Shown here: in pieces, positions 1 through 64,000 of the stretch
Position numbering within the stretch: the first letter of the stretch is position 1
Layout: the number at the start of each line of letters is the position of its first letter
From: Kitasatospora sp. NA04385
Lineage (GTDB): Bacteria > Actinomycetota > Actinomycetes > Streptomycetales > Streptomycetaceae
Length of the DNA: 64,000 nucleotides
NCBI RefSeq assembly: GCF_013364235.1
Contig: NZ_CP054919.1
Coordinates: 3,034,247-3,098,246, forward strand
Direction of reading: 5' to 3'
The notes under the pieces: model-generated
The model's database searches: none
What the model was told of the DNA's origin: nothing
The model's input: the letters and a program-made list of their open reading frames with translations, nothing else
Program-made: the position numbers and the translations under genes

Positions 1-152
1 CGGCTGTCCTGCAGGAACAGCGGTCGGTGGGCGTGGGCCCGGGAGCGGGGGTTCAGTGCCTGCGCGGTGCCGGTGGCCTCGTTGGCCTCCCGCTCCGGGG
101 CGGGTCCGGGCTACTCGCGCCGCAGGTCGGCGTGGACGGCGTCCGGGGAGGG

Positions 153-299
153 TCAGCCCCAGCCGAGGCTGCCGTCGGCCACGGTCACGCTGTGGGCCGG
201 GGCGTCGGAGGCGAGGACGTTGACCGCGGCGGGTGCGGCGAACAGGGCGGCGAGGACGAGGGCGTTGACCGCGGCGGCCATGACCGGACGGGTGCGCAT
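153..299 (-). CDS. small secreted peptide, unknown function
   Basis: This is a 48-residue ORF starting at ATG. It has Arg residues at 2 and 4, then a hydrophobic Ala/Leu/Val stretch (about residues 6-27) and a short polar tail ending SLGWG, as in a Sec signal peptide followed by a very short mature peptide. The frame stays open upstream to 497, but that extension is Arg-rich and lacks family character, so I chose the ATG at the signal peptide. I do not recognise the family. The gene stands alone, with about 240 bp to the next gene. Confidence 0.5.
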   Translation of the reverse strand: MRTRPVMAAAVNALVLAALFAAPAAVNVLASDAPAHSVTVADGSLGWG

Positions 300-542
300 G
301 ACGGTGGTTCTCCTGAGCGGCTGTGGCAGACGGGTGGGTACTGGTTCGGCGTCCCGCGGTTGACGCCTCTTCCGGTGTGCCACCCGGTCTGTCTCCCTGG
401 CGGCGATCACTAGCTTCGTCCGCCCCGGGGCCCACCGGAAGGCGTTCCGGATGTCGTCAACCGGACTGTCCGGAGGCAGCCATAACAACGTGTACATGAC
501 AATAAAATCGGCCGGGGCACCTCGCTCCCCCGTGGCGTCGCG

Positions 543-1886
543 TCAGTTGGTGCGGCGGGTGCGGACGGTGGCGAGGGTGAGGAGGAGCGGGCCGAGGAAG
601 AGGGCGGCGGCCATCGCGCGGTAGTCCTGGTCGGTGGCGGAGGCGGTGAGTGCCAGCTGGGTGCCGAGGACGGCCGCGCCGGCCACCGGGACGAGGGCGC
701 GCATCCGGTGCCGCCAGGCGTGGAGCACGGCGGCGGCCAGGCCCAGGTAGGCCCACAGGGCGCCGCGCCAGAGCAGCCAGTCCAGTTGCGGGGCGCGCAG
801 CAGGGTGCGGCTCCAGGTCGCGGCGGCGTGCAGCGGGTGCCACAGGCCGCGGGAGCCGGCCGCCGGGGCGGGGACCACGGTGGCGGCGTGCGGGCCGCCG
901 GAGCCGGCCCACACGCCCCAGGCGATCCGGCCGCGGCAGAGCCGGGCGTCCAGCACCCGGTCGGGGTGGTCGCGGAGCAACTGCCGCCAGGCGGTGGCGA
1001 GTTCCGTTTCGGCGCGGCGGGCCGCGGGGGCGTTCCAGCGTTCGGTGAGGGCCGCGGTGGCGGAGCAGTCGGCGCCCGCCGCGTCCCAGTCGCCGGGCGG
1101 GGCGACGGCGTCCAGCCCCGGGGTCGGCGGGACGGCGGCCCGGTGCCGGGCCAGGGCCAGGTCGGCGGCGCGCAGGGTGTGCAGGTCGCCGGTGCGGGTG
1201 GCGGGGTGGCCGAGCAGTCCGAGCGCGATCGGCACCGCCAGCGCGAGCACGGTCAGCAGCGCGAGGCGCACCCGCGCCCCGGGCAGGAACAGCAGCAGCA
1301 CCGCGACGGCGACCAGCGCGGTGCCCGCGCCCCGGGTGCCGGTCAGCGCGAGGGCGCAGACCGCCGCGGCCAGCACGGCCAGGTCCAGCCGCTGGGCGGG
1401 GCCGCCCTGCGCGAGGGTGCCCTCGGCCCGCCTGGCCAGCAGCCGCAGGCCCGCCCCGGTGAGCAGCAGCGCGGCGGTGGTGGCGACCGCCGCGGGGGTG
1501 GCCGAGACCACCAGGCTCGCGGTCGGCGGCAGCCCGGCCAGGACGAGCGCGACCGGCCCGCTGTAGCGCCCGCGCACCCCGTACCTGGCCAGCGCGGCCA
1601 CCAGGTACCCCAGCGCGAAGGCCGCGGCGGCGGTCTGCAGCAGCGTCGCGGGCCCGACGTGGACGGCCCGCACGGCCGCCGCGTACAGCGGCGCCGTCCC
1701 GTCCACGGCCGTCCCGGTGAACGCCGGGTACACCGCCGCCCACCACAGCAGCAGCACTCCCCAGCAGCCGGCCGCGACCGCGAACGGCAGCCGCAGCCGC
1801 GACTTCGCCCGCCGGTGCCGCCGCTCCCGCTCCTGCCGCCGCGCCCACTCCGGGCGGGCCTCCCCGAGGGTGGTACTGGTGCTCAC
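543..1886 (-). CDS. polytopic integral membrane protein, unknown function
   Basis: The product is 447 residues. A basic, Arg-rich cytoplasmic N-terminus (about 40 residues) is followed by many hydrophobic helices in the first half, a soluble segment rich in Trp/Asp/Arg (about residues 245-335), and more helices to a basic end (VRTRRTN). The layout resembles GT-C or O-antigen-ligase-like membrane proteins, but I see no diagnostic motif. I chose the GTG start because GGAGGG lies 7 nt upstream; the frame extends to 1958 without a comparable ribosome binding site. No obvious operon partner. Confidence 0.7.
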   Translation of the reverse strand: MSTSTTLGEARPEWARRQERERRHRRAKSRLRLPFAVAAGCWGVLLLWWAAVYPAFTGTAVDGTAPLYAAAVRAVHVGPATLLQTAAAAFALGYLVAALARYGVRGRYSGPVALVLAGLPPTASLVVSATPAAVATTAALLLTGAGLRLLARRAEGTLAQGGPAQRLDLAVLAAAVCALALTGTRGAGTALVAVAVLLLFLPGARVRLALLTVLALAVPIALGLLGHPATRTGDLHTLRAADLALARHRAAVPPTPGLDAVAPPGDWDAAGADCSATAALTERWNAPAARRAETELATAWRQLLRDHPDRVLDARLCRGRIAWGVWAGSGGPHAATVVPAPAAGSRGLWHPLHAAATWSRTLLRAPQLDWLLWRGALWAYLGLAAAVLHAWRHRMRALVPVAGAAVLGTQLALTASATDQDYRAMAAALFLGPLLLTLATVRTRRTN

Positions 1887-2134
1887 GCCGAAGCCCTCCC
1901 AGCAGTTCGTGCGGGGCAGGCTAGCAGCAGTATTCGGCCACTTGAAGAGGGCATGCATATGCGCCCGTCAGTGGCCCGCGGGAACGGCGGCGGCCAGGAC
2001 CCGCCGGGCCCGGCGGCCGGGAGGCGGGAGCGGGGGGAGGCGGGCAGGTCGCGCGGTTCCCCCGCCTCGGGGCGGGGCCGGCGCCGGTCGTACAGCCGGA
2101 GGGCGGCGGTGGCTGCGGGGCGGGGCGGGGCGCG

Positions 2135-2398
2135 CTACTCGGCGGCGGGCACCGCCGCGCGGCGCAGGGCGCGCAGGCCGCGGACGCCGATCCAGCCGAT
2201 GGCGAGGCCGAGCAGCAGGGAGGTGACGGCGAGCAGCAGGTGGACCCAGAAGAAGGCGGTGGGCTGGGAGTGGTCGCCGCCCGTGAAGGCCTGGCCGCCG
2301 GAGTCCTTCCAGAGGTTCTTGACGAAGGTGGTCCAGATGAAGACCGACCAGACGCCGAAGGCGGTGAGGAACCAGGAGACCGGGCGGCTGAGCTTCAT
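2135..2398 (-). CDS. SCO4848-family small membrane protein
   Basis: This 87-residue protein has two transmembrane helices: one near the N-terminus (about residues 7-26) and one at about 48-70, separated by a polar loop with KNLWKDSGG, and ends in a basic tail. Size, topology and position next to a D-alanyl-D-alanine carboxypeptidase match the SCO4848 membrane-protein family of Streptomyces as I recall it. It is transcribed divergently from the carboxypeptidase across about 137 bp. Function is unknown; the conserved neighbourhood suggests a cell-envelope role (inference). Confidence 0.75.
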   Translation of the reverse strand: MKLSRPVSWFLTAFGVWSVFIWTTFVKNLWKDSGGQAFTGGDHSQPTAFFWVHLLLAVTSLLLGLAIGWIGVRGLRALRRAAVPAAE

Positions 2399-2535
2399 GG
2401 CGGGGGTCCTTCGCGGCAGACGGAGTGCCCGTCCAGTATGCGGGGCCCGCCGATCGGAGCAGTGGGCGGTACTCGTTCGTGGCGTCGTGCGGCGGGGTCG
2501 GCGGGGAGCCGGGCGGCGCGGGTTACTTTCCCGGA
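2399..2535. promoter_or_regulatory. divergent intergenic region (membrane protein / carboxypeptidase)
   Basis: The 137 bp between the divergent starts must hold promoters for both genes. I see no convincing -35/-10 pair and no strong palindrome. Confidence 0.4.
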
Positions 2536-3733
2536 ATGCTGATAATCCGCCGGATCCTCCACGGTTCGTCCGCTGCCGCCCTGCTGCTGGTGCCCGCCCT
2601 GCCGTCGGCCGCGGTCGCCGCTGCGCCGGGGGACGCGCCGCCGCCCGGGGTGGTGGGCGGGGAGCGGTTGGGTGCGGCGGGGGTGCAGGTGGCCGCGGGG
2701 GCGCCGGCGCTGCCGAAGGACCTGACCGGGAAGTCCTGGGTGGTCGCGGACGCGGGCAGCGGGGAGGTGCTGGCGTCGTTCAACGCGCATGCGAAGCTGC
2801 CGCCCGCCTCGACGCTGAAGATGCTGTTCGCGGACACCGTGCTGCCGCGCTTCCAGGCGTCCGAGGTGCACAAGGTCGCCTGGTCGGAGCTGCAGGGGAT
2901 GGGGGCGGGCAGCAGCCTGGTCGGCATCAAGGAGGACCTGGACTACAAGGTCGAGGACCTGTGGCGCGGGGTGTTCCTGTCCTCGGGCAACGACGCGGTG
3001 CACGTGCTGGCGAACATGAACGGCGGCGTCGCGAAGACGGTGGCCGACATGCAGGAGCGGGCGGAGCGGTTGCAGGCCCTGGACACCCACGTGGTCAGCC
3101 CGGACGGCTACGACATGGACGGGCAGGTCACCTCGGCGTACGACCTGACCCTGTTCGCCCGGGCGGGGCTGCGCAACGCGGACTTCCGGGCGTACTGCGC
3201 GACCCGCTGGGCGCAGTTCCCGGGCGCGGTGGACAAGAAGACCGGGCAGCGCGGCAGTTTCGGGATCGCCAACACCGACCGGCTGCTGGGCACGTACCCG
3301 GGCCTGATCGGGGTGAAGAACGGCTACACCACCAACGCGGGCGCCACCTACACCGGCGCGGCCGAACGCGACGGGCGGACACTGCTGGTCACGGTGATGC
3401 ACCCGGACAACAGCACGAAGGTGTACGACGAGGCGGCGGCACTCCTCGACTGGGGTTTCACCGCAGCGGGGAAAACCACCCCGGTCGGAGCCCTCGCCGA
3501 GGACCGCGCCGCGCCGCAGGAGCAGTCGGCCCCGGCGGCGCCCGCGGCGCGGCCGGTGGCGGACCGGCCGGACGCCGCCGCGGCGCCGGACGCCGGGCGG
3601 GCGGCGACGCGGCGGCCGCCGGGCCGGGCACGGCGACCTGGACGGCGGTGGGGCTGTGCGCGGCGGTCGCGGCGGCGGGCTGCTGCGGCTGCGGGTGCTG
3701 CGCCGCCGGGCCGCCCGGCCGGATCGCTACTAG
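2536..3733 (+). pseudogene. dac: D-alanyl-D-alanine carboxypeptidase (S11), apparently frameshifted at the 3' end
   Basis: This is a penicillin-binding D,D-carboxypeptidase that trims peptidoglycan stem peptides outside the cell. A Sec signal peptide covers about residues 1-29. The S11 motifs are complete: S92-T-L-K95, S150-G-N152, and K261-N-G263 in the place usual for KTG. The catalytic domain is intact to about 3500. After that the reading frame stops making sense: the expected C-terminal membrane anchor (TWTAVGLCAAVAAAG) lies in frame 3, and a plausible basic end (VLRRRAARPDRY, stop 3731-3733) lies in frame 2. Two single-base losses would explain this. Left in frame 1, translation would run to 4014, antisense into the next gene. 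The enzyme domain may still be made but without its anchor; sequencing error is the alternative. Start chosen at the ATG of the signal peptide. Confidence 0.75.
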
Positions 3734-3761
3734 ACCGGCGGGCGGGGGCCGGGGCGGTGCG

Positions 3762-4619
3762 TCAGGCGGCCTTGCGCCCGGTGCGCAGGGCGCGGCGCAC
3801 CGCCCGGGTGGCGAACGGCGGCAGCACGTCGAGGGCGACCCGGCGCGACAGCGAGCGCGGGGCGGGGCCGCGGCTGCTCGCGGGCTCGTCCCAGGCGAGG
3901 CGGTGGCAGACCTGTCCGGCGATGTGCTCCTCGTCGAGCCGGAAGCCCTCGCCGCGCCAGTCGCGGGCGAGCAGGTCGGCGCGGACGGCGTCCGGGTCGC
4001 CCCAGGTGCCGTAGAACTTCTCGGGGGTGAGCAGCACCGGCCGCAGTCCGAGGGTGAAGACGGCCTCCCAGACGGCGGCGGCGACGCCGGGGGTGTGCGG
4101 GGCCCGGTAGTCGTCGAGGGCGACGACGCCGTTCTTGGCGAGCGCGTCCCGGGCGACCAGGATGTCGCCGGCCACGTGCTCGTACAGGTGGGAGGCGTCG
4201 ACGTGGACGAAGCGGCAGCTGTCGGCGGCGATCCGGCCGTCGGCGAGCACCGAGGTGGGGGCCTGGACGATCGTCGGGAGCTCGGCGTGGAAGGCCCGGT
4301 AGTTGGTCTCGAAGGCGCGGCGGGTGAGCGTCTCCCGGTAGGACATGCTCATCTCGGCGGAGTTCTCGTCGTCGGGGGCGTCGAGGTCGAACAGGTCGCA
4401 GACGGTGAAGGTCTCGCCGGGCTGCAGGTGGTCGCCGAGCAGGATCGCGGAGCGGCCCAGGTAGGCGCCCAGTTCGAGCAGGTCGCCGGTGGTCCCGGCG
4501 GCGGTCTGCCGGGACAGCAGGTGGGCGAAGGCCTCCCGGTCCGCGCGGAAGAACCATCCGGGGACGTCGTCGGGGGTCGCGGGGGCGACGGGAGCGGCGC
4601 TGGTGTCGAGAGCGGACAC
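3762..4619 (-). CDS. class I SAM-dependent methyltransferase (TylF/Methyltransf_24-like)
   Basis: The product is 285 residues. The SAM-binding motif I is DLLELGAYLGRSAILL, followed by an acidic strand (FTVCDLFDLD) and FVHVDASHLYEHVAGD, the motif arrangement of TylF/macrocin-O-methyltransferase-like and Methyltransf_24 proteins. The ALDDY strand after a buried Val run matches the usual beta-5 position. The substrate is unknown; methylation of a sugar or secondary metabolite is typical of the family. GTG start with GGAG 5 nt upstream. The carboxypeptidase reading frame invades this gene antisense, which supports the frameshift proposed there. Confidence 0.8.
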   Translation of the reverse strand: MSALDTSAAPVAPATPDDVPGWFFRADREAFAHLLSRQTAAGTTGDLLELGAYLGRSAILLGDHLQPGETFTVCDLFDLDAPDDENSAEMSMSYRETLTRRAFETNYRAFHAELPTIVQAPTSVLADGRIAADSCRFVHVDASHLYEHVAGDILVARDALAKNGVVALDDYRAPHTPGVAAAVWEAVFTLGLRPVLLTPEKFYGTWGDPDAVRADLLARDWRGEGFRLDEEHIAGQVCHRLAWDEPASSRGPAPRSLSRRVALDVLPPFATRAVRRALRTGRKAA

Positions 4620-4702
4620 ACGGTCTCCATGGGGTGGGCCGGAGCGGGGGGACGCGGCGGCGTTCGGTCAGCGGGTACTGACAGGTGTGAGCGGGATCAT
4701 AG

Positions 4703-5647
4703 TCACTCGTCCGGTGGGCGGACACCCGTCGGAGGGGGTGTCTTCCCGGCGGCCCGCAGCGCCTCCTCGGCCTGCCGCACCGCGCGCAGTCTGGCCTCCT
4801 CCGGGTCGGCGAGCGCGGTCCAGGCCGCGCAGTACATCAGCAGCCGGGAGACGAAGTCGATCCACAGCAGTAGCGCCACCGGCACGCCGAACGCCCCGTA
4901 CAGGCTGCGGCCGGCCACCGAGCCGAGGTACGAGGAGAGCAGCAGCTTGAGCAGCTCGAAGCCGACGGCGCCGATCAGCGCGCCCTCCAGCAGGGCGCGG
5001 CGGCGCTGGCCGGTGATCCGCGGGAACGGGCCGAGCAGGTAGGCGAACAGCAGCAGGTCGGCGCAGACCGCGATCAGGAAGCCGAGCGCGGAGAGCAGCC
5101 AGCGGGCGGCCCCGCCGTGCAGGCCGAGGCCGTCGGCGAGCCGGTGGACGAGGGTGGTGGCGAGCGCGGAGGCGGCCAGCGAGGCCAGGCAGACCAGGCC
5201 GAGGCCGAGCAGCACCACGCAGTCGCGGGCCTTGACCAGGACGGGGTTGCCGCCGTCGTCGGGCAGCCGCCACGCGGTGCGCACGGCGCCGCGCATGGTG
5301 TCGACCCAGCCGAGGCCGGAGATCAGCAGCAGCACGCCGGAGACCAGGCCGACGGCGCCCGCGTTGGCGACCATCGCGTTCAGGTCGAGCGAGTCGGCGA
5401 GGCCGGGCAGCTGCTCGGAGATCTTGTCCTGGAGCTGGTGCACCCGGGAGTCGGAGAGGGTGGCGAGCGCGATCGCCAGGGCCACGGTGAGCAGCGGGAA
5501 CAGGGCCAGGAAGCCGAAGAAGGTGATCGCGCCGGCCAGCCGGTTGCCCTGGACGTCGTCGAACAGCAGGTAGACGCGGTAGGGGCGGCTGCGCATCAGC
5601 CGGGCGGCCCACGGGCCGATCACGGGCAGCTTGGTGAGGAAGTCCAC
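4703..5647 (-). CDS. YihY/BrkB family integral membrane protein
   Basis: This 314-residue protein opens with MDFLTKLPVIGPWAARLM, a family-typical N-terminus, then AITFFGFLALFPLLTVALA and five further hydrophobic helices with the YihY-type end (GAFGVPVALLLWIDFVS). Formerly called ribonuclease BN-like, the family is not an RNase; the function is unknown. I chose GTG at 5647 over the longer Arg-rich frame to 5695: it matches the family N-terminus, and a TATACA box ends 7 nt upstream, suggesting a leaderless transcript. The C-terminus is a hydrophilic tail. Confidence 0.8.
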   Translation of the reverse strand: MDFLTKLPVIGPWAARLMRSRPYRVYLLFDDVQGNRLAGAITFFGFLALFPLLTVALAIALATLSDSRVHQLQDKISEQLPGLADSLDLNAMVANAGAVGLVSGVLLLISGLGWVDTMRGAVRTAWRLPDDGGNPVLVKARDCVVLLGLGLVCLASLAASALATTLVHRLADGLGLHGGAARWLLSALGFLIAVCADLLLFAYLLGPFPRITGQRRRALLEGALIGAVGFELLKLLLSSYLGSVAGRSLYGAFGVPVALLLWIDFVSRLLMYCAAWTALADPEEARLRAVRQAEEALRAAGKTPPPTGVRPPDE

Positions 5648-5724
5648 GCTTGGCTGTATACCGCCGCGCGGGCCGCGGCGGCGGGAGCGAAACACGGCGC
5701 GGCCCGCCGCGGCGCGGCCGGGGA

Positions 5725-5764
5725 GCGGCTCAGCGGCGGACGGCGCGGCTCAGCGGCGGACGGC
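5725..5764. repeat. 20-bp perfect tandem duplication spanning a stop codon
   Basis: Two adjacent identical 20-bp units (5725-5744 and 5745-5764) cover the 3' end and TGA stop (5752-5750) of the glycosyltransferase gene, leaving a second, out-of-frame stop copy downstream. Confidence 0.9.
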
Positions 5765-6748
5765 GCGGCGGGCCCGGGCGAGCACCCGCAGGCCCTGGAA
5801 GCCGAGGTGGTTGCCGCGGGCGAGCAGTTCGCCGCGCAGCCCCTCGCGGCCGGGGGCGGGCCGGTGGTCGGCCGGGCGGTGCCGGGCGCAGTGCTCGGCG
5901 GCGCGGCGGAAGAACTCGCGGCGGTCGCCGGGCGGGACGCGGCCGGGCTTGGAGACCACGGTGGCGAGGTGGCCGAGCATCATCCGGTAGATGACCGGGC
6001 GCCAGCGGTCCAGGTCGGGCCGGGTGTCGAGGTAGCCGAAGACCCGGTCGTACTGGGCGAAGACGTCGAAGTGCTTGCGGGAGGCGGTGGCGAGGATGTT
6101 GCCGCCCTCGCGGCGCTGGCGGTAGTGGACGCCGACGGTGTCGAGCAGGGTGATCCGCTCGGCGGCGAGCAGCGCCGGGTAGGTGAACGGGGTGTCCTCG
6201 TAGTAACCGGGCGGGAAGGACAGGCCGTTGTCCGCCAGGAAGGCCCGCCGGTAGGCCTTGTTCCAGGCGACCTGGAGCAGGTCGAGCAGGTCGCGGCGCT
6301 CGTCCAGGGTGAAGACCTCGGCGCCGGGCCGGGCGAACACCGGCGCGGAGGCGGAGCGGGCGACCCGGCCGTCCCAGTGGCTGCGGGCGTAGTCGAACAC
6401 CAGCAGGTCGGGGTCGCCGGTGGCGCGCAGCCGGGCGTCGACGGCGGCGAGCAGGCCGGGGGTGAGGGTGTCGTCGCTGTCCAGGAAGATCACGTAGTCG
6501 CCGGTGGCGAGGGCGGTGCCGGCGTTCCGGGCCGGGCCGAGGCCGACGTTCTCCGGCAGGTGCCGGACGGTCACCCGGGGGTCGCGGGCGGCCGCCGCGT
6601 CCAGCAGGGCGCCGCAGCCGTCGGGCGAGCGGTCGTCCACCGCGATCAGTTCGAAGTCCTCGAAGGACTGGGTGAGGACCGACTCCAGGCACTCCGGGAG
6701 GTACTCCTCGACGGCGTGCACCGGTACGACCACACTGAACCGCGGCAT
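5750..6748 (-). CDS. family 2 glycosyltransferase (GT-A)
   Basis: The product is 332 residues. The N-terminal GT-A fold shows FSVVVPVHAVEEYLPE, IAVDDRSPDGC and the metal-binding FLDSDDTLTP (DxD class), then NVGLGPARN. The remainder is typical of glycosyltransferases found beside TagF-like enzymes. It probably transfers a sugar onto a lipid carrier or wall polymer at the cytoplasmic membrane face. ATG start with GGGAGAG about 8 nt upstream. Divergent from the bifunctional GT2/TagF gene, suggesting joint control of cell-wall polymer assembly (inference). Confidence 0.85.
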   Translation of the reverse strand: MPRFSVVVPVHAVEEYLPECLESVLTQSFEDFELIAVDDRSPDGCGALLDAAAARDPRVTVRHLPENVGLGPARNAGTALATGDYVIFLDSDDTLTPGLLAAVDARLRATGDPDLLVFDYARSHWDGRVARSASAPVFARPGAEVFTLDERRDLLDLLQVAWNKAYRRAFLADNGLSFPPGYYEDTPFTYPALLAAERITLLDTVGVHYRQRREGGNILATASRKHFDVFAQYDRVFGYLDTRPDLDRWRPVIYRMMLGHLATVVSKPGRVPPGDRREFFRRAAEHCARHRPADHRPAPGREGLRGELLARGNHLGFQGLRVLARARRAVRR

Positions 6749-6803
6749 CTCTTCACTCTCCCGACCTGGCCTGGCCTCGCGCAGACTAGCAAGCCCGGAG
6801 AGG

Positions 6804-6809
6804 TAGGAT
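6804..6809 (+). promoter_or_regulatory. -10 box TAGGAT upstream of the GT2/TagF gene
   Basis: TAGGAT fits the Streptomyces vegetative -10 consensus and lies 80 nt before the ATG at 6889. No good -35 hexamer is visible at 17-18 nt, so the call is tentative. Confidence 0.35.
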
Positions 6810-6888
6810 CGCCGCCGGTGGCGGTCCGCTTTCTCATCATTTCACGGGCCCGCCGGTCGCATTCCCGAGGAAAGGCTCTGCGCTACCG

Positions 6889-9800
6889 ATGGCCCCCCGT
6901 CTGTCCGTCGTCGTCCCGATCTACAACGTCGAGCGCTACCTCGAAGAATGCCTCGACTCCATCGCCGCCCAGACCTTCACCGACTTCGAGTGCGTCATGG
7001 TCGACGACGGCTCCAAGGACTCCAGCGCCGAGATCGCCCGCGCGTACGCCGCGAAGGACTCCCGCTTCCGGCTGGTCCAGCAGGTCAACAAGGGTCTGGG
7101 AGCCGCCCGCAACACCGGTTACCGGAACATCTCCCAGGACAGCGAGTTCCTGGCGTTCGTCGACAGCGACGACACCATGCCGCCGTCCGCGTACGAGCTG
7201 ATGATCGGCACCCTGGACGAGACCGGTTCGGACTTCTGCACCGGCAACGTGCAGCGCTTCCGCGCGGTGGGCCACTACCAGTCCGGCGGCCACCGCAAGC
7301 CGTTCGCGGCGACCCGGCTGAGCACCCACATCACCGAGATCCCGGCGCTGATCACCGACCGCACCGCCTGGAACAAGGTCTACCGCCGCAGCTTCTTCGA
7401 CGAGGCGGGCGTGCTGTACCCCGAGGGCATCCTGTACGAGGACGCCCCGGTCAGCGTGCCGCACCACTTCCTGGCCCGCCGGGTCGACGTGCTCGCCGAG
7501 CCGATCTACCACTGGCGCGAGCGGGAGGTCGGCGAGATGTCGATCACCCAGATGAAGACCAACCCGAAGGGCGTCATCGACCGGGTCAAGTCGATGGAGC
7601 TGGTCCGGGACTGGCTGTCGGCGCAGAGCGACCCGAAGTTCCGCAAGTACCTGCACACCTACGACGAGAACAACCTCGTCGAGGAGATCCCGATGTTCTT
7701 CGGGTCGGTGCTGGAGGGCGACCCGGAGTACAACGCGGCCTACCTGGAGTCGGTCGGCCGGCTGCTGCGCGCCATCGGGCCCGAGCAGGTCCGCAAGCTG
7801 CGCGCGCCGCTGCGGCTGAAGTACCACCTGACCCTGCAGGGCCGGCTGGAGGAGCTCATCGAGCAGCTCCGCTTCGAGCAGGACAGCAACGGCGCCGCCC
7901 CCGCGCGCGGCCTGCTGCGCCCGTACGCCGACTACCCGTTCCTGCGCGGCGGCCGCCGGAGCGTGCCCGCCGACGTGCTGCGGCTGAAGAACGCGCTGGT
8001 GATGCGCTCGCGGCTGTACGACGCGGCCTGGGAGGACGGGAAGCTCAAGCTCACCGGCCACGCCTTCCCCGAGCACCTGGGCGCCGCGAACAAGCACGAC
8101 ATGGTCAAGGCGCTGGTGCTGCGCGAGGCCAAGGGCCGCGGCGTGGTGGCCGTGCAGACCAAGGCGCAGTTCAGCCCGGAGGCCACCTCCAGCTCCCCGC
8201 ACGACCTGTACAGCTGCGACTGGGCGGGCTTCTCCGCGTCCATCGACCCGCAGCGGCTGAAGTCCCGCGGTGCCTGGAAGGAGGGCTCCTGGCGGGTGCT
8301 GGTGGCCGGCGCCGGCAAGGGCGGCGTGTACAAGGGCCGGGTGTCGGTCGGCTGGCACGACCGCAACGAGTACCCGCCGGTGCACTGGGTCGAGGACGAC
8401 GTCCGGATCGTGCCCTGGTCGCGCGACGGCCACCTGCTGCTGCGGGTGGAGCGGGTGCGCGCCCGCGCGGTCGCGGCCTCGGCGCAGGACGGCGTCCTGG
8501 AGCTGAACGGCCTGGTGCGCTCGGGCCCGGACCTGGCCGGCGCGGAGCTGCGGCTGCGGCACGTGGAGTCCGACCGCGACCTGTTCGCCGAGCTGGAGCT
8601 CGGCACCCCGGCCGGGCGCGACCTGCCGTTCACCGCGCGGGTGCGGCTGGCCGGGCTGACCGCCGTCCGCGAGGCCTGGGACGCGCTGGACCCGACCGCC
8701 GAGGAGCGCACCCGGGACCGCTGGGACCTGGAGCTGAAGCTCGCCGACGGCAGCGCGCTGCCCCTGGTGCTGGACGACCGGACCGCCCCGGTGGAGCTGC
8801 ACCTGCCGCTGGGCGCGGGCGAGCGCGCGCTGTACGCCAAGCCCTCCCCGTCCGGCTACCTGCAGCTGTGCGACCAGGTGCTGCAGCCGGTGATCGAGGA
8901 GGTGGCCCCCGCCACCGACGGCGAGGGCTTCGTGCTCAGCGGGTCCTTCCCGCTGCCCGGCGCGCACCGCTACGAGCTGGTGATCCGGCACTTCAAGCGC
9001 CAGGAGGAGCACGCCTACCCGGTGGAGATCGCCGACGGGCGCTTCCGGGCCGCGCTGCCCGCCGTCCCGACCGCGTCCTTCGCGGGCCTGGTGCCGCTGC
9101 ACAAGGGCACCTGGACGGTGCTGTTCCGCCCGGTCGGCGCCCCGGTCGACAGCCTGTGGCCGGCCGCCGTGCTGGCCGCCCGGACGTTCGACGCGCTGCC
9201 GCTGGAGATCGAGGCCCGCGGCAAGCGGGTCGCCCTGGAGCGCCGCGGCTTCGACACCCTGTCGCTGGAGTCGCACGACCCGCTGGTGCCCGAGGAGCGC
9301 AGCGGCTACCGCCAGCGCGTCCTGCGCCGCGCCTACACCGAGCAGCAGTTCGGCCCGCTGACCGACACGGTGCTGTACCACACCGTCCGGGAGGACTGGT
9401 GGGCCGCCGACGGCGGCCTGTACGGCGACTCGCCGCGGGCCGTGCACGAGGAGCTGGTGCGCCGCGGCCTGCCGCTGCGGCACCTGTGGACCTCCGTGGA
9501 CCTCCAGGCCGAGCTGCCGCAGACCGCCGAGTGCGTGCGCCACCGCTCCCCCGAGTGGTTCCGGGCGCTGTCCACCGCGAAGTACATCGTCACCTCCACC
9601 CACCTGCCCACGTACTTCCGCCGCCGTCCCGGCCAGGTCGTGCTGCAGACCTGGCAGGGCGTGCCGCTGAAGCGGATCGGCACCGACTTCGAGAAGGTCT
9701 GGTTCACCGACTCCGGGTACCTGGAGCACCTCAAGGAGGAGGTGCCGCAGTGGAGCCTGCTGACGGCGGGCAACCGCTGGTCGGCGCCGGTGCTGCGGCG

Positions 9801-10470
9801 GGCCTTCGACTACCGGGGGCGGGTGCTGGAGAGCGGTTCGCCGCGCAACGACCTGCTGTTCGCCCCGGACCGGGAGAAGACCGCGGAGCGGGTGCGCGAG
9901 CGGCTCGGCCTGCCCGAGGGCAAGAAGGTCGTGCTGTACGCGCCGACCTTCCGGGAGGACCGCCGACTGCCCGACGGCGGCTACCAGTTCAACCTGCAGC
10001 TCGACCTGGAGGCGGCCCGCGCCGCCCTGGGCGACGACCAGGTGCTGCTGGTGCGCAGCCACGAGGTGGTGCGCGGGCAGATCGCCGAGGCCGGCAACGG
10101 CTACGTGTGGGACGTCAGCACCTACCCCGACGCGGCCGAGCTGCTGCTGATCGCCGACGTGCTGGTGACCGACTACTCGGCGGCATTGTTCGATTTCATG
10201 AACACGGGTCGGCCGGTGGTTTTCTTCACCTACGACCTGGAGCACTACCGGGACAACCTCCGCGGTTTCAGCTTCGACTTCGAGGCCCAGGCGCCCGGCC
10301 CGCTGCTGCGCACCTCGGCCGCGGTGGTCGGCGCGCTCGCCGACCTCCCCCGGGTGACCGCCGAGTACGCGGACAAGTACGCGGCGTTCCGGGAGGCGTA
10401 CGGTGACCTGGACGACGGCCAGGCCGCGGTGCGGGTGGTGGACGCGCTCCTGGACGGGAACGCCGGGTAA
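6889..10470 (+). CDS. bifunctional GT2 glycosyltransferase / CDP-glycerol glycerophosphotransferase (TagF-like)
   Basis: This is a large two-domain wall-polymer enzyme of 1193 residues. The N-terminal GT-A domain carries SVVVPIYN (6-13), DDGS (39-42) and the metal-binding D92-S-D-D95. A beta-rich linker follows. The C-terminal third is a glycerophosphotransferase domain: QTWQGVPLKRIG, YAPTFRED, VRSHEV and VTDYSAALFDF, as in TagF. The usual WHGTPLK histidine is Gln here (WQG), unlike the paralogue at 10619, so the second activity may be altered. It would extend or decorate poly(glycerol phosphate)-type polymers using CDP-glycerol and a nucleotide sugar. AGGAAAGG lies about 15 nt before the ATG, farther than usual. 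Confidence 0.85.
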   Translation: MAPRLSVVVPIYNVERYLEECLDSIAAQTFTDFECVMVDDGSKDSSAEIARAYAAKDSRFRLVQQVNKGLGAARNTGYRNISQDSEFLAFVDSDDTMPPSAYELMIGTLDETGSDFCTGNVQRFRAVGHYQSGGHRKPFAATRLSTHITEIPALITDRTAWNKVYRRSFFDEAGVLYPEGILYEDAPVSVPHHFLARRVDVLAEPIYHWREREVGEMSITQMKTNPKGVIDRVKSMELVRDWLSAQSDPKFRKYLHTYDENNLVEEIPMFFGSVLEGDPEYNAAYLESVGRLLRAIGPEQVRKLRAPLRLKYHLTLQGRLEELIEQLRFEQDSNGAAPARGLLRPYADYPFLRGGRRSVPADVLRLKNALVMRSRLYDAAWEDGKLKLTGHAFPEHLGAANKHDMVKALVLREAKGRGVVAVQTKAQFSPEATSSSPHDLYSCDWAGFSASIDPQRLKSRGAWKEGSWRVLVAGAGKGGVYKGRVSVGWHDRNEYPPVHWVEDDVRIVPWSRDGHLLLRVERVRARAVAASAQDGVLELNGLVRSGPDLAGAELRLRHVESDRDLFAELELGTPAGRDLPFTARVRLAGLTAVREAWDALDPTAEERTRDRWDLELKLADGSALPLVLDDRTAPVELHLPLGAGERALYAKPSPSGYLQLCDQVLQPVIEEVAPATDGEGFVLSGSFPLPGAHRYELVIRHFKRQEEHAYPVEIADGRFRAALPAVPTASFAGLVPLHKGTWTVLFRPVGAPVDSLWPAAVLAARTFDALPLEIEARGKRVALERRGFDTLSLESHDPLVPEERSGYRQRVLRRAYTEQQFGPLTDTVLYHTVREDWWAADGGLYGDSPRAVHEELVRRGLPLRHLWTSVDLQAELPQTAECVRHRSPEWFRALSTAKYIVTSTHLPTYFRRRPGQVVLQTWQGVPLKRIGTDFEKVWFTDSGYLEHLKEEVPQWSLLTAGNRWSAPVLRRAFDYRGRVLESGSPRNDLLFAPDREKTAERVRERLGLPEGKKVVLYAPTFREDRRLPDGGYQFNLQLDLEAARAALGDDQVLLVRSHEVVRGQIAEAGNGYVWDVSTYPDAAELLLIADVLVTDYSAALFDFMNTGRPVVFFTYDLEHYRDNLRGFSFDFEAQAPGPLLRTSAAVVGALADLPRVTAEYADKYAAFREAYGDLDDGQAAVRVVDALLDGNAG

Positions 10471-10521
10471 CCGGCGCCGTCAACCGGGCGACCGCGCGTC
10501 ACCGCCGGTCAACCGTCTGCC

Positions 10522-10585
10522 AATTCCCTCCCTGTTTCCTGGAAATTCCCGGAAAGCTGAGAATTTCCCCAGGAAGGAGGGAATT
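10522..10585. repeat. long inverted repeat / hairpin between the two TagF-like genes
   Basis: Left arm 10522-10548 pairs with 10561-10585 around a 12-nt loop, giving about 23 paired bases with few mismatches in unusually AT-rich sequence for this genome. It follows the end of the upstream gene by 52 nt and directly precedes the predicted promoter of the next. It is probably a terminator or insulator. An AGGAGGG in the right arm would be sequestered in RNA. Confidence 0.75.
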
Positions 10586-10612
10586 GACTTTCCCTGTTCG
10601 CCTGGCTGTCAT
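10584..10612 (+). promoter_or_regulatory. sigma-70-type promoter, probably giving a leaderless mRNA
   Basis: TTGACT (10584-10589), a 17-nt spacer and TGTCAT (10607-10612) place the start of transcription at about 10619, which is exactly the GTG of the next gene. A stop codon lies immediately upstream in frame, so no earlier start is possible. Confidence 0.5.
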
Positions 10613-10618
10613 GGGTGA

Positions 10619-13042
10619 GTGGCTCGACTCTCCCTTTTCGCCGGCCGGCAGGACCGTGCCGCCCGCCCCTCCGCCGACCCCGCCGCCCGGGTCGGGGTGC
10701 GGCGGGCGGTCTGGGACGGCGACATCCTGTCGCTGCTCGGCGACGGGCGGCTGGAGGGCCGTCCGGGCGACCGCCCGGGCGAGACCGCGGTCGAGCTGGA
10801 GCTGACCCCGCCGTCCGGACAGCGGCCGGTGCGGCTGCGGACGTACCCGCGCTACCTGCCCGAGGCCACCGACGACAGCGCGCAGGCCGCCCTGGGGCTG
10901 GACTGGACCGGCTTCACCGCGCTGGTCGACCCCCGGGAGCTGCGCCAGCGCGGCCAGTGGCACCCCGGCACCTGGCAGGTCACCGCGCTGGTGGCGGCCG
11001 GCCCGGTGCGGGCGCACACCCCGCTGGCCGCGCACTGGTGCGGCAGCGGCGAGTACCCGCCCGCCCGCTGGGTCGACGAGGACGTGCTGCTGGTGCCCCG
11101 GTTCGGCTCCGGCACCCTCGGGCTGACCGTGCTCCCCGGCCGGGCCCGGGTCACCGGCCTGGACTGCGCGGGAGACGGCTTCCTGGTCTCCGGCCGGGCC
11201 CCGGCCGGCTCCGCCGGCGGCTCCCTGGTCCTGCGCCACCGGGAGACCGACACCGCCGTCGCCTGCGACACCGACTGGGACGGCACCGCGTTCACCGCCC
11301 GGGTCACCGCCGCGCACTGCGACCTGTCCGGGCACTGGGAGCCCGCCCTGCTGCACCCCGAGGGCCGGACGATCGACCTGCGCACCGACTGCCCGCCGAC
11401 CGGCCGCCGCCAGCTCCCGCTGGCCGACCGGCAGGTGCTGTACGCCAAGCAGCTGTCCGACCTGCGCCTGCAGTTCTGCGTCCAGGACCCGGAGCCGCTG
11501 GTCGACGCGCTCACCGCCGTCCCCGAGGGCTGGGAGCTGACCGGCGAGCTGCCGCACCACGAGGGCGCCCGCACCGAGCTGGTGCTGCGCCACAGCGGCG
11601 ACGGCCGGGAGCGCCGCCGCCCCGTCGAGCTGACCGCCGACGGCCGGTTCCGCACCGTGCTGGCCCTGGAGCCGCCGGCCTCCGACGGCCGGCCCCGGCC
11701 GCTGGCCAAGGGCGTCTGGGAGCTGTCGCTGCGCCGCCCGGGCGCCCCCGACCACGAGGGCCTGTCGCTGCGGCTGCACCCCGGCGTGCTGGACGGGCTG
11801 CCGCTGCGCGCCCCGCGCGGCCCCAAGTCCTTCCTGCTGGAACGCCGCTGGCACGACACCCTGATCCTGGACAGCACCCCGGTGCTGTCCGCCGCCGAGC
11901 GCAGCGCCCGCCGCCAGCTGCGGCTGCGCACCGTGGACTACCCGGCGGCCCGCCGCCGCCCGCTGCGCGACGCCGTGCTGTACGACGTCTTCGGCGGCCG
12001 CAGCTACTCCTGCAACCCGCGCGCCGTGCACGAGGAGCTGGTCGCCCGCGGCCTGCCGCTGGAGCACCTGTGGGTGGTCGAGGACGGCCAGGAGCAGCCC
12101 CCACCGGGCACCACCGCGCTGCGGATGTGGAGCCCCGAGTGGTACGAGGCGCTGGCCACCAGCCGCTACCTGGTCGGCAACACGCACTTCCCGGAGTTCC
12201 TGGAGCGCCGCGAGGGCCAGGTGGTCGCCCAGCTGTGGCACGGCACCCCGCTCAAGCGGATAGCGCGCCAGGTGCGCACCGAGTGGATGGCCGAGGACGG
12301 CTACCTGGACCGGCTGGAGCACGAGGTGCGGCAGTGGAACCTGCTGCTGTCGCCGAGTCCGTTCGCCACCCCGATCCTGGCGGACTCCTTCGACTACCGG
12401 GACGCGCCGCTGGAGGCGGGCTACCCGCGCAACGACCGGCTGGTGCGCGCCGACCCGGCCGAGCGGGCCGCCGTCCGGGCCCGGCTCGGCGTCCCGGAGG
12501 ACCGCACCGCCGTGCTGTACGCGCCGACCTGGCGCGACGACCAGCGCGCGGGCGACCGCTACCGGCTCGACCTGCGCCTGGACGTCGAGGCGGCCCGGGC
12601 CGCCCTCGGCGGGGACCACGTGCTGCTGCTGCGCCCGCACGTGCACGTCGGCGGGCGGATGCCGGACGACGACTTCGTCCGGGACGTCTCGGACCACCCG
12701 GACGTCGCCGACCTGATGCTGGCCGCCGACGTGCTGGTCACCGACTACTCCTCGCTGATGTTCGACTTCGCGGTGACCGGCCGCCCGATGCTGTTCTTCA
12801 CCTACGACCTGGAGCACTACCGCAGCCGGCTGCGCGGTTTCACCTTCGACTTCGAGGCGCACGCCCCGGGCCCGCTGCTGGCCGACTCGGCGTCGGTGGT
12901 GGCGGCCCTGCGCGACCTGGACCCGGAGCCGTACCGGGAGCGCTACCGGGCGTTCCGGGAGCGGTTCTGCGGGCTGGAGGACGGCCGGGCCGCGGCCCGG
13001 GTGGTCGACCGGATGCTGGAGCTGGCCGGCCGGGCCGGCTGA
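10619..13042 (+). CDS. CDP-glycerol glycerophosphotransferase (TagF-like), paralogue without GT2 domain
   Basis: The 807-residue product matches the linker and C-terminal part of the preceding protein but lacks the GT-A domain. Its glycerophosphotransferase motifs are complete: QLWHGTPLKRIARQ, YAPTWRDDQ, LLLRPHVHVGG and VLVTDYSSLMFDF, followed by TYDLEHYRS. It should polymerise or attach glycerol phosphate units on a membrane-anchored acceptor at the cytoplasmic face. The GTG at 10619 is the first in-frame start (TGA directly precedes it) and has no usable Shine-Dalgarno, consistent with leaderless translation from the promoter at 10584-10612. It probably arose by duplication of its neighbour. 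Confidence 0.85.
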   Translation: MARLSLFAGRQDRAARPSADPAARVGVRRAVWDGDILSLLGDGRLEGRPGDRPGETAVELELTPPSGQRPVRLRTYPRYLPEATDDSAQAALGLDWTGFTALVDPRELRQRGQWHPGTWQVTALVAAGPVRAHTPLAAHWCGSGEYPPARWVDEDVLLVPRFGSGTLGLTVLPGRARVTGLDCAGDGFLVSGRAPAGSAGGSLVLRHRETDTAVACDTDWDGTAFTARVTAAHCDLSGHWEPALLHPEGRTIDLRTDCPPTGRRQLPLADRQVLYAKQLSDLRLQFCVQDPEPLVDALTAVPEGWELTGELPHHEGARTELVLRHSGDGRERRRPVELTADGRFRTVLALEPPASDGRPRPLAKGVWELSLRRPGAPDHEGLSLRLHPGVLDGLPLRAPRGPKSFLLERRWHDTLILDSTPVLSAAERSARRQLRLRTVDYPAARRRPLRDAVLYDVFGGRSYSCNPRAVHEELVARGLPLEHLWVVEDGQEQPPPGTTALRMWSPEWYEALATSRYLVGNTHFPEFLERREGQVVAQLWHGTPLKRIARQVRTEWMAEDGYLDRLEHEVRQWNLLLSPSPFATPILADSFDYRDAPLEAGYPRNDRLVRADPAERAAVRARLGVPEDRTAVLYAPTWRDDQRAGDRYRLDLRLDVEAARAALGGDHVLLLRPHVHVGGRMPDDDFVRDVSDHPDVADLMLAADVLVTDYSSLMFDFAVTGRPMLFFTYDLEHYRSRLRGFTFDFEAHAPGPLLADSASVVAALRDLDPEPYRERYRAFRERFCGLEDGRAAARVVDRMLELAGRAG

Positions 13043-13098
13043 CGGCGTCCAGCGAACTCCCAGCGACACCCCGGCGGCACCCAGCTCCGACGGCGCCC

Positions 13099-13140
13099 GA
13101 GCCCCGGCGGCACCCGGCCTGCCGGGGGCTGCCGGGGCTC
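13099..13140. terminator. hairpin between convergent genes
   Basis: Arms 13099-13118 and 13121-13140 pair over 20 bases with two mismatches and a very short loop. It lies between the convergent TagF paralogue and the RNA ligase-like gene and can serve both. Confidence 0.65.
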
Positions 13141-13166
13141 AGGAACCGCCGGGCTCAGGAACCGCC
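13135..13166. repeat. 16-bp perfect tandem duplication spanning a stop codon
   Basis: Two identical 16-bp units (13135-13150, 13151-13166) cover the TGA stop (13157-13155) of the 2'-5' RNA ligase-like gene and repeat it once downstream. Confidence 0.9.
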
Positions 13167-13711
13167 GAAGGCGTAGCTGCGCCACGGGCGCCACACGGCG
13201 TCCGCGCCGAAGGTCGACAGCACGAACTCGGCGACCTCGAAGACCGCCCGGAAGCCCCTGGTCCGCTCGTACGCCACGTCCAGGGCGGGCTCGGACAGGC
13301 CGTGCGCGACGGTGACGTGCGGGTGGTACGGGAAGGCCAGCTCGCGGGCCAGCGGGCCGGAGCGGACTTCGGCCTCCAGCACCCGGCACTCCTGGGCGCC
13401 CTCCTCGACCCGGATGAACACCACCGGGGAGACCGGGCGGAAGGTGCCGCTGCCCTGGAGCAGCATCCGGAACGGCCGCTGGGCGGCGGCCACCGCCCGC
13501 AGGTGGCGCTCCACCGCGGGCAGGAACCCGGTGCGGGTCTCGGTCGGCGGCAGCAGGGTGACGTGGGTCGGTATCGACCTGGCCTGCGGGTCGCCGTGCC
13601 CGGCCCGGGCGTCCTGCACCCGGCTGCCGTACGGTTCGGGGACGTGTATGGACACGCCGATGGTGACGGCCTCGTCGAGACCGTCACCACCGGTGGCGGC
13701 AGCCGTCGGCA

Positions 13712-13712
<1 letters not shown>
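13155..13712 (-). CDS. 2'-5' RNA ligase family protein (2H phosphoesterase)
   Basis: The 185-residue product carries the two H-x-T motifs of the 2H phosphoesterase superfamily: PTHVTLLPP and YHPHVTVAHGL. These proteins act on 2',3'-cyclic phosphate or 2'-5' linked RNA ends; the cellular substrate here is unknown. Its ATG overlaps the trpS stop (TGATG), so it is translationally coupled to trpS. The C-terminus is followed by a duplicated stop region. A later in-frame GTG (VTIGVSIHVPEP) is a possible alternative start. Confidence 0.8.
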
Positions 13713-17355
<3,643 letters not shown>

Positions 17356-17769
17356 CTACCGCATGGGGTGCCCGATGAGCCGTCCGATGTTCTCCAGCAC
17401 CGGCACCCGCAGCCACGGGTCGGGCTGGGCGACCAGCGTGAGCAGGACGATCACGCCGCCGAGCACGAACATCAGGGTGACGTCGGTGAACCGGCTGCGG
17501 ACGGCGAGCATGCCGACGTCGGGCAGGCCGAGCCGGAGCAGCGCGCCGAGCAGCGGCGCCGCGCCGAGGGCCAGCAGGCCGAGCCGGAAGTGGCCCTGCC
17601 AGGTGATCAGCAGGCCGGTCAGGGCGAGGGCCAGGACCAGCGTGATCGGCCACTGGCGCAGCGGGAGGGCGTGGCCGCGGCCGAGCGCGGCCCCGGCACC
17701 CTCGGGCGGCAGGGTGCCCTGGGTGGTGACGGGGGGACGGCGGCGGCCGCGCCGCTTGACGCCGGGCAC
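17356..17769 (-). CDS. DUF3017 membrane protein
   Basis: The 137-residue product has a basic N-terminus (VKRRGRRRPP), a linker, and three to four hydrophobic helices (QWPITLVLALALTGLLI, LGLLALGAAPLLGALLRL, VTLMFVLGGVIVLLTLVAQ). Length and pattern fit DUF3017, which in Streptomyces commonly follows folD. The GTG start lies 5 nt after the folD stop, so the two are probably translationally coupled. Function unknown. Confidence 0.75.
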   Translation of the reverse strand: MPGVKRRGRRRPPVTTQGTLPPEGAGAALGRGHALPLRQWPITLVLALALTGLLITWQGHFRLGLLALGAAPLLGALLRLGLPDVGMLAVRSRFTDVTLMFVLGGVIVLLTLVAQPDPWLRVPVLENIGRLIGHPMR

Positions 17770-17774
17770 CGGTG

Positions 17775-18629
17775 TCAGGCGCCGGCGCGGCGCTCGGCCG
17801 CCTCGACGATGTTGTTGAGGAGCATCGCGCGGGTCATCGGGCCGACGCCGCCGGGGTTGGGGGAGATCCAGCCGGCCACCTCGGCGACGCCGGGGTGCAC
17901 GTCGCCGACGATCTTGCCCTCGCTGCGGGAGACGCCGACGTCCAGGACCGCCGCGCCGGGCTTGACGTCCTCGGGCTTGACCAGGTGCGGGACGCCCGCG
18001 GCGGCGACGATGACGTCGGCGTTCCGCAGGTGCGCGGCGAGGTCGCGGGTGCCGGTGTGGCAGAGCGTCACGGTGGCGTTCTCGCTGCGGCGGGTGAGCA
18101 GCAGGCCGATGGAGCGGCCGACGGTGATGCCGCGGCCGACCACGACCACCTCGGCGCCGTCGACGGCGACGCCGTGGCGGCGGAGCAGTTCGACGATGCC
18201 GAGCGGGGTGCAGGGCAGCGGGCCGTCGATGCCGAGGACGAGGCGGCCGAGCGAGGTCGGGTGGAGGCCGTCGGCGTCCTTGTCCGGGTCCATGAGTTCG
18301 AGCACGCGGTTCTGGTCCAGGCCCTTGGGGAGCGGGAGTTGGACGATGTAGCCGGTGCAGGACGGGTCGGCGTTGAGCTCGCGGACGACGTTCTCGACGT
18401 CCTCCTGGGTGGCGGTGGCGGGCAGTTCGCGCTGGATGGAGGCGATGCCGATCTCCGCGCAGTCCCGGTGCTTGCCGTTGACGTACCACCGGCTGCCCGG
18501 GTCGTCGCCGACCAGGACGGTGCCGAGGCCGGGGACGATGCCCCGCTCCTTGAGGGCCGCCACGCGGACGGCGAGTTCGGACTTGATCGCGGCCGCGGTG
18601 GCCTTGCCATCGAGAATCTGGGCAGTCAT
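17775..18629 (-). CDS. folD: bifunctional methylenetetrahydrofolate dehydrogenase / cyclohydrolase
   Basis: This one-carbon enzyme converts 5,10-methylene-THF to 10-formyl-THF in the cytoplasm. The product is 284 residues, the usual FolD size. Motifs seen: [14 protein letters not shown] (catalytic Tyr/Lys region), [38 protein letters not shown] (NADP-binding) and [13 protein letters not shown]. It links functionally to the purine genes purN and purH nearby. ATG at 18629; an in-frame ATG 9 nt upstream is possible but closer to the GGGAG ribosome binding site than ideal. Confidence 0.95.
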
Positions 18630-18942
18630 GACCCCCATTCTCCCGGATCGGGTGCGCGGGCCGCGCCGCCGGACCGCCTGCCGGACCGGTGCGCCGCGCG
18701 GGCCACCCCGGGTGGGCGCGGGGCGACGGAGCGTACCGGTCGCGTCGCGGTTGTGCCACGGTCCGGTCCGGGTTGCGGGAGCCGCTGGACAGCGCGGTGC
18801 GGTACGCACGACGATGGCCGGACGATCCCTGCCGCACCGGCCCTGGTGACGGGCCGTAGCCGGCAGGAGGGGACGACAGCCGGGGGATGGACGACAGTGG
18901 GCGAACCGCACCGACCGGGGCCGCGCGGCGCGCGCCGCCCGG
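18630..18942. other. divergent intergenic region folD / DUF2752
   Basis: About 313 bp between divergent genes. No convincing promoter hexamer pair or strong palindrome was found. Only low-grade reading frames cross it. Confidence 0.4.
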
Positions 18943-19479
18943 GTGCCGCCGCCGCGTCGCGCGCCCCGAACGGCCGTGAGCGCCCCGGGGCCCGCTCCGG
19001 CCCCGCCGGACGCCGCTCCCCGCTCCCCGCTCCCCGTTCCCCGCTCCTCCCGTTCCTCCGCTCCTCCGGTCCGCCGCACGGCGTCCCGTTGGCGGCGCTC
19101 GGCCGGCACCGTGCCGGGCGGGGCGCTGCGGGTGCTGCTGCGGGCGGCGGCGGTCGCCGGCGCGGCGGTCGCGGTGGCCGCGGTGCACGACGCGCACGAC
19201 CCGGGGGTGCTGTGTCCGCTGCGCCTGCTGACCGGGGTGCCGTGTCCGCTGTGCGGCAGCACGACGGTGTTCGTCGAGGCGGGCCACGGCCGGTGGGCGG
19301 CAGCGCTGCTCGCGAACCCGGTCACGGCGCTGACCGCGGTGGCGCTGGTGTGCGGCCCGTTCGGCCCGGGCCGGCGGTGGCGGCAACTGTCGTACGCGGG
19401 CCGCAACCTGCTGGTGGGCGCGGCCCTGGCGGCGGCCTGGGTCTGGGAGTTGGCCCGGCTCGTCCTGCTGCGGTCCTGA
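18943..19479 (+). CDS. DUF2752 membrane protein
   Basis: The product is 178 residues with the given GTG start. The DUF2752 core is clear: [20 protein letters not shown] (Cys-rich CPxCGxT motif) followed by a helix and [15 protein letters not shown] helix precedes it (about 65-83) and another closes the protein. The first 55 residues are Pro/Ser/Arg low-complexity encoded by GCTCCCC-type repeats, so the true start may be later, near 19111. Function unknown; in actinomycetes it is often near RDD-family genes, as here. Confidence 0.7.
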
Positions 19480-19616
19480 ACGGGCGGCACGTCCGTGGCC
19501 GTTGACCGGTGCCCCGTCGGCGTGGTCCGCTACTCTGCCCCGCGGTCGGTGCCCCCGTCAGCCCGTCCCTCGTCCTTTCCCGTCCCGTCCCCGTCCCTTC
19601 CTGCCCGGAGGCACCG

Positions 19617-20357
19617 ATGAGTTACCCGCCCGACCCGAACAACCCGTACGGCCAGCAGCCCCCGCAGCCCGGCTACGGCTACCCGCAGCAGGCCCCGCCG
19701 CAGCAGCCGGGTTACGGCTACCCGCAGGGGCAGCAGCAGCAGCAGCCCTACGGCTACCCGCAGCAGGTGCCGCCGCAGGCCGGTTACGGCTACCCGCAGC
19801 CGGCCGGCACGATCCAGGCCAACAACGGCTACATCAACATCGCGCACGTCGGCACGGTGCGGATCGCCACCATGGGCCAGCGCTTCCTGGCCCGGCTGCT
19901 GGACGGCATCGTCACCTCGGTCATCATCGGCATCGCCATGGCGGCCGGTCTGGCCGGCGCGGTCGGCCTGGCCAAGTCCAAGGACTGCAACCAGTACGAC
20001 TACGGCAGCACGGGCTACGAGTCGTGCGTGCGGGACACCGGCACCAGCGTGGTCGTGACGCTGCTCACCATGTTCGCCGTGATCGCCGTGTTCAGCCTGC
20101 TCTACGAGTGGCTGATGGTGGGCCTGGCGGGCGCCACCATCGGCAAGATGGCCCTGGGCCTGCGGGTGGTGCGGGAGAACGACGGCCAGCACCCGGGCGT
20201 GGGCGGCGGTTTCATCCGCTACATCCTGCCGCTGCTGGGCGGTCTGGTGTGCGGCATCGGCACGCTGCTGGTCTTCATCTCGCCGTTCTTCGACAACTCC
20301 GGCAAGCTGCAGGGCTGGCACGACCGCGCGGCGGGCACCGTCGTCATCAAGCGCTAG
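19617..20357 (+). CDS. RDD family membrane protein with Pro/Gln/Tyr-rich N-terminus
   Basis: The 246-residue product starts with MSYPPDPNNPYGQQ and several GYGYPQ/PYGYPQ repeats (about residues 1-62), a disordered cytoplasmic tail. The RDD domain follows: MGQRFLARLLDGIVTSVII with the Arg and Asp residues, a loop containing two Cys, then LMVGLAGATIGKMALGLRVV and GWHDRAAGTVVI. Some RDD proteins are transporters or Na+/H+ antiporters; the role is unknown here. ATG start with GGAGG 6 nt upstream. Confidence 0.85.
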   Translation: MSYPPDPNNPYGQQPPQPGYGYPQQAPPQQPGYGYPQGQQQQQPYGYPQQVPPQAGYGYPQPAGTIQANNGYINIAHVGTVRIATMGQRFLARLLDGIVTSVIIGIAMAAGLAGAVGLAKSKDCNQYDYGSTGYESCVRDTGTSVVVTLLTMFAVIAVFSLLYEWLMVGLAGATIGKMALGLRVVRENDGQHPGVGGGFIRYILPLLGGLVCGIGTLLVFISPFFDNSGKLQGWHDRAAGTVVIKR

Positions 20358-20375
20358 CCTGCGCCGCGGACGCCC

Positions 20376-20416
20376 GAGGGCCCCGCACCCCAGCTCGGCT
20401 GGGGTACGGGGCCCTC
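20376..20416. terminator. bidirectional terminator between RDD gene and purH
   Basis: An 18-nt stem (20376-20393 with 20399-20416), mismatched at one position, closes a 5-nt loop between convergent genes. Confidence 0.8.
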
Positions 20417-20434
20417 AGCGTCACCGACCCGGGG

Positions 20435-22038
20435 TCAGTGGAAGAAGTGCCGGGCCCCGGTGAGGTACATGGTCACGCCCGCCTTCTCGGCAGCCGCGAT
20501 CACCTCCTCGTCGCGGATCGAACCGCCCGGCTGCACCACGGCCTTGACGCCCGCGGCGAGCAGGATCTCCAGGCCGTCGGCGAACGGGAAGAACGCGTCC
20601 GAGGCGGCGTAGGAGCCGACCGCGCGCTCGCCGGCCCGCTCGACGGCGAGCTTGCAGGAGTCGACCCGGTTGACCTGGCCCATGCCGACGCCGACCGAGG
20701 CGCCGTCCTTGGCGAGCAGGATCGCGTTGGACTTGACGGCCCGGCAGGCCCGCCAGGCGAAGGACAGCTCGGCCAGCTCGTCGGCGGACAGCGCCTCGCC
20801 GGTGGCCAGCGTCCAGGTGGACGGGTCGTCGCCGGCCGCGTCGACCCGGTCGACCTGCTGGAGCAGCAGGCCGCCGGAGATCCGGCGGGACTCCAGCGCG
20901 TCGGCGGGGGCCTCGGGGGCGAGCAGCACCCGCAGGTTCTTCTTCTTGGCCAGCACCTCCAGGGCGCCGTCCTCGTAGCCGGGGGCGACGACGACCTCGG
21001 TGAAGATCGGGGCGATCTGCTCGGCCAGCTCGGCGGTGACCGGGCGGTTGACGGCGATCACGCCGCCGTACGCGGAGACCGGGTCGCAGGCGTGGGCCTT
21101 GCGGTGCGCCTCGGCGACGTCCGCGCCGGTGCCGATGCCGCACGGGTTGGCGTGCTTGATGATGGCGACGGCCGGGCCCGCGTGGTCGTACGCGGCGCGG
21201 CGGGCCGCGTCGGTGTCCACGTAGTTGTTGTAGGACATCTCCTTGCCCTGGAGCTGCTGCGCGCCCGCCAGGCCGCCGCCCGCGGTGGAGCCGCCGATGG
21301 ACGACGTGTCGGTGTAGAGCGCGGCCTGCTGGTGCGGGTTCTCGCCGTAGCGCAGGACGTTGCCGAGCTCCCAGGTGCTGCCCAGGAAGGACGGGAACGC
21401 GGCCTCGGACTCGGTGTAGCCCGACTCCTCGAACCAGGAGGCGACGGCGACGTCGTACGCGGCGGTGTGCGCGAACGCGGCGCCCGCGAGGCGCTTGCGG
21501 GTCAGCAGGTCGAAGCCGCCGCCCCGCACGGCGGTCAGCACGTCCGCGTAGCGGGCCGGGTCGACCACGACGGCCACCGAGGGGTGGTTCTTCGCGGCGG
21601 CGCGGACCATGGACGGGCCGCCGATGTCGATCTGCTCGACGCACTCGTCGGGGGTGGCGCCGGAGGCGACGGTGGCGGTGAACGGGTACAGGTTCACCAC
21701 GACCAGGTCGAACGGCTCGACGCCCAGCTCGGCGAGCTGCGCGCGGTGCGACTCCAGGCGCAGGTCGGCCAGCACGCCGGCGTGCACGCGCGGGTGCAGG
21801 GTCTTGACCCGGCCGTCCAGGCACTCGGGGAAGCCGGTCAGCTCGGAGACCTCGGTGACCGGGACGCCCGCGGCGGCGATCCGCCCGGCGGTGGAGCCGG
21901 TGGAGACGATGGCGACCCCGGCGGCGTGCAGCCCCTGGGCCAGCTCCTCCAGCCCGGTCTTGTCGTAGACGCTGATCAGCGCGCGCCGGATCGGGCGCAC
22001 GTTCTCGGAGACGGGGGTGTTGCCGGAGGAAGCGGCGC

Positions 22039-22042
<4 letters not shown>
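20435..22042 (-). CDS. purH: AICAR transformylase / IMP cyclohydrolase
   Basis: This bifunctional enzyme makes the last two steps of IMP synthesis in the cytoplasm. The product is 535 residues. The N-terminal MGS-like cyclohydrolase domain shows [33 protein letters not shown] and [11 protein letters not shown]. The transformylase domain has [37 protein letters not shown] and [14 protein letters not shown]-type sequence. The start at 22042 is set by an ATGA overlap with the purN stop; the frame extends 12 nt further. Uses the 10-formyl-THF that FolD produces. Confidence 0.96.
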
Positions 22043-22698
<656 letters not shown>

Positions 22699-23064
22699 GG
22701 CGCGATTCTCCGTACGTCGGGTTGTCGCCCGCTGGTACGTCCACCGTCGGTGGGGCCACTACGGGCGGCGGCAGGTCGGGAGCGACGGCGGCGGACCGCC
22801 GGGCGGCCGCGGCGCTGCGGGCCCCGGGAACCGTCGGGTGCTGCCGACCGTCACCACGATAACGGCTGGTGGGAGGCCGCCCGTAACCAGCGGGCAACGC
22901 TACGCGCGTAGTTGAGACGGGGATCTCGCGGTCGCGCCCCCGCCCCGGACACCGATCCGGCAGGGTGCCGTACGGCCGGGAACCGACTGGGGGATCATTG
23001 ACCCGGGCCGCCCACTCCCCCACCGACGGGGCGGGCCATCCGACGAGCAGAAACGGCCGAGACC
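22699..23064. promoter_or_regulatory. divergent intergenic region purN / 23065 gene
   Basis: About 366 bp containing promoters for the purNH operon and the Pro-rich membrane protein. I do not see a clear purine-repressor-like palindrome or a strong -35/-10 pair. No ORF is convincing. Confidence 0.4.
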
Positions 23065-23682
23065 ATGAGCAGCGGCGAGGACAGCGGCGAGCGCAACCCC
23101 TTCGCGCCCCCTCCGCCCGGCGCGCCCGACCAGCCCTGGCGTCCCCGCACCCCGCGCCCGCCCGAGACCGGGCAGCAGACCGGGCAGCAGCCGGACGGGC
23201 AGCCCGGGGAGGACCGTCCCCAGCCCCCGCCGTGGGGCCGACGCCCCGAGCCCGGCCAGCAGCAGCCCTCGCCGCCCAAGCTGGACCCGGCCGACCCCAC
23301 CCACCGCACCGCCCGCAACGCCCTGCTCTCCGGCTTCGCCGCCCTGCTCGCGGTGCTGTTCGGCCTGTACTGGCTGGCTTTCCCGCTCTCGCTGCTCGCC
23401 GTCTGGTACGCGATCACCGTCCTGCGCACCCCGGCCGAGCCCGCCGCCGACCCGTTCTCCCCGCGCCCCGTCCGCCCGCAGGTCCCCGCCGCGCTCAGCG
23501 CCCTGCTGACCGGCGGCCTCGCCCTGGTGGTCTCGCTGGGCGTCTTCGGCATGCAGTTCACCTACCGCGACTACCTGAACTGCCGCAACGACTCGGTCAC
23601 CCAGGAGGCCGCGCACAGCTGCGCCCAGGAGTACGACGTCCCGGCCTGGCTGAGCAACCTCTACGACGTCGCCGACGAATAA
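23065..23682 (+). CDS. Pro/Gln-rich membrane protein, unknown function
   Basis: The 205-residue product has a disordered N-terminal 75 residues rich in Pro, Gln and Gly, then two hydrophobic helices close together (LLSGFAALLAVLFGLYWLAF and LSLLAVWYAI), a loop, a third helix (ALLTGGLALVVSLGVF) and an extracytoplasmic tail with two Cys (YLNCRNDS, HSCAQEYD). No recognised domain. ATG start. A strong hairpin follows, so it is probably monocistronic. Confidence 0.75.
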   Translation: MSSGEDSGERNPFAPPPPGAPDQPWRPRTPRPPETGQQTGQQPDGQPGEDRPQPPPWGRRPEPGQQQPSPPKLDPADPTHRTARNALLSGFAALLAVLFGLYWLAFPLSLLAVWYAITVLRTPAEPAADPFSPRPVRPQVPAALSALLTGGLALVVSLGVFGMQFTYRDYLNCRNDSVTQEAAHSCAQEYDVPAWLSNLYDVADE

Positions 23683-23689
23683 CGAGAAA

Positions 23690-23711
23690 CCCCCGGCCGA
23701 GGGGCCGGGGG
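23690..23711. terminator. bidirectional terminator
   Basis: A 9-bp G/C stem (23690-23698 with 23703-23711) closes a 4-nt loop 7 nt after the stop of the + strand gene and 20 nt beyond the convergent regulator gene. Confidence 0.75.
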
Positions 23712-23731
23712 CCTCTTCACGGGTGTCGGAC

Positions 23732-24778
23732 TCAACCGACGCGGAACGCCCCGCCGCCGACGGCCGCCGCGAAGGCCTGCCAGGAGGCGGCGGGCAGGGT
23801 GAGGTACGAACCCTCGGGGTTCTTGCTGTCACGAACCAGCACCACGCCGTGGGACTGCGCGTGGGAGGTGCTGATCTCGACGCACGCACCACCGCCGCCG
23901 GAGTAGTTGGACTTGAACCAACTGGCGTTGGCTGTGTCAACGGGGACCATGTTGCACAGATCCTTCCGAGCCTTGCTGATCAGCACGAGGGAGTCAGCCG
24001 GGGAGAGAGCTTCGATCTGCAGGCGATGATACTCACCCAACCAGCCCGCCACGGTTCCGTATTCGTGTTCGACATAGCCCCGCTGATGCGTCTCGGTGTA
24101 CCCCATCAACTCGCCATCGGCCATGGTCAGGAGGATGGTCATGTGCGTGAAGGGGCGCTTGGCCCCGTGGGCGAACGGCACGATCTGGAGGACGACGTTG
24201 GGGCGCGCCGACAGCGCGATCAACCAGTCCAACTGCCGCATCATCACTTGAGGTGAACCAACCACTGCGCGGATGCAGCTCTCGTCGATCACCAGGTGCA
24301 ACTCCGGCGGATCCGCCTGGTGCAGCGGAGCCTGCCTGCCCAGCAGGACACCGACCCGCTCTGCGGCCTGCTCGGGCGTGACCGATCCCCGCTCCACATA
24401 TCCCGCCTCCAATGCCCGGGCGTACTCCTCGGTTTGAATGATGCCGGGCAGAATCCCGACTTCCCACACCTGAATGCGGCGAGCCCTGGCCTCGAAGCCC
24501 ACGTACTCCGGGAACCCGCCGTGAAAAGAGGTGTGGCCGATCATCCACCACAGGCCCTCCAGCGCACCGGCCGCGCCCAGCGCCCGGTCCGCCGCGCGGA
24601 TGAACTCGACCGGGGGGCGGCGCTTCCCGTTCTCGATCATCGAGACGTACGCGCCGGTGTAGTTCACCAGCGACCCCAACTCGTCCTGGGTGAGCCGCTG
24701 TTGCTGCCGTCGTTCGCGCAACTGCCAGCCGAGTGCGGCCAGCGGGGATGACGAGGGGTCAAGTTCGTTGATGCGCAC
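23732..24778 (-). CDS. WhiJ-like HTH regulator: XRE + DUF5753 fused to DUF397
   Basis: The 348-residue product has an XRE helix-turn-helix (about 15-75: LGWQLRERRQQQRLTQDELG, GAYVSMIENGKRRP), then DUF5753 (VGILPGIIQTEEYARALEAG, VVLQIVPFAHGAK). In most Streptomyces loci (WhiJ, AbaA type) DUF397 is a separate small downstream gene; here it continues in frame as residues about 285-348 (NASWFKSNYSGGGGACVEIS, GVVLVRDSKNP). A GGAAGG and ATG (MVPVDT) inside the junction look like the remains of the partner's start. The GTG start has GGGGAG 7 nt upstream. Such regulators act in development and antibiotic control (family knowledge). Divergent from three small ORFs. Confidence 0.85.
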   Translation of the reverse strand: MRINELDPSSSPLAALGWQLRERRQQQRLTQDELGSLVNYTGAYVSMIENGKRRPPVEFIRAADRALGAAGALEGLWWMIGHTSFHGGFPEYVGFEARARRIQVWEVGILPGIIQTEEYARALEAGYVERGSVTPEQAAERVGVLLGRQAPLHQADPPELHLVIDESCIRAVVGSPQVMMRQLDWLIALSARPNVVLQIVPFAHGAKRPFTHMTILLTMADGELMGYTETHQRGYVEHEYGTVAGWLGEYHRLQIEALSPADSLVLISKARKDLCNMVPVDTANASWFKSNYSGGGGACVEISTSHAQSHGVVLVRDSKNPEGSYLTLPAASWQAFAAAVGGGAFRVG

Positions 24779-24809
24779 GTACGTTCTCCCCGGTCGAAAA
24801 CCACGAGTG

Positions 24810-24838
24810 TTGACTCCAAACGCTTCCGATCGTAGCCG
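24810..24838 (+). promoter_or_regulatory. vegetative-type promoter for the small-ORF set
   Basis: TTGACT (24810-24815), 17-nt spacer, TAGCCG (24833-24838). It lies between the divergent regulator start and the first small ORF, and close enough to the regulator gene to be its target. Confidence 0.5.
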
Positions 24839-24884
24839 CGGATGCCGATGCTGGTGACACATTGGCGAAGGATCGGAGCACAGA

Positions 24885-25115
24885 GTGAGCGAGCAGGAAG
24901 CGTCCGCAGGGCCCGAGTTGCTGCCGCCCACCCCGTACCGACCCGCTGCCATCGGCGAATTGGTGGTCGACCGGAAGTCCGGGGCACTGGTCCGGTACAT
25001 GGGCGAGTGGTGCGGGCTGATGTGGGTCCGGCCGCTCCGGGGCGGGACGGAGGTGCCCGTGCACCCGGGCGGCCTCGCGCCCGCGCCGGACGTGGATGGG
25101 ACCAGTGAAAGCTGA
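24885..25115 (+). CDS. small hypothetical protein (76 residues)
   Basis: It starts at GTG with GGAG about 7 nt upstream. A disordered start (SEQEASAGPELLPP) is followed by a compact region AIGELVVDRKSGALVRYMGE and WCGLMWVRPLRGGTEVPVHP. Proteins of this shape occur beside DUF397/DUF5753 regulators in Streptomyces, but I do not recognise a named domain. Base composition and codon use match neighbours. Confidence 0.6.
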   Translation: MSEQEASAGPELLPPTPYRPAAIGELVVDRKSGALVRYMGEWCGLMWVRPLRGGTEVPVHPGGLAPAPDVDGTSES

Positions 25116-25181
25116 TGGGCAAATCAATCAATCAGACGTTCGGTCCCCACGGGGGGCCGTCGACGAAAGGAGAGAGGGAGC

Positions 25182-25493
25182 GTGCCGGCACAACAACGGA
25201 CCGACGGCACCGACCCGGGCGACGCCGCCGCCCGGGCCCGGTGGATCGGGGACACGCTGGGCGAGTTGACGGGGCGCCGAGCGCTGGTGGAGGAGTCCGG
25301 CGACGGCGGGTTCCGGATCACCCTCCGGCTGGTGGAGCAGCCGGGGCACCGCCTCGCCGAGGAGGTGCTGCGGACCCTGCACGCGGGCGACCGGTTCGGG
25401 CACACCTCGGGGGACCGCTGGGAGCGGCTGTGGGTCGAGGTGGACGCGCCCGAGGCGGAGCCGTTCCTCCCGCCGCTGGAGGTGGGGCGGTGA
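25182..25493 (+). CDS. small hypothetical protein (103 residues)
   Basis: GTG start with a strong purine-rich ribosome binding site (GGAGAGAGGGAG). The product is acidic/Arg-rich, alpha-beta in pattern: ARWIGDTLGELTGRRALVEE, GGFRITLRLVEQPGHRLAEE, ERLWVEVDAPEAEPF. No recognised domain. It overlaps the next gene by GTGA, so the two are translationally coupled. Lies 67 nt after the 76-residue ORF. Confidence 0.65.
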   Translation: MPAQQRTDGTDPGDAAARARWIGDTLGELTGRRALVEESGDGGFRITLRLVEQPGHRLAEEVLRTLHAGDRFGHTSGDRWERLWVEVDAPEAEPFLPPLEVGR

Positions 25494-25882
25494 TCCCGGT
25501 CGAGTACTACCCGAAGGGGCACCCGGGGCTGGACTGGCACGCGGTCGGCGACGACCTGGACGGGGTGGTGCTGGCGAGTTCGCCCCGCGGGGTGGCGGTC
25601 GCCCGGGCCACCGACCCGCGCACCGTGCTGTACCTGAACCCGGACGAGTGGGCCGACCTGCGGGACGCGATCAAGCAGGGGCACTGCGACCACCTGCTCG
25701 GCGACCGCACGCTGTGCGCCGACCCGACGCCCCGGGACCTGCGGCTGCCGGGCGAGCGGGTGTACGTCGTCCTGGTCGAGCGCACCGGCGCGGAGCCGGC
25801 CGACCCGGACGACGTCGCGGCCCGGCTCTCCGACCTGCTGCGCCGGGGCGCGTACCGGACCGTCCCCGCCCTCCCGCACTGA
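25490..25882 (+). CDS. hypothetical protein with DUF397-like segment (130 residues)
   Basis: GTG start overlapping the stop of the 103-residue gene. The middle of the protein (VAVARATDPRTVLYLNPDEW, then ADLRDAIKQG) resembles the second half of DUF397 (VAVRDSKDP...FTPAEW pattern), although the Trp-Arg-Lys-Ser start of DUF397 is missing. The C-terminal part (RVYVVLVERTGAEPADPDDV) is unlike DUF397. I infer a diverged partner of the neighbouring regulator; this is not proven. Confidence 0.55.
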   Translation: MIPVEYYPKGHPGLDWHAVGDDLDGVVLASSPRGVAVARATDPRTVLYLNPDEWADLRDAIKQGHCDHLLGDRTLCADPTPRDLRLPGERVYVVLVERTGAEPADPDDVAARLSDLLRRGAYRTVPALPH

Positions 25883-25927
25883 GCGCCCGTGGCCCATGGC
25901 CCACAGCCCGCGGCCGGACGGAACGCA

Positions 25928-26608
25928 TCAGCCCCGGTCGGCCGTCCCGTCCGGGGCGGGGGTGACGAAGCCGGACTCGTAGGCGGCGATCACCGCCTGG
26001 GTGCGGTCCCGGGCACCGAGCTTGCCGAGCACCGCGCTGACGTGCGTCTTCACGGTCTGCACGCCCAGGTGCAGCCGTTCGCCGATCTCCGCGTTGGACA
26101 GGCCCCGGGCCATCAGGCGCAGCACCTCGCCCTCCCGGCCGGTCAGTCCCGCCCGGGCCACCGCGCCGCCGTCGGCGTCCCGTCCGGCCCGGGCGGCGGC
26201 GAGGCGGCGGATCGCGGCGGGGAACAGCAGGCTCTCCCCCGCCGCCACCAGCCGCACCGCCTGGACCACCTCGGCGGGGCGGGAGCGCTTGAGCAGGAAG
26301 CCGTCGGCGCCCGCGCGCAGCGCCTCGTACACGTAGTCGTCGGCCTCGAAGGTGGTCACCACCAGGATCTTCGGCGGCGCGTCGGTGCCGCGCAGGATCG
26401 CCCGGGTCGCGGCCAGCCCGTCCAGACCCGGCATCCGCACGTCCATCAGCACCACGTCGGGGCGCAGCGAGCGGACCAGGCCGAGCGCCTCGGCGCCGTC
26501 GGCGGCCTCGCCGACCACCTCCAGATCGGGCTGGGCGTCCAGGACGGCGCGCAGGCCGAAGCGGATGAGTTCCTCGTCGTCGACCAGCAGCACCTTGATC
26601 ACGCTCAC
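25928..26608 (-). CDS. NarL/FixJ-type response regulator
   Basis: The 226-residue product has an N-terminal receiver domain: KVLLVDDEELIRFGLRAVL, phospho-acceptor Asp in VVLMDVRMPGLDG, TTFEADDYV and LLKRSRPAEV (conserved Lys). The C-terminal LuxR-type HTH is LTGREGEVLRLMARGLSNAE, ERLHLGVQTVKTHVSAVL. Its GTG overlaps the kinase stop (GTGA), so the two form one operon. A likely target is the divergent ABC transporter (inference from the palindrome at 27825-27848). Confidence 0.92.
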   Translation of the reverse strand: MSVIKVLLVDDEELIRFGLRAVLDAQPDLEVVGEAADGAEALGLVRSLRPDVVLMDVRMPGLDGLAATRAILRGTDAPPKILVVTTFEADDYVYEALRAGADGFLLKRSRPAEVVQAVRLVAAGESLLFPAAIRRLAAARAGRDADGGAVARAGLTGREGEVLRLMARGLSNAEIGERLHLGVQTVKTHVSAVLGKLGARDRTQAVIAAYESGFVTPAPDGTADRG

Positions 26609-27733
26609 CGCCCCAACCGTAGCGGCAGCCGCACCCGCAGCAGCCAGTACGCCCCGTCCGGGCCCGCCGCGCACTCGCCGCCGAGCAGTACCGCGCGTTC
26701 CCGCACCCCGCGCAGGCCCTTGCCGCCGCCCCTACGCGAACTCCCGTTCCCCGTGATGGAGTTGCGGCAGGAAAGCTCCAGCACGCCGTCCGCCACCGCG
26801 CCCCGGACCCGGATCGGCGCGCCGGGGGCGTGCCGCAGCGCGTTGGTGACGCCCTCCTGGACGATCCGGTACGCCTCGCGGGACAGCACTCCGGGCAACT
26901 CGGCGGCCCGGACGTCGAGTTCGGCGTCGACGGTGCTACCGGCCGCCCGGGCGGCGGCGAACAGCTCGGGGGCGCGGTCCAGGCCAGGCCGTTCGGCGAC
27001 GGCCGCCTCGGGGGTCTCGCGCAGCAGCACCAGCATCCGTTCCAGGTCGTCCAACGCGCGGCGCCCGGTGGTCTCGATCGCCTCCAACGCCCGCTCCCGG
27101 AACGCCGGATCGGCCACCTCACGGGCCGCGCCCGCCTGCACCACCGTCACCGTCAGCGCGTGGCCGATCGAGTCGTGCAGCTCCCGGGCCAGCCGGTTGC
27201 GCTCCAGCAGGCGTTCGGCCCGGGCCTCGGCGGCGGCCAGCCGCTCGGCCCCGGACGGGCCCAACAGCCTTACCGCGAGCGCGAGTTGCAGGCGCCCGGC
27301 GTACACCACCAGCCAGAGCAGGACGAGGGCCGCCGGTGGCGCGAGCAGCGGCACGGCCGCCACCGCCCGGACCACCGCCGCCGTCGCCGTCCCGAGCAGC
27401 ACCCCCAGCCCGACCCGGGCCACCAGCCAGCACGCCGTCCGCCCCCGCCGCCCAGCCCGCCGACGGCGCGACCCCGATCTCCTCCTCCCGCGCGGGCGCC
27501 AGCAGCAGCCGCGCCTGCACGCCCTCCCCGCGCCGCACCCCCGGCACCAGCGCCACCAGGCACAGCAGCGGCACGTCCACCGCCACCGCCCACGCCACCG
27601 CCCGCCCGGTCGACACCCCCTCCGTCCCCGGGTACACCAGCAGCACCACCCCGGCGAACACCAACCCGACCATCAGGTGCACCCACCGGGTGTAGGTGGC
27701 GGGACGCGACAGCGGAGCGAGCAGTGCGGGCAT
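26605..27733 (-). pseudogene. sensor histidine kinase (NarL-type, HisKA_3), apparently frameshifted
   Basis: The kinase core is intact in one frame: dimerisation/phosphorylation helix RLARELHDSIGHALTVTVVQ (His in ELHDSIGH), then the ATPase domain with VQEGVTNALRHAPGAPI (N box), CRNSITGNGS and GGKGLRGVRERAVLLGG. The N-terminal membrane region (MPALLAPLSRPATYTRWVH, MVGLVFAGVVLLVYPG) is in a different frame, and the next helices (TACWLVARVGLGVLLG) are in the kinase frame. The switch lies near 27440-27490, in a G-rich run. One inserted base, or two missing, would restore a normal four-helix sensor. Alternatively a short kinase could start at GTG 27423. Real mutation or sequencing error cannot be separated here. 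Confidence 0.7.
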
Positions 27734-27824
27734 CCGACCATCCTCCCCCACCCTCCCGGCCGCCCGATCCGGGCCGGCCAACGACGTCCGCCTTGTCAGG
27801 GCGGCGCTCGCCCGCTCCTCCCTC

Positions 27825-27848
27825 CCGGGAGGGAGGAGGTCCACCCGC
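27825..27848. promoter_or_regulatory. 24-bp perfect palindrome between kinase and ABC genes
   Basis: CTCCTCCCTCCC is followed directly by its reverse complement GGGAGGGAGGAG. It lies between divergent genes, so it is not a terminator. It may be the operator of the adjacent response regulator. Confidence 0.55.
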
Positions 27849-27915
27849 GCGCGGGATCCGGCCGCCCGGGGCTGGGCGGTTGACTCGGAGCACCGAACGG
27901 ACGAGGGGAGTTCCC

Positions 27916-28830
27916 GTGATCGAGATCCGCGACCTGACCAAGGCGTACGGCGAGCGCCGGGCCGTGGACGGCCTGTCGTTCCGGGTCGAGCCCGGGCGGG
28001 TGACCGGGTTCCTGGGGCCGAACGGGGCCGGGAAGTCGACGACCCTGCGGATGGTGCTGGGGCTGGACCGGCCGACGTCCGGGACGGCGCTGGTGGACGG
28101 GCGGCCGTACGCCGGGCTCGACCGCCCGCTGTGCCGGGTCGGCGCGCTGCTGGACGCGCAGGCGCTGCACCCGGGCCGGACCGCCGCCGGGCACCTGCGC
28201 TGGATCGCCGCCTCGCACGGCCTGTCCGCCCGCCGGGTCGGCGAGGTGCTGGCCCTGGTCGGCCTCGCCGGGGTCGCCGGACACCGGATCCGGACGTTCT
28301 CGCTCGGCATGCGCCAGCGCCTGGGCGTCGCGGCGGCCCTGCTCGGCGATCCGGCCGCGCTGCTGCTGGACGAGCCGGTGAACGGCCTGGACGCGGAGGG
28401 CATCCGGTGGATCCGGAGCCTGCTGCGCCGGCTCGCGGGCGAGGGCCGGGCGGTGCTGGTGTCCTCGCACCTGATGGCGGAGATGGCGGTGACCGCCGAC
28501 CACCTGGTGGTGATCGGCCGGGGCCGGCTGCTCGCCGACGCCTCCACTGCCGACTTCCTGGCCCGGCACGGCCGCCGCCGGGTCCGGGTCCGCGCCGTCG
28601 ACCCGGCCGCGCTGGCCGCCCTGCTCGCCGCCGCCCACCCGGACGCGGTGCCGGTGCCCGGCGGCGACGGCGCGTTCGACGTCCCGGACGCCGACCCCGG
28701 CCGGCTTGGCGCGCTGGCCGCCGAGCACCGGGTGGTGCTGGTCGAGCTCTCCGTCACCCACGACTCCCTGGAGGAGGCCTTCATGCGGATGACCGCGGAC
28801 GCCGTCGAGTACCGGGCGGTGGCGGCATGA
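27916..28830 (+). CDS. ABC transporter ATP-binding protein
   Basis: The 304-residue product shows Walker A FLGPNGAGKSTTLRM, Q-loop region LDAQALHPG, signature FSLGMRQRLGVAAALLG and Walker B ALLLDEPVNGLD, then SSHLMAEM (H-loop). A C-terminal extension resembles DrrA/CcmA-type exporters. It energises the permease encoded next. GTG start with GAGGGGAG upstream. The TGA overlaps the permease ATG (ATGA). Probably an antibiotic or lipid exporter under control of the divergent two-component system (inference). Confidence 0.92.
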   Translation: MIEIRDLTKAYGERRAVDGLSFRVEPGRVTGFLGPNGAGKSTTLRMVLGLDRPTSGTALVDGRPYAGLDRPLCRVGALLDAQALHPGRTAAGHLRWIAASHGLSARRVGEVLALVGLAGVAGHRIRTFSLGMRQRLGVAAALLGDPAALLLDEPVNGLDAEGIRWIRSLLRRLAGEGRAVLVSSHLMAEMAVTADHLVVIGRGRLLADASTADFLARHGRRRVRVRAVDPAALAALLAAAHPDAVPVPGGDGAFDVPDADPGRLGALAAEHRVVLVELSVTHDSLEEAFMRMTADAVEYRAVAA

Positions 28831-29600
28831 GCACCGGCACCCGCACCCGCACCCGCACCCGCACCACGTACCCGCTGCGCGCCGAGTGGGCGAAGTTCGC
28901 CACGCTGCGCCCGCTGTGGACGACCCCGTTCCTCGCCGTGGCGCTCAGCGCGGGCATCACGGCGGCCGCCCAGGCCGCGTACGGGAGCACCGACACCTCG
29001 CTGACCGAGGACCCGATGGAGGGGCTGTACTACGGGCTGAACTTCGGGCAGGTCGCGGTCGCCTGCCTGGGCGTCCTGCTGATCGGCCAGGAGTACGCCT
29101 CCGGCACCCTGGCCACCTCGCTCGCCGCCGTCCCGGACCGGCTGCGCTTCTACCGCGCCAAGCTGCTGCTGGGCACCGGCCTCGGCCTGGCCGTCGGCCT
29201 GGTCACCGTCGGCTGCCAACTCGCCGCGACCGCCGCCACGGTGGGCCTGGACCTGTCCGCCCCCGGCACCGCGCGGGCCCTCGCCGCCGGGGTGCTCTAC
29301 CACCCGCTGCTGCTCGTCCTGTGCCTGGCGCTCACCACCGTCCTGCGCAACCAGACGGCCGCCCTCGGGCTGCTCTCCCCCGCGGTCTTCCTCGGCACCA
29401 CCGCCCTGGCCGCCGTCCCGGGCGTCCGCGAGGCCGCCCGGTTCCTCCCCGACCGGGCCGGTCAGTACGCCCTCCGCCTCGCCGACACCCCCGGCGCCCC
29501 CTACGGCCACACCACCGGTCTCCTCCTGATGGCCGCCTGGGCGGCCCTCGCGGCCCTGGCGGGCCTGCGCACCCTGCGCCGCAAGGACGCGCACGCGTGA
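28827..29600 (+). CDS. ABC-2 type transporter permease
   Basis: The 257-residue membrane protein has about six helices. The N-terminus is a Thr-Arg repeat (TRTRTRTRTT) coded by a CACCCG microsatellite at about 28838-28866, followed by YPLRAEWAKFATLRPLW, the usual ABC-2 permease opening. FGQVAVACLGVLLIGQEYAS and GTLATSLAAVP are typical loops. Coupled to the ATPase gene by ATGA. The two make one exporter, likely as a dimer. Confidence 0.88.
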   Translation: MSTGTRTRTRTRTTYPLRAEWAKFATLRPLWTTPFLAVALSAGITAAAQAAYGSTDTSLTEDPMEGLYYGLNFGQVAVACLGVLLIGQEYASGTLATSLAAVPDRLRFYRAKLLLGTGLGLAVGLVTVGCQLAATAATVGLDLSAPGTARALAAGVLYHPLLLVLCLALTTVLRNQTAALGLLSPAVFLGTTALAAVPGVREAARFLPDRAGQYALRLADTPGAPYGHTTGLLLMAAWAALAALAGLRTLRRKDAHA

Positions 29601-29663
29601 ACCCCGGACCGGGCGCAGCCGGACGCGGGGAACTGCGGGGGCGACCAGGCACCCGCCGCAGGA

Positions 29664-29699
29664 TCGCGAGGCGACATCGGCCCACCGCCCGCCTCGCGA
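29664..29699. terminator. hairpin between convergent ABC permease and DUF6350 genes
   Basis: A 10-bp perfect stem (29664-29673 with 29690-29699) with a 16-nt loop in the 180-bp convergent gap. Confidence 0.5.
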
Positions 29700-29779
29700 C
29701 CTCGCGGACGTTCACCTCCCGCTGTGCGCAGTTCCCGGCGCACCGGCTGCGCCGTCCCGCTGCACCGGCCCGCGCGGGT

Positions 29780-31051
29780 TCACGCGGCGAGGCGGCACAC
29801 CAGCCGGTACGCCCCCACCCGAGCGCGGATCACCGGCCCCGCGCCGTCGCCGTGGCGGCCGAGCCACCAGCGCGACAGCAGCGCCCCCGGCAGGGTGAGG
29901 GCGAGCAGCCAGGCGGTCTGGGCGAGGGCGAACTGCCAAGGCACGGGGCCGAGTTCGGACATCCGACCGGAGGCGAGGGCGCCACCGGCGAGGTACCCGG
30001 CGAGGAGGGCGGGCAGGACGCCCGCGAGGGCGGTCGCGGTGGCGACGGCCGCGGTCTGGGCGGCGGTCCAGCGGGTGGCGGCGCGGCCGATCAGCAGGGC
30101 GGCGGTGAGCGCCGCCGCAGCGCCCGCCGCACAGGCCAGCAAGTGCCAGTCGGGGCCGCGGTCGGCGGGGAGCAGGGCGAGCAGCGGGAAGTCCGGGGCG
30201 GGGCCGAGCCGGGTGCCGAACGGTCCGGCGTGGCTCCCGGTGCCGACCTCGAATCCCGCGCCGAGCGCGTAACTCGCGGACCAGAGCAGCGCGTTGGGCA
30301 CCAGCGCCAGGCAGGCCAGCAGCATGCCGAGCCAGTCGGCGGCGCCGCCGCCGAGCCGCTGCGCGTGCTGTCCGGCGGAGCCGAGCAGCACCGCGACCGC
30401 GAGCACCACCCCGCCGCCGGCGGTCAGCGCGAGCAGCCAGCCGGCCAGCGCCCGTCCGGTGGCCGCCGGGGCGCCGTCCGGCCAGAGCGCGGGCGGCAGC
30501 GGCAGCCGGGGCAGCGCGGACGGCCGGCCGAGCCCGGTCCACAGGCCGTGGCCGAGCGCGGCGGCGGTGAGCAGGGCGACGGCGACGAGGTCGGCCACGG
30601 CCCGGGAGCGCAGCAGGGCCTGCGGGTCGGCGCACTGGGCGACGGCGGCGGCCGCGACCAGCAGGTACCCGGCGTACACCGCGAGCGGGGAGCGCCAGCG
30701 CATCCATCCGCGCCCCCGGGCGCGCCGGGCCTGGCGGTGCCCGGCGCGGGAGAGCAGCACGGCCGTGACGGCGGTGAGCAACAGCGGCGTGACGGTCACC
30801 GGCGCGGCGCCGGGGCCCCGGACGAGCGGGGCGCCGTGGCCGAGCAGCCAGAGCCCGAAGGCGGCTCGGGCCGCGTCCTGCGCCGTGTCGTCACCGTACG
30901 GGGCGAGCACCCACAAGCCGAACACCGGGACGGCGACCACGGACAGGGTGAGCAGCGCGGCGCGGACGCCGGTGAGCAGGTCGGAGAGGGTGGAGCGGCT
31001 GTCCAAGTCGCTCGGCAGGCCCAGGATCGGACGGCCCATCAACTGCGTCAT
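29780..31051 (-). CDS. DUF6350 polytopic membrane protein
   Basis: The product is 423 residues with ten or so hydrophobic helices. Typical stretches are SDLLTGVRAALLTLSVVAVP, VYAGYLLVAAAAV and GRALAGWLLALTAGGGVVLA. The size and its location between purine and succinyl-CoA synthetase genes fit the DUF6350 family of Streptomyces. No catalytic motif was seen. I chose the ATG of MTQLMGRP; the frame runs 9 nt further to another ATG. Confidence 0.75.
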   Translation of the reverse strand: MTQLMGRPILGLPSDLDSRSTLSDLLTGVRAALLTLSVVAVPVFGLWVLAPYGDDTAQDAARAAFGLWLLGHGAPLVRGPGAAPVTVTPLLLTAVTAVLLSRAGHRQARRARGRGWMRWRSPLAVYAGYLLVAAAAVAQCADPQALLRSRAVADLVAVALLTAAALGHGLWTGLGRPSALPRLPLPPALWPDGAPAATGRALAGWLLALTAGGGVVLAVAVLLGSAGQHAQRLGGGAADWLGMLLACLALVPNALLWSASYALGAGFEVGTGSHAGPFGTRLGPAPDFPLLALLPADRGPDWHLLACAAGAAAALTAALLIGRAATRWTAAQTAAVATATALAGVLPALLAGYLAGGALASGRMSELGPVPWQFALAQTAWLLALTLPGALLSRWWLGRHGDGAGPVIRARVGAYRLVCRLAA

Positions 31052-31168
31052 GGCCCTCATGCTGCCAAGACCACCCGTTGCGGGGTGTCAACGCGCGAAC
31101 CTTCGCCGTGTCCCGGATTATCAGTACATGTGCCTTTTTCCGGGACGGACCTGCCACGGAGGAGATCG

Positions 31169-32636
31169 GTGACCTCGCCCTCGACCGCCGAACCGGAACG
31201 CACCGCCGGGACCTCTCCCCGGGCCCGTGAGGACGCGGAGCTCCTGCTGCGCCGCCTGGCCCCGCGCGAGGCCCAGGCCCTGGCCCGGCTGGCCGCCGGC
31301 GACGACCTGCGCGCCATCGCCCGGCACCTGGGCGTCGCTCCGGGCACCGCCCGCAGCCACCTCGACCGGGCGATCCGCAAGCTCGGCGTCCGCACCCGCG
31401 AGGAGGCGGTGGCCCTGCTCGCCACGCTGACCCCCGAAGCACCCGAAGCACCCGAGGCACCCGAAGCACCCGGAACGCCCGGAACGCCCGGAACGCCCGG
31501 AGCCCCTGAAGCGCCCGCCGCGACGGCCGCCGCCGCGCCCGCACCCGCACCCGCCGAGCCCGAGACCGAGCCCGCCCCCGTCCCGGCCGACTTCGGGGAG
31601 TTCGCCGCGCTGGTGCACGCCCGGCTGGTGCAGCAGACCTTCCTGCTGACCGGCCATCGCCACCGCGCGGCGCACTGCGTGCACCTGGCGCTGGGGTCGG
31701 CGGCCCGGCGGTGGGAGGAGGTGTCGGCCGGTCCGGACCCGGAGGGGCGGGTGCGCGGGGAGGCGTTCGACCTGGCGCTGTCGCCGTGGCACCGGGGCGG
31801 CCCGCGGCGGGCGCACCTGCTGCGGTGGCCGCGGCGGCGGATCGTGGTCGACGCGGCGGGCGCCCCGGAGCCGCCCGAGCCGCCGCAGAAGCTGACCCAC
31901 CAGGACCGGGCGCTGGTGAAGGCGCTGCTGCGGCTGTCGCGGCCGCGGCGGCGGGCACTGGTGCTGCACGACACGCTGGGCCTGCCGGTGGAGCGGGTCG
32001 CGGTGGAGGTGGAGTCGAGCACGGCGGCGGCCGGGAGCCGGGTGCGTTCGGCGCGGGCCGACCTGGCCCGGGAGGTCCCGGCGCTGGTCGGCGCAGACCC
32101 GGACGACCCGGAGTTCGCGGAGCGGCTCTCGGCCCTGCTGCACCGGGCGGCGGTGCACGGCTGCCCGGGCCCGCGGGTGCCGTCCACGGCGCGGCTGGTC
32201 GCGGACAGCCGGCTGCACACCGGGCTGGTGACGGGCGCGGCGGCGGCGCTGACCGCGGTGGTGGGCGGGGTGATCGTGGCGGCCCTGCTGGGCGTGGGCC
32301 CGACGGATTCGGCGCCGGAGCCGGTGGGCGCGACGGCCTGCACCTCGGCCGGTACGGGCAGCGCGGGCCCGGCCGCCCCGTACCGCGCGCCGGGGCTGCG
32401 GACGCCGTGGTGCAGTCCGGCGCCCGGCGTCCCGGCCCGGGTGATCGGCCGGCACGGGCAGCTGCCGCCGCCGCTGGACCGGCCCGCCCGGGCGGGCCGG
32501 ACACCGCGCGCTGCCCGGCGGCCCGTTCGCGGCGGGTCCGTTCGCGGCCGGCCGGCCGCCGTTCGCCCCGCCGCCGGAGCGCCACCCGCTGCCGCCGCCG
32601 CTGGCCGCCCCGTGCGGCCCGGTCTGCGCCCCGTAG
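31169..32636 (+). pseudogene. LuxR/sigma-like regulator with membrane anchor, 3' end apparently frameshifted
   Basis: GTG start with GGAGGAG 5 nt upstream. Order of parts: LuxR-type HTH (about 20-75: REAQALARLAAGDDLRAIAR, GTARSHLDRAIRKLG); an APEAPEAP/GTPGTP repeat linker (about 90-115); a segment like ECF sigma region 2 (LVQQTFLLTGHRHRAAH); a sigma region 4-like segment (RPRRRALVLHDTLGLPVERV); a membrane helix (GAAAALTAVVGGVIVAALLG); a Cys-containing outer tail. Near 32480-32500 the reading frame turns into Arg-rich sequence running antisense into sucD, while frame 0 gives a natural end (GGPFAAGPFAAGRPPF ... CGPVCAP, stop 32634-32636). A single inserted base in the C/G run would explain it. 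Confidence 0.65.
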
Positions 32637-32668
32637 CGGGTCGGCCCCGGGAGACGCCGAGGGAGACG

Positions 32669-32717
32669 CCGAGGGCGCCGCGCACCGTCCGGACGGAACG
32701 GTGCGCGGCGCCCTCGG
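32669..32717. terminator. bidirectional terminator before sucD
   Basis: A 20-bp perfect stem (32669-32688 with 32698-32717) closes a 9-nt loop, 10 nt beyond the sucD stop, between convergent genes. Confidence 0.85.
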
Positions 32718-32726
32718 GCGTACTGA

Positions 32727-33617
32727 CTACTGCGCGGCGGCGAACAGCTCGCGGGCCAGGCGGGCGGTCTCGGACGGCGTCTTGCCGACCTTGACGCCGG
32801 CGGCCTCCAGGGCCTCCTTCTTCGCCTGGGCGGTGCCGGAGGAGCCGGAGACGATGGCGCCGGCGTGGCCCATGGTCTTGCCCTCGGGCGCGGTGAAGCC
32901 CGCGACGTAGCCGACGACCGGCTTGGTGACGTGCTCGGCGATGTAGGCCGCGGCACGCTCCTCGGCGTCGCCGCCGATCTCGCCGATCATCACGATCAGC
33001 TCGGTCTCCGGGTCCTCCTGGAACGCCTTGAGGGCGTCGATGTGGGTGGTGCCGATGACCGGGTCGCCACCGATGCCCACCGCGGAGGAGAAGCCGAGGT
33101 CACGGAGCTCGTACATGAGCTGGTAGGTCAGGGTGCCGGACTTCGACACCAGACCGATCTTGCCCGAGCCGGTGATGTTGGCCGGGATGATGCCCGCGTT
33201 GGACTGTCCGGGGCTGATCAGGCCGGGGCAGTTCGGGCCGATGATGCGGGTCTTGTTGCCCTTGGCGCCGGCGTGGGCCCAGAACGCGGCGGTGTCGTGC
33301 ACCGGAACGCCCTCGGTGATGACCACGGCGAGGCCGATCTCGGCGTCGATCGCCTCGATCACGGCGGACTTGGTGAACGCCGGCGGCACGAAGATGACGG
33401 TGACGTCGGCACCGGTCTTCTCGATCGCCTCGACCACGGTGCCGAACACCGGGACCTCGGTGCCGTCCACGTCGACGGTGGTGCCCGCCTTGCGCGGGTT
33501 CACGCCGCCGACGATCTGAGTGCCGGAGGCGAGCATGCGGCGGGTGTGCTTCATGCCCTCGGAGCCGGTCATGCCCTGGACGATGACCTTGCTGTCCTTG
33601 GTAAGGAAGATAGCCAT
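32727..33617 (-). CDS. sucD: succinyl-CoA synthetase, alpha subunit
   Basis: The TCA-cycle enzyme SucCD makes succinate and ATP/GTP from succinyl-CoA. The product is 296 residues. CoA-binding region: [19 protein letters not shown] and GGVNPRKAG. The catalytic phosphohistidine is in [30 protein letters not shown] is also a family signature. ATG start 17 nt after the sucC stop, so the two form an operon. Confidence 0.97.
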
Positions 33618-33634
33618 GGTGTTGAGTCCCTTCC

Positions 33635-34807
33635 TTACTTGTTGGCCAGCTCGGCGGCGCGGTCAGCGGCGCCGTCCATGGTGTCCACCTGCTCGACCAG
33701 CGGGTGGTTGGCGTCGGTCAGGATCTGGCGACCGAGCTCCGCGTTGTTGCCGTCCAGGCGGACGACCAGCGGCTTGGTGACGGCCTCGCCCTTGCTCTCC
33801 AGGAGCGCGAGGGCCTGCACGATGCCGTTGGCGACCGCGTCACAGGCGGTGATGCCGCCGAAGACGTTGACGAAGACCGACTTGACGTCGGCGTCGCCCA
33901 GGATGATCTCCAGGCCGTTCGCCATCACCTCGGCGGACGCGCCGCCGCCGATGTCGAGGAAGTTGGCCGGCTTCACGCCGCCGTGGTTCTCACCGGCGTA
34001 CGCGACGACGTCCAGGGTGCTCATGACGAGGCCCGCGCCGTTGCCGATGATGCCGACCTGGCCGTCGAGCTTGACGTAGTTCAGGCCCTTGGCCTTCGCC
34101 GCCGCCTCCAGCGGGTTGGCGGCGGCCTTGTCCTCGAGCGCCTCGTGCTCGGGCTGGCGGAACTCGGCGTTCTCGTCCAGGGAGACCTTGCCGTCCAGGG
34201 CGATGATCTTGCCCTCGCCGGACTTGATCAGCGGGTTGACCTCGACCAGGAGGGCGTCCTCCTTGACGAAGACGACCCAGAGCTTCTGCAGGACGTCGGC
34301 GACCTGGTCGGCGATCTCGGCCGGGAACTTCGCGGCGGCGACGATCTCGGCGGCCTTCTCCGGGGTCACGCCCTCGTTCGCGTCGACCGGGATCTTGGCC
34401 AGCGCGTCCGGGTTCTCCTCGGCCACGACCTCGATCTCCACGCCGCCCTCGACGCTGGCCATGGCCAGGAAGGTGCGGTTGGTGCGGTCGAGCAGGAAGG
34501 AGACGTAGTACTCCTCCTTGATGTCCGCGGTCTGGGCCAGCATGACCTTGTGGACGGTGTGGCCCTTGATGTCCATGCCGAGGATCGCCTCGGCCTTGGC
34601 CACGGCGTCCTGCGGGTCGGACGCGAGCTTCACGCCACCGGCCTTGCCTCGGCCACCCACCTTCACCTGAGCCTTGACGACGGCTCGGCCGCCGAAGCGC
34701 TCCGCGATGGCGGCAGCGTCTGCGGCGGTCTCGATGACATCGCCGTCAAGCACGGGTACGCCGTGCTTGGCGAAGAGGTCCCTCGCCTGGTACTCGAACA
34801 GGTCCAC
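33635..34807 (-). CDS. sucC: succinyl-CoA synthetase, beta subunit
   Basis: The product is 390 residues. An N-terminal ATP-grasp fold starts [20 protein letters not shown] and contains [19 protein letters not shown]-terminal CoA ligase domain: [34 protein letters not shown] and [15 protein letters not shown]. It provides the nucleotide site and pairs with SucD. GTG start. First gene of the sucCD operon. Confidence 0.97.
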
Positions 34808-35163
34808 GTGTTTGTCCTTGTTCGTGGTCGCGGAATGTGTCTCTACGAGCGTGCCACGGCAGGATCTTCGCTGCGGGTCGTCGACACTGAGCGGGTACGC
34901 AGATGTACGGCCTTGCGGCCCACGCAGTTGCCGGGCGCATCGTCAATCAACACGCGCGTCACGTCCGCATGGCAGGTTATCCCCGGACGACCGGCGTGTT
35001 TCGCCCGGGGCCGGGTCCGCCTTGGTGAGAACCGTCACAACGACCCCGTCCCGGCGCGTCCCCGGGCCTCCTCACCAGCGGGGGCGCGCGATGGTGAGCG
35101 CCACCACCGCTTCACCCGTACGGGTGGGCGCCCCGGCCCTTGACGGCCCGCGGCGCCCCCGAC
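34808..35163. other. intergenic region upstream of sucC
   Basis: About 356 bp. It must contain the sucCD promoter on the minus strand. A minus-strand TTGACG occurs at about 34945, but no matching -10 is evident. A CACCCGTACGGGTG palindrome lies at about 35112-35127, near the end of the VWA gene. No ORF is convincing. Confidence 0.4.
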
Positions 35164-36297
35164 TCACCCCCGGTCCGGCACCGGCAGCGGACGCTTCTCG
35201 ATCGCCGCGGCCATGATCTCCGGGAACGCGTCCGGCGTGCAGGCGAACGCCGGGGCGCCCAGCTCCGCCAGTGCCTGCGCGTGCGCGTGGTCGTACGCCG
35301 GGGCGCCCTCGTCGGACAGCGCCAGCAGCGCGACGAACTGCACCCCCGCGGCCTTCATCGCGGCCACCCGCTTGAGCATCTCGTTGCGGATGCCGCCCTC
35401 GTACAGGTCGCTGATCAGCACCACGATCGTCTCGGACGGCCGGCTGATCCTCGACTGGCAGTACGCCAGCGCCCGGTTGATGTCGGTGCCGCCGCCCAGC
35501 TGCGTCGCGAACAGCACGTCCACCGGGTCGCTCAGCTGCTCGGTCAGGTCGACCACCGAGGTGTCGAACACCACCAGCCGGGTGTCCAGGCTCGGCATCG
35601 ACGCCAGCACCGCGCCGAACACCGCCGAGTGCACCACCGAGGGCGCCATCGACCCCGACTGGTCGATGCACAGGATCACCTCCTTCTTCACCGCCCGCTG
35701 CGCCCGCGCGTAGCCGACCAGCCGCTCCGGGACGACCGTGCGGTACTCCGGCAGGTACTTCGACAGGTTGGCCCGGATGGTGCGGTCCCAGTCGATGTCC
35801 CGGTGCCGGGGGCGGTTCACCCGGGCGCTGCGGTCCAGCGCGCCGCCGACCGTCGAGCGCGTCCGGTCCGCGAGCCGGCGCTCCAGGTCGGCCACCACCT
35901 TGCCGACCACCGCCCGGGCGGTCTCCCGGGTGGTCTCCGGCAGCGCGTGCTTCAGCGACAGCAGCGTCCCCACCAGGTGCACGTCCGGCTCGACGGCGGC
36001 CAGCATCTCCGGCTCCAGCAGCAGCCGGTCCAGGCCGAGGCGGGAGATCGCGTCCTGCTGCATCAGCCGCACCACGCTGGTCGGGAAGTACTCCCGGATG
36101 TCCCCCAGCCAGCGCGCCACCTTCGGCGCCGACCCGCCGAGCCCCGCCGAGCGCTTGCCGTCCTCCCGGTACAGCGCCCCCAGCGCCCCGTCCATCGCCG
36201 CGTCCCGACCGGTCAACCGCACGCCGGTGCCGTCCGCGTCCCCGCCGAGCACCAGCCGCCAGCGCCGCATCCGCTCATCGTCCTGACGGACCGCCAT
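35164..36297 (-). CDS. VWA domain protein of a MoxR/DUF5682 cluster
   Basis: The product is 377 residues. The N-terminal half is helical (MRRWRLVLGGDADGTG start) with no named domain. The von Willebrand A domain occupies about 205-365: metal-site motif D212-Q-S214-G-S216 (CIDQSGSMAPS), LGGGTDINRALAYCQ (Thr) and VVLISDLYEGG (Asp), so the MIDAS looks complete. It probably acts as the metal-dependent adaptor of the MoxR ATPase upstream, as ViaA does for RavA. ATG start with GGAG 8 nt upstream. Third gene of the minus-strand operon, 90 nt after DUF5682. Confidence 0.9.
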   Translation of the reverse strand: MAVRQDDERMRRWRLVLGGDADGTGVRLTGRDAAMDGALGALYREDGKRSAGLGGSAPKVARWLGDIREYFPTSVVRLMQQDAISRLGLDRLLLEPEMLAAVEPDVHLVGTLLSLKHALPETTRETARAVVGKVVADLERRLADRTRSTVGGALDRSARVNRPRHRDIDWDRTIRANLSKYLPEYRTVVPERLVGYARAQRAVKKEVILCIDQSGSMAPSVVHSAVFGAVLASMPSLDTRLVVFDTSVVDLTEQLSDPVDVLFATQLGGGTDINRALAYCQSRISRPSETIVVLISDLYEGGIRNEMLKRVAAMKAAGVQFVALLALSDEGAPAYDHAHAQALAELGAPAFACTPDAFPEIMAAAIEKRPLPVPDRG

Positions 36298-36357
36298 GTC
36301 TGTGACTCCTCAACTCTCGTGCCCCGTCGGGGGCGCGGGGAACTGCGCGAAGCGGAA

Positions 36358-36383
36358 GGGGGGAAGGGGGAGAGGGGAAGGGG
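36358..36383 (+). other. G-quadruplex-type motif in the VWA/DUF5682 gap
   Basis: Four runs of G (6, 5, 4, 4) separated by 2-3 nt purine loops fit a G4 consensus. It lies on the strand opposite to the mRNA, in the 90-nt gap between two genes of the operon. Confidence 0.6.
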
Positions 36384-36387
36384 CCGG

Positions 36388-38859
36388 TCAGGCCGTGGCG
36401 CGGCGGTCCGGCTGCCGGGGGAACCGCGGCGGCGGGAGCGACACCCCCAGCAGCAGCGCCAGCACCTCCGTGGTCGCCCCGGCGCGCTCCTCGTCCAGCG
36501 GGGCGCTCGGGGCGGAGGCCGCCGCGGGAGCGCCGAGCGGGCCGGCCGCGACCCGGGAGCCGATGGTGTGCCGGACGCCCGTCTCCAGCGAGGAGAAGGT
36601 GCGGCGCAGCACCGGCAGCAGGTCGGTGAAGGCGTCCGGGGAGACGCCGCACAGCCAGCCGTCGAGCAGGCCGAGCAGGGCCGGGTCGTGCAGCAGCAGC
36701 GCGCCGCCGCCGGAGACGAAGCCCTCCACCCAGCCGCCGGCGTCGGCCGGGTCGGAGGCGGTGGACAGCACCAGGCCGAGCCAGCGCCCGGCCTCCTCGG
36801 TGTCGAGCCGCCCGTCGTCCAGCAGCAGCCGCACCGCGCGGCCGCGCAGCAGGCCGGGGACGCCCGTCGCGGGACCGCCGTGCGGTTCGCGGGCGGCCAG
36901 TGCGGCCAGCGTGCCGGCCCAGCGTTCGACGGTGTCGCCGCCGAGCAGGGCGATCGCCTGGTGGACGGCGTCCAGTTCGGCGCGGCGGGCGCTCGCGCCG
37001 TCCGCGTCGAGGCCGGTGCAGGCGGCGGGCAGCGCGAGGCCGAGCCGCTCGGCCAGGCCGTGGGCGACGGCGGTGAGCGAGCCGGTGTCGGTGGAGCGGA
37101 CGTCGCCGTAGCGCAGGGTCCGCACCAGCGCGGGCAGCGCGGCGGCCAGGTGCCCGGCGTCGGTGTCGAGCGCGGCGCGGTCGGCGAGCAGCCGCATCAC
37201 CTCGGGCAGCGCGTCGGGCAGGTCGGCCAGCAGGCACTGCTCGGCGAGCGCGGTCAGGGCGGTCAGCTCGGCGCCCTCGGCCTCGGCGATCGCCTTGTGG
37301 GTGGCGGCCGAGCGCACGGTGGTGCCCCACTGGCCGGCTTCGACCAGGCGGACGGAGAACTCGGGCTCCCAGACGAGCTGCCAGGTCTCCCGGAAGGTGC
37401 CGGTGGAGTTGACGCCGTCCCGGGACGGGCGGCCCCAGTCCAGGCCGAGCAGCCGCAGCCGGTGCAGCAGCCGGGAGCGCTCCACGCCGAGGCCCTCGCG
37501 CAGGTCGAGGACGAGGTCCCGGGGGGCGGCCTCCGGCTTGAGCCGCAGGGAGCGCTGCAGACGGGTCAGGTCCCGCTGGAGCGGCACGGCGGGCACCCCG
37601 TCGGGGACTTCGCCGAGCGCGTCGCCGACCACCAGGCGCTCGCGGACCAGGGCGAGCGCGACGTCCGAGCCGTCGCACATCACGGCGCGCACCGCGTCCA
37701 GCGTCTCGGTGAGGCCGGGCAGCGGGCGGCCGCGCACCGCGGCGAGGCCGTCGGCGAGCCGGACCGCCTCGATGACGTGCGCGGAGGAGACCGGGTGGTC
37801 CTCGGCCCGGAGCAGCTCGGCGACCTTGGTCATCCAGCGGGTGACCGGCTGCCCGGGGGCGGTGAACAGGTGGTGGTACCAGCCGGGCGAATCGATGCCC
37901 GCGCCGTAGCCGGTGTGCTGGGACAGCCGGCGGTGCGTCCACGGCACCCAGGTCAGTTCGACCTTGAGCTTCTTCGGCAGCCCGGCGAGCAGCGCCCGGT
38001 CGTGCGCGACGGTCGGCAGCACGGCCAGCGCCGGGACGTGCCAGGCGCCGCAGACCACGGCGATCCGCCGGTGCCCGGCCTTGCGGGCGGCCCGGACGCG
38101 CTGGCGCATCGCGGCCTCGCGGACCAGGTCGCGGCGCTCGGCCGGGTGGTGCTCGCGCAGCGCCGCCATCGCCTCGGCGAGGGCCGCGAACGGGGCCAGC
38201 GGGTCGCCGTCGGGGGTGCGGTGCTCGACCGCGTCCTCCCACCAGGCCTCCGGGTCGGGGTGGCCCGCGGCGGCGGCGAGTTCGGCGATCGGGTCGACGG
38301 GCCCGGGCCCGGAAGTGCCCCCCGGCACTCCCGGCCCCTCCCCCTCTCCTGACGCTCCGTCACGGCCGGACGTGTCACCCCCGGCGGCGGAGTTTTCGTC
38401 GCCGCCGGAAGCACCCCCGTCGCCGCCGGAAGCACCCCCGTCGCCGTCCGCGAGCGGGCCCTCGTCCCGGGCGCCGCGCGGGCCGAGCGCGAGGCTCTGC
38501 GCGGCGGGCAGGTCGATGAAGTGGACGGGCACCCCGGCGTCCAGCCCGTACCGCAGCGCCACCCACTCGGGCGAGAACTCGGCCAGCGGCCAGAACGCGG
38601 CCCGCGCCGGGTCGTCGGCGACGTGCGCGAGCAGCGCGACCGGCGGCACCATGTCCTTCCCGGCGGCGGCCGCGACCAGGTCGTCGGCCTCCGGCGGGCC
38701 CTCGATCAGCACCGCGTCCGGCCGCAGGGCGGCCAGTGCGGCGGCCACCGCGCGGGCCGAGCCGGGGCCGTGGTGGCGCACCCCGAGCAGCGTCACCTCC
38801 GCGGCCCCGGCCCCGGCCCCGGCGCCCGCGGCCGTGGCGCTCATGGCCTCGGCACTCAC
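36388..38859 (-). CDS. DUF5682 protein, predicted EreA/ChaN/TIKI-like
   Basis: The product is 823 residues. Its N-terminal part carries a His/Glu signature: G26-V-R-H29-H30-G, then LIEGPPE (E53) and CGAWH (H274), the G-x-x-H, E, GA-x-H pattern of the EreA/ChaN/TIKI (TraB) superfamily. A Gly/Ser/Asp linker (about 140-185) is coded by 21-bp tandem repeats. The C-terminal half is helical with no named fold. The GTG start overlaps the MoxR stop (GTGA) and has GGGAGG upstream, so it is coupled to MoxR. The role is unknown; an enzymatic effector or substrate of the MoxR-VWA pair is possible (inference). Confidence 0.85.
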   Translation of the reverse strand: MSAEAMSATAAGAGAGAGAAEVTLLGVRHHGPGSARAVAAALAALRPDAVLIEGPPEADDLVAAAAGKDMVPPVALLAHVADDPARAAFWPLAEFSPEWVALRYGLDAGVPVHFIDLPAAQSLALGPRGARDEGPLADGDGGASGGDGGASGGDENSAAGGDTSGRDGASGEGEGPGVPGGTSGPGPVDPIAELAAAAGHPDPEAWWEDAVEHRTPDGDPLAPFAALAEAMAALREHHPAERRDLVREAAMRQRVRAARKAGHRRIAVVCGAWHVPALAVLPTVAHDRALLAGLPKKLKVELTWVPWTHRRLSQHTGYGAGIDSPGWYHHLFTAPGQPVTRWMTKVAELLRAEDHPVSSAHVIEAVRLADGLAAVRGRPLPGLTETLDAVRAVMCDGSDVALALVRERLVVGDALGEVPDGVPAVPLQRDLTRLQRSLRLKPEAAPRDLVLDLREGLGVERSRLLHRLRLLGLDWGRPSRDGVNSTGTFRETWQLVWEPEFSVRLVEAGQWGTTVRSAATHKAIAEAEGAELTALTALAEQCLLADLPDALPEVMRLLADRAALDTDAGHLAAALPALVRTLRYGDVRSTDTGSLTAVAHGLAERLGLALPAACTGLDADGASARRAELDAVHQAIALLGGDTVERWAGTLAALAAREPHGGPATGVPGLLRGRAVRLLLDDGRLDTEEAGRWLGLVLSTASDPADAGGWVEGFVSGGGALLLHDPALLGLLDGWLCGVSPDAFTDLLPVLRRTFSSLETGVRHTIGSRVAAGPLGAPAAASAPSAPLDEERAGATTEVLALLLGVSLPPPRFPRQPDRRATA
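38401..38442. repeat. 21-bp perfect tandem repeat inside DUF5682
   Basis: Two identical 21-bp units code GGDGGAS twice in the flexible linker. The copy number may vary between strains. Confidence 0.85.
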
Positions 38860-39953
38860 GCGGAGACCTCCCGGGCGGCCCGGTAGAAGTCCTTCCAGCC
38901 GTCGCGGTCGCGGACCACGCCCTCCACGTACTCCCGCCACACCTGCCGGTCGGCGACCGGGTCGCGGACCACCGCGCCGACGATGCCGTCCGCGACGTCC
39001 CCCGCGCGCAGCACGCCGTCGCCGAAGTGCGCGGCCAGCGCGAGGCCGTTGGTGACCACCGAGATCGCCTCGGCGGTGGAGAGCGTGCCGCTGGGGGTCT
39101 TCACCTTCGTCCGCCCGTCGGCCGTCAGGCCGGCCCGCAGCTCGCGGAAGACCGTCACCACCCGGAGGATCTCCTGGGCGCCGCCCGGCAGTTCGGGCAG
39201 GTCGAGCGAGCGGCCGAGCTGGCCGACCCGGCGGGTGACGATCTCCACCTCCTCCTCCAGCGTGGCGGGCAGCGGCAGCACCACGGTGTTGAAGCGGCGG
39301 CGCAGCGCGGAGGACAGCTCGTTGACGCCGCGGTCCCGGTCGTTGGCGGTGGCGATCACGTTGAACCCGCGCACCGCCTGCACCTCGGAGCCCAGCTCCG
39401 GCACGGGCAGCGTCTTCTCGGACAGGATGGTGATCAGGCTGTCCTGCACGTCCGCCGGGATGCGGGTGAGCTCCTCGACCCGGGCGATCCGCCCGTCCCG
39501 CATGGCGCGCATCAGCGGGGACGGCACCAGCGCGTCCTCGCTCGGGCCGTGGGCGAGCAGTTGGGCGTAGTTCCAGCCGTAGCGGACGGCCTCCTCGGGG
39601 GTGCCCGCGGTGCCCTGGACGAGCAGCGTGGAGTCTCCGGAGATCGCGGCGGCGAGGTGCTCGGAGACCCAGGTCTTGGCGGTGCCGGGCACGCCGAGCA
39701 GCAGCAGCGCCCGGTCGGTGGCCAGCGTCGTCACGGCGACCTCGATCACCCGGCGCGGGCCGATGTACTTGGGCGTGATCACCGTGCCGTCGGCGAGCTC
39801 GCCGCCCAGCAGGTAGGTGGCGACCGCCCACGGCGACAGGCGCCAGCGCTCCGGCCGGTCCCGGTCGTCGTGCCGGGCGAGGGCGGCCAGCTCCTCGGCG
39901 AACGCGTCCTCGGCGTGCTGCCGCAGGACCTCGCTGGTCGTCTCGGTGGTCAT
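38856..39953 (-). CDS. MoxR-family AAA+ ATPase
   Basis: The product is 365 residues. Walker A GVPGTAKTW (K93), degenerate Walker B region IARVEELTRIP, sensor-1 ATANDRDRGVNELSSALRRR with the Arg finger, and a C-terminal lid. MoxR ATPases pair with VWA proteins as chaperones that mature or remodel protein complexes. Start at ATG 39953 (MTTETTSEV) with GGAG 6 nt upstream; the frame runs to 39971. First gene of the MoxR-DUF5682-VWA operon. Confidence 0.92.
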   Translation of the reverse strand: MTTETTSEVLRQHAEDAFAEELAALARHDDRDRPERWRLSPWAVATYLLGGELADGTVITPKYIGPRRVIEVAVTTLATDRALLLLGVPGTAKTWVSEHLAAAISGDSTLLVQGTAGTPEEAVRYGWNYAQLLAHGPSEDALVPSPLMRAMRDGRIARVEELTRIPADVQDSLITILSEKTLPVPELGSEVQAVRGFNVIATANDRDRGVNELSSALRRRFNTVVLPLPATLEEEVEIVTRRVGQLGRSLDLPELPGGAQEILRVVTVFRELRAGLTADGRTKVKTPSGTLSTAEAISVVTNGLALAAHFGDGVLRAGDVADGIVGAVVRDPVADRQVWREYVEGVVRDRDGWKDFYRAAREVSA

Positions 39954-40111
39954 CGACTGCTCCGATCTCACGGGGGGACTGACGAGTCGTCAGAACGCTG
40001 CGCACGGAGGGCGCGAAGGACGAACGCCACGGGGCTGACCTGGGCGGGAGAACTGCCGTTCGCCCCGTGCACCCACCACTGTGCCGCCCGGCACTGACAA
40101 CCGACCCGGCG

Positions 40112-40528
40112 TCAGCCGGCCGCCGGGACGGGCCGGTCGGCCGCCCGCCGCCAGGGCCACAGCTGGGCCGCGCCGAAGGCCGCCTCCACCGCCAGGAAGC
40201 CCCACAGCAGCCCGGTCGCGCCCTGCCCCAGCGCCCAGCCCTGCCAGCAGGCGAACAGCACCCGGGCCACCCCGTCGAACAGCCCGTGCACCGGCTGCGG
40301 GCGCAGCAGCCGCAGCAGCGCCCAGACCAGCACCACCGACCCCATCAGGTTGGCGAACAGCGTCTGCATCGGCTCCAGCGGCGGCAGTTGGCCCAGCCCC
40401 AGCCCGCCGGAGGCCGCGGACAGCGCCCGGTGCGCGAGGGCGTACGTCCAGGGGGTGGCGAAGGGGGCGGTGACCAGCAGGTCGTACCAGGCGCTGGCGC
40501 GGACCAGGCGGGCGTAGCGGGGCGTCAT
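40112..40528 (-). CDS. small membrane protein divergent from merR
   Basis: The 138-residue product has four hydrophobic helices (ASAWYDLLVTAPFATPW, LMGSVVLVWALLRLL, ATGLLWGFLAVEAAFG). I recognise no named family, but the fold resembles DoxX/DUF4345-like small membrane proteins. ATG start with AGGAG 7 nt upstream. Divergent from the MerR regulator, which probably controls it. Confidence 0.75.
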   Translation of the reverse strand: MTPRYARLVRASAWYDLLVTAPFATPWTYALAHRALSAASGGLGLGQLPPLEPMQTLFANLMGSVVLVWALLRLLRPQPVHGLFDGVARVLFACWQGWALGQGATGLLWGFLAVEAAFGAAQLWPWRRAADRPVPAAG

Positions 40529-40587
40529 GTCGGGCTCCTGTGCCGTCTCGTGCGGGGACGGGCCCATGCTGGGGGGTGGAGTACTGT

Positions 40588-40608
40588 CCAGGGTCAAGTC
40601 CCAGGGTC
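40588..40608. promoter_or_regulatory. direct repeats CCAGGGTC in the merR intergenic region
   Basis: Two copies of CCAGGGTC (about 40588-40595 and 40601-40608), 5 nt apart, lie between the divergent starts, near an inverted TTGACC box for the membrane protein. A candidate MerR site. Confidence 0.35.
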
Positions 40609-40631
40609 GAGCCGCCGACGGGAGCAGGGAC

Positions 40632-40985
40632 GTGCGCATCGGGGAACTCGCCGAACGGACCGGGCTGAGCCGCGACACGCTGCGCTTCTACGAGCGCACC
40701 GGGCTGCTGGCCTCCCGCCGGCTGCCCAACGGCTACCGGGACTTCCCGCCCGAGGCGGAGCCCTGGCTGCGGTACGTCCGCACCGCGCAGGCGCTCGGCT
40801 TCTCGCTCGCCGAGATCGCCCGCACCGGCGCGGAGTTGAGCGCCGCGCCGGACGCCGCCGAGCGGCTCTCCGAGCTGTTCCGGGAGAAGATCGCGCTGAT
40901 CGACGCCCGGGCGGCGGAGCTCGCCGCCCTGCGCGCCGACCTGGCCGACCGGGTCGGCACCGGCTGCCCGCTGGCCCCGGCCTGA
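40632..40985 (+). CDS. MerR family transcriptional regulator
   Basis: The 117-residue product has the MerR winged HTH: RIGELAERTGLSRDTLRFYE, RTGLLASRRLPNGYRDF, then the dimerisation helix. The short C-terminus ends GTGCPLAPA with one Cys; no full metal-binding Cys set is present, so a metal sensor role is uncertain. GTG start with GGAGCAGGG upstream. It probably regulates the divergent membrane protein. Confidence 0.9.
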   Translation: MRIGELAERTGLSRDTLRFYERTGLLASRRLPNGYRDFPPEAEPWLRYVRTAQALGFSLAEIARTGAELSAAPDAAERLSELFREKIALIDARAAELAALRADLADRVGTGCPLAPA

Positions 40986-41220
40986 CGGCCCGTCCGGGTT
41001 CCGGCTCGCTCCGGCCTCCGGCCGACCGGCACGGCGGAGCGGTTCCGCCGCCCGGCGGCGGGCAGGCCCCCGGCGCCCCGCCCCCGGCCCGCCCCGAGGA
41101 AGGCCCCGAGGAAGGCCCCGCCCCGGAACCGCCCCGCCCTCCGCGCGGTGCGGCCGACGGCTCCGGGGGCGGGCCCTGACGGCCCCTCGACTGTCAGTGG
41201 CCCCTCCTAGCGTCGTCGGC

Positions 41221-42543
41221 ATGGAGGAACGCTGGAGCACCGAACACGTCCTTTCGCTGGCGCCCGATCCGGCTTCCCTGAAGGCCGCGGGCAAGCTCTC
41301 CGGCCCGGCCCCCTGGTCGGCCACCGGCACCGGGCGGGGCGCGCTGTGGGGCCTGTGCAAGGGCAGCGGCAGCACCCCGTACCGGACGGCGGTCGAGCTG
41401 GGGACGCCCGCGTACAAGTGCAGCTGCCCGAGCCGGAAGTTCCCGTGCAAGCACGCCCTGGGGCTGCTGCTGCTGTGGGCCGCCGGGCCGGAGGCCGTCG
41501 CCGACGGGGCCGCCCCGCCGGACTGGGTCGAGGAGTGGCTGGACGGCCGCGGCCGGGCCGCCGCGGACAGGGCGGCCAAGGCGGCCGAGCAGCGGGCGAA
41601 GGCCGCCGAGGCGGACCCGGCGGCCGCCCGGAAGCGGGCCGCCCGCCGGGCCGAGCGGGTCGCGGGCGGCGCCCGCGAGCTGCGGCTGCGGCTGGCCGAC
41701 GGGGTCCGCCGCGGCCTGGCCGACCCGCTGCCGGCCGGTGCGTGGGAGGAGGTGGCCGCGCGGATGGTCGACGCCCAGGCGGGCGGCCTGGCGTCCCGGG
41801 TGCGGGTGCTGGCCGAGGCGCCGCAGGACGAACTGCTGGAGGAGTACGCGATGCTGCACCTGCTGGCCGGCGCCTACGGCCGGATCGACGCCCTGCCGGA
41901 GGCCCTCGCGGCGACCGTCCGGGCCCGGGTCGGCTTCACCACCGACACCGCCGACCTGCTCGCCGGCCCGACCGTCCGGGACCGCTGGCACGTCCTGGGC
42001 AGCCGGGACACCGCCGACGACCGGCTGACCACCCGCCGGGTGTGGCTGCGCGGCGCGAAGACCGGACGGCAGGCCCTGCTGCTCGCCTTCGGCCGCCCCG
42101 GCCAGGCCCCCGACCTGGCGCTGCCCACCGGCCGCCTGCTGGAGGCCGAGCTGGCCTACCACCCGGGGGCGCGCCCGCTGCGGGCGGTCCTCGGCACCCG
42201 CTACGGCAGCCCGGAGCCCGCCCCGGCCGCCGCGCCCGCGGGTCTGACGCCCGCCGGGGCACTCGCCGAGTACGGCGCCGCCGTCGCCGAGGACCCGTGG
42301 CTGGACGGCTGGCCGACCGTCCTGGCCGACGTGGTGCCGGTCCGCACCCCGGACGGCTGGCAGCTCACCGACGGCACGCACAGCCTGCCGGTGCGCCGCG
42401 GCGCGCTGCCCGAACCGGCCCTGTGGCGGCTCGCCGCGGTCTCCGCCGGGCACCCCGTCACGCTGTTCGGCGAGTGCGGCCACCGCGGCTTCGCCCCCGT
42501 CACCGCGTGGGACGCCGAGCACCGGCCCGTCCCGCTCGGCTGA
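41221..42543 (+). CDS. SWIM zinc finger protein
   Basis: The 440-residue product carries a SWIM zinc finger C67-x-C69-x6-C76-x-H78 (CSCPSRKFPCKH). A helical coiled-coil-like Ala/Arg-rich region follows (about 110-150), and the C-terminal half is alpha-beta with no named domain. SWIM domains bind DNA or proteins. In actinomycetes this protein is encoded next to DUF5691 and the MoxR-VWA genes. ATG start with a weak ribosome binding site. Followed by a strong hairpin. Confidence 0.88.
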   Translation: MEERWSTEHVLSLAPDPASLKAAGKLSGPAPWSATGTGRGALWGLCKGSGSTPYRTAVELGTPAYKCSCPSRKFPCKHALGLLLLWAAGPEAVADGAAPPDWVEEWLDGRGRAAADRAAKAAEQRAKAAEADPAAARKRAARRAERVAGGARELRLRLADGVRRGLADPLPAGAWEEVAARMVDAQAGGLASRVRVLAEAPQDELLEEYAMLHLLAGAYGRIDALPEALAATVRARVGFTTDTADLLAGPTVRDRWHVLGSRDTADDRLTTRRVWLRGAKTGRQALLLAFGRPGQAPDLALPTGRLLEAELAYHPGARPLRAVLGTRYGSPEPAPAAAPAGLTPAGALAEYGAAVAEDPWLDGWPTVLADVVPVRTPDGWQLTDGTHSLPVRRGALPEPALWRLAAVSAGHPVTLFGECGHRGFAPVTAWDAEHRPVPLG

Positions 42544-42552
42544 CCGCCCCCA

Positions 42553-42581
42553 CCGCCGGTTGACGCCCCGTCAACCGGCGG
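42553..42581 (+). terminator. hairpin after the SWIM gene
   Basis: A 12-bp perfect stem (42553-42564 with 42570-42581) and 5-nt loop starts 10 nt after the stop. A TTGACA hexamer follows at 42607-42612, suggesting a new promoter for the next ORFs. Confidence 0.75.
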
Positions 42582-42606
42582 CGCACCGCCCACCGGACCA
42601 CCCTCG

Positions 42607-42612
42607 TTGACA
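42607..42612 (+). promoter_or_regulatory. TTGACA -35 hexamer
   Basis: An exact -35 consensus 95 nt upstream of the 47-residue ORF. No good -10 at 17-19 nt is visible. Confidence 0.3.
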
Positions 42613-42706
42613 CCCGGCACCGCTCCCCGCACCCGATGTCCGCACCATCCGACGGAACGGGACGCTCCCCGGCGCCCCCTGACGCACCGTCGACCGGAGG
42701 AACCCG

Positions 42707-42850
42707 ATGACCCGCACCCGCAGCATCCGGCAGCGCGCCGCCGTCCGGCGCATCACCCTGCACCACGCCGCCCGCCGGGCCGCCCTCGCCAGCGGCTGGG
42801 GCCGCCGCCACCGCACCGCCACCCACCGGCCGAACGGAGACCGGGCATGA
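42707..42850 (+). CDS. 47-residue basic peptide, coupled to DUF5691
   Basis: ATG start with GGAGG 7 nt upstream, one of the best ribosome binding sites in the window. The product is strongly basic: MTRTRSIRQRAAVRRITLHH ... RAALASGWGRRHRTATHR. Its TGA overlaps the DUF5691 ATG (ATGA). It may be a real small protein, for instance a nucleic-acid-binding peptide, or a leader ORF for coupling. No homologue comes to mind. Confidence 0.6.
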   Translation: MTRTRSIRQRAAVRRITLHHAARRAALASGWGRRHRTATHRPNGDRA

Positions 42851-44415
42851 CCGCGCCCACGCTCGCCCCCGCCGACGACTGGGCCGACCTGCACGGCGCC
42901 GCCCTGCTCGGCACCGACCGCCGTCCGCTGCCGCAGGCCCGCACCCCGCTGGCCGCCGCCGTCGACCGCACCGAACCGGCCGGCGCGCTGCTCGACCTGG
43001 CCGCCGTCGCCGCCGTCCGCCGCCGGGCCGGCGCACTGCCCGCCCCCGCCGTGGAGACCCCCGCGGCCGCCCCGGACGACCCGCGGCCCGCCCTGCCCGA
43101 GGCCGCCGCCCGCCGACTGGCCGTGCTGCTCGGCACCCGCAGCGGCCACGGCGGCTCGGCCAACCTGGCCGAGCTGCTCCCGCAGTGGCTGACCGCGGCC
43201 CGCGCGCACGGCTACCGGCTGCCGCCCGCCCTGGTCCCGACCCTGCTGGACACCGCCCGGGCCCGTTCCGAACTGCGCTCCGACGCGGTCACGCTGGCCG
43301 GCCCGCTCGGCCGCTGGCTGGCCCCGCAGAACCCGGACTGGAAGTACGTCACCCGCACCGCCGGCGAGCAGGACCTCCTCGACCAGCCCGGTGAACTCCT
43401 GTGGCAGGAGGGCCTGTTCGCCGAGCGCGTCACCCACCTGACCAGGCTGCGCCGCACCGACCCGGCCGCCGGACTGGCGCTGCTCGCCTCCACCTGGAGC
43501 ACCGAGCGCGCCGAGGACCGGGTGCTGTTCCTGGACTCCCTCCAGGACGGCCTCTCCGCCGCCGACGAGGAGTTCCTGGAGGCCGCGCTCTCCGACCGCT
43601 CCAAGAACGTCCGGGCCACCGCCGCGGAACTGCTCTCCACCCTCCCCGGCTCGGCGCTCGCCGCCCGAATGGCCGAGCGGGCCGCCCGGGCCGTCCGGCT
43701 CGACGGCGACCGGCTGCACGTCACGGCGCCCGCCGCCTGCGACGCCGCGATGCAGCGCGACGGCATACCGCTCAAGTCCCCCACCGGGCGCGGCGAACGG
43801 GCCTGGTGGTTCGGCGAGGTCGTCGCGGGCGCCCCGCTCGACCGGTGGACCGCCGGGACGGGCCTCACCCCCGAGCAGCTGCTCGCGCTGCCGACCGTCG
43901 ACTCACCGGACGGCGGCGGCGCCGAGTGGGCCGAGGACCTCCGCGAGGCCTGGGCCCGCGCCGCCGTCCGCCAGCAGGACGCGACCTGGGCCCGCGCCCT
44001 GCTCGGCACCCCGCCGCGGCCCGGCCGCGACACCCGGGCCCCGGGCGCGCCCGCCAAGCTGCTGTCCGTCCTGCCGCCCGCCGAACGGGCCTCCTGGACG
44101 GCCGCGTTCGTCCAGACCCACGGGCTCGGCGACGCCTTCCAGCTGCTCGGCGCCTGCGCCACGCCCTGGACGCCCCCGCTCTCCACCGCCGTCGTCGCCG
44201 CGCTCAAGCGCGCCGCGGAACTCGGCTCCTACCCGTGGAGCCACAGCGGCGTCCTCGGCATGACCGAGCGGGCCCTCGCCCCCGAGACCGCCCCCGCCGT
44301 CGAGGCCCTGGCCGCCGACACCTCCCCGGACACCGCCTGGTCCGACACCTTCACCCGCCTCGCGGGCACCCTGCGCTTCCGGCAGGCGATGCTCGCCGAG
44401 CTGGAGAACTCTTAG
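42847..44415 (+). CDS. DUF5691 protein
   Basis: The 522-residue product begins with WADLHGAALLGTDRRPLP, a typical DUF5691 opening, and is a helical repeat-like protein: LLFLDSLQDGL-type helices, ALSDRSKNVRATAAELLSTL (HEAT-like) and the C-terminal AAELGSYPWSHSGVLGM. It is the usual neighbour of SWIM proteins in MoxR-VWA clusters. ATGA overlap with the small basic ORF. Function unknown. Confidence 0.85.
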   Translation: MTAPTLAPADDWADLHGAALLGTDRRPLPQARTPLAAAVDRTEPAGALLDLAAVAAVRRRAGALPAPAVETPAAAPDDPRPALPEAAARRLAVLLGTRSGHGGSANLAELLPQWLTAARAHGYRLPPALVPTLLDTARARSELRSDAVTLAGPLGRWLAPQNPDWKYVTRTAGEQDLLDQPGELLWQEGLFAERVTHLTRLRRTDPAAGLALLASTWSTERAEDRVLFLDSLQDGLSAADEEFLEAALSDRSKNVRATAAELLSTLPGSALAARMAERAARAVRLDGDRLHVTAPAACDAAMQRDGIPLKSPTGRGERAWWFGEVVAGAPLDRWTAGTGLTPEQLLALPTVDSPDGGGAEWAEDLREAWARAAVRQQDATWARALLGTPPRPGRDTRAPGAPAKLLSVLPPAERASWTAAFVQTHGLGDAFQLLGACATPWTPPLSTAVVAALKRAAELGSYPWSHSGVLGMTERALAPETAPAVEALAADTSPDTAWSDTFTRLAGTLRFRQAMLAELENS

Positions 44416-44435
44416 GGAGGAGAAAGGGGACAGAC

Positions 44436-44587
44436 CAGGGGCCCGGGGAACGGCGGGCTCGTGCTGCTGACGGCCGGAGCCCATCGAAGGTTCGTGCTGC
44501 TGCGTGTAGTGAACAGAACCCGAAGCAGCGGCACCCAACGGCAGTGAACCCGCAGCAGCCTGGGCCCCGCCGTTCCCCGGGCCCCTG
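44436..44587. repeat. 152-bp structured element with perfect 22-bp inverted ends
   Basis: The outer arms 44436-44457 and 44566-44587 are perfect reverse complements. Inside, GCTGCTG pairs with CAGCAGC, and a second internal hairpin pairs TTCGTGCTGCTGCG with CGAAGCAGCGGCAC with few mismatches. It fills the gap between convergent DUF5691 and icmB. It could be a bidirectional terminator, a structured RNA, or a miniature element; no target-site duplication is clear. Confidence 0.75.
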
Positions 44588-44602
44588 AGCACAGTGCGCT
44601 TC

Positions 44603-45007
44603 TCAGCTGGCGCGCAGGTTGGACTGCACCCAGCTGACGACGTCCTGGGTGGAGGTGCCCGGGGTGAAGATGTCGGCGACGCCGAGCGCCTTGAGCTCGG
44701 TGATGTCCGCGTCGGGGATGATCCCGCCGCAGAAGACCTTGATGTCCGCGGCGTCGCGCTCCTTGAGGAGCTCGATCACCTTCGCGCAGAGGGTCATGTG
44801 CGCGCCGGAGAGGATGGACAGGCCGATGCCGTCCGCGTCCTCCTGGATCGCCGTGTCGACGATCTGCTCGGGGGTCTGGTGGAGGCCGGTGTAGATGACC
44901 TCCATGCCGGCGTCGCGCAGCGCCCGCGCGATGACCTTGGCTCCCCGGTCGTGCCCGTCGAGCCCGGGCTTGGCGACCACGACTCGGATCGGCCCCGACA
45001 CCACCAT
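44603..45007 (-). CDS. icmB: isobutyryl-CoA mutase small (B12-binding) subunit
   Basis: The 134-residue product is a lone cobalamin-binding domain: [20 protein letters not shown] (D-x-H-x-x-G, the lower ligand His), [28 protein letters not shown] and FCGGIIPD. This matches IcmB, which pairs with the separate large subunit IcmA to interconvert isobutyryl- and n-butyryl-CoA, feeding polyketide precursor pools. ATG start with AGGAGG about 6 nt upstream. No icmA in the window. Confidence 0.88.
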
Positions 45008-45176
45008 GACTGCCTCCTGGACCACGTTGTCCACCACCCGGCCGTGCGGCCGCGGGCTCGGTGTTAACCACTTCTAACAGATCTGAGGGGAGGTTAGCGG
45101 CCCGGTGGGGCCGCCGTCCTTCCCCACCTGCCGAGAGGAGGGCAAAATCACAGCGTGCGGGGGCCGACCCGGCCCG

Positions 45177-47786
45177 TCAGAGCTTCTCGACGGGGGCGTA
45201 CCGCAGCAGCAGCTCCTTGCGCCCGGCCGAGCCGAAGTCGACCGTCGCCCGGGCCTTGTCGCCGACGCCCTGGGTGGCGACGACGGTGCCGAGGCCGAAG
45301 CTGTCGTGGCTGACCCGGTCGCCGACGGCGAGCCCGACGACCTCCCGGTCGGTGACCGTCCGCGCGGACTTGCCCCAGCCGGCCTTCGGGGAGGCGGCGG
45401 CGGAGAAGCCGGAGCCCCGCGCGGAGCCCGAGCCGGAGGAGCCGGACGAGGAGTAGCCGCGCGAGGGCGGCACCGCGGCCGCGCCGGTGCGCTTCCACTC
45501 GATCAGCTTGTCGGGGATCTCCTCCAGGAAGCGCGAGGCCGGGTTGTAGGAGGGCTGCCCCCAGGCGCTGCGCAGCACCGAGCGGGTCAGGTAGAGCCGC
45601 TGCCTGGCCCGGGTGAGGCCGACGTAGGCGAGGCGGCGCTCCTCCTCCAGCTCCTTGACCTGGTTGAGGGCCCGCATGTGCGGGAAGATCCCGTCCTCCA
45701 TGCCGGTGAGGAAGACGACCGGGAACTCCAGGCCCTTGGCGGTGTGCAGGGTCATCATCGTGATGACGCCCGCGCCGTCCTCCTCGTCCGGGATCTGATC
45801 GGAATCGGCGACCAGCGCGACCCGCCCCAGGAAGTCGGCGAGCGAGCCGACCGGCGGGCCCTCGTCGCCCTCGGGGCGCTCCCCCGGGTCCTTCTCGTAC
45901 TCGAGGGCGACCGCGGCGAGCTCCTGGAGGTTCTCCACCCGGGTCTCGTCCTGCGGGTCGGTGGAGGACTGGAGCTCGGCGAGGTACCCGGTCTCCTCCA
46001 GCACCGCCTCCAGCACGGCGGCCGGCCCGGCCCCGGACTCGACGACCTGGCGCAGCCCGGCCAGCAGCTCGTTGAACTTCTTCACCGCGTTGGCGGAGCG
46101 CGCGGCCATCCCGTACGCCTCGTCGACCCGGCGCAGCGCGGCGGCGAAGGAGATCCGCTCGCGGGAGGCCAGGGCGTCGATCATCGCCTCGGCGCGCTCG
46201 CCGATGCCGCGCTTGGGGACGTTGAGGATGCGGCGCAGCGGGACGGTGTCCTCGGGGTTGGACAGCACCCGCAGGTAGGCCAGGACGTCCTTGACCTCCT
46301 TGCGCTCGTAGAAGCGCACCCCGCCGACGACCTTGTACGGCAGGCCGACCCGGATGAACACCTCCTCGAACACCCGGGACTGGGCGTTGGTGCGGTAGAA
46401 GATCGCCACGTCGCCGGGGCGGGCGTCGCCCGCGTCGGTGAGGCGGTCGATCTCCTCGGCGATGAACTGGGCCTCGCCGTGCTCGTCGTCGGCGACGTAG
46501 CCGACGACCTGCTCGCCCTGGTCGCCCGCCGTCCACAGGTTCTTCTTGCGGCGGTTGGTGTTGCGCTCGATGACCGAGTTGGCGGCGGTGAGGATGGTCT
46601 GGGTGGAGCGGTAGTTCTGCTCCAGCAGGATCGTCGTCGCGTCCGGGTAGTCCTCCTCGAACTGGAGGATGTTGCGGATGGTCGCGCCGCGGAAGGCGTA
46701 GATCGACTGGTCGGCGTCGCCGACCACGCACAGCTCGGCGGGCGGGAGCTGCGCGAGCTGCGCCTCGGCGGGGTTCACGTACTCGCCGTCGACGGTCATC
46801 CGGGGCGCGTGGGCGGCGGAGCCGCCGGAGAGCTCGCGCACCAGCGTGTACTGGGCGTGGTTGGTGTCCTGGTACTCGTCGACCAGGATGTGCCGGAACC
46901 GGCGCCGGTAGTGCTCGGCGACGTCGGGGAACGCCTGCAGCAGGTGGACGGTGGTCATGATGATGTCGTCGAAGTCGAGGGCGTTGGCCTCGCGCAGCCG
47001 CCGCTGGTAGAGGAAGTACGCCTCGGCGAGCTTCTTCTCCATCGGGTTGGCGGCCTGGTCGGCGTACGTCTCCTCGTCGATCAGCTCGTTCTTGAGGTTG
47101 CTGACCTTGGCGGTGAAGGACTTCGGCGGGAACTGCTTGGGGTCGAGGTCGAGGTCCCGGCAGACCAGGGCCATCAGGCGCTGGGAGTCCGCCGAGTCGT
47201 AGATCGAGAAGCTGGAGTTCATGCCCAGCTGCTTGGCCTCGCGGCGCAGGATGCGCACGCACGCGCTGTGGAAGGTGGAGACCCACATCGCCTTGGCGCG
47301 CGGGCCGACCAGCGCCTCGACCCGCTCGCGCATCTCCCCGGCGGCCTTGTTGGTGAAGGTGATCGCCAGGATCTCGCCGGGCTGCACGCCGCGCGCGGCC
47401 AGCAGGTGGGCGATCCGGTGGGTGAGCACCCGGGTCTTGCCGGAGCCGGCGCCGGCCACGATCAGCAGCGGCGAGCCGGCGTGCAGCACGGCCTCGCGCT
47501 GCGGGTCGTTCATGCCCTCCAGCAGCTGCGCCGGGTCGACCACGGTGCGGGCCGCGCCGTTGCGGTGCCAGGCGTCGCGCTCGGCCTCGGCGGCGTGGTC
47601 GGTGGCGAACAGCCCGTCCGGGATGTCCTCCTCGGCGTAGCCGGGGTCGTACCCGCCGTCGTCGTACGGTTCGTCCGGGGGCGGTGCCTCCTCCTGGGAC
47701 CACTGCTGAGCTGCGGGGCGGGGGCTCGACCCGACGGCGGGGCGCTCGAAGCCGGGGAGCGGGAGGTCATCGAAGAGGCTACTCAT
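45177..47786 (-). CDS. pcrA: ATP-dependent DNA helicase PcrA/UvrD
   Basis: This superfamily 1A 3'-5' helicase acts in repair and replication restart. The product is 869 residues. An acidic N-terminal extension (about 1-85) precedes motif I VAGAGSGKTRVLTHRIAHLL; then AITFTNKAAGEMRER (Ia), VDEYQDTNHAQY (II), GDADQSIYAFRGA (III), LEQNYRSTQTIL (IV), TLHTAKGLEFPVVFL (V) and YVGLTRARQRLYLT (VI). The C-terminal tail (VGLAVGDRVSHDSFGLGTV) is a Tudor-like region that binds RNA polymerase in PcrA. ATG start. Confidence 0.95.
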   Translation of the reverse strand: MSSLFDDLPLPGFERPAVGSSPRPAAQQWSQEEAPPPDEPYDDGGYDPGYAEEDIPDGLFATDHAAEAERDAWHRNGAARTVVDPAQLLEGMNDPQREAVLHAGSPLLIVAGAGSGKTRVLTHRIAHLLAARGVQPGEILAITFTNKAAGEMRERVEALVGPRAKAMWVSTFHSACVRILRREAKQLGMNSSFSIYDSADSQRLMALVCRDLDLDPKQFPPKSFTAKVSNLKNELIDEETYADQAANPMEKKLAEAYFLYQRRLREANALDFDDIIMTTVHLLQAFPDVAEHYRRRFRHILVDEYQDTNHAQYTLVRELSGGSAAHAPRMTVDGEYVNPAEAQLAQLPPAELCVVGDADQSIYAFRGATIRNILQFEEDYPDATTILLEQNYRSTQTILTAANSVIERNTNRRKKNLWTAGDQGEQVVGYVADDEHGEAQFIAEEIDRLTDAGDARPGDVAIFYRTNAQSRVFEEVFIRVGLPYKVVGGVRFYERKEVKDVLAYLRVLSNPEDTVPLRRILNVPKRGIGERAEAMIDALASRERISFAAALRRVDEAYGMAARSANAVKKFNELLAGLRQVVESGAGPAAVLEAVLEETGYLAELQSSTDPQDETRVENLQELAAVALEYEKDPGERPEGDEGPPVGSLADFLGRVALVADSDQIPDEEDGAGVITMMTLHTAKGLEFPVVFLTGMEDGIFPHMRALNQVKELEEERRLAYVGLTRARQRLYLTRSVLRSAWGQPSYNPASRFLEEIPDKLIEWKRTGAAAVPPSRGYSSSGSSGSGSARGSGFSAAASPKAGWGKSARTVTDREVVGLAVGDRVSHDSFGLGTVVATQGVGDKARATVDFGSAGRKELLLRYAPVEKL

Positions 47787-47873
47787 GGCCCTTCGAGTCT
47801 ATGGCCCACCGCCGACATCCCCGGCCCGTTCCGGCCGCGCGGGCGGTCCGCTGGCCCGGGGCGCCGGACCGGC

Positions 47874-49145
47874 TCACGGGGAGTTGGTGTAGACGAAGGC
47901 GACGTACCCGCCGTACAGGGCCGAGCACAGGGCCGCGGCGGTGAGCAGGCTCGGTACCACGCCCCGGGTCCGCACCCGGGCCAGACCCGCGGCCAGCGGC
48001 AGCAGGAGGGCGAAGGCGGGCAGCAGGAAGCGGGCGCGCGAGTTGAAGTAGGCGGCGTCGCCGATGGCGAGCAGCAGCATCACCCCGCTGAAGACCACCA
48101 GGGTGAGCGGCTGGCGCTGGAGCAGGGAGACCGCGAACAGCGCCAGCGAGCCCGCCAGGGTGAAGGTCACGACGACGTCGGTGAGCCAGATGCCCCCTGG
48201 CACCGTGATCATGGCGTGGATGACGTCGTACGTGGACTTGCCGTAGTCGAAGTGCGACTCCCAGGCGTCCTGCACCCGGAAGTAGCCGTCCCAGCGGCCC
48301 TTGCGCACCCCCACCCAGGCGACGAACGCGGCGAAGCCGACCGGTGCGAGGGCTCCGCCGATCAGCGGGCGCAGCCACAGCGCCCGCCGCAGGCGCAGTT
48401 CCCCGGCCCGGCGGGCCTCGGTCCACTGGGTGACCGCCGCCCACAGCGCCCCGATGCCGACCGCCGCCGCGACGGCCACGCCGGTCGGCCTGGTGAGTCC
48501 GGCGAGCGTGCACAGGACCCCGGCCCAGACCCAGCGGCGGGTCACCGCCGCGTACATGGTCCAGGCCGCGAAGGCGGTGAACATCAGCTCGGAGTACGCC
48601 ATGCTCTCGACCACGGCGTACGGCAGGACGCCCCACAGCACCGCGGCGATCACGCCCGTGCGGCGGCCGTACAACCGGGCCGCCACCGCGAAGATCCCCC
48701 ACGCCGCGGCCAGCGAGGCGGCCCAGGCCACCAGCAGGGCCACGTAGGACGTGGACAGCGGCAGCACCCAGCCGACCGCCCGGATCGTCACCGGGTAGAC
48801 CGGGAAGAACGCGTACGGCTGGTAGAGACCGTGCGGGCCGGGCATCGGCTTGGTGCCGGAGTAGCCGTGGTCCGCGATCTCCTGGTACCAGTAGGCGTCC
48901 CACATGGTGGCCAGGCGGTGCAGTGCGGTGGTGCCGTGCTGGCCGTCCCACAGCAGCAGCACGACGACGCCGATCGCCCGGACCACCGCGTAGCCGGCCA
49001 GCGCGGGCAGCGCGTAGCGGGTGGCCGTCCGGAGCCGGACCAGCAGCGAGTCCCGTGTCGGCGAGGCACCTCGGACGGACCCCTCGGCCAGTGATCCGTT
49101 GTCCTCGCGCGGAACCGTCCCACCGGCGCCGAGCCTGCTGATCAC
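47874..49145 (-). CDS. GT-C membrane mannosyltransferase (PIG-V-like)
   Basis: The 423-residue product has about ten helices. The loop after helix 1, TMWDAYWYQEIADHGYSG, is the acidic-Trp region seen in PIG-V and other GT-C enzymes. FFPVYPVTIRAVGW and ESMAYSELMF are typical. It probably transfers a sugar from a polyprenyl-phosphate donor on the outer face. GTG start with AAGGAG 6 nt upstream; the frame extends to 49220 without one. Confidence 0.82.
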   Translation of the reverse strand: MISRLGAGGTVPREDNGSLAEGSVRGASPTRDSLLVRLRTATRYALPALAGYAVVRAIGVVVLLLWDGQHGTTALHRLATMWDAYWYQEIADHGYSGTKPMPGPHGLYQPYAFFPVYPVTIRAVGWVLPLSTSYVALLVAWAASLAAAWGIFAVAARLYGRRTGVIAAVLWGVLPYAVVESMAYSELMFTAFAAWTMYAAVTRRWVWAGVLCTLAGLTRPTGVAVAAAVGIGALWAAVTQWTEARRAGELRLRRALWLRPLIGGALAPVGFAAFVAWVGVRKGRWDGYFRVQDAWESHFDYGKSTYDVIHAMITVPGGIWLTDVVVTFTLAGSLALFAVSLLQRQPLTLVVFSGVMLLLAIGDAAYFNSRARFLLPAFALLLPLAAGLARVRTRGVVPSLLTAAALCSALYGGYVAFVYTNSP

Positions 49146-49216
49146 TGACCGCTCCTTGGGGGCGTCGTGCCGCGGTGGAGCGGCGTCCGGGGAGAACTTC
49201 TGGTGCGACCGCACGG

Positions 49217-49244
49217 CCACGGCCCCGCTACTGCGGGGCCGTGG
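49217..49244 (-). terminator. hairpin between two GT-C genes
   Basis: A 12-bp perfect stem with a TACT tetraloop (49217-49228 with 49233-49244), downstream of the 49328 gene on the minus strand. Confidence 0.75.
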
Positions 49245-49327
49245 CGCGTGGAAGAACCGGTGCGGGGTCAGTCTAACGGCGCACGATCGAGCGTCCGGTC
49301 GATCGCGCGACCTCTGCCGTCGCGGTG

Positions 49328-50842
49328 TCAGCGCTCCATCAGGGTGACCACGGTGTTCGGCACCTGGGTGACCGTGGTCTTCGGGAAGGTCTTCTTGAGC
49401 AGCGCGGTCTCCTCGGGCGAGAAGCCCTGGAAGGAGTCGCCCCAGCCGATCGCGACCACCCAGATCCGCTTGGTGTCGCCGAGGCAGGCCGCCAAGTCGG
49501 TGCAGAGCGTCGGGTACAGGTCACCCTTGGCGATCGCGCTCCGCTCGACGAAGACGTCCTTCAGCTTGTCCTGCTCGGGCAGGTAGAAGTCCAGCGCGCT
49601 GACCACGCCGTTGAAGATGCCGTTGCCGTAGCGCAGCGGGGCGACCGCGTCGCCGGGCTGGTAGCCCTGGGCGATGACCTTCGCCGCGGCGGCGCCGTCC
49701 CAGCCCGCGTGGGAGTACCGCAGCCGCAGGGCCCGCTGGTCGTGGGCGCCCAGCAGGAGCACCGAGATCAGGCCGATCGCGGTGAGCGCGCGGGGGCGCA
49801 GCGCGGTCAGGCCGGCGCCCGCCAGCACGGCCCAGGCCGGGAGGGTGAAGAGCAGGTAGCGGTCGAGGAAGTAGGAGGTGTGCCCCTGCGAGATGATCCA
49901 CAGCAGCGGGATCGGCAGGACCGCGATCATCCCGATCTCCGCCGCCGGACGGCGGCCGCGCGACCAGGCGAGCGGCAGGACAGCCATGGCGAGCACGCAC
50001 AGACCGATCCAGGACGAGGCGAACAGGCCGTGCCAGAACCCCGCGGCGACGTACTCCAGGCTCGGCTTGCCCAGCCAGTTCAGCTGCCGCCCGACCTGGC
50101 GCTGTCCGAGCAGGACCAGCGGCACCAGCGGCAGCACCCCGCCGAGGGCCGCCAGCGGGAAGCCGATCAGCACGCCGCGCGAGCGGCCGTCCCACCAGCG
50201 CCAGGCCGCCACCAGGGCGTGCGGGACGAGGAAGACCAGCGAGATCATGTGGAAGGCGCCGGCCCCTATCAGGGCGAGCGCGTAGAGCACCCAGCGCAGC
50301 ACCCCCGGCCGTTCCAACGCGCGCAGCAGCAGGAAGGTCGCCGCCGCGGCGAACAGCACCACGAACGCGTAGCCGCGGGCCTCCTGGCCGTAGCGGGAGA
50401 CGGAGGGGATCAGTGCGAACAGCAGGCCGGCCACCACGCCCGCGGTGGTGCCGAAGAGCTTGCGTCCGATGAGCGTGACGAAGGCGGCCGCCCCGGCCAT
50501 GGCCAGCACCGAGGGCATCCGGATCATGGCCAGCGAGTGGCCGAACGCCTCCGTCCAGAAGTGGATGAGCAGGTAGTAGACGCCTATCACAGCGTCCACG
50601 TTGTGCAGCAGGTGGAGGATCTGCCGCGGCGAGCGGTCGGCCGCGTTCCAGGTGGCCAGCTCGTCCGCCCACAGCAGGGGCCGGCCCGCGCCGTACGCGC
50701 AGACGGCGAAGGTGACCACTGCGGGCAGCAGCCACACCAGGCCCCGGGTCCGGGCGGCCACCGCTCGCAGCCCGCTCCGGCCCGACGATGCGGCAGCACC
50801 CGCGCCGGAGGGCGCAGGATTGCTGGTCGCGCTGACACTCAT
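49328..50842 (-). CDS. GT39/ArnT-like membrane glycosyltransferase
   Basis: The 504-residue product has about eleven helices. GRPLLWADELATWNAADRS after helix 1 carries the conserved Asp-Glu of GT-C enzymes (ArnT, PMT, GT39), and RYGQEARGYAFVVLFAAA is the second family loop. The C-terminal soluble domain (GYQPGDAVAPLRYGNG) is as in this group. It adds sugars on the outer membrane face from polyprenyl-phosphate donors. ATG at 50842; the frame extends to 50881. Confidence 0.82.
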   Translation of the reverse strand: MSVSATSNPAPSGAGAAASSGRSGLRAVAARTRGLVWLLPAVVTFAVCAYGAGRPLLWADELATWNAADRSPRQILHLLHNVDAVIGVYYLLIHFWTEAFGHSLAMIRMPSVLAMAGAAAFVTLIGRKLFGTTAGVVAGLLFALIPSVSRYGQEARGYAFVVLFAAAATFLLLRALERPGVLRWVLYALALIGAGAFHMISLVFLVPHALVAAWRWWDGRSRGVLIGFPLAALGGVLPLVPLVLLGQRQVGRQLNWLGKPSLEYVAAGFWHGLFASSWIGLCVLAMAVLPLAWSRGRRPAAEIGMIAVLPIPLLWIISQGHTSYFLDRYLLFTLPAWAVLAGAGLTALRPRALTAIGLISVLLLGAHDQRALRLRYSHAGWDGAAAAKVIAQGYQPGDAVAPLRYGNGIFNGVVSALDFYLPEQDKLKDVFVERSAIAKGDLYPTLCTDLAACLGDTKRIWVVAIGWGDSFQGFSPEETALLKKTFPKTTVTQVPNTVVTLMER

Positions 50843-51009
50843 GGGCGGGCACCTCTCCGAAAACACTGTCCGTCTCGCCACTGATCAGGGCGAGCCTAGC
50901 GGGAACGCGTGGACCGCTCGCACCGGATGGAGCCGCTGCACCGGGAGGCGTACCGGACGCAACCCATCTGTCACCACCTGGGACGGTGCGCATGACGACG
51001 GTCGTGGGC

Positions 51010-51015
51010 TAGCCT
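51010..51015 (+). promoter_or_regulatory. -10 box TAGCCT, possible leaderless start
   Basis: TAGCCT fits the -10 consensus and ends 8 nt before the GTG at 51024, leaving no room for a leader. No clear -35. Confidence 0.35.
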
Positions 51016-51023
51016 CATCGGCT

Positions 51024-52379
51024 GTGACCGCGATTGAACACCAGTCCGCCTCCTTCGCGGATGGCACCAGGAAGCCCGCCGTCCCCGGACGACCCCCCGC
51101 GCGCCTCGGCTGGCTCGACGCGCTGCGCGGAATCGCCGCTCTGCTCGTCGCGGTGCACCACTTCGGCCTGCTCCGGTGGTACTCGTGGGGCCCGGCCTTC
51201 GAGGAGAAGTTCGACCTGGGCATCTTCTCCGTGATGCTCTTCTTCCTGGTGAGCGGGTACATCGTGCCCGCCTCGCTGGAGCGGCGCGGTGACGTGCGCG
51301 GGTTCTGGGTGGGCCGGCTGTTCCGGATCTACCCGCTGATCATCGTGACCGTGGTGCTGTCGCTGCTGGTGCTGCCCACCAAGTACTCGGCGGTCCCGAG
51401 CGTGGTCACCGACCGCCCGTACTGGTCGTACCTGGCGAACCTGACGCTGCTGCACGAGATGACCAACATACCGAGCGCGCTCGGCGCGATGTGGACGCTC
51501 TGCTACGAAATGGTGTTCTACTTCCTGGTCAGCGCCCTGTTCGTGAAGGGCTGGCACCGGCAGAGCGCCCCGATCGCGCTGTTCTTCGCGGCGGCCGCGC
51601 TGCTGCTCGGCGCCTGGTGGAAGCCGGCCCTGATCACCACGAAGCCGGTCTGGACGGCCCCGTCCACCACCCACCACCTGATCATCGCCACCGTCCTGGT
51701 GATGCTGACCGGCCTGGTGCTGGTCCTGCTCGGCCGGCCCGAACTGGTCCGGATCGGCGCGCTGGTGCTCGGCGGGCTCGGCGCGCTGCTGCTGTTCGTG
51801 AACGCCAGGTCCACGTTCTTCGAGAGCATGATGATCCTGGCCACCATGTTCGCCGGCACCGCGATCTTCCGCGCCGAGAAGGGCCAGATCGACCGGGCGC
51901 TGGCCGCCGTCGCCTGCGCCTTCGTCCTGGCCTCCGGCTTCCTCGTCGGCTACATGTACAACCACGGCAAGTCCGCCTTCAACCGCACCTGGACCTCCAG
52001 CTGGGAGGGCTTCTCGCTGCCGTACGTGGCGGCCTGGGCGGTCTTCGGCCTCGGCATGCTGCTGCGCTCCAAGCGCTGGCCCCGCCCGCTGACCTGGCTC
52101 GGCACGGTCAGCTACTCGGTGTACGTGGTGCACATCCCGGTGCTCTGGGCGACCTGGTGGTTCAAGGACCACCTGGTCACCTACCCGACCACCGGCTGGG
52201 GCCGCTGGCTGCTGCCGCTGACCTTCGTCGCGGCGGTGCTGGTCGCCAGCCAGCTGACCTACAAGCTGATCGAGATGCCCGGCCAGAAGCTCGGCAAGAG
52301 GGTCGCCAAGGCGCTCGACCGCCGCAGCGCGGCCCGGGCGGACAACGTCGAACAGCAGCGGATGGAACAGGTCATCTGA
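51024..52379 (+). CDS. membrane acyltransferase family 3
   Basis: The 451-residue product has about ten helices. Catalytic region: LGWLDALRGIAALLVAVHHF with the His-His pair, then FFLVSGYIVPASLERRG and FWVGRLFRIYPL (Arg). LGTVSYSVYVVHIPVLWATW is the conserved last block. The family O-acetylates or succinylates surface sugars and antibiotics. The GTG has no obvious ribosome binding site; a leaderless mRNA is likely. Next to two GT-C enzymes, perhaps for the same glycan. Confidence 0.88.
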   Translation: MTAIEHQSASFADGTRKPAVPGRPPARLGWLDALRGIAALLVAVHHFGLLRWYSWGPAFEEKFDLGIFSVMLFFLVSGYIVPASLERRGDVRGFWVGRLFRIYPLIIVTVVLSLLVLPTKYSAVPSVVTDRPYWSYLANLTLLHEMTNIPSALGAMWTLCYEMVFYFLVSALFVKGWHRQSAPIALFFAAAALLLGAWWKPALITTKPVWTAPSTTHHLIIATVLVMLTGLVLVLLGRPELVRIGALVLGGLGALLLFVNARSTFFESMMILATMFAGTAIFRAEKGQIDRALAAVACAFVLASGFLVGYMYNHGKSAFNRTWTSSWEGFSLPYVAAWAVFGLGMLLRSKRWPRPLTWLGTVSYSVYVVHIPVLWATWWFKDHLVTYPTTGWGRWLLPLTFVAAVLVASQLTYKLIEMPGQKLGKRVAKALDRRSAARADNVEQQRMEQVI

Positions 52380-52392
52380 CCCCCCGTCCCGC

Positions 52393-52440
52393 ACGCCCCG
52401 GGCCCGGCACCCCCCGCGGGGGGTGCCGGGCCCGGGGCGT
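52393..52440. terminator. 48-bp perfect palindrome (bidirectional terminator)
   Basis: Every base from 52393 to 52440 is self-complementary about 52416/52417. It sits between convergent acyltransferase and response regulator genes. Confidence 0.85.
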
Positions 52441-52448
52441 CCTGCCGT

Positions 52449-53129
52449 TCAGACCAGGCGGCGGGCGGTGGCCCAGCGGGTCAGTTCGTGCCGGTTGGAG
52501 AGCTGGAGCTTGCGCAGCACCGCGGAGACGTGGCTCTCCACGGTCTTGACCGAGATGAACAGCTGCTTGGCGATCTCCTTGTACGCGTAGCCGCGGGCGA
52601 TCAGCCGCAGCACCTCGCGCTCGCGCTGGGTGAGCCGGTCGAGGTCCTCGTCGACCGGCGGGGTGTCGGTGGCGGCGAACGCGTCGAGCACGAAGCCGGC
52701 CAGCCGGGGCGAGAACACCGCGTCGCCGTCGGCGATCCGGAAGATCGCGTTGACCAGGTCGGTGCCGGTGATGGTCTTGGTGACGTAGCCGCGGGCGCCG
52801 CCGCGGATCACGCCGATCACGTCCTCGGCGGCGTCCGAGACGGACAGCGCCAGGAAGCGCACGCCCTCCGCGCCGGCCGAGCGGCGCAGCACCTCGACGC
52901 CGCCGCCACCGGGCAGGTGGACGTCGAGCAGCACCACGTCGGGCCGGGTCTCGGCGACCACCCGGACCGCGGACTCCACGTCGTCGGCCTCGCCGACCAC
53001 GTCGATGCCGGTCTCGTCGGTGCGCCCGATCTCGGCCCGCACGCCGGTGCGGAACATCCGGTGGTCGTCGACCAGGACCACCCGGGCCCGCCTGCCCGGT
53101 GCCGCCCCCTGCGACGCTGCGTCAGTCAT
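52449..53129 (-). CDS. LuxR-type response regulator (PspC-linked)
   Basis: The 226-residue product has a receiver domain VVLVDDHRMFRTGVRAE, Asp in VVLLDVHLPGGGG, conserved Lys in GYVTKTITG, and an HTH LTQREREVLRLIARGYAYKE, LFISVKTVESHVSAVLRK. ATG overlaps the kinase stop by 8 nt. Likely controls envelope-stress genes, including the divergent PspC gene (inference). Confidence 0.93.
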   Translation of the reverse strand: MTDAASQGAAPGRRARVVLVDDHRMFRTGVRAEIGRTDETGIDVVGEADDVESAVRVVAETRPDVVLLDVHLPGGGGVEVLRRSAGAEGVRFLALSVSDAAEDVIGVIRGGARGYVTKTITGTDLVNAIFRIADGDAVFSPRLAGFVLDAFAATDTPPVDEDLDRLTQREREVLRLIARGYAYKEIAKQLFISVKTVESHVSAVLRKLQLSNRHELTRWATARRLV

Positions 53130-54498
53130 CTGCCGCCCTCTCCATCTCAAGCTCGACCTCGGTCCCGCCGTCCGGCGCGGGCCGCACCCGCGCGGTGCCC
53201 CCGTTGCGCCGCATCCGGCCGATGATCGATTCGCGTACGCCCATGCGGTCCTCGGGGAGGTCGTCGGGGTCGAAGCCGGGGCCGTGGTCGCGGACGAACA
53301 CCGACACCGTCCTCCCCTCCACCTCCGCGTAGACCTGGACCGGTCCACCGCCACCGTACTTGGCGGCGTTCACCATGGCTTCCCTGGCCGCCCGCATCTG
53401 CGAGGCGATCCTCTCGTCCATCGGGCAGTCGCCGACGCAGACCAGCTCCAGGTGGACGCCGTGCCGGTCCTCGACCTCGGCGACGATCTCCCGCAGGTGC
53501 TCGGCCAGGGTGTCGGGGGCCTGCTCGGCGGCGGCCTCCGGGCGGTAGAGCCACAGCCGCAGCTCGCGCTCCTGGGCGCGGGCCAGGCGCAGCACCTCCT
53601 TGGGGTCCTCGGCCCGGCGCTGGATCAGGGTCAGCGTGTGCAGCACCGAGTCGTGGACGTGTGCGGCGATCTCGGCCCGCTCCTGGGCCCGGATGCGGGC
53701 GGTGCGCTCGGCGCCGAGGTCCTGCCACATCCGCAGCATGGACGGGCCGCCGAGCACCAGCACGCCCGCGACCACGGCCAGCGAGGACTCCACGACCAGC
53801 GCGACCGGCGAGTCCACGCCCTGGGTGACGAAGTAGCCGATGATGCCGGCCACCACCAGCAGCACCCCGGACAGCACCCGCAGGTAGGCGCCCTTGCGGC
53901 TGCCCGGCTCCAGGCCGAACCAGCTCTGCCAGCGCGAGTCGTCGGCCTGCCGCCACACCAGGGCGACGCCGATGCCGACCGCCAGCAGCGGCCACACGTA
54001 CGGCTTGGCGGTCTGGATGCCCAGCGCGGACAGCAGCGCCATCACGCCGATGACCAGCGCGACCAGGGCGAACAGCTGGCCCATGCTGCCGGCCCGGCCG
54101 CGGCCCTCGACCGGGGCGGGGCCGTCCGCGGCGGCGGGCAGGCCCTGGTCGCCGTGGAAGGTGCGCTCCAGCAGTTCGCGCATCCGCCCGAAGCGGCCGC
54201 CGCCGTCGCCGGGGCGGCGGGCCGGGCGGTCGGCGCCGGGGGCGGCCTGGTTGATGCCCAGCGGCACCACGACCCAGAACGCGGCGTACAGCAGGGCGCC
54301 GATGCCCTCGGAGAAGAACAGCACGATGAACGCCAGCCGCACCCAGGTGACCGGCACCCCGAGGTGGGTGGCCAGGCCCTGGCAGACGCCGCCGAGGATC
54401 CGGCCGTGCGGGCTGCGGTACAGCCGCCGGTAGGGCGGCGCACCGGCCGGCGCCTCGGTCGGGGCGGGTTCGGTGGTTCTGGTCTCGGGTGCGGCCAC
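53122..54498 (-). CDS. PspC-domain sensor histidine kinase
   Basis: The 458-residue product starts with a PspC domain (about 22-85: PYRRLYRSPHGRILGGVCQG, ATHLGVPVTWVRLAFIVLFF), followed by four to five helices, and a HisKA_3-type kinase: EIAAHVHDSVLHTLTLIQR (phospho-His in HVHDSV), AAREAMVNAAKYGGG and FVRDHGPGFDPDDL. It probably senses membrane stress via the PspC part. GTG start. Operon with the response regulator. Confidence 0.92.
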   Translation of the reverse strand: MAAPETRTTEPAPTEAPAGAPPYRRLYRSPHGRILGGVCQGLATHLGVPVTWVRLAFIVLFFSEGIGALLYAAFWVVVPLGINQAAPGADRPARRPGDGGGRFGRMRELLERTFHGDQGLPAAADGPAPVEGRGRAGSMGQLFALVALVIGVMALLSALGIQTAKPYVWPLLAVGIGVALVWRQADDSRWQSWFGLEPGSRKGAYLRVLSGVLLVVAGIIGYFVTQGVDSPVALVVESSLAVVAGVLVLGGPSMLRMWQDLGAERTARIRAQERAEIAAHVHDSVLHTLTLIQRRAEDPKEVLRLARAQERELRLWLYRPEAAAEQAPDTLAEHLREIVAEVEDRHGVHLELVCVGDCPMDERIASQMRAAREAMVNAAKYGGGGPVQVYAEVEGRTVSVFVRDHGPGFDPDDLPEDRMGVRESIIGRMRRNGGTARVRPAPDGGTEVELEMERAADD

Positions 54499-54633
54499 GG
54501 CACCGATGGTGGCAGGTGCCGGTGCGGCGGCGCATCAGGGTCCGGCCCCTAGGCGGCCCTCAGGGACAGTTCAGGGTCGCTCCCGGGCCCGGGGCGGTTG
54601 GGCCGGGCCCGGCGGCCCGGAAGGATGGGGGAC

Positions 54634-56238
54634 ATGACGGACGACCAGATCCCGGAGCAACCGCCGGCCTCCCCCGCCGAGGGCCGCCCGGCGCTGACCC
54701 GCTCCTCCCGGCACCGGGTGGTGGCGGGCGTGTGCGGCGGCCTGGGCCGCTACCTGGACATCGACCCGGTGGTGTTCCGGGTGGTGATCGCGGTGCTCGG
54801 CCTGACCGGCGGGCTCGGGTTGTTCCTGTACGGCCTGGCCTGGCTGGTGGTGCCGCGGGAGGCCGAGGACGGCGAGGGCGGCCGCACCGAGCTGCAGCGG
54901 GTGCTGACCGGCCGGGTCGACGGGCAGTCGGTGGGCGCGGTGCTGGTGACGGCGATCGGCACCGGGGTGTTCTTCTCCTCGATGGGCGACGGCGGCCAGC
55001 TGTTCCCGCTGCTGCTGCTCGCCGTCCTGGTGTTCCTGGCGCTGCGCTACGACCCGGAGCGGCGGCGGCGCTTCGACAGCGGCGAGGCCCCGCCCGCCGG
55101 GCCGTCCGGCCCGCGGGACCGGCTGGAGGAGACCGGCCCGTTCGCCGACTGGAAGACCTGGAGCGAGGCGGTCGGCCGGGACCTGCGGGTCGAGTGGCAG
55201 GCCCGCAGCACGGAGCTCCAGGACCGGATGCGCTCCTGGCAGCAGGAGCACTCGGCGGGCGGCGCCACCGAGGAGCGGCCCGCCGACACCCCGCCGGTCG
55301 GCCCGTCCGGCTACCTGTGGGACCCGCGGCACCCGGAGCGCAACCCGTACGGCGGGGCGACGCCGCCGCCCGGGGCGGCCGCCCGGCCCTGGTGGCAGCG
55401 CACCGACCTGCCGGCGGGCGACCCGCTGCGCAAGGAGCCCCGCGCGGAGCACCCCGGGGACCCCGAGGACCCCGAGGACCGCGGAGACCGCGGAGAGACC
55501 CACCGGGAGCGGCTGGAACGCCGGACGGCGGACTTCCGGGCCCGGGCCGACCAGCGCCACCGGGCGCAGCGGGAGGCGATGGAGCGGCACCGGGCGAGCA
55601 TGGAGCGGCACCGCGAGTGGAAGGCCCGCCGCAAGGCGGAGCGCGGCAGCTCGGTGCTGGGGGCGTCCGCGGTGCTGGTCGCGGTCGGCGCGTCCTGGGC
55701 GGTGGCGGCGAGCGACCACGGGCAGCACCGCTGGTCGACGGTGCTGGCGGTGGCGCTGCTGCCGCTGGGCCTGGCCATGCTGGTCGGCTCCCGCTGGGGG
55801 CGCACCCGCGGGCTGACCTTCCTGTCGCTGCTGCTGACCGCGGGCCTGGTGGCCGCCGCGGGCACCTCGGCGACGGTCGCGGACAGCACCGGCGACCGCG
55901 CCTGGCACGTCGGGGCGGGCGAGCTGCGCCCCCGCTACACGCTGGGCCTCGGCGACGCCCGGCTCGACCTGTCGGCGCTGGACCCGCAGGGCGGCACCCT
56001 CTCCACCGAGCTGCGGGTCGGCGCGGGCGAGGCCCGGGTGACCGTGCCGTCCGGGGTGGAGCTGCGGATGAAGCTGCGCGACGGCGCGGGCACCGTCCGG
56101 CTGCCGGACGGGCAGAGCTTCGAGGGCCCGTTCACCAACGAGGACGTCGTGATCGAGGTCCCGGACGGACAGCCGTCCCGGGGCGTACTGGAACTGACGG
56201 TGGCCGTGGGCGCCGGGGACATCGAGGTGGTGCGGTGA
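54634..56238 (+). CDS. PspC-domain membrane protein
   Basis: The 534-residue product has an N-terminal PspC domain (about 18-78: LTRSSRHRVVAGVCGGLGRY, LGLTGGLGLFLYGLAWLVVP), membrane helices, a charged central region rich in Arg/Glu/His (about 270-335), two more helices, and a C-terminal beta-type domain with LGLGDARLDLSAL and VGAGEARVTVPSG like DUF2154/LiaF-type toast-rack repeats. That suggests a LiaF/PspC envelope-stress role. ATG at 54634, another ATG 9 nt upstream is possible. TGATG overlap with the next gene. Confidence 0.88.
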   Translation: MTDDQIPEQPPASPAEGRPALTRSSRHRVVAGVCGGLGRYLDIDPVVFRVVIAVLGLTGGLGLFLYGLAWLVVPREAEDGEGGRTELQRVLTGRVDGQSVGAVLVTAIGTGVFFSSMGDGGQLFPLLLLAVLVFLALRYDPERRRRFDSGEAPPAGPSGPRDRLEETGPFADWKTWSEAVGRDLRVEWQARSTELQDRMRSWQQEHSAGGATEERPADTPPVGPSGYLWDPRHPERNPYGGATPPPGAAARPWWQRTDLPAGDPLRKEPRAEHPGDPEDPEDRGDRGETHRERLERRTADFRARADQRHRAQREAMERHRASMERHREWKARRKAERGSSVLGASAVLVAVGASWAVAASDHGQHRWSTVLAVALLPLGLAMLVGSRWGRTRGLTFLSLLLTAGLVAAAGTSATVADSTGDRAWHVGAGELRPRYTLGLGDARLDLSALDPQGGTLSTELRVGAGEARVTVPSGVELRMKLRDGAGTVRLPDGQSFEGPFTNEDVVIEVPDGQPSRGVLELTVAVGAGDIEVVR

Positions 56239-56465
56239 TGAGGAAGCATCGGTTCGACCTGTACGCGCTGGTCGCGGGCGGGCTGTTCACCGCGCTGGCG
56301 GTGCTGTACCTGGTGGCCTCGCTGAACGACCGCGAGGTGAACAGCCGCTTCGTGCTGCCGCTGGCGTGCATCGTGCTCGGCGCGGGCGGCCTGGCCGGCG
56401 CCCTGGTGGCGGCGGCCCGGCGCGGGAAGGGCGGGGCCCGCGACGACGACCACAGCCTGGACTGA
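56238..56465 (+). CDS. small membrane protein in the PspC operon
   Basis: The 75-residue product has two helices (LYALVAGGLFTALAVLYLV, LPLACIVLGAGGLAGALVAA) and a charged end (RRGKGGARDDDHSLD). ATG overlaps the PspC-protein TGA (TGATG), so it is translationally coupled to it. No domain recognised. Confidence 0.8.
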   Translation: MRKHRFDLYALVAGGLFTALAVLYLVASLNDREVNSRFVLPLACIVLGAGGLAGALVAAARRGKGGARDDDHSLD

Positions 56466-56477
56466 GTCCCGGGCCCG

Positions 56478-57482
56478 CTAGGACTGCTGCGGGCCGAGCT
56501 CCAGCTGGTCGCCGTTCTTGGTGACGGCGAACCTGGGCAGCGGCTTCACGGCCGGGCCGGTGATCACCGCGCCGGTGGCGGCGTCGAACACGGAGCCGTG
56601 GCAGGGGCAGTACAGCCGGCCGTCCTTGGGCGGGTTGACCGCGCAGCCGGAGTGGGTGCAGACCGAGGACAGGCCGGTGTACTGGCCGGCGGCGGGCTGG
56701 ACGACGTAGACGGCGTCGCCGCTGGCCGGGTCCTTGACGGTGGCGGAGCCGCCGACCGGGACCTGCGCGGCCGGCACCGAGGGGCCGGGCTGCGGGACGG
56801 GGCTGGTGGCGCCGGAGCCGGCCGCGGTGGCGGGGGCTTCGTCCCGGCCGAAGCTCGCGGTGAGCGAGCCGGAGAGCAGCCCGGCGCCGCCGAGCGCGAC
56901 GGCCGCGATGCCGCCGTCGAGCAGGGCCCGGCGGCGCACCGCGTCCTCGGCCAGACCGCGGGCCCGGTCCCGGGCGGCCCGGGCGGCCAGGTAGCCGTCG
57001 ACCGACAGGTGGGGGGTGCCGGCCAGCAGCAGCGGCGTCCAGGCCATCAGGTAGGCCAGGTCGTTGCCGAGGTAGTACGGGGTGGTGTGGAAGCTGACGG
57101 ACAGCCAGAGGGTGGCGGACAGCAGCGCGCCGCCGAGCGCGGCGACCCGGCCCCACAGGCCGAACAGGGTGCCCAGGCCCACGGCGAGCTCGCCGAAGGC
57201 GATCAGCAGGCCGAAGAAGGTGGGCGCGTCCAGGGCGGGGGACAGCGCCCAGCCGATCGGGCTGCCGCCCTTGGCGGCCAGGGTCTGGGCGTAGAAGGAG
57301 GCCGGGTCGCCCGCGCCGGCCAGGTAGTGCGCGTCGGAGAGCTTGTCGAAGGCGGCGTAGACGAAGGTCACGCCGAGGAACAGCCGCAGCGGCAGCAGTG
57401 CCCAGCGCGCGCCCCGGGCCTTCCACTCGGTGATCCTGGCGCCCGCCGTGCTGCCCGCCGTGTTGCCCGTCCCCGTCGCCAT
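56478..57482 (-). CDS. DoxX membrane protein fused to a Rieske iron-sulfur domain
   Basis: The 334-residue product is a two-domain fusion. The DoxX part (about 20-165) has four helices with LPLRLFLGVTFVYAAFDKLS and FHTTPYYLGNDLAYLMAW. A TAT-like helix (LDGGIAAVALGGAGLLSGS) joins it to a C-terminal Rieske domain (about 240-334): C-T-H-S-G-C and C-P-C-H-G-S provide the two Cys and two His for a 2Fe-2S cluster. A membrane electron-transfer role is likely. ATG start with GGGAGAGGG upstream. Confidence 0.88.
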   Translation of the reverse strand: MATGTGNTAGSTAGARITEWKARGARWALLPLRLFLGVTFVYAAFDKLSDAHYLAGAGDPASFYAQTLAAKGGSPIGWALSPALDAPTFFGLLIAFGELAVGLGTLFGLWGRVAALGGALLSATLWLSVSFHTTPYYLGNDLAYLMAWTPLLLAGTPHLSVDGYLAARAARDRARGLAEDAVRRRALLDGGIAAVALGGAGLLSGSLTASFGRDEAPATAAGSGATSPVPQPGPSVPAAQVPVGGSATVKDPASGDAVYVVQPAAGQYTGLSSVCTHSGCAVNPPKDGRLYCPCHGSVFDAATGAVITGPAVKPLPRFAVTKNGDQLELGPQQS

Positions 57483-57633
57483 CCTCGCCGCCCTCTCCCT
57501 CGCCGCCTGCCGTCCGCCGACGCCGCTGCCGACCGGACCGGGTCCGATTGTGCCCCGTGCCCTTCCCACATGGCCGCGCCGCCACTCCCCTGGCGCGGGA
57601 AGCGGCGGCGCGGTCACACGGTTGCCGGTGGGA

Positions 57634-59220
57634 TCACTCCCACTCGATGGTGCCCGGCGGCTTGGAGGTGACGTCCAGGACGACCCGGTTCACGTCCTTG
57701 ACCTCGTTGGTGATCCGGGTGGAGATCTTCGCCAGCACCTCGTAGGGCAGCCGCGACCAGTCCGCGGTCATGGCGTCCTCGGAGGAGACCGGGCGCAGCA
57801 CGATCGGGTGGCCGTAGGTGCGGCCGTCGCCCTGCACGCCGACCGAGCGGACGTCGGCCAGCAGCACCACCGGGCACTGCCAGATCTCGGCGTCCAGGCC
57901 GGCCAGGGTCAGCTCCTCGCGGGCGATGGCGTCGGCCTCGCGCAGCAGGTCCAGGCGCTCCTTGGTGACCTCGCCGACGATCCGGATGCCCAGGCCGGGG
58001 CCGGGGAACGGCTGGCGCTGGACGATCTCGGCGGGCAGGCCGAGCTCCTGGCCGACCATCCGGACCTCGTCCTTGAACAGCTTGCGCAGCGGCTCGACGA
58101 GTCGGAACTCCAGGTCCTCGGGGAGGCCGCCGACGTTGTGGTGGGACTTGATGTTGGCGGTGCCGGTGCCGCCGCCGGACTCCACCACGTCCGGGTACAG
58201 GGTGCCCTGGACCAGGAACTCCACGGCGGGGCCCTCGTCGGCGATGATGTCGGCCTGGGCCTGCTCGAAGACCCGGATGAACTCGCGGCCGATGATCTTG
58301 CGCTTCTGCTCCGGGTCGGAGACGCCCTTCAGCGCGGTCAGGAAGCGCTCCTCGGCGTCGACCACGACCAGCTTGACGCCGGTGGCCGCGACGAAGTCCT
58401 TCTCGACCTGCTCGGTCTCGCCCTTGCGCATCAGGCCGTGGTCGACGTACACGCAGGTCAGCCGGTCGCCGATGGCGCGCTGCACCAGGGCGGCGGCGAC
58501 CGCGGAGTCCACGCCGCCGGACAGGCCGCAGATGGCGCGCTTGTCGCCGACCTGCTCGCGGATCAGCGCGACCTGCTCCTCGACCACGTTGGTCGTGGTC
58601 CAGTCCGGGGCGATGCCGGCGCCGCGGTACAGGAAGTGCTCCAGTACCTGCTGGCCGTGCTCGGAGTGCATCACCTCGGGGTGGTACTGCACGCCGTACA
58701 GCTTGAGGTCGTCGTTCTCGAAGGCGGCGACCGGCACCACGTCGGTGGAGGCGGTGACCGTGAAGCCCTCGGGCGCGGCCGAGCAGGCGTCGCCGTGCGA
58801 CATCCACACCGACTGCTGCGCCGGGGTGCCCTCGAACAGCGTGGAGCCGGGGCGGGAGACGCTCAGCGGGGTGCGGCCGTACTCGCGGGCGCCGCTGTTG
58901 TCGACGGTGCCGCCGAGGGTCTTGGCCATCAGCTGGAAGCCGTAGCACATGCCGAAGACCGGGACGCCGGCCTCGAAGATGGCGCGGTCGAGCTGCGGGG
59001 CACCCTCCTCGTACACCGACGACGGACCGCCGGAGAGGATGATCGCCCGCGGGTTCTTGGCGAGCATCTCGGCGACCGGCATGGTGCTCGGCACGATCTC
59101 GCTGTAGACCCGCGCCTCACGCACCCGACGGGCGATGAGCTGGGCGTACTGGGCACCGAAGTCGACGACCAGGACGGTGTCGTTCTCGGGTGCGGACTGG
59201 ACGGGGGAGTCAGCGGACAC
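57634..59220 (-). CDS. guaA: GMP synthase (glutamine-hydrolysing)
   Basis: It converts XMP to GMP using glutamine. The product is 528 residues. Class I amidotransferase domain: [35 protein letters not shown], nucleophile Cys in [28 protein letters not shown] (His/Glu). ATP pyrophosphatase domain: [17 protein letters not shown] (P-loop). C-terminal dimerisation domain ends [12 protein letters not shown] start with GGAAGG 7 nt upstream; the frame runs on to 59334 without a better site. Confidence 0.97.
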
Positions 59221-59920
59221 AGACGGCCTTCCGGCGGCGGTACAAGGGGGTGTCGACCCCGAGTCTACCGGGAGGCTTTCACCCGACTGCCCGCGCCGGC
59301 GCCCGTGACCGCGCGGGCGGGCGAATCGTTGCACCGGGAGACCGCGCGGAACGCCGGCACCCTCCAGGTGCGGGCGGCACCTCGCGGCGGAACCACGCGT
59401 GGATCATTTCTCCGGTCCACCGGGTGCGCGTGGCGGGCACGGGCCCGCCGTGGGACCGCGCCCCGGTGCCGCGGTCGGGTCAGCAGGGGACAGCGACCCC
59501 GTCCGCGACCGGGCGGACCCGGGGTGTGGCGGCCGGTACCGGTGCCGGCCGCCGCACCTCAGTCAGCCGCCCGCCCCGGCGTACGCCCCGGTACGCCCAG
59601 CAAGCCCTTATCACGGACGGTGACCACCCCCGGCGGTCGGGCCGGTGCCGCCCCGCGCCGTGTCCGGTTCCGGCCGCACCCTTCATTTACGCCGAATCGG
59701 TTGCACGGCAAGGCCCTCGTCCAGGACGATGCAGGGAAGGCGGGGGGCTCACCGTACACCTCCCGGCCCGGAGAGCCCGTTCTCGCGGACGGCTGCTCTT
59801 TCACGCTCCGTGAGGCCCATCCGGCCCCCGGGCGTGCCCGTGACCATTTCTCCGCGACGGCGCTCCTCCCCCGGCGCCGTCACCCCAGCACCGGCGCGGC
59901 CCTGACGCCGAGTGCTGCGA
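59221..59920. other. 700-bp gene-poor region upstream of guaA
   Basis: No convincing gene. A minus-strand 81-residue frame (59559-59804, MKEQPSARTGSPGREV start) has a GTG too close to its GGAG. It contains the guaA promoter and, on the far side, the terminator of the zinc-ribbon gene. Confidence 0.45.
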
Positions 59921-59952
59921 CAAAGGGCCCCGTTCCCCCGCGGGGCCCTTTG
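59921..59952 (-). terminator. hairpin downstream of the zinc-ribbon gene
   Basis: A 12-bp stem CAAAGGGCCCCG / CGGGGCCCTTTG (59921-59932 with 59941-59952). Confidence 0.8.
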
Positions 59953-59958
59953 CCCTGT

Positions 59959-59990
59959 CCGGGCCCGGACCCGCGGGGGTCCGGGCCCGG
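59959..59990 (-). terminator. second tandem hairpin
   Basis: A 14-bp perfect stem with a GCGG loop (59959-59972 with 59977-59990), directly before the previous hairpin in the minus-strand reading. Confidence 0.75.
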
Positions 59991-60029
59991 GTCAGTCGGC
60001 CTCGGGGCCCGGGTCAGCCGGCCTCGGGG
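59986..60029. repeat. 22-bp tandem duplication spanning a stop codon
   Basis: Units 59986-60007 and 60008-60029 differ at one base. The second contains the TGA stop of the zinc-ribbon membrane gene. Confidence 0.85.
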
Positions 60030-61609
60030 CGCCGGAACCCGGCGTGCGGGTCCGCGTCCTTGTCGAGCGCGACGGCGGGGGCCGGCGGCTCGTCGACCAC
60101 CAGCTCGACCGAGCCGACCGTGTCCAGCCGGTCGGTGACCGCCTGGCCGGGCAGGACGGCCGACCCGCCGGGCAGTTCGCCGGGCACCGGCGGCACGGCC
60201 GGCATCGGCGGGGCCGGCGGGCGCGGCGGGGCCGGCGGCACGGGGGTGCCGCGCAGCGAGTCGAGCGCCCCGGGCACCACCAGCGCGCCGAACGCGGCCC
60301 ACAGCACGGAGGAGACCAGCACCGAGGGCACCGACCAGCCGAGGGCGTCCTGGGTCCGGGAGACCGACCCGCCCAGCGGGCCGTCCCCGCCGCCCGGCGC
60401 GCTCATGGTGATCCACATCGAGGTGCCGAGCAGCAGCACCGTGTTGAGCAGCGCGTACACGCCCGCCAGCACGGCCCGGTCGCGGTGGACCAGCCGGCCC
60501 CGGTGGGCGGACCAGCCGAGCGCCAGCGCGGCGGCCAGCGCCGGGAGCGCCGCGAACCACCAGCCGGAGCCGTGGCCGCCCAGGTCGAACAGCGACATCG
60601 ACTCGTGGCCGCGCTCGAAGACGCCGCCGGCCAGGAGGGTGGCGCCGCTGCCGACGCCGTGGATCAGCACGCCGAAGTTGGTGACCAGCGCCAGCGTCCC
60701 GAGCTGCGAGAAGGAGTCGCCGTAGGCGAGTTCCACCACCAGCGCGACGGCGGTGAGCAGCGCCAGCAGGGCGACGACCACCCGGGAGGCGTGCTGCCAG
60801 GCCAGCAGCAGGCTGTTCAGCCAGCCGCGCCGGGCGGCCTCGGCGCGCAGCACGGCCGATCCGTCCACGGCCAGCACCAGGACGGCCGCGGCCAGGCCGG
60901 CGACCAGGGTGAGCGGCAGCAGCGCGGGGCCGATCTCGACGTGCATCGAGGGCAGGCCCTCGCCGGTGTCCGAGGAGTCGTGGCCGGCCAGCCAGCCCAG
61001 CAGCAGCGCGACCGCCGCGGACAGCGCGCCGGTGCGCAGCGCCTGGAGCCCGACCGCGGGCCCGGCCGGTTCGGCGGCGCCGGCCCGGCGGCGGGTCCGG
61101 GCGGAGAGGTGCAGGCCGAGCCAGAGCAGCAGCAGCCAGCCGAGCGTGACCAGGTACATCACCACGTGGGTGCTGGTGCTGTAGCCGATCGCCAGGCTGT
61201 CGGCGTCCTCCTTGCCGGCGGCGCTCATGGCGACCCGCATGGGCGCGCCGAAGGCGGTGAGGACGAGCGACAGCCAGGTCTGGAAGCCGGCGGCCGACCA
61301 GGAGGTCTCGAACAGCGCCGACTCGTCGTCCCGGCTGTCCTGGCTGGCGGCGCCGATCACGGCGGCCAGCACCAGCAGCGCGGTGGGCGCGACGAGCACC
61401 CGGCCGGCGATCAGCCAGCCCCGGGAGACCAGCGGGGTCTCCCGGGTGTGGTGCACCTGGCCGGAGCCCCACGGGGAGTGGCCGGCACCGGCCGGGCCGG
61501 TGTCCTCGACCACGTCTCCGATCGCGGGCGCGGCGAGCGGTCTTCCGCAGTTGGCGCAGGTCGCCGCGGGGTCGGCGGAGGCCGCTCCGCAGGACGGGCA
61601 GATGGGCAT
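60014..61609 (-). CDS. zinc-ribbon polytopic membrane protein
   Basis: The 531-residue product starts with a zinc ribbon: MPICPSCGAASADPAATCAN followed by CGRP (two C-x-x-C pairs at about 4-7 and 18-21). A linker and about eight helices follow, ending in a Pro-rich tail (PPAPPRPPAPPMPAVPPVPG). No named family is certain. ATG start. Same strand as guaA but separated by two hairpins. Confidence 0.75.
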   Translation of the reverse strand: MPICPSCGAASADPAATCANCGRPLAAPAIGDVVEDTGPAGAGHSPWGSGQVHHTRETPLVSRGWLIAGRVLVAPTALLVLAAVIGAASQDSRDDESALFETSWSAAGFQTWLSLVLTAFGAPMRVAMSAAGKEDADSLAIGYSTSTHVVMYLVTLGWLLLLWLGLHLSARTRRRAGAAEPAGPAVGLQALRTGALSAAVALLLGWLAGHDSSDTGEGLPSMHVEIGPALLPLTLVAGLAAAVLVLAVDGSAVLRAEAARRGWLNSLLLAWQHASRVVVALLALLTAVALVVELAYGDSFSQLGTLALVTNFGVLIHGVGSGATLLAGGVFERGHESMSLFDLGGHGSGWWFAALPALAAALALGWSAHRGRLVHRDRAVLAGVYALLNTVLLLGTSMWITMSAPGGGDGPLGGSVSRTQDALGWSVPSVLVSSVLWAAFGALVVPGALDSLRGTPVPPAPPRPPAPPMPAVPPVPGELPGGSAVLPGQAVTDRLDTVGSVELVVDEPPAPAVALDKDADPHAGFRRPEAG

Positions 61610-61674
61610 GGTTGGGTCCCCCCGGGTGGTTCGTGCTTCGAGGGCCCGTTTATCCCACCGCGGGTAAAGGAATG

Positions 61675-63435
61675 TCAATCGCCTTCCGGGGCCCGGCGGG
61701 GCACGTCGGGGACGGCCAGCAGCGGCAGCCTCAGCGCGCCGAACGCCCCTGTCGGGACCGCGGGTTGGCGCGGGGTGACGGGCGGCACCGGGCGGTAGGC
61801 GGCGCCCGGTTCGGGGCGCGGGTCGGCCTCGCCGCGGTTGGGCCACATCGACATGGCGCGCTCGGCCTGTGCGGTGATGGTGAGCGAGGGGTTGACGCCC
61901 AGGTTGGCGGAGACCGCGGAGCCGTCGACCACGCTGATCCCGGGGTGACCGTACAGCCGGTGGTAGGGGTCGACGACGCCGGTCTCGGGGCTGTCGCCGA
62001 TCGGGCAGCCGCCGAGGAAGTGCGCGGTCAGCGGGATGTCGAAGACCTCGCCGGCGGTGGAGCCGGGGAAGCCGTTGATGGAGGCGGCGAGCGCCCGGGC
62101 GCCCTCCTCGGCGGCCGGGATCCAGCTGGGGTTGGGCGCGCCGTGGCCCTGCCGGGAGGTGAGCCTGCCGTTCTTCAGCGAGACGGTCAGCGAGTTGTCC
62201 AGGGACTGCATGACCAGGCCGATGATGGTCTTCTCCGACCAGCGGTGCTGGTTCATCGACTGGACGAAGTTCCACGGGTGCCGGGCGGCGGTGCCCAGGT
62301 AGCGCAGCCAGCGCGGCCCGCGCCCGGCGCCGGACACCTGCTGGATCGAGAGCGCGCCCATCGCGTTGGAGCCCCGCCCGTAGCGGACCGGCTCGATGTG
62401 GGTGTTCGCGTCGGGGTGCACCGAGGAGGTGATGGCCACGCCCCGGGTGAAGTCGGGGCGCTCGCCGTAGCGCCGGGTGGAGGTCTGCGCGCCCACCAGC
62501 GCCTCGGAGTTGGTGCGGGTGAGGTGGCCGAGCCGGGCGGAGATCCCGGGCAGCAGCCCGCCCTCGCGCATCCGGTGCAGCAGGGTCTGGGTGCCGTAGG
62601 TGCCGGCCGCGACCACGACCCGTTCGGCGGTGATCGTGCGCGCCCCGGCCTTCCGGGCCCGCCGGGTGCGGGCGTCGGTGGGCAGCACGTCGACCGCGTA
62701 GCCCCCGCCGTGCGGGCGCAGCCGGCGGACGGTGGTCATCGGCAGGATCTCGGCGCCGGCCCGCTCGGCCAGGTACAGGTAGTTCTCGGTGAGGGTGTTC
62801 TTGGCGCCGTGCCGGCAGCCGGTCATGCACTCCCCGCACTCGGTGCAGGCCCGGCGCTTCGGTCCGGCGCCGCCGAAGTACGGGTCGTCGACCTCGTCGC
62901 CGGGCGCGGCCTTCGCCTCGCCGGTGCCGTCCCGCCCGTCGCCGAAGAACACCCCGACGGGCGCCAGGTGGAAGGTGTCGCCGCAGCCCATCGCCTCGGC
63001 GGCGGCCTTCAGGTGCACGTCGGAGGGGGTCGTGGTGGGGTTGAGCCGCACCCCGAGCATCCGCTGCGCCTGGTCGTAGAACGGGGCGAGCTCGGCCTGC
63101 CAGTCGGTGATGTGCCGCCACTGCCGGTCCTCGAAGAACGCCTTCGGCGGGACGTACAGGGTGTTGGCGTAGTTCAGCGAGCCGCCGCCGACGCCCGCCC
63201 CGGCCAGGATCAGCACGTTGCGCAGCAGGTGGATGCGCTGGATGCCGTAGCGGCCGAGGGCGGGTGCCCACAGGTAGTCGCGCAGGTTCCAGGAGGTGCT
63301 GGGCAGTTCCTCGCGGCGGAACCTGCGCCCGGCCTCCAGGACGGCGACCCGGTAGCCCTTCTCGGTGAGCCGCAGGGCCGCGACCGAGCCGCCGAACCCC
63401 GAACCGACCACCACGACGTCGTAGTCGTACGACAC
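61675..63435 (-). CDS. FAD-dependent GMC oxidoreductase (cholesterol-oxidase-like)
   Basis: The 586-residue product has an N-terminal FAD dinucleotide-binding motif DVVVVGSGFGGSVAALRL, GGGSLNYANTLY, a Cys cluster CTECGECMTGC (four Cys, a possible Fe-S or disulfide site) and the C-terminal GMC block VVDGSAVSANLGVNPSLTI. The overall shape matches the cholesterol oxidase-like GMC subgroup. GTG start with GGGAGGGG upstream, 20 nt after the SSADH stop, so the two form an operon. Confidence 0.9.
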   Translation of the reverse strand: MSYDYDVVVVGSGFGGSVAALRLTEKGYRVAVLEAGRRFRREELPSTSWNLRDYLWAPALGRYGIQRIHLLRNVLILAGAGVGGGSLNYANTLYVPPKAFFEDRQWRHITDWQAELAPFYDQAQRMLGVRLNPTTTPSDVHLKAAAEAMGCGDTFHLAPVGVFFGDGRDGTGEAKAAPGDEVDDPYFGGAGPKRRACTECGECMTGCRHGAKNTLTENYLYLAERAGAEILPMTTVRRLRPHGGGYAVDVLPTDARTRRARKAGARTITAERVVVAAGTYGTQTLLHRMREGGLLPGISARLGHLTRTNSEALVGAQTSTRRYGERPDFTRGVAITSSVHPDANTHIEPVRYGRGSNAMGALSIQQVSGAGRGPRWLRYLGTAARHPWNFVQSMNQHRWSEKTIIGLVMQSLDNSLTVSLKNGRLTSRQGHGAPNPSWIPAAEEGARALAASINGFPGSTAGEVFDIPLTAHFLGGCPIGDSPETGVVDPYHRLYGHPGISVVDGSAVSANLGVNPSLTITAQAERAMSMWPNRGEADPRPEPGAAYRPVPPVTPRQPAVPTGAFGALRLPLLAVPDVPRRAPEGD

Positions 63436-63455
63436 TGCTGCCCCTCCCGGGAACG

Positions 63456-64000
63456 CTACTTCAGTCGGAACGCCTTCATGGCCTTCAGGCCGGTGGTGAA
63501 GAACTCGGCGAACTTGCGGTCGTCCATGCCGAGCGACGGGCCGATCGGCAGCAGCCGCTGCACGGCGATGGTCTGCGCCTCGGTGTAGCGCAGGATGCCC
63601 TCGGCGCCGTGCCGCCGGCCGAGCCCGGAGTCGCCCATGCCGCCCATCGGCGAGGCCACCGAGCCGTACGCGGCCGCGTAGGCCTCGTTGACGTTGACGG
63701 TGCCGGTGCGCAGCCGGGCGGCGACCTTGCGGCCGCGGGCGGTGTCCTTGGTCCAGACGCTGGAGTTCAGGCCGTACGGGGTGCCGTTGGCGGCGGTGAC
63801 GGCCTCGTCCTCGGTGTCGAAGCGGTAGACCGAGACGACCGGGCCGAAGGTCTCCTCGGCGCAGACCGCCATGTCGGGGGTGACGCCGTCCAGGATGGTC
63901 GGCTCGTAGAACAGCGGGCCCAGGTCGGGCCGGGCCTGCCCGCCGGCCAGCACCGTCGCGCCGGCCTTGACGGCCTCCTCGACGTGCCGGGTGACGGTCT
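63456..64000 (-). CDS. gabD: succinate-semialdehyde dehydrogenase, C-terminal part
   Basis: The gene runs off the window edge; about 181 C-terminal residues are visible. PDMAVCAEETFGPVVSVYRF is the conserved late ALDH block, followed by YGLNSSVWTKDTARGRKVAA, GTVNVNEAYAAAYGSVASPM and GRRHGAEGILRYTE. The catalytic Cys lies beyond the edge. It oxidises succinate semialdehyde to succinate in 4-aminobutyrate breakdown; other ALDH substrates are possible. Confidence 0.85.
   Translation of the reverse strand, partial: TVTRHVEEAVKAGATVLAGGQARPDLGPLFYEPTILDGVTPDMAVCAEETFGPVVSVYRFDTEDEAVTAANGTPYGLNSSVWTKDTARGRKVAARLRTGTVNVNEAYAAAYGSVASPMGGMGDSGLGRRHGAEGILRYTEAQTIAVQRLLPIGPSLGMDDRKFAEFFTTGLKAMKAFRLK

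Follow-up and report, generated by a model that had tools for sequence, protein, structure and literature searches.

A REPIN- and MITE-like hairpin element, probably mobile, at gene 3′ ends in Kitasatospora, and its REP-like unit across the Streptomycetaceae

In the accessible text of the literature on canonical REP and BIME sequences, a four-base head precedes a small palindrome, and the repeats occur as singlets, doublets and tandem forms (PMC3686654, PMC6006769). The head, a 5′ tetranucleotide at the palindrome's base, reads GT[AG]G (PMC6006769, PMC3686654), and the rule given in the available part of PMC6006769 combines a GTAG or GTGG head with a stem of 7-20 and a loop of 2-5, while subclasses without the GT[AG]G head are reported there as well. 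REP doublets that form a hairpin are termed REPINs, and the accessible portion of the paper that describes them presents inverted short units with a spacer, a predicted hairpin and many extragenic copies, along with singlets and tandem clusters (Bertels and Rainey 2011, PMC3116915). Prokaryotic MITEs, among them the terminator-like SPRITE of Streptococcus pneumoniae, appear in the available text of PMC10969869 as short intergenic elements with inverted ends, no gene and a possible terminator role. Palindromes are also sites of short abundant transcripts in S. coelicolor and E. coli, many of them in 3′ UTRs, according to the accessible part of PMC4681348. Here we describe a repeat of Kitasatospora sp. 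NA04385 that resembles each of REPs, REPINs and MITEs, and departs from each.

The window analyzed is a 64,000-nt stretch of this genome, and the features of the locus are collected in Table 1. A preliminary description of the window had pointed to exact 22-bp inverted repeats 108 nt apart. This is confirmed: the two arms (44436-44457 and 44566-44587, 22 nt each) are 100% complementary across a gap of 108 nt, which is beyond chance, since none of 40 first-order Markov sequences of 64 kb each contained a perfect inverted repeat of at least 20 nt (gap up to 300; longest arm 17). The second, interior hairpin and the CTGCTG repeats of that description are both present as well, the former with 12-nt arms (44496-44507 and 44548-44559) that are 92% complementary and the latter as a pair of 14-nt direct copies, one at 44456 and one at 44489 (spacing 33, 93%), but covariation lends the interior hairpin no support. 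Beyond the convergent DUF5691 and B12-binding-domain genes lies a gene for a PcrA/UvrD-type helicase. The window also holds two other perfect inverted repeats, both ordinary hairpins: one of 22 nt with a 4-nt loop, between convergent genes (52393-52440), is probably an ordinary strong terminator, and one of 20 nt with a 9-nt loop, just past a minus-strand frame at 32727-33662 (32669-32717), is likely a terminator too.

Table 1. Features of the element and its surroundings in the window
Feature	Position	Strand	Description
Complete element	44436-44587	.	Inverted pair of REP-like units flanking a conserved core; 152 nt
Left unit	44438-44457	+	GGGGCCCGGGGAACGGCGGG; head GGGG, 4-bp stem CCCG/CGGG, 8-nt loop; the usual CA precedes
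Right unit	44566-44585	-	Sequence of the left unit, GGGGCCCGGGGAACGGCGGG, on the - strand; TG follows on the + strand
Core	44458-44565	+	108 nt; common to host, G023-G025, G009, G012 and G028 copies; G008 distantly similar
Direct repeat pair	44456-44502	+	14-nt repeat, both copies ending CGTGCTGCTG, 33 nt apart
Interior near-hairpin	44496-44559	+	12-nt arms, 92% complementary; no covariation support
DUF5691 protein gene	42607-44415	+	ORF call, putative start; ends 20 nt before the element
B12-binding-domain protein gene	44603-45037	-	Ends 15 nt after the element; convergent

The element is dispersed through the host genome (G000, 8.4-Mb chromosome). A pattern search for doublets with both arms exact and a total length of 124-154 nt returned 44 copies. 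By BLAST, the best 40 of 179 candidates scored were all full-length matches, namely the window's own copy and 39 others at 82-90% identity, and the 20-nt arm was found at 183 places with up to 2 mismatches, compared with 4 for a reversed control. The BLASTN comparison proposed in the preliminary description thus reveals a multi-copy dispersed repeat, contrary to the single-copy, poorly conserved sequence that it had named as the alternative outcome. Ten genomes were searched with the exact-armed pattern. Three K. phosalacinea strains contain at least 32 (G025), at least 15 (G024) and at least 1 (G023) such copies, counts that are lower bounds, as these assemblies are drafts of 170, 340 and 230 contigs, respectively; there are three copies each in G009 and G014, one in G012, and none in G028, G011 and G008. 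Against a genome contig collection that may lack the host's closest records, the same pattern matched solely K. phosalacinea records (19 stretches). A looser DNA search of the genus matched 31 of 70 genomes, host included, many of them through the arm only. Carriage of the whole element by phages or plasmids is rejected, with no match in either at E 1e-5; one viral-contig match is a single unit within long open frames, which we take as chance. For closer study we assembled the 40 best BLAST matches of the host, including that of the window, and 40 copies from G025, G024, G023, G009 and G028, a set that leans to well-conserved copies.

Each element consists of two inverted units of about 20 nt, GGGGC-Y-CGGGGAAC-N-GCG-R-N, around a conserved core of about 108 nt. 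In the fetched host loci, CA usually stands directly before the unit: of 115 units, 106 have C at -2 and 96 have A at -1. The units are held in common across clades while the cores are exchangeable, and four core classes can be told apart: that of the host, K. phosalacinea, G009 and G012; that of G013 and G035, with total doublet lengths of 110-114 and 110-121 nt; that of G010 (91-92 nt); and that of G040 (92-93 nt). By BLAST at E 1e-3, the cores of the last three classes have no similarity to the host core or to one another. The core of the G008 doublets (total length 130-157 nt) is distantly similar to that of the host (best match 79% over 48 nt, E 6e-7), and G014 seems to be so as well, with 74% identity over the element. 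Two of the fetched host loci contain a 115-nt short form that equals the long form minus 33 nt, the spacing of the two CGTGCTGCTG repeats; loss of one 14-nt repeat copy with the spacer would give this length. The 91-92-nt doublets of G010 (L207-L212) are almost uninterrupted hairpins, reaching -98.8 kcal/mol, unlike those of the host, and in G013 (L201-L206) a limited set of sequences, e.g. TTGCACTATCCA, recurs immediately beyond the arms, as if the mobile unit had a choice of outer ends.

Units also occur singly and in tandem, for example as 6.6 copies of a 45-nt unit or in 31-nt steps. At about 1.786 Mb in the host (L039:2045-2340), the 6.6 copies of the 45-nt unit, each one arm plus a short spacer, run into a full element and have 3.8 copies of a 34-nt unit beside them; this array is possibly strain-variable. 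The unit reaches well outside the genus. Its general form is GGGGC-N6-CGGGGAAC-N-GCG-N19-N, mostly with CA before it, and in fetched loci of another genus of the family it has G at position 6 and C at position 19. This G-C form, GGGGCGCGGGGAACTGCGC, is present as an exact match in 230 of 394 Streptomycetaceae genomes and in 9 of 17 genera, with a maximum of 279+263 = 542 copies per genome; its reversed control gave 0 across the 394 genomes apart from a few single matches. The C/T form with CA is present in 24 of the 394, 17 of them Kitasatospora. In plasmids, a stretch with two such units gave 9 weak matches, 7 in Streptomyces, none of which lies under a gene listed in an incomplete gene table. 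No published description of this Streptomyces/Kitasatospora repeat was found in a search that left most subscription journals outside, and six variants of the unit string were not found in the literature text searched, which is largely without such journals.

Variation among the copies indicates what is being kept. Among 256 fetched units that match the motif exactly at all its other positions, 233 have a Watson-Crick pair between positions 6 and 19, where 115.6 would be expected if the two were independent (T-A 133, C-G 82, G-C 18, wobble 12, other 11). Another set of 250 units, defined by up to 3 mismatches before the other genus was added, gave C-G 102, T-A 103, T-G 26, C-A 13 and other 6. 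The neighboring pairs hardly vary, and positions 5 and 20 are C-C in 30 units. As 6/19 is one variable pair with three states in related copies, shared descent may explain part of this covariation. Of 99 doublets, 56 have different bases at position 6 in their two units, so the perfect match of the window's arms is not a rule of the family. Pairing is thus maintained inside each unit but often not from one unit to the other. What the copies preserve is the single unit, as it is in a REP, rather than the long hairpin.

Copies are found in excess at the 3′ ends of genes. Gene orientation was taken from codon GC composition, not from a gene finder, with 6 of 160 sides left without a call. Among host sides with a call, 58 of 78 are gene 3′ ends (p 1e-5), as are 49 of 76 around the copies of relatives (p 0.008). 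The median distance from stop codon to element in the host is 18 nt, a few distances (e.g. -191, -1007) being clear miscalls. The gene pairs around the 40 host copies are 23 convergent, 12 tandem, 3 divergent and 2 without an orientation call, and those around the 40 copies of relatives are 13, 21, 2 and 4, respectively. A cruder gene call for 39 host copies gave 21 convergent, 15 tandem and 3 divergent, and as a rough control, 9 of 39 adjacent gene pairs in the window are convergent. Like a factor-independent terminator, the window's element puts a strong hairpin 15-20 nt downstream of each stop codon in a convergent gene pair; unlike one, it has a 108-nt loop and dispersed near-identical copies, and a T-run terminator scan gave 0 hits, with no T-run after the hairpin. 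The earlier judgment that a simple terminator is not enough was right, though the element sits in a terminator position and probably doubles as a two-way terminator.

The sites themselves differ between genomes. None of the 29 other genomes checked has the element or its core at the locus orthologous to that of the window's copy (E 1e-3). Several relatives (e.g. G028, G012, G009, G042 and G008) have another long hairpin of other sequence there, which means that the element has taken the place of a terminator, been added to one or come to lie within one. The three nearest relatives retain pieces such as CAGGGGCC, and in G024 (L102) the site has a 34-nt perfect hairpin with the element's outer 13-14 nt and no core, which is either a deletion remnant or the ancestral terminator. 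Presence and absence also vary at four further host sites. At c1, the full copy is also in G025, reduced in G023 and absent in G009; at c2, it is half-length in G025 and absent or nearly so in G023 and G012. The copy at c3 is full-length in G025 as well (79% identity, damaged left arm) and is not in G023, G009, G024 or G028, with short unit-like pieces in G024 and G028, and the short form at c4 is absent in the five relatives read. When the flanks of the 40 copies of relatives were compared with those of the 40 host loci, 9 matched a host locus on both sides and another 3 on a single side or at an adjacent copy; the remainder may match host copies beyond the 40 compared. No clean empty site was seen; even the nearest relatives have diverged in the intergenic DNA around the copies, so that gain and loss are not separable site by site. 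From the dispersed copies together with the differences between sites, we infer that the element is mobile. Insertion into the loop of palindromic targets was considered and rejected, as the left and right flanks of a copy are not clearly more alike than those of other copies (5.70 for own and 6.01 for other flanks in G000; the lowest permutation fraction was 502/5000, in G010).

We also considered a Y1 (RAYT-type) transposase as the mobilizer. Y1_Tnp (PF01797) has 0 matches in the host and none in G008, G010, G012, G013, G014, G023, G024, G025, G028 and G035; it is present in 29 of 70 genomes of the genus, with one partial match each in G009 and G040. Across 394 genomes, PF01797 was found in 55 of 170 with at least 10 G-C-form units and in 73 of 224 with fewer (odds ratio 0.99), in a table that counts the G-C form only and in which genomes abundant in C/T-form units alone (G000, G013, G035) are classed as unit-poor. 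With up to 2 mismatches allowed, a unit-like site turned up in 1 of the 56 Y1 loci checked. Within the reach of PF01797, a Y1 mobilizer is not supported and has no link to unit number. No parent autonomous element with matching ends was noticed in the fetched loci or among the unit positions listed.

Set beside the systems described in the accessible text of the cited papers, the element shares inverted units, a hairpin and many extragenic copies with REPs and REPINs, but its unit begins with GGGG, usually after CA, and has a stem of 4 bp (5-20, 6-19, 7-18, 8-17) and a loop of 8 nt. With a canonical REP or BIME it shares the four-base head before a small palindrome, in which only the 6-19 pair covaries here, and the singlet, doublet and tandem forms. 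The core, unlike the REPIN spacer, is conserved in sequence within a clade. Neither a partner nuclease nor a RAYT gene flanked by repeats was found, the host having no PF01797 match and the family no association with it. By analogy, the element appears to work like a REPIN, with paired hairpin units, apparent mobility and intergenic placement, but differs from a REP in head, stem size and partner enzyme. We think it probable that it is a REPIN/MITE-like non-autonomous mobile element that is mobilized in trans. We hypothesize that an enzyme made elsewhere would recognize the two short hairpin-forming units in inverted order, perhaps reading each as a single-stranded hairpin, and would copy or move the whole piece of about 150 nt to new intergenic places. 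Most insertions that persist would lie immediately downstream of stop codons, and there the strong hairpin could act as a two-way transcription terminator.

The closest guess of the preliminary description was a MITE-like element, and its many dispersed copies, inverted ends, lack of a gene and different cores in other clades fit that guess, while neither a clear target duplication nor a parent element turned up. A classical MITE in the strict sense would have arisen by deletion from an insertion sequence that encodes a DDE transposase and has terminal inverted repeats of 20-22 bp, with the parent lost from this genome or not yet found. The compact, short, non-coding form fits, and conserved ends with unrelated cores in each clade are what one transposase acting on several MITEs would be expected to leave. 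Across 99 doublets (lengths 2-6, 8 and 9; offsets -2 to 8), however, target duplication was not clear at any setting, with only small excesses such as 5 vs 1.8 (length 3, offset 2) and 4 vs 1.4 (length 4, offset 5), which differs from the MITEs of PMC10969869 as its available text presents them. Single units and tandem unit arrays are unusual for a DDE transposon, pairing within the unit is not expected of a double-stranded binding site, and an unsystematic look saw no unit-flanked transposase gene. We therefore regard a classical MITE as an unlikely description of the element.

Slightly harder to credit is a module for terminators or mRNA ends that the host maintains, its spread relying on gene conversion and slippage among similar hairpins alone and not on a transposase. 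The terminator position would suit such a module, as would the tandem slippage arrays, the hairpins of other sequence at the window site in several relatives and the outer 13-14 nt shared by the 34-nt hairpin of G024. Conversion needs homology, yet most relatives' sites are without the element; the number of exact-armed copies runs from 0-1 to 44 between congeners, some of them drafts, and the conserved 108-nt core has no obvious terminator role.

The preliminary description had also raised a structured RNA. The predicted fold of 44426-44597 is very stable on either strand (+ strand, -106.6 kcal/mol with z -6.7; - strand, -100.9 kcal/mol with z -5.1). In an alifold alignment of 40 copies, only 1 of 38 pairs had any double change, and in one of 80 copies, limited to doublets of 126-164 nt and with 3 divergent G008 copies removed, 0 of 49 pairs had three or more; limited variation among the copies gives this covariation test modest power. 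A structured non-coding or cis-acting RNA whose long hairpin is the selected feature is thus very improbable, for all its stable fold and a core conserved within the clade, given no Rfam match in the window at gathering scores, hardly any compensatory change and arms that so often differ from each other at position 6.

We return to the REPIN/MITE-like element mobilized in trans. A broader proposal, which we offer tentatively and hold to be possible rather than likely, is that the Streptomycetaceae have their own family-wide REP-like DNA and clade-specific REPIN-like mobile hairpins, with a mobilizer other than a Y1 (RAYT) enzyme, that rewrite gene 3′ ends across the family. REP and REPIN systems are known with a dedicated Y1 nuclease, and here a look-alike for which no such partner was found extends across a bacterial family, among relatives of the leading antibiotic producers, and its units can number in the hundreds in a genome. 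The mobilizer becomes a defined search target, namely a gene that tracks unit number across genomes. If the copies terminate transcription, gene ends and read-through into neighboring genes would change in a lineage-specific manner.
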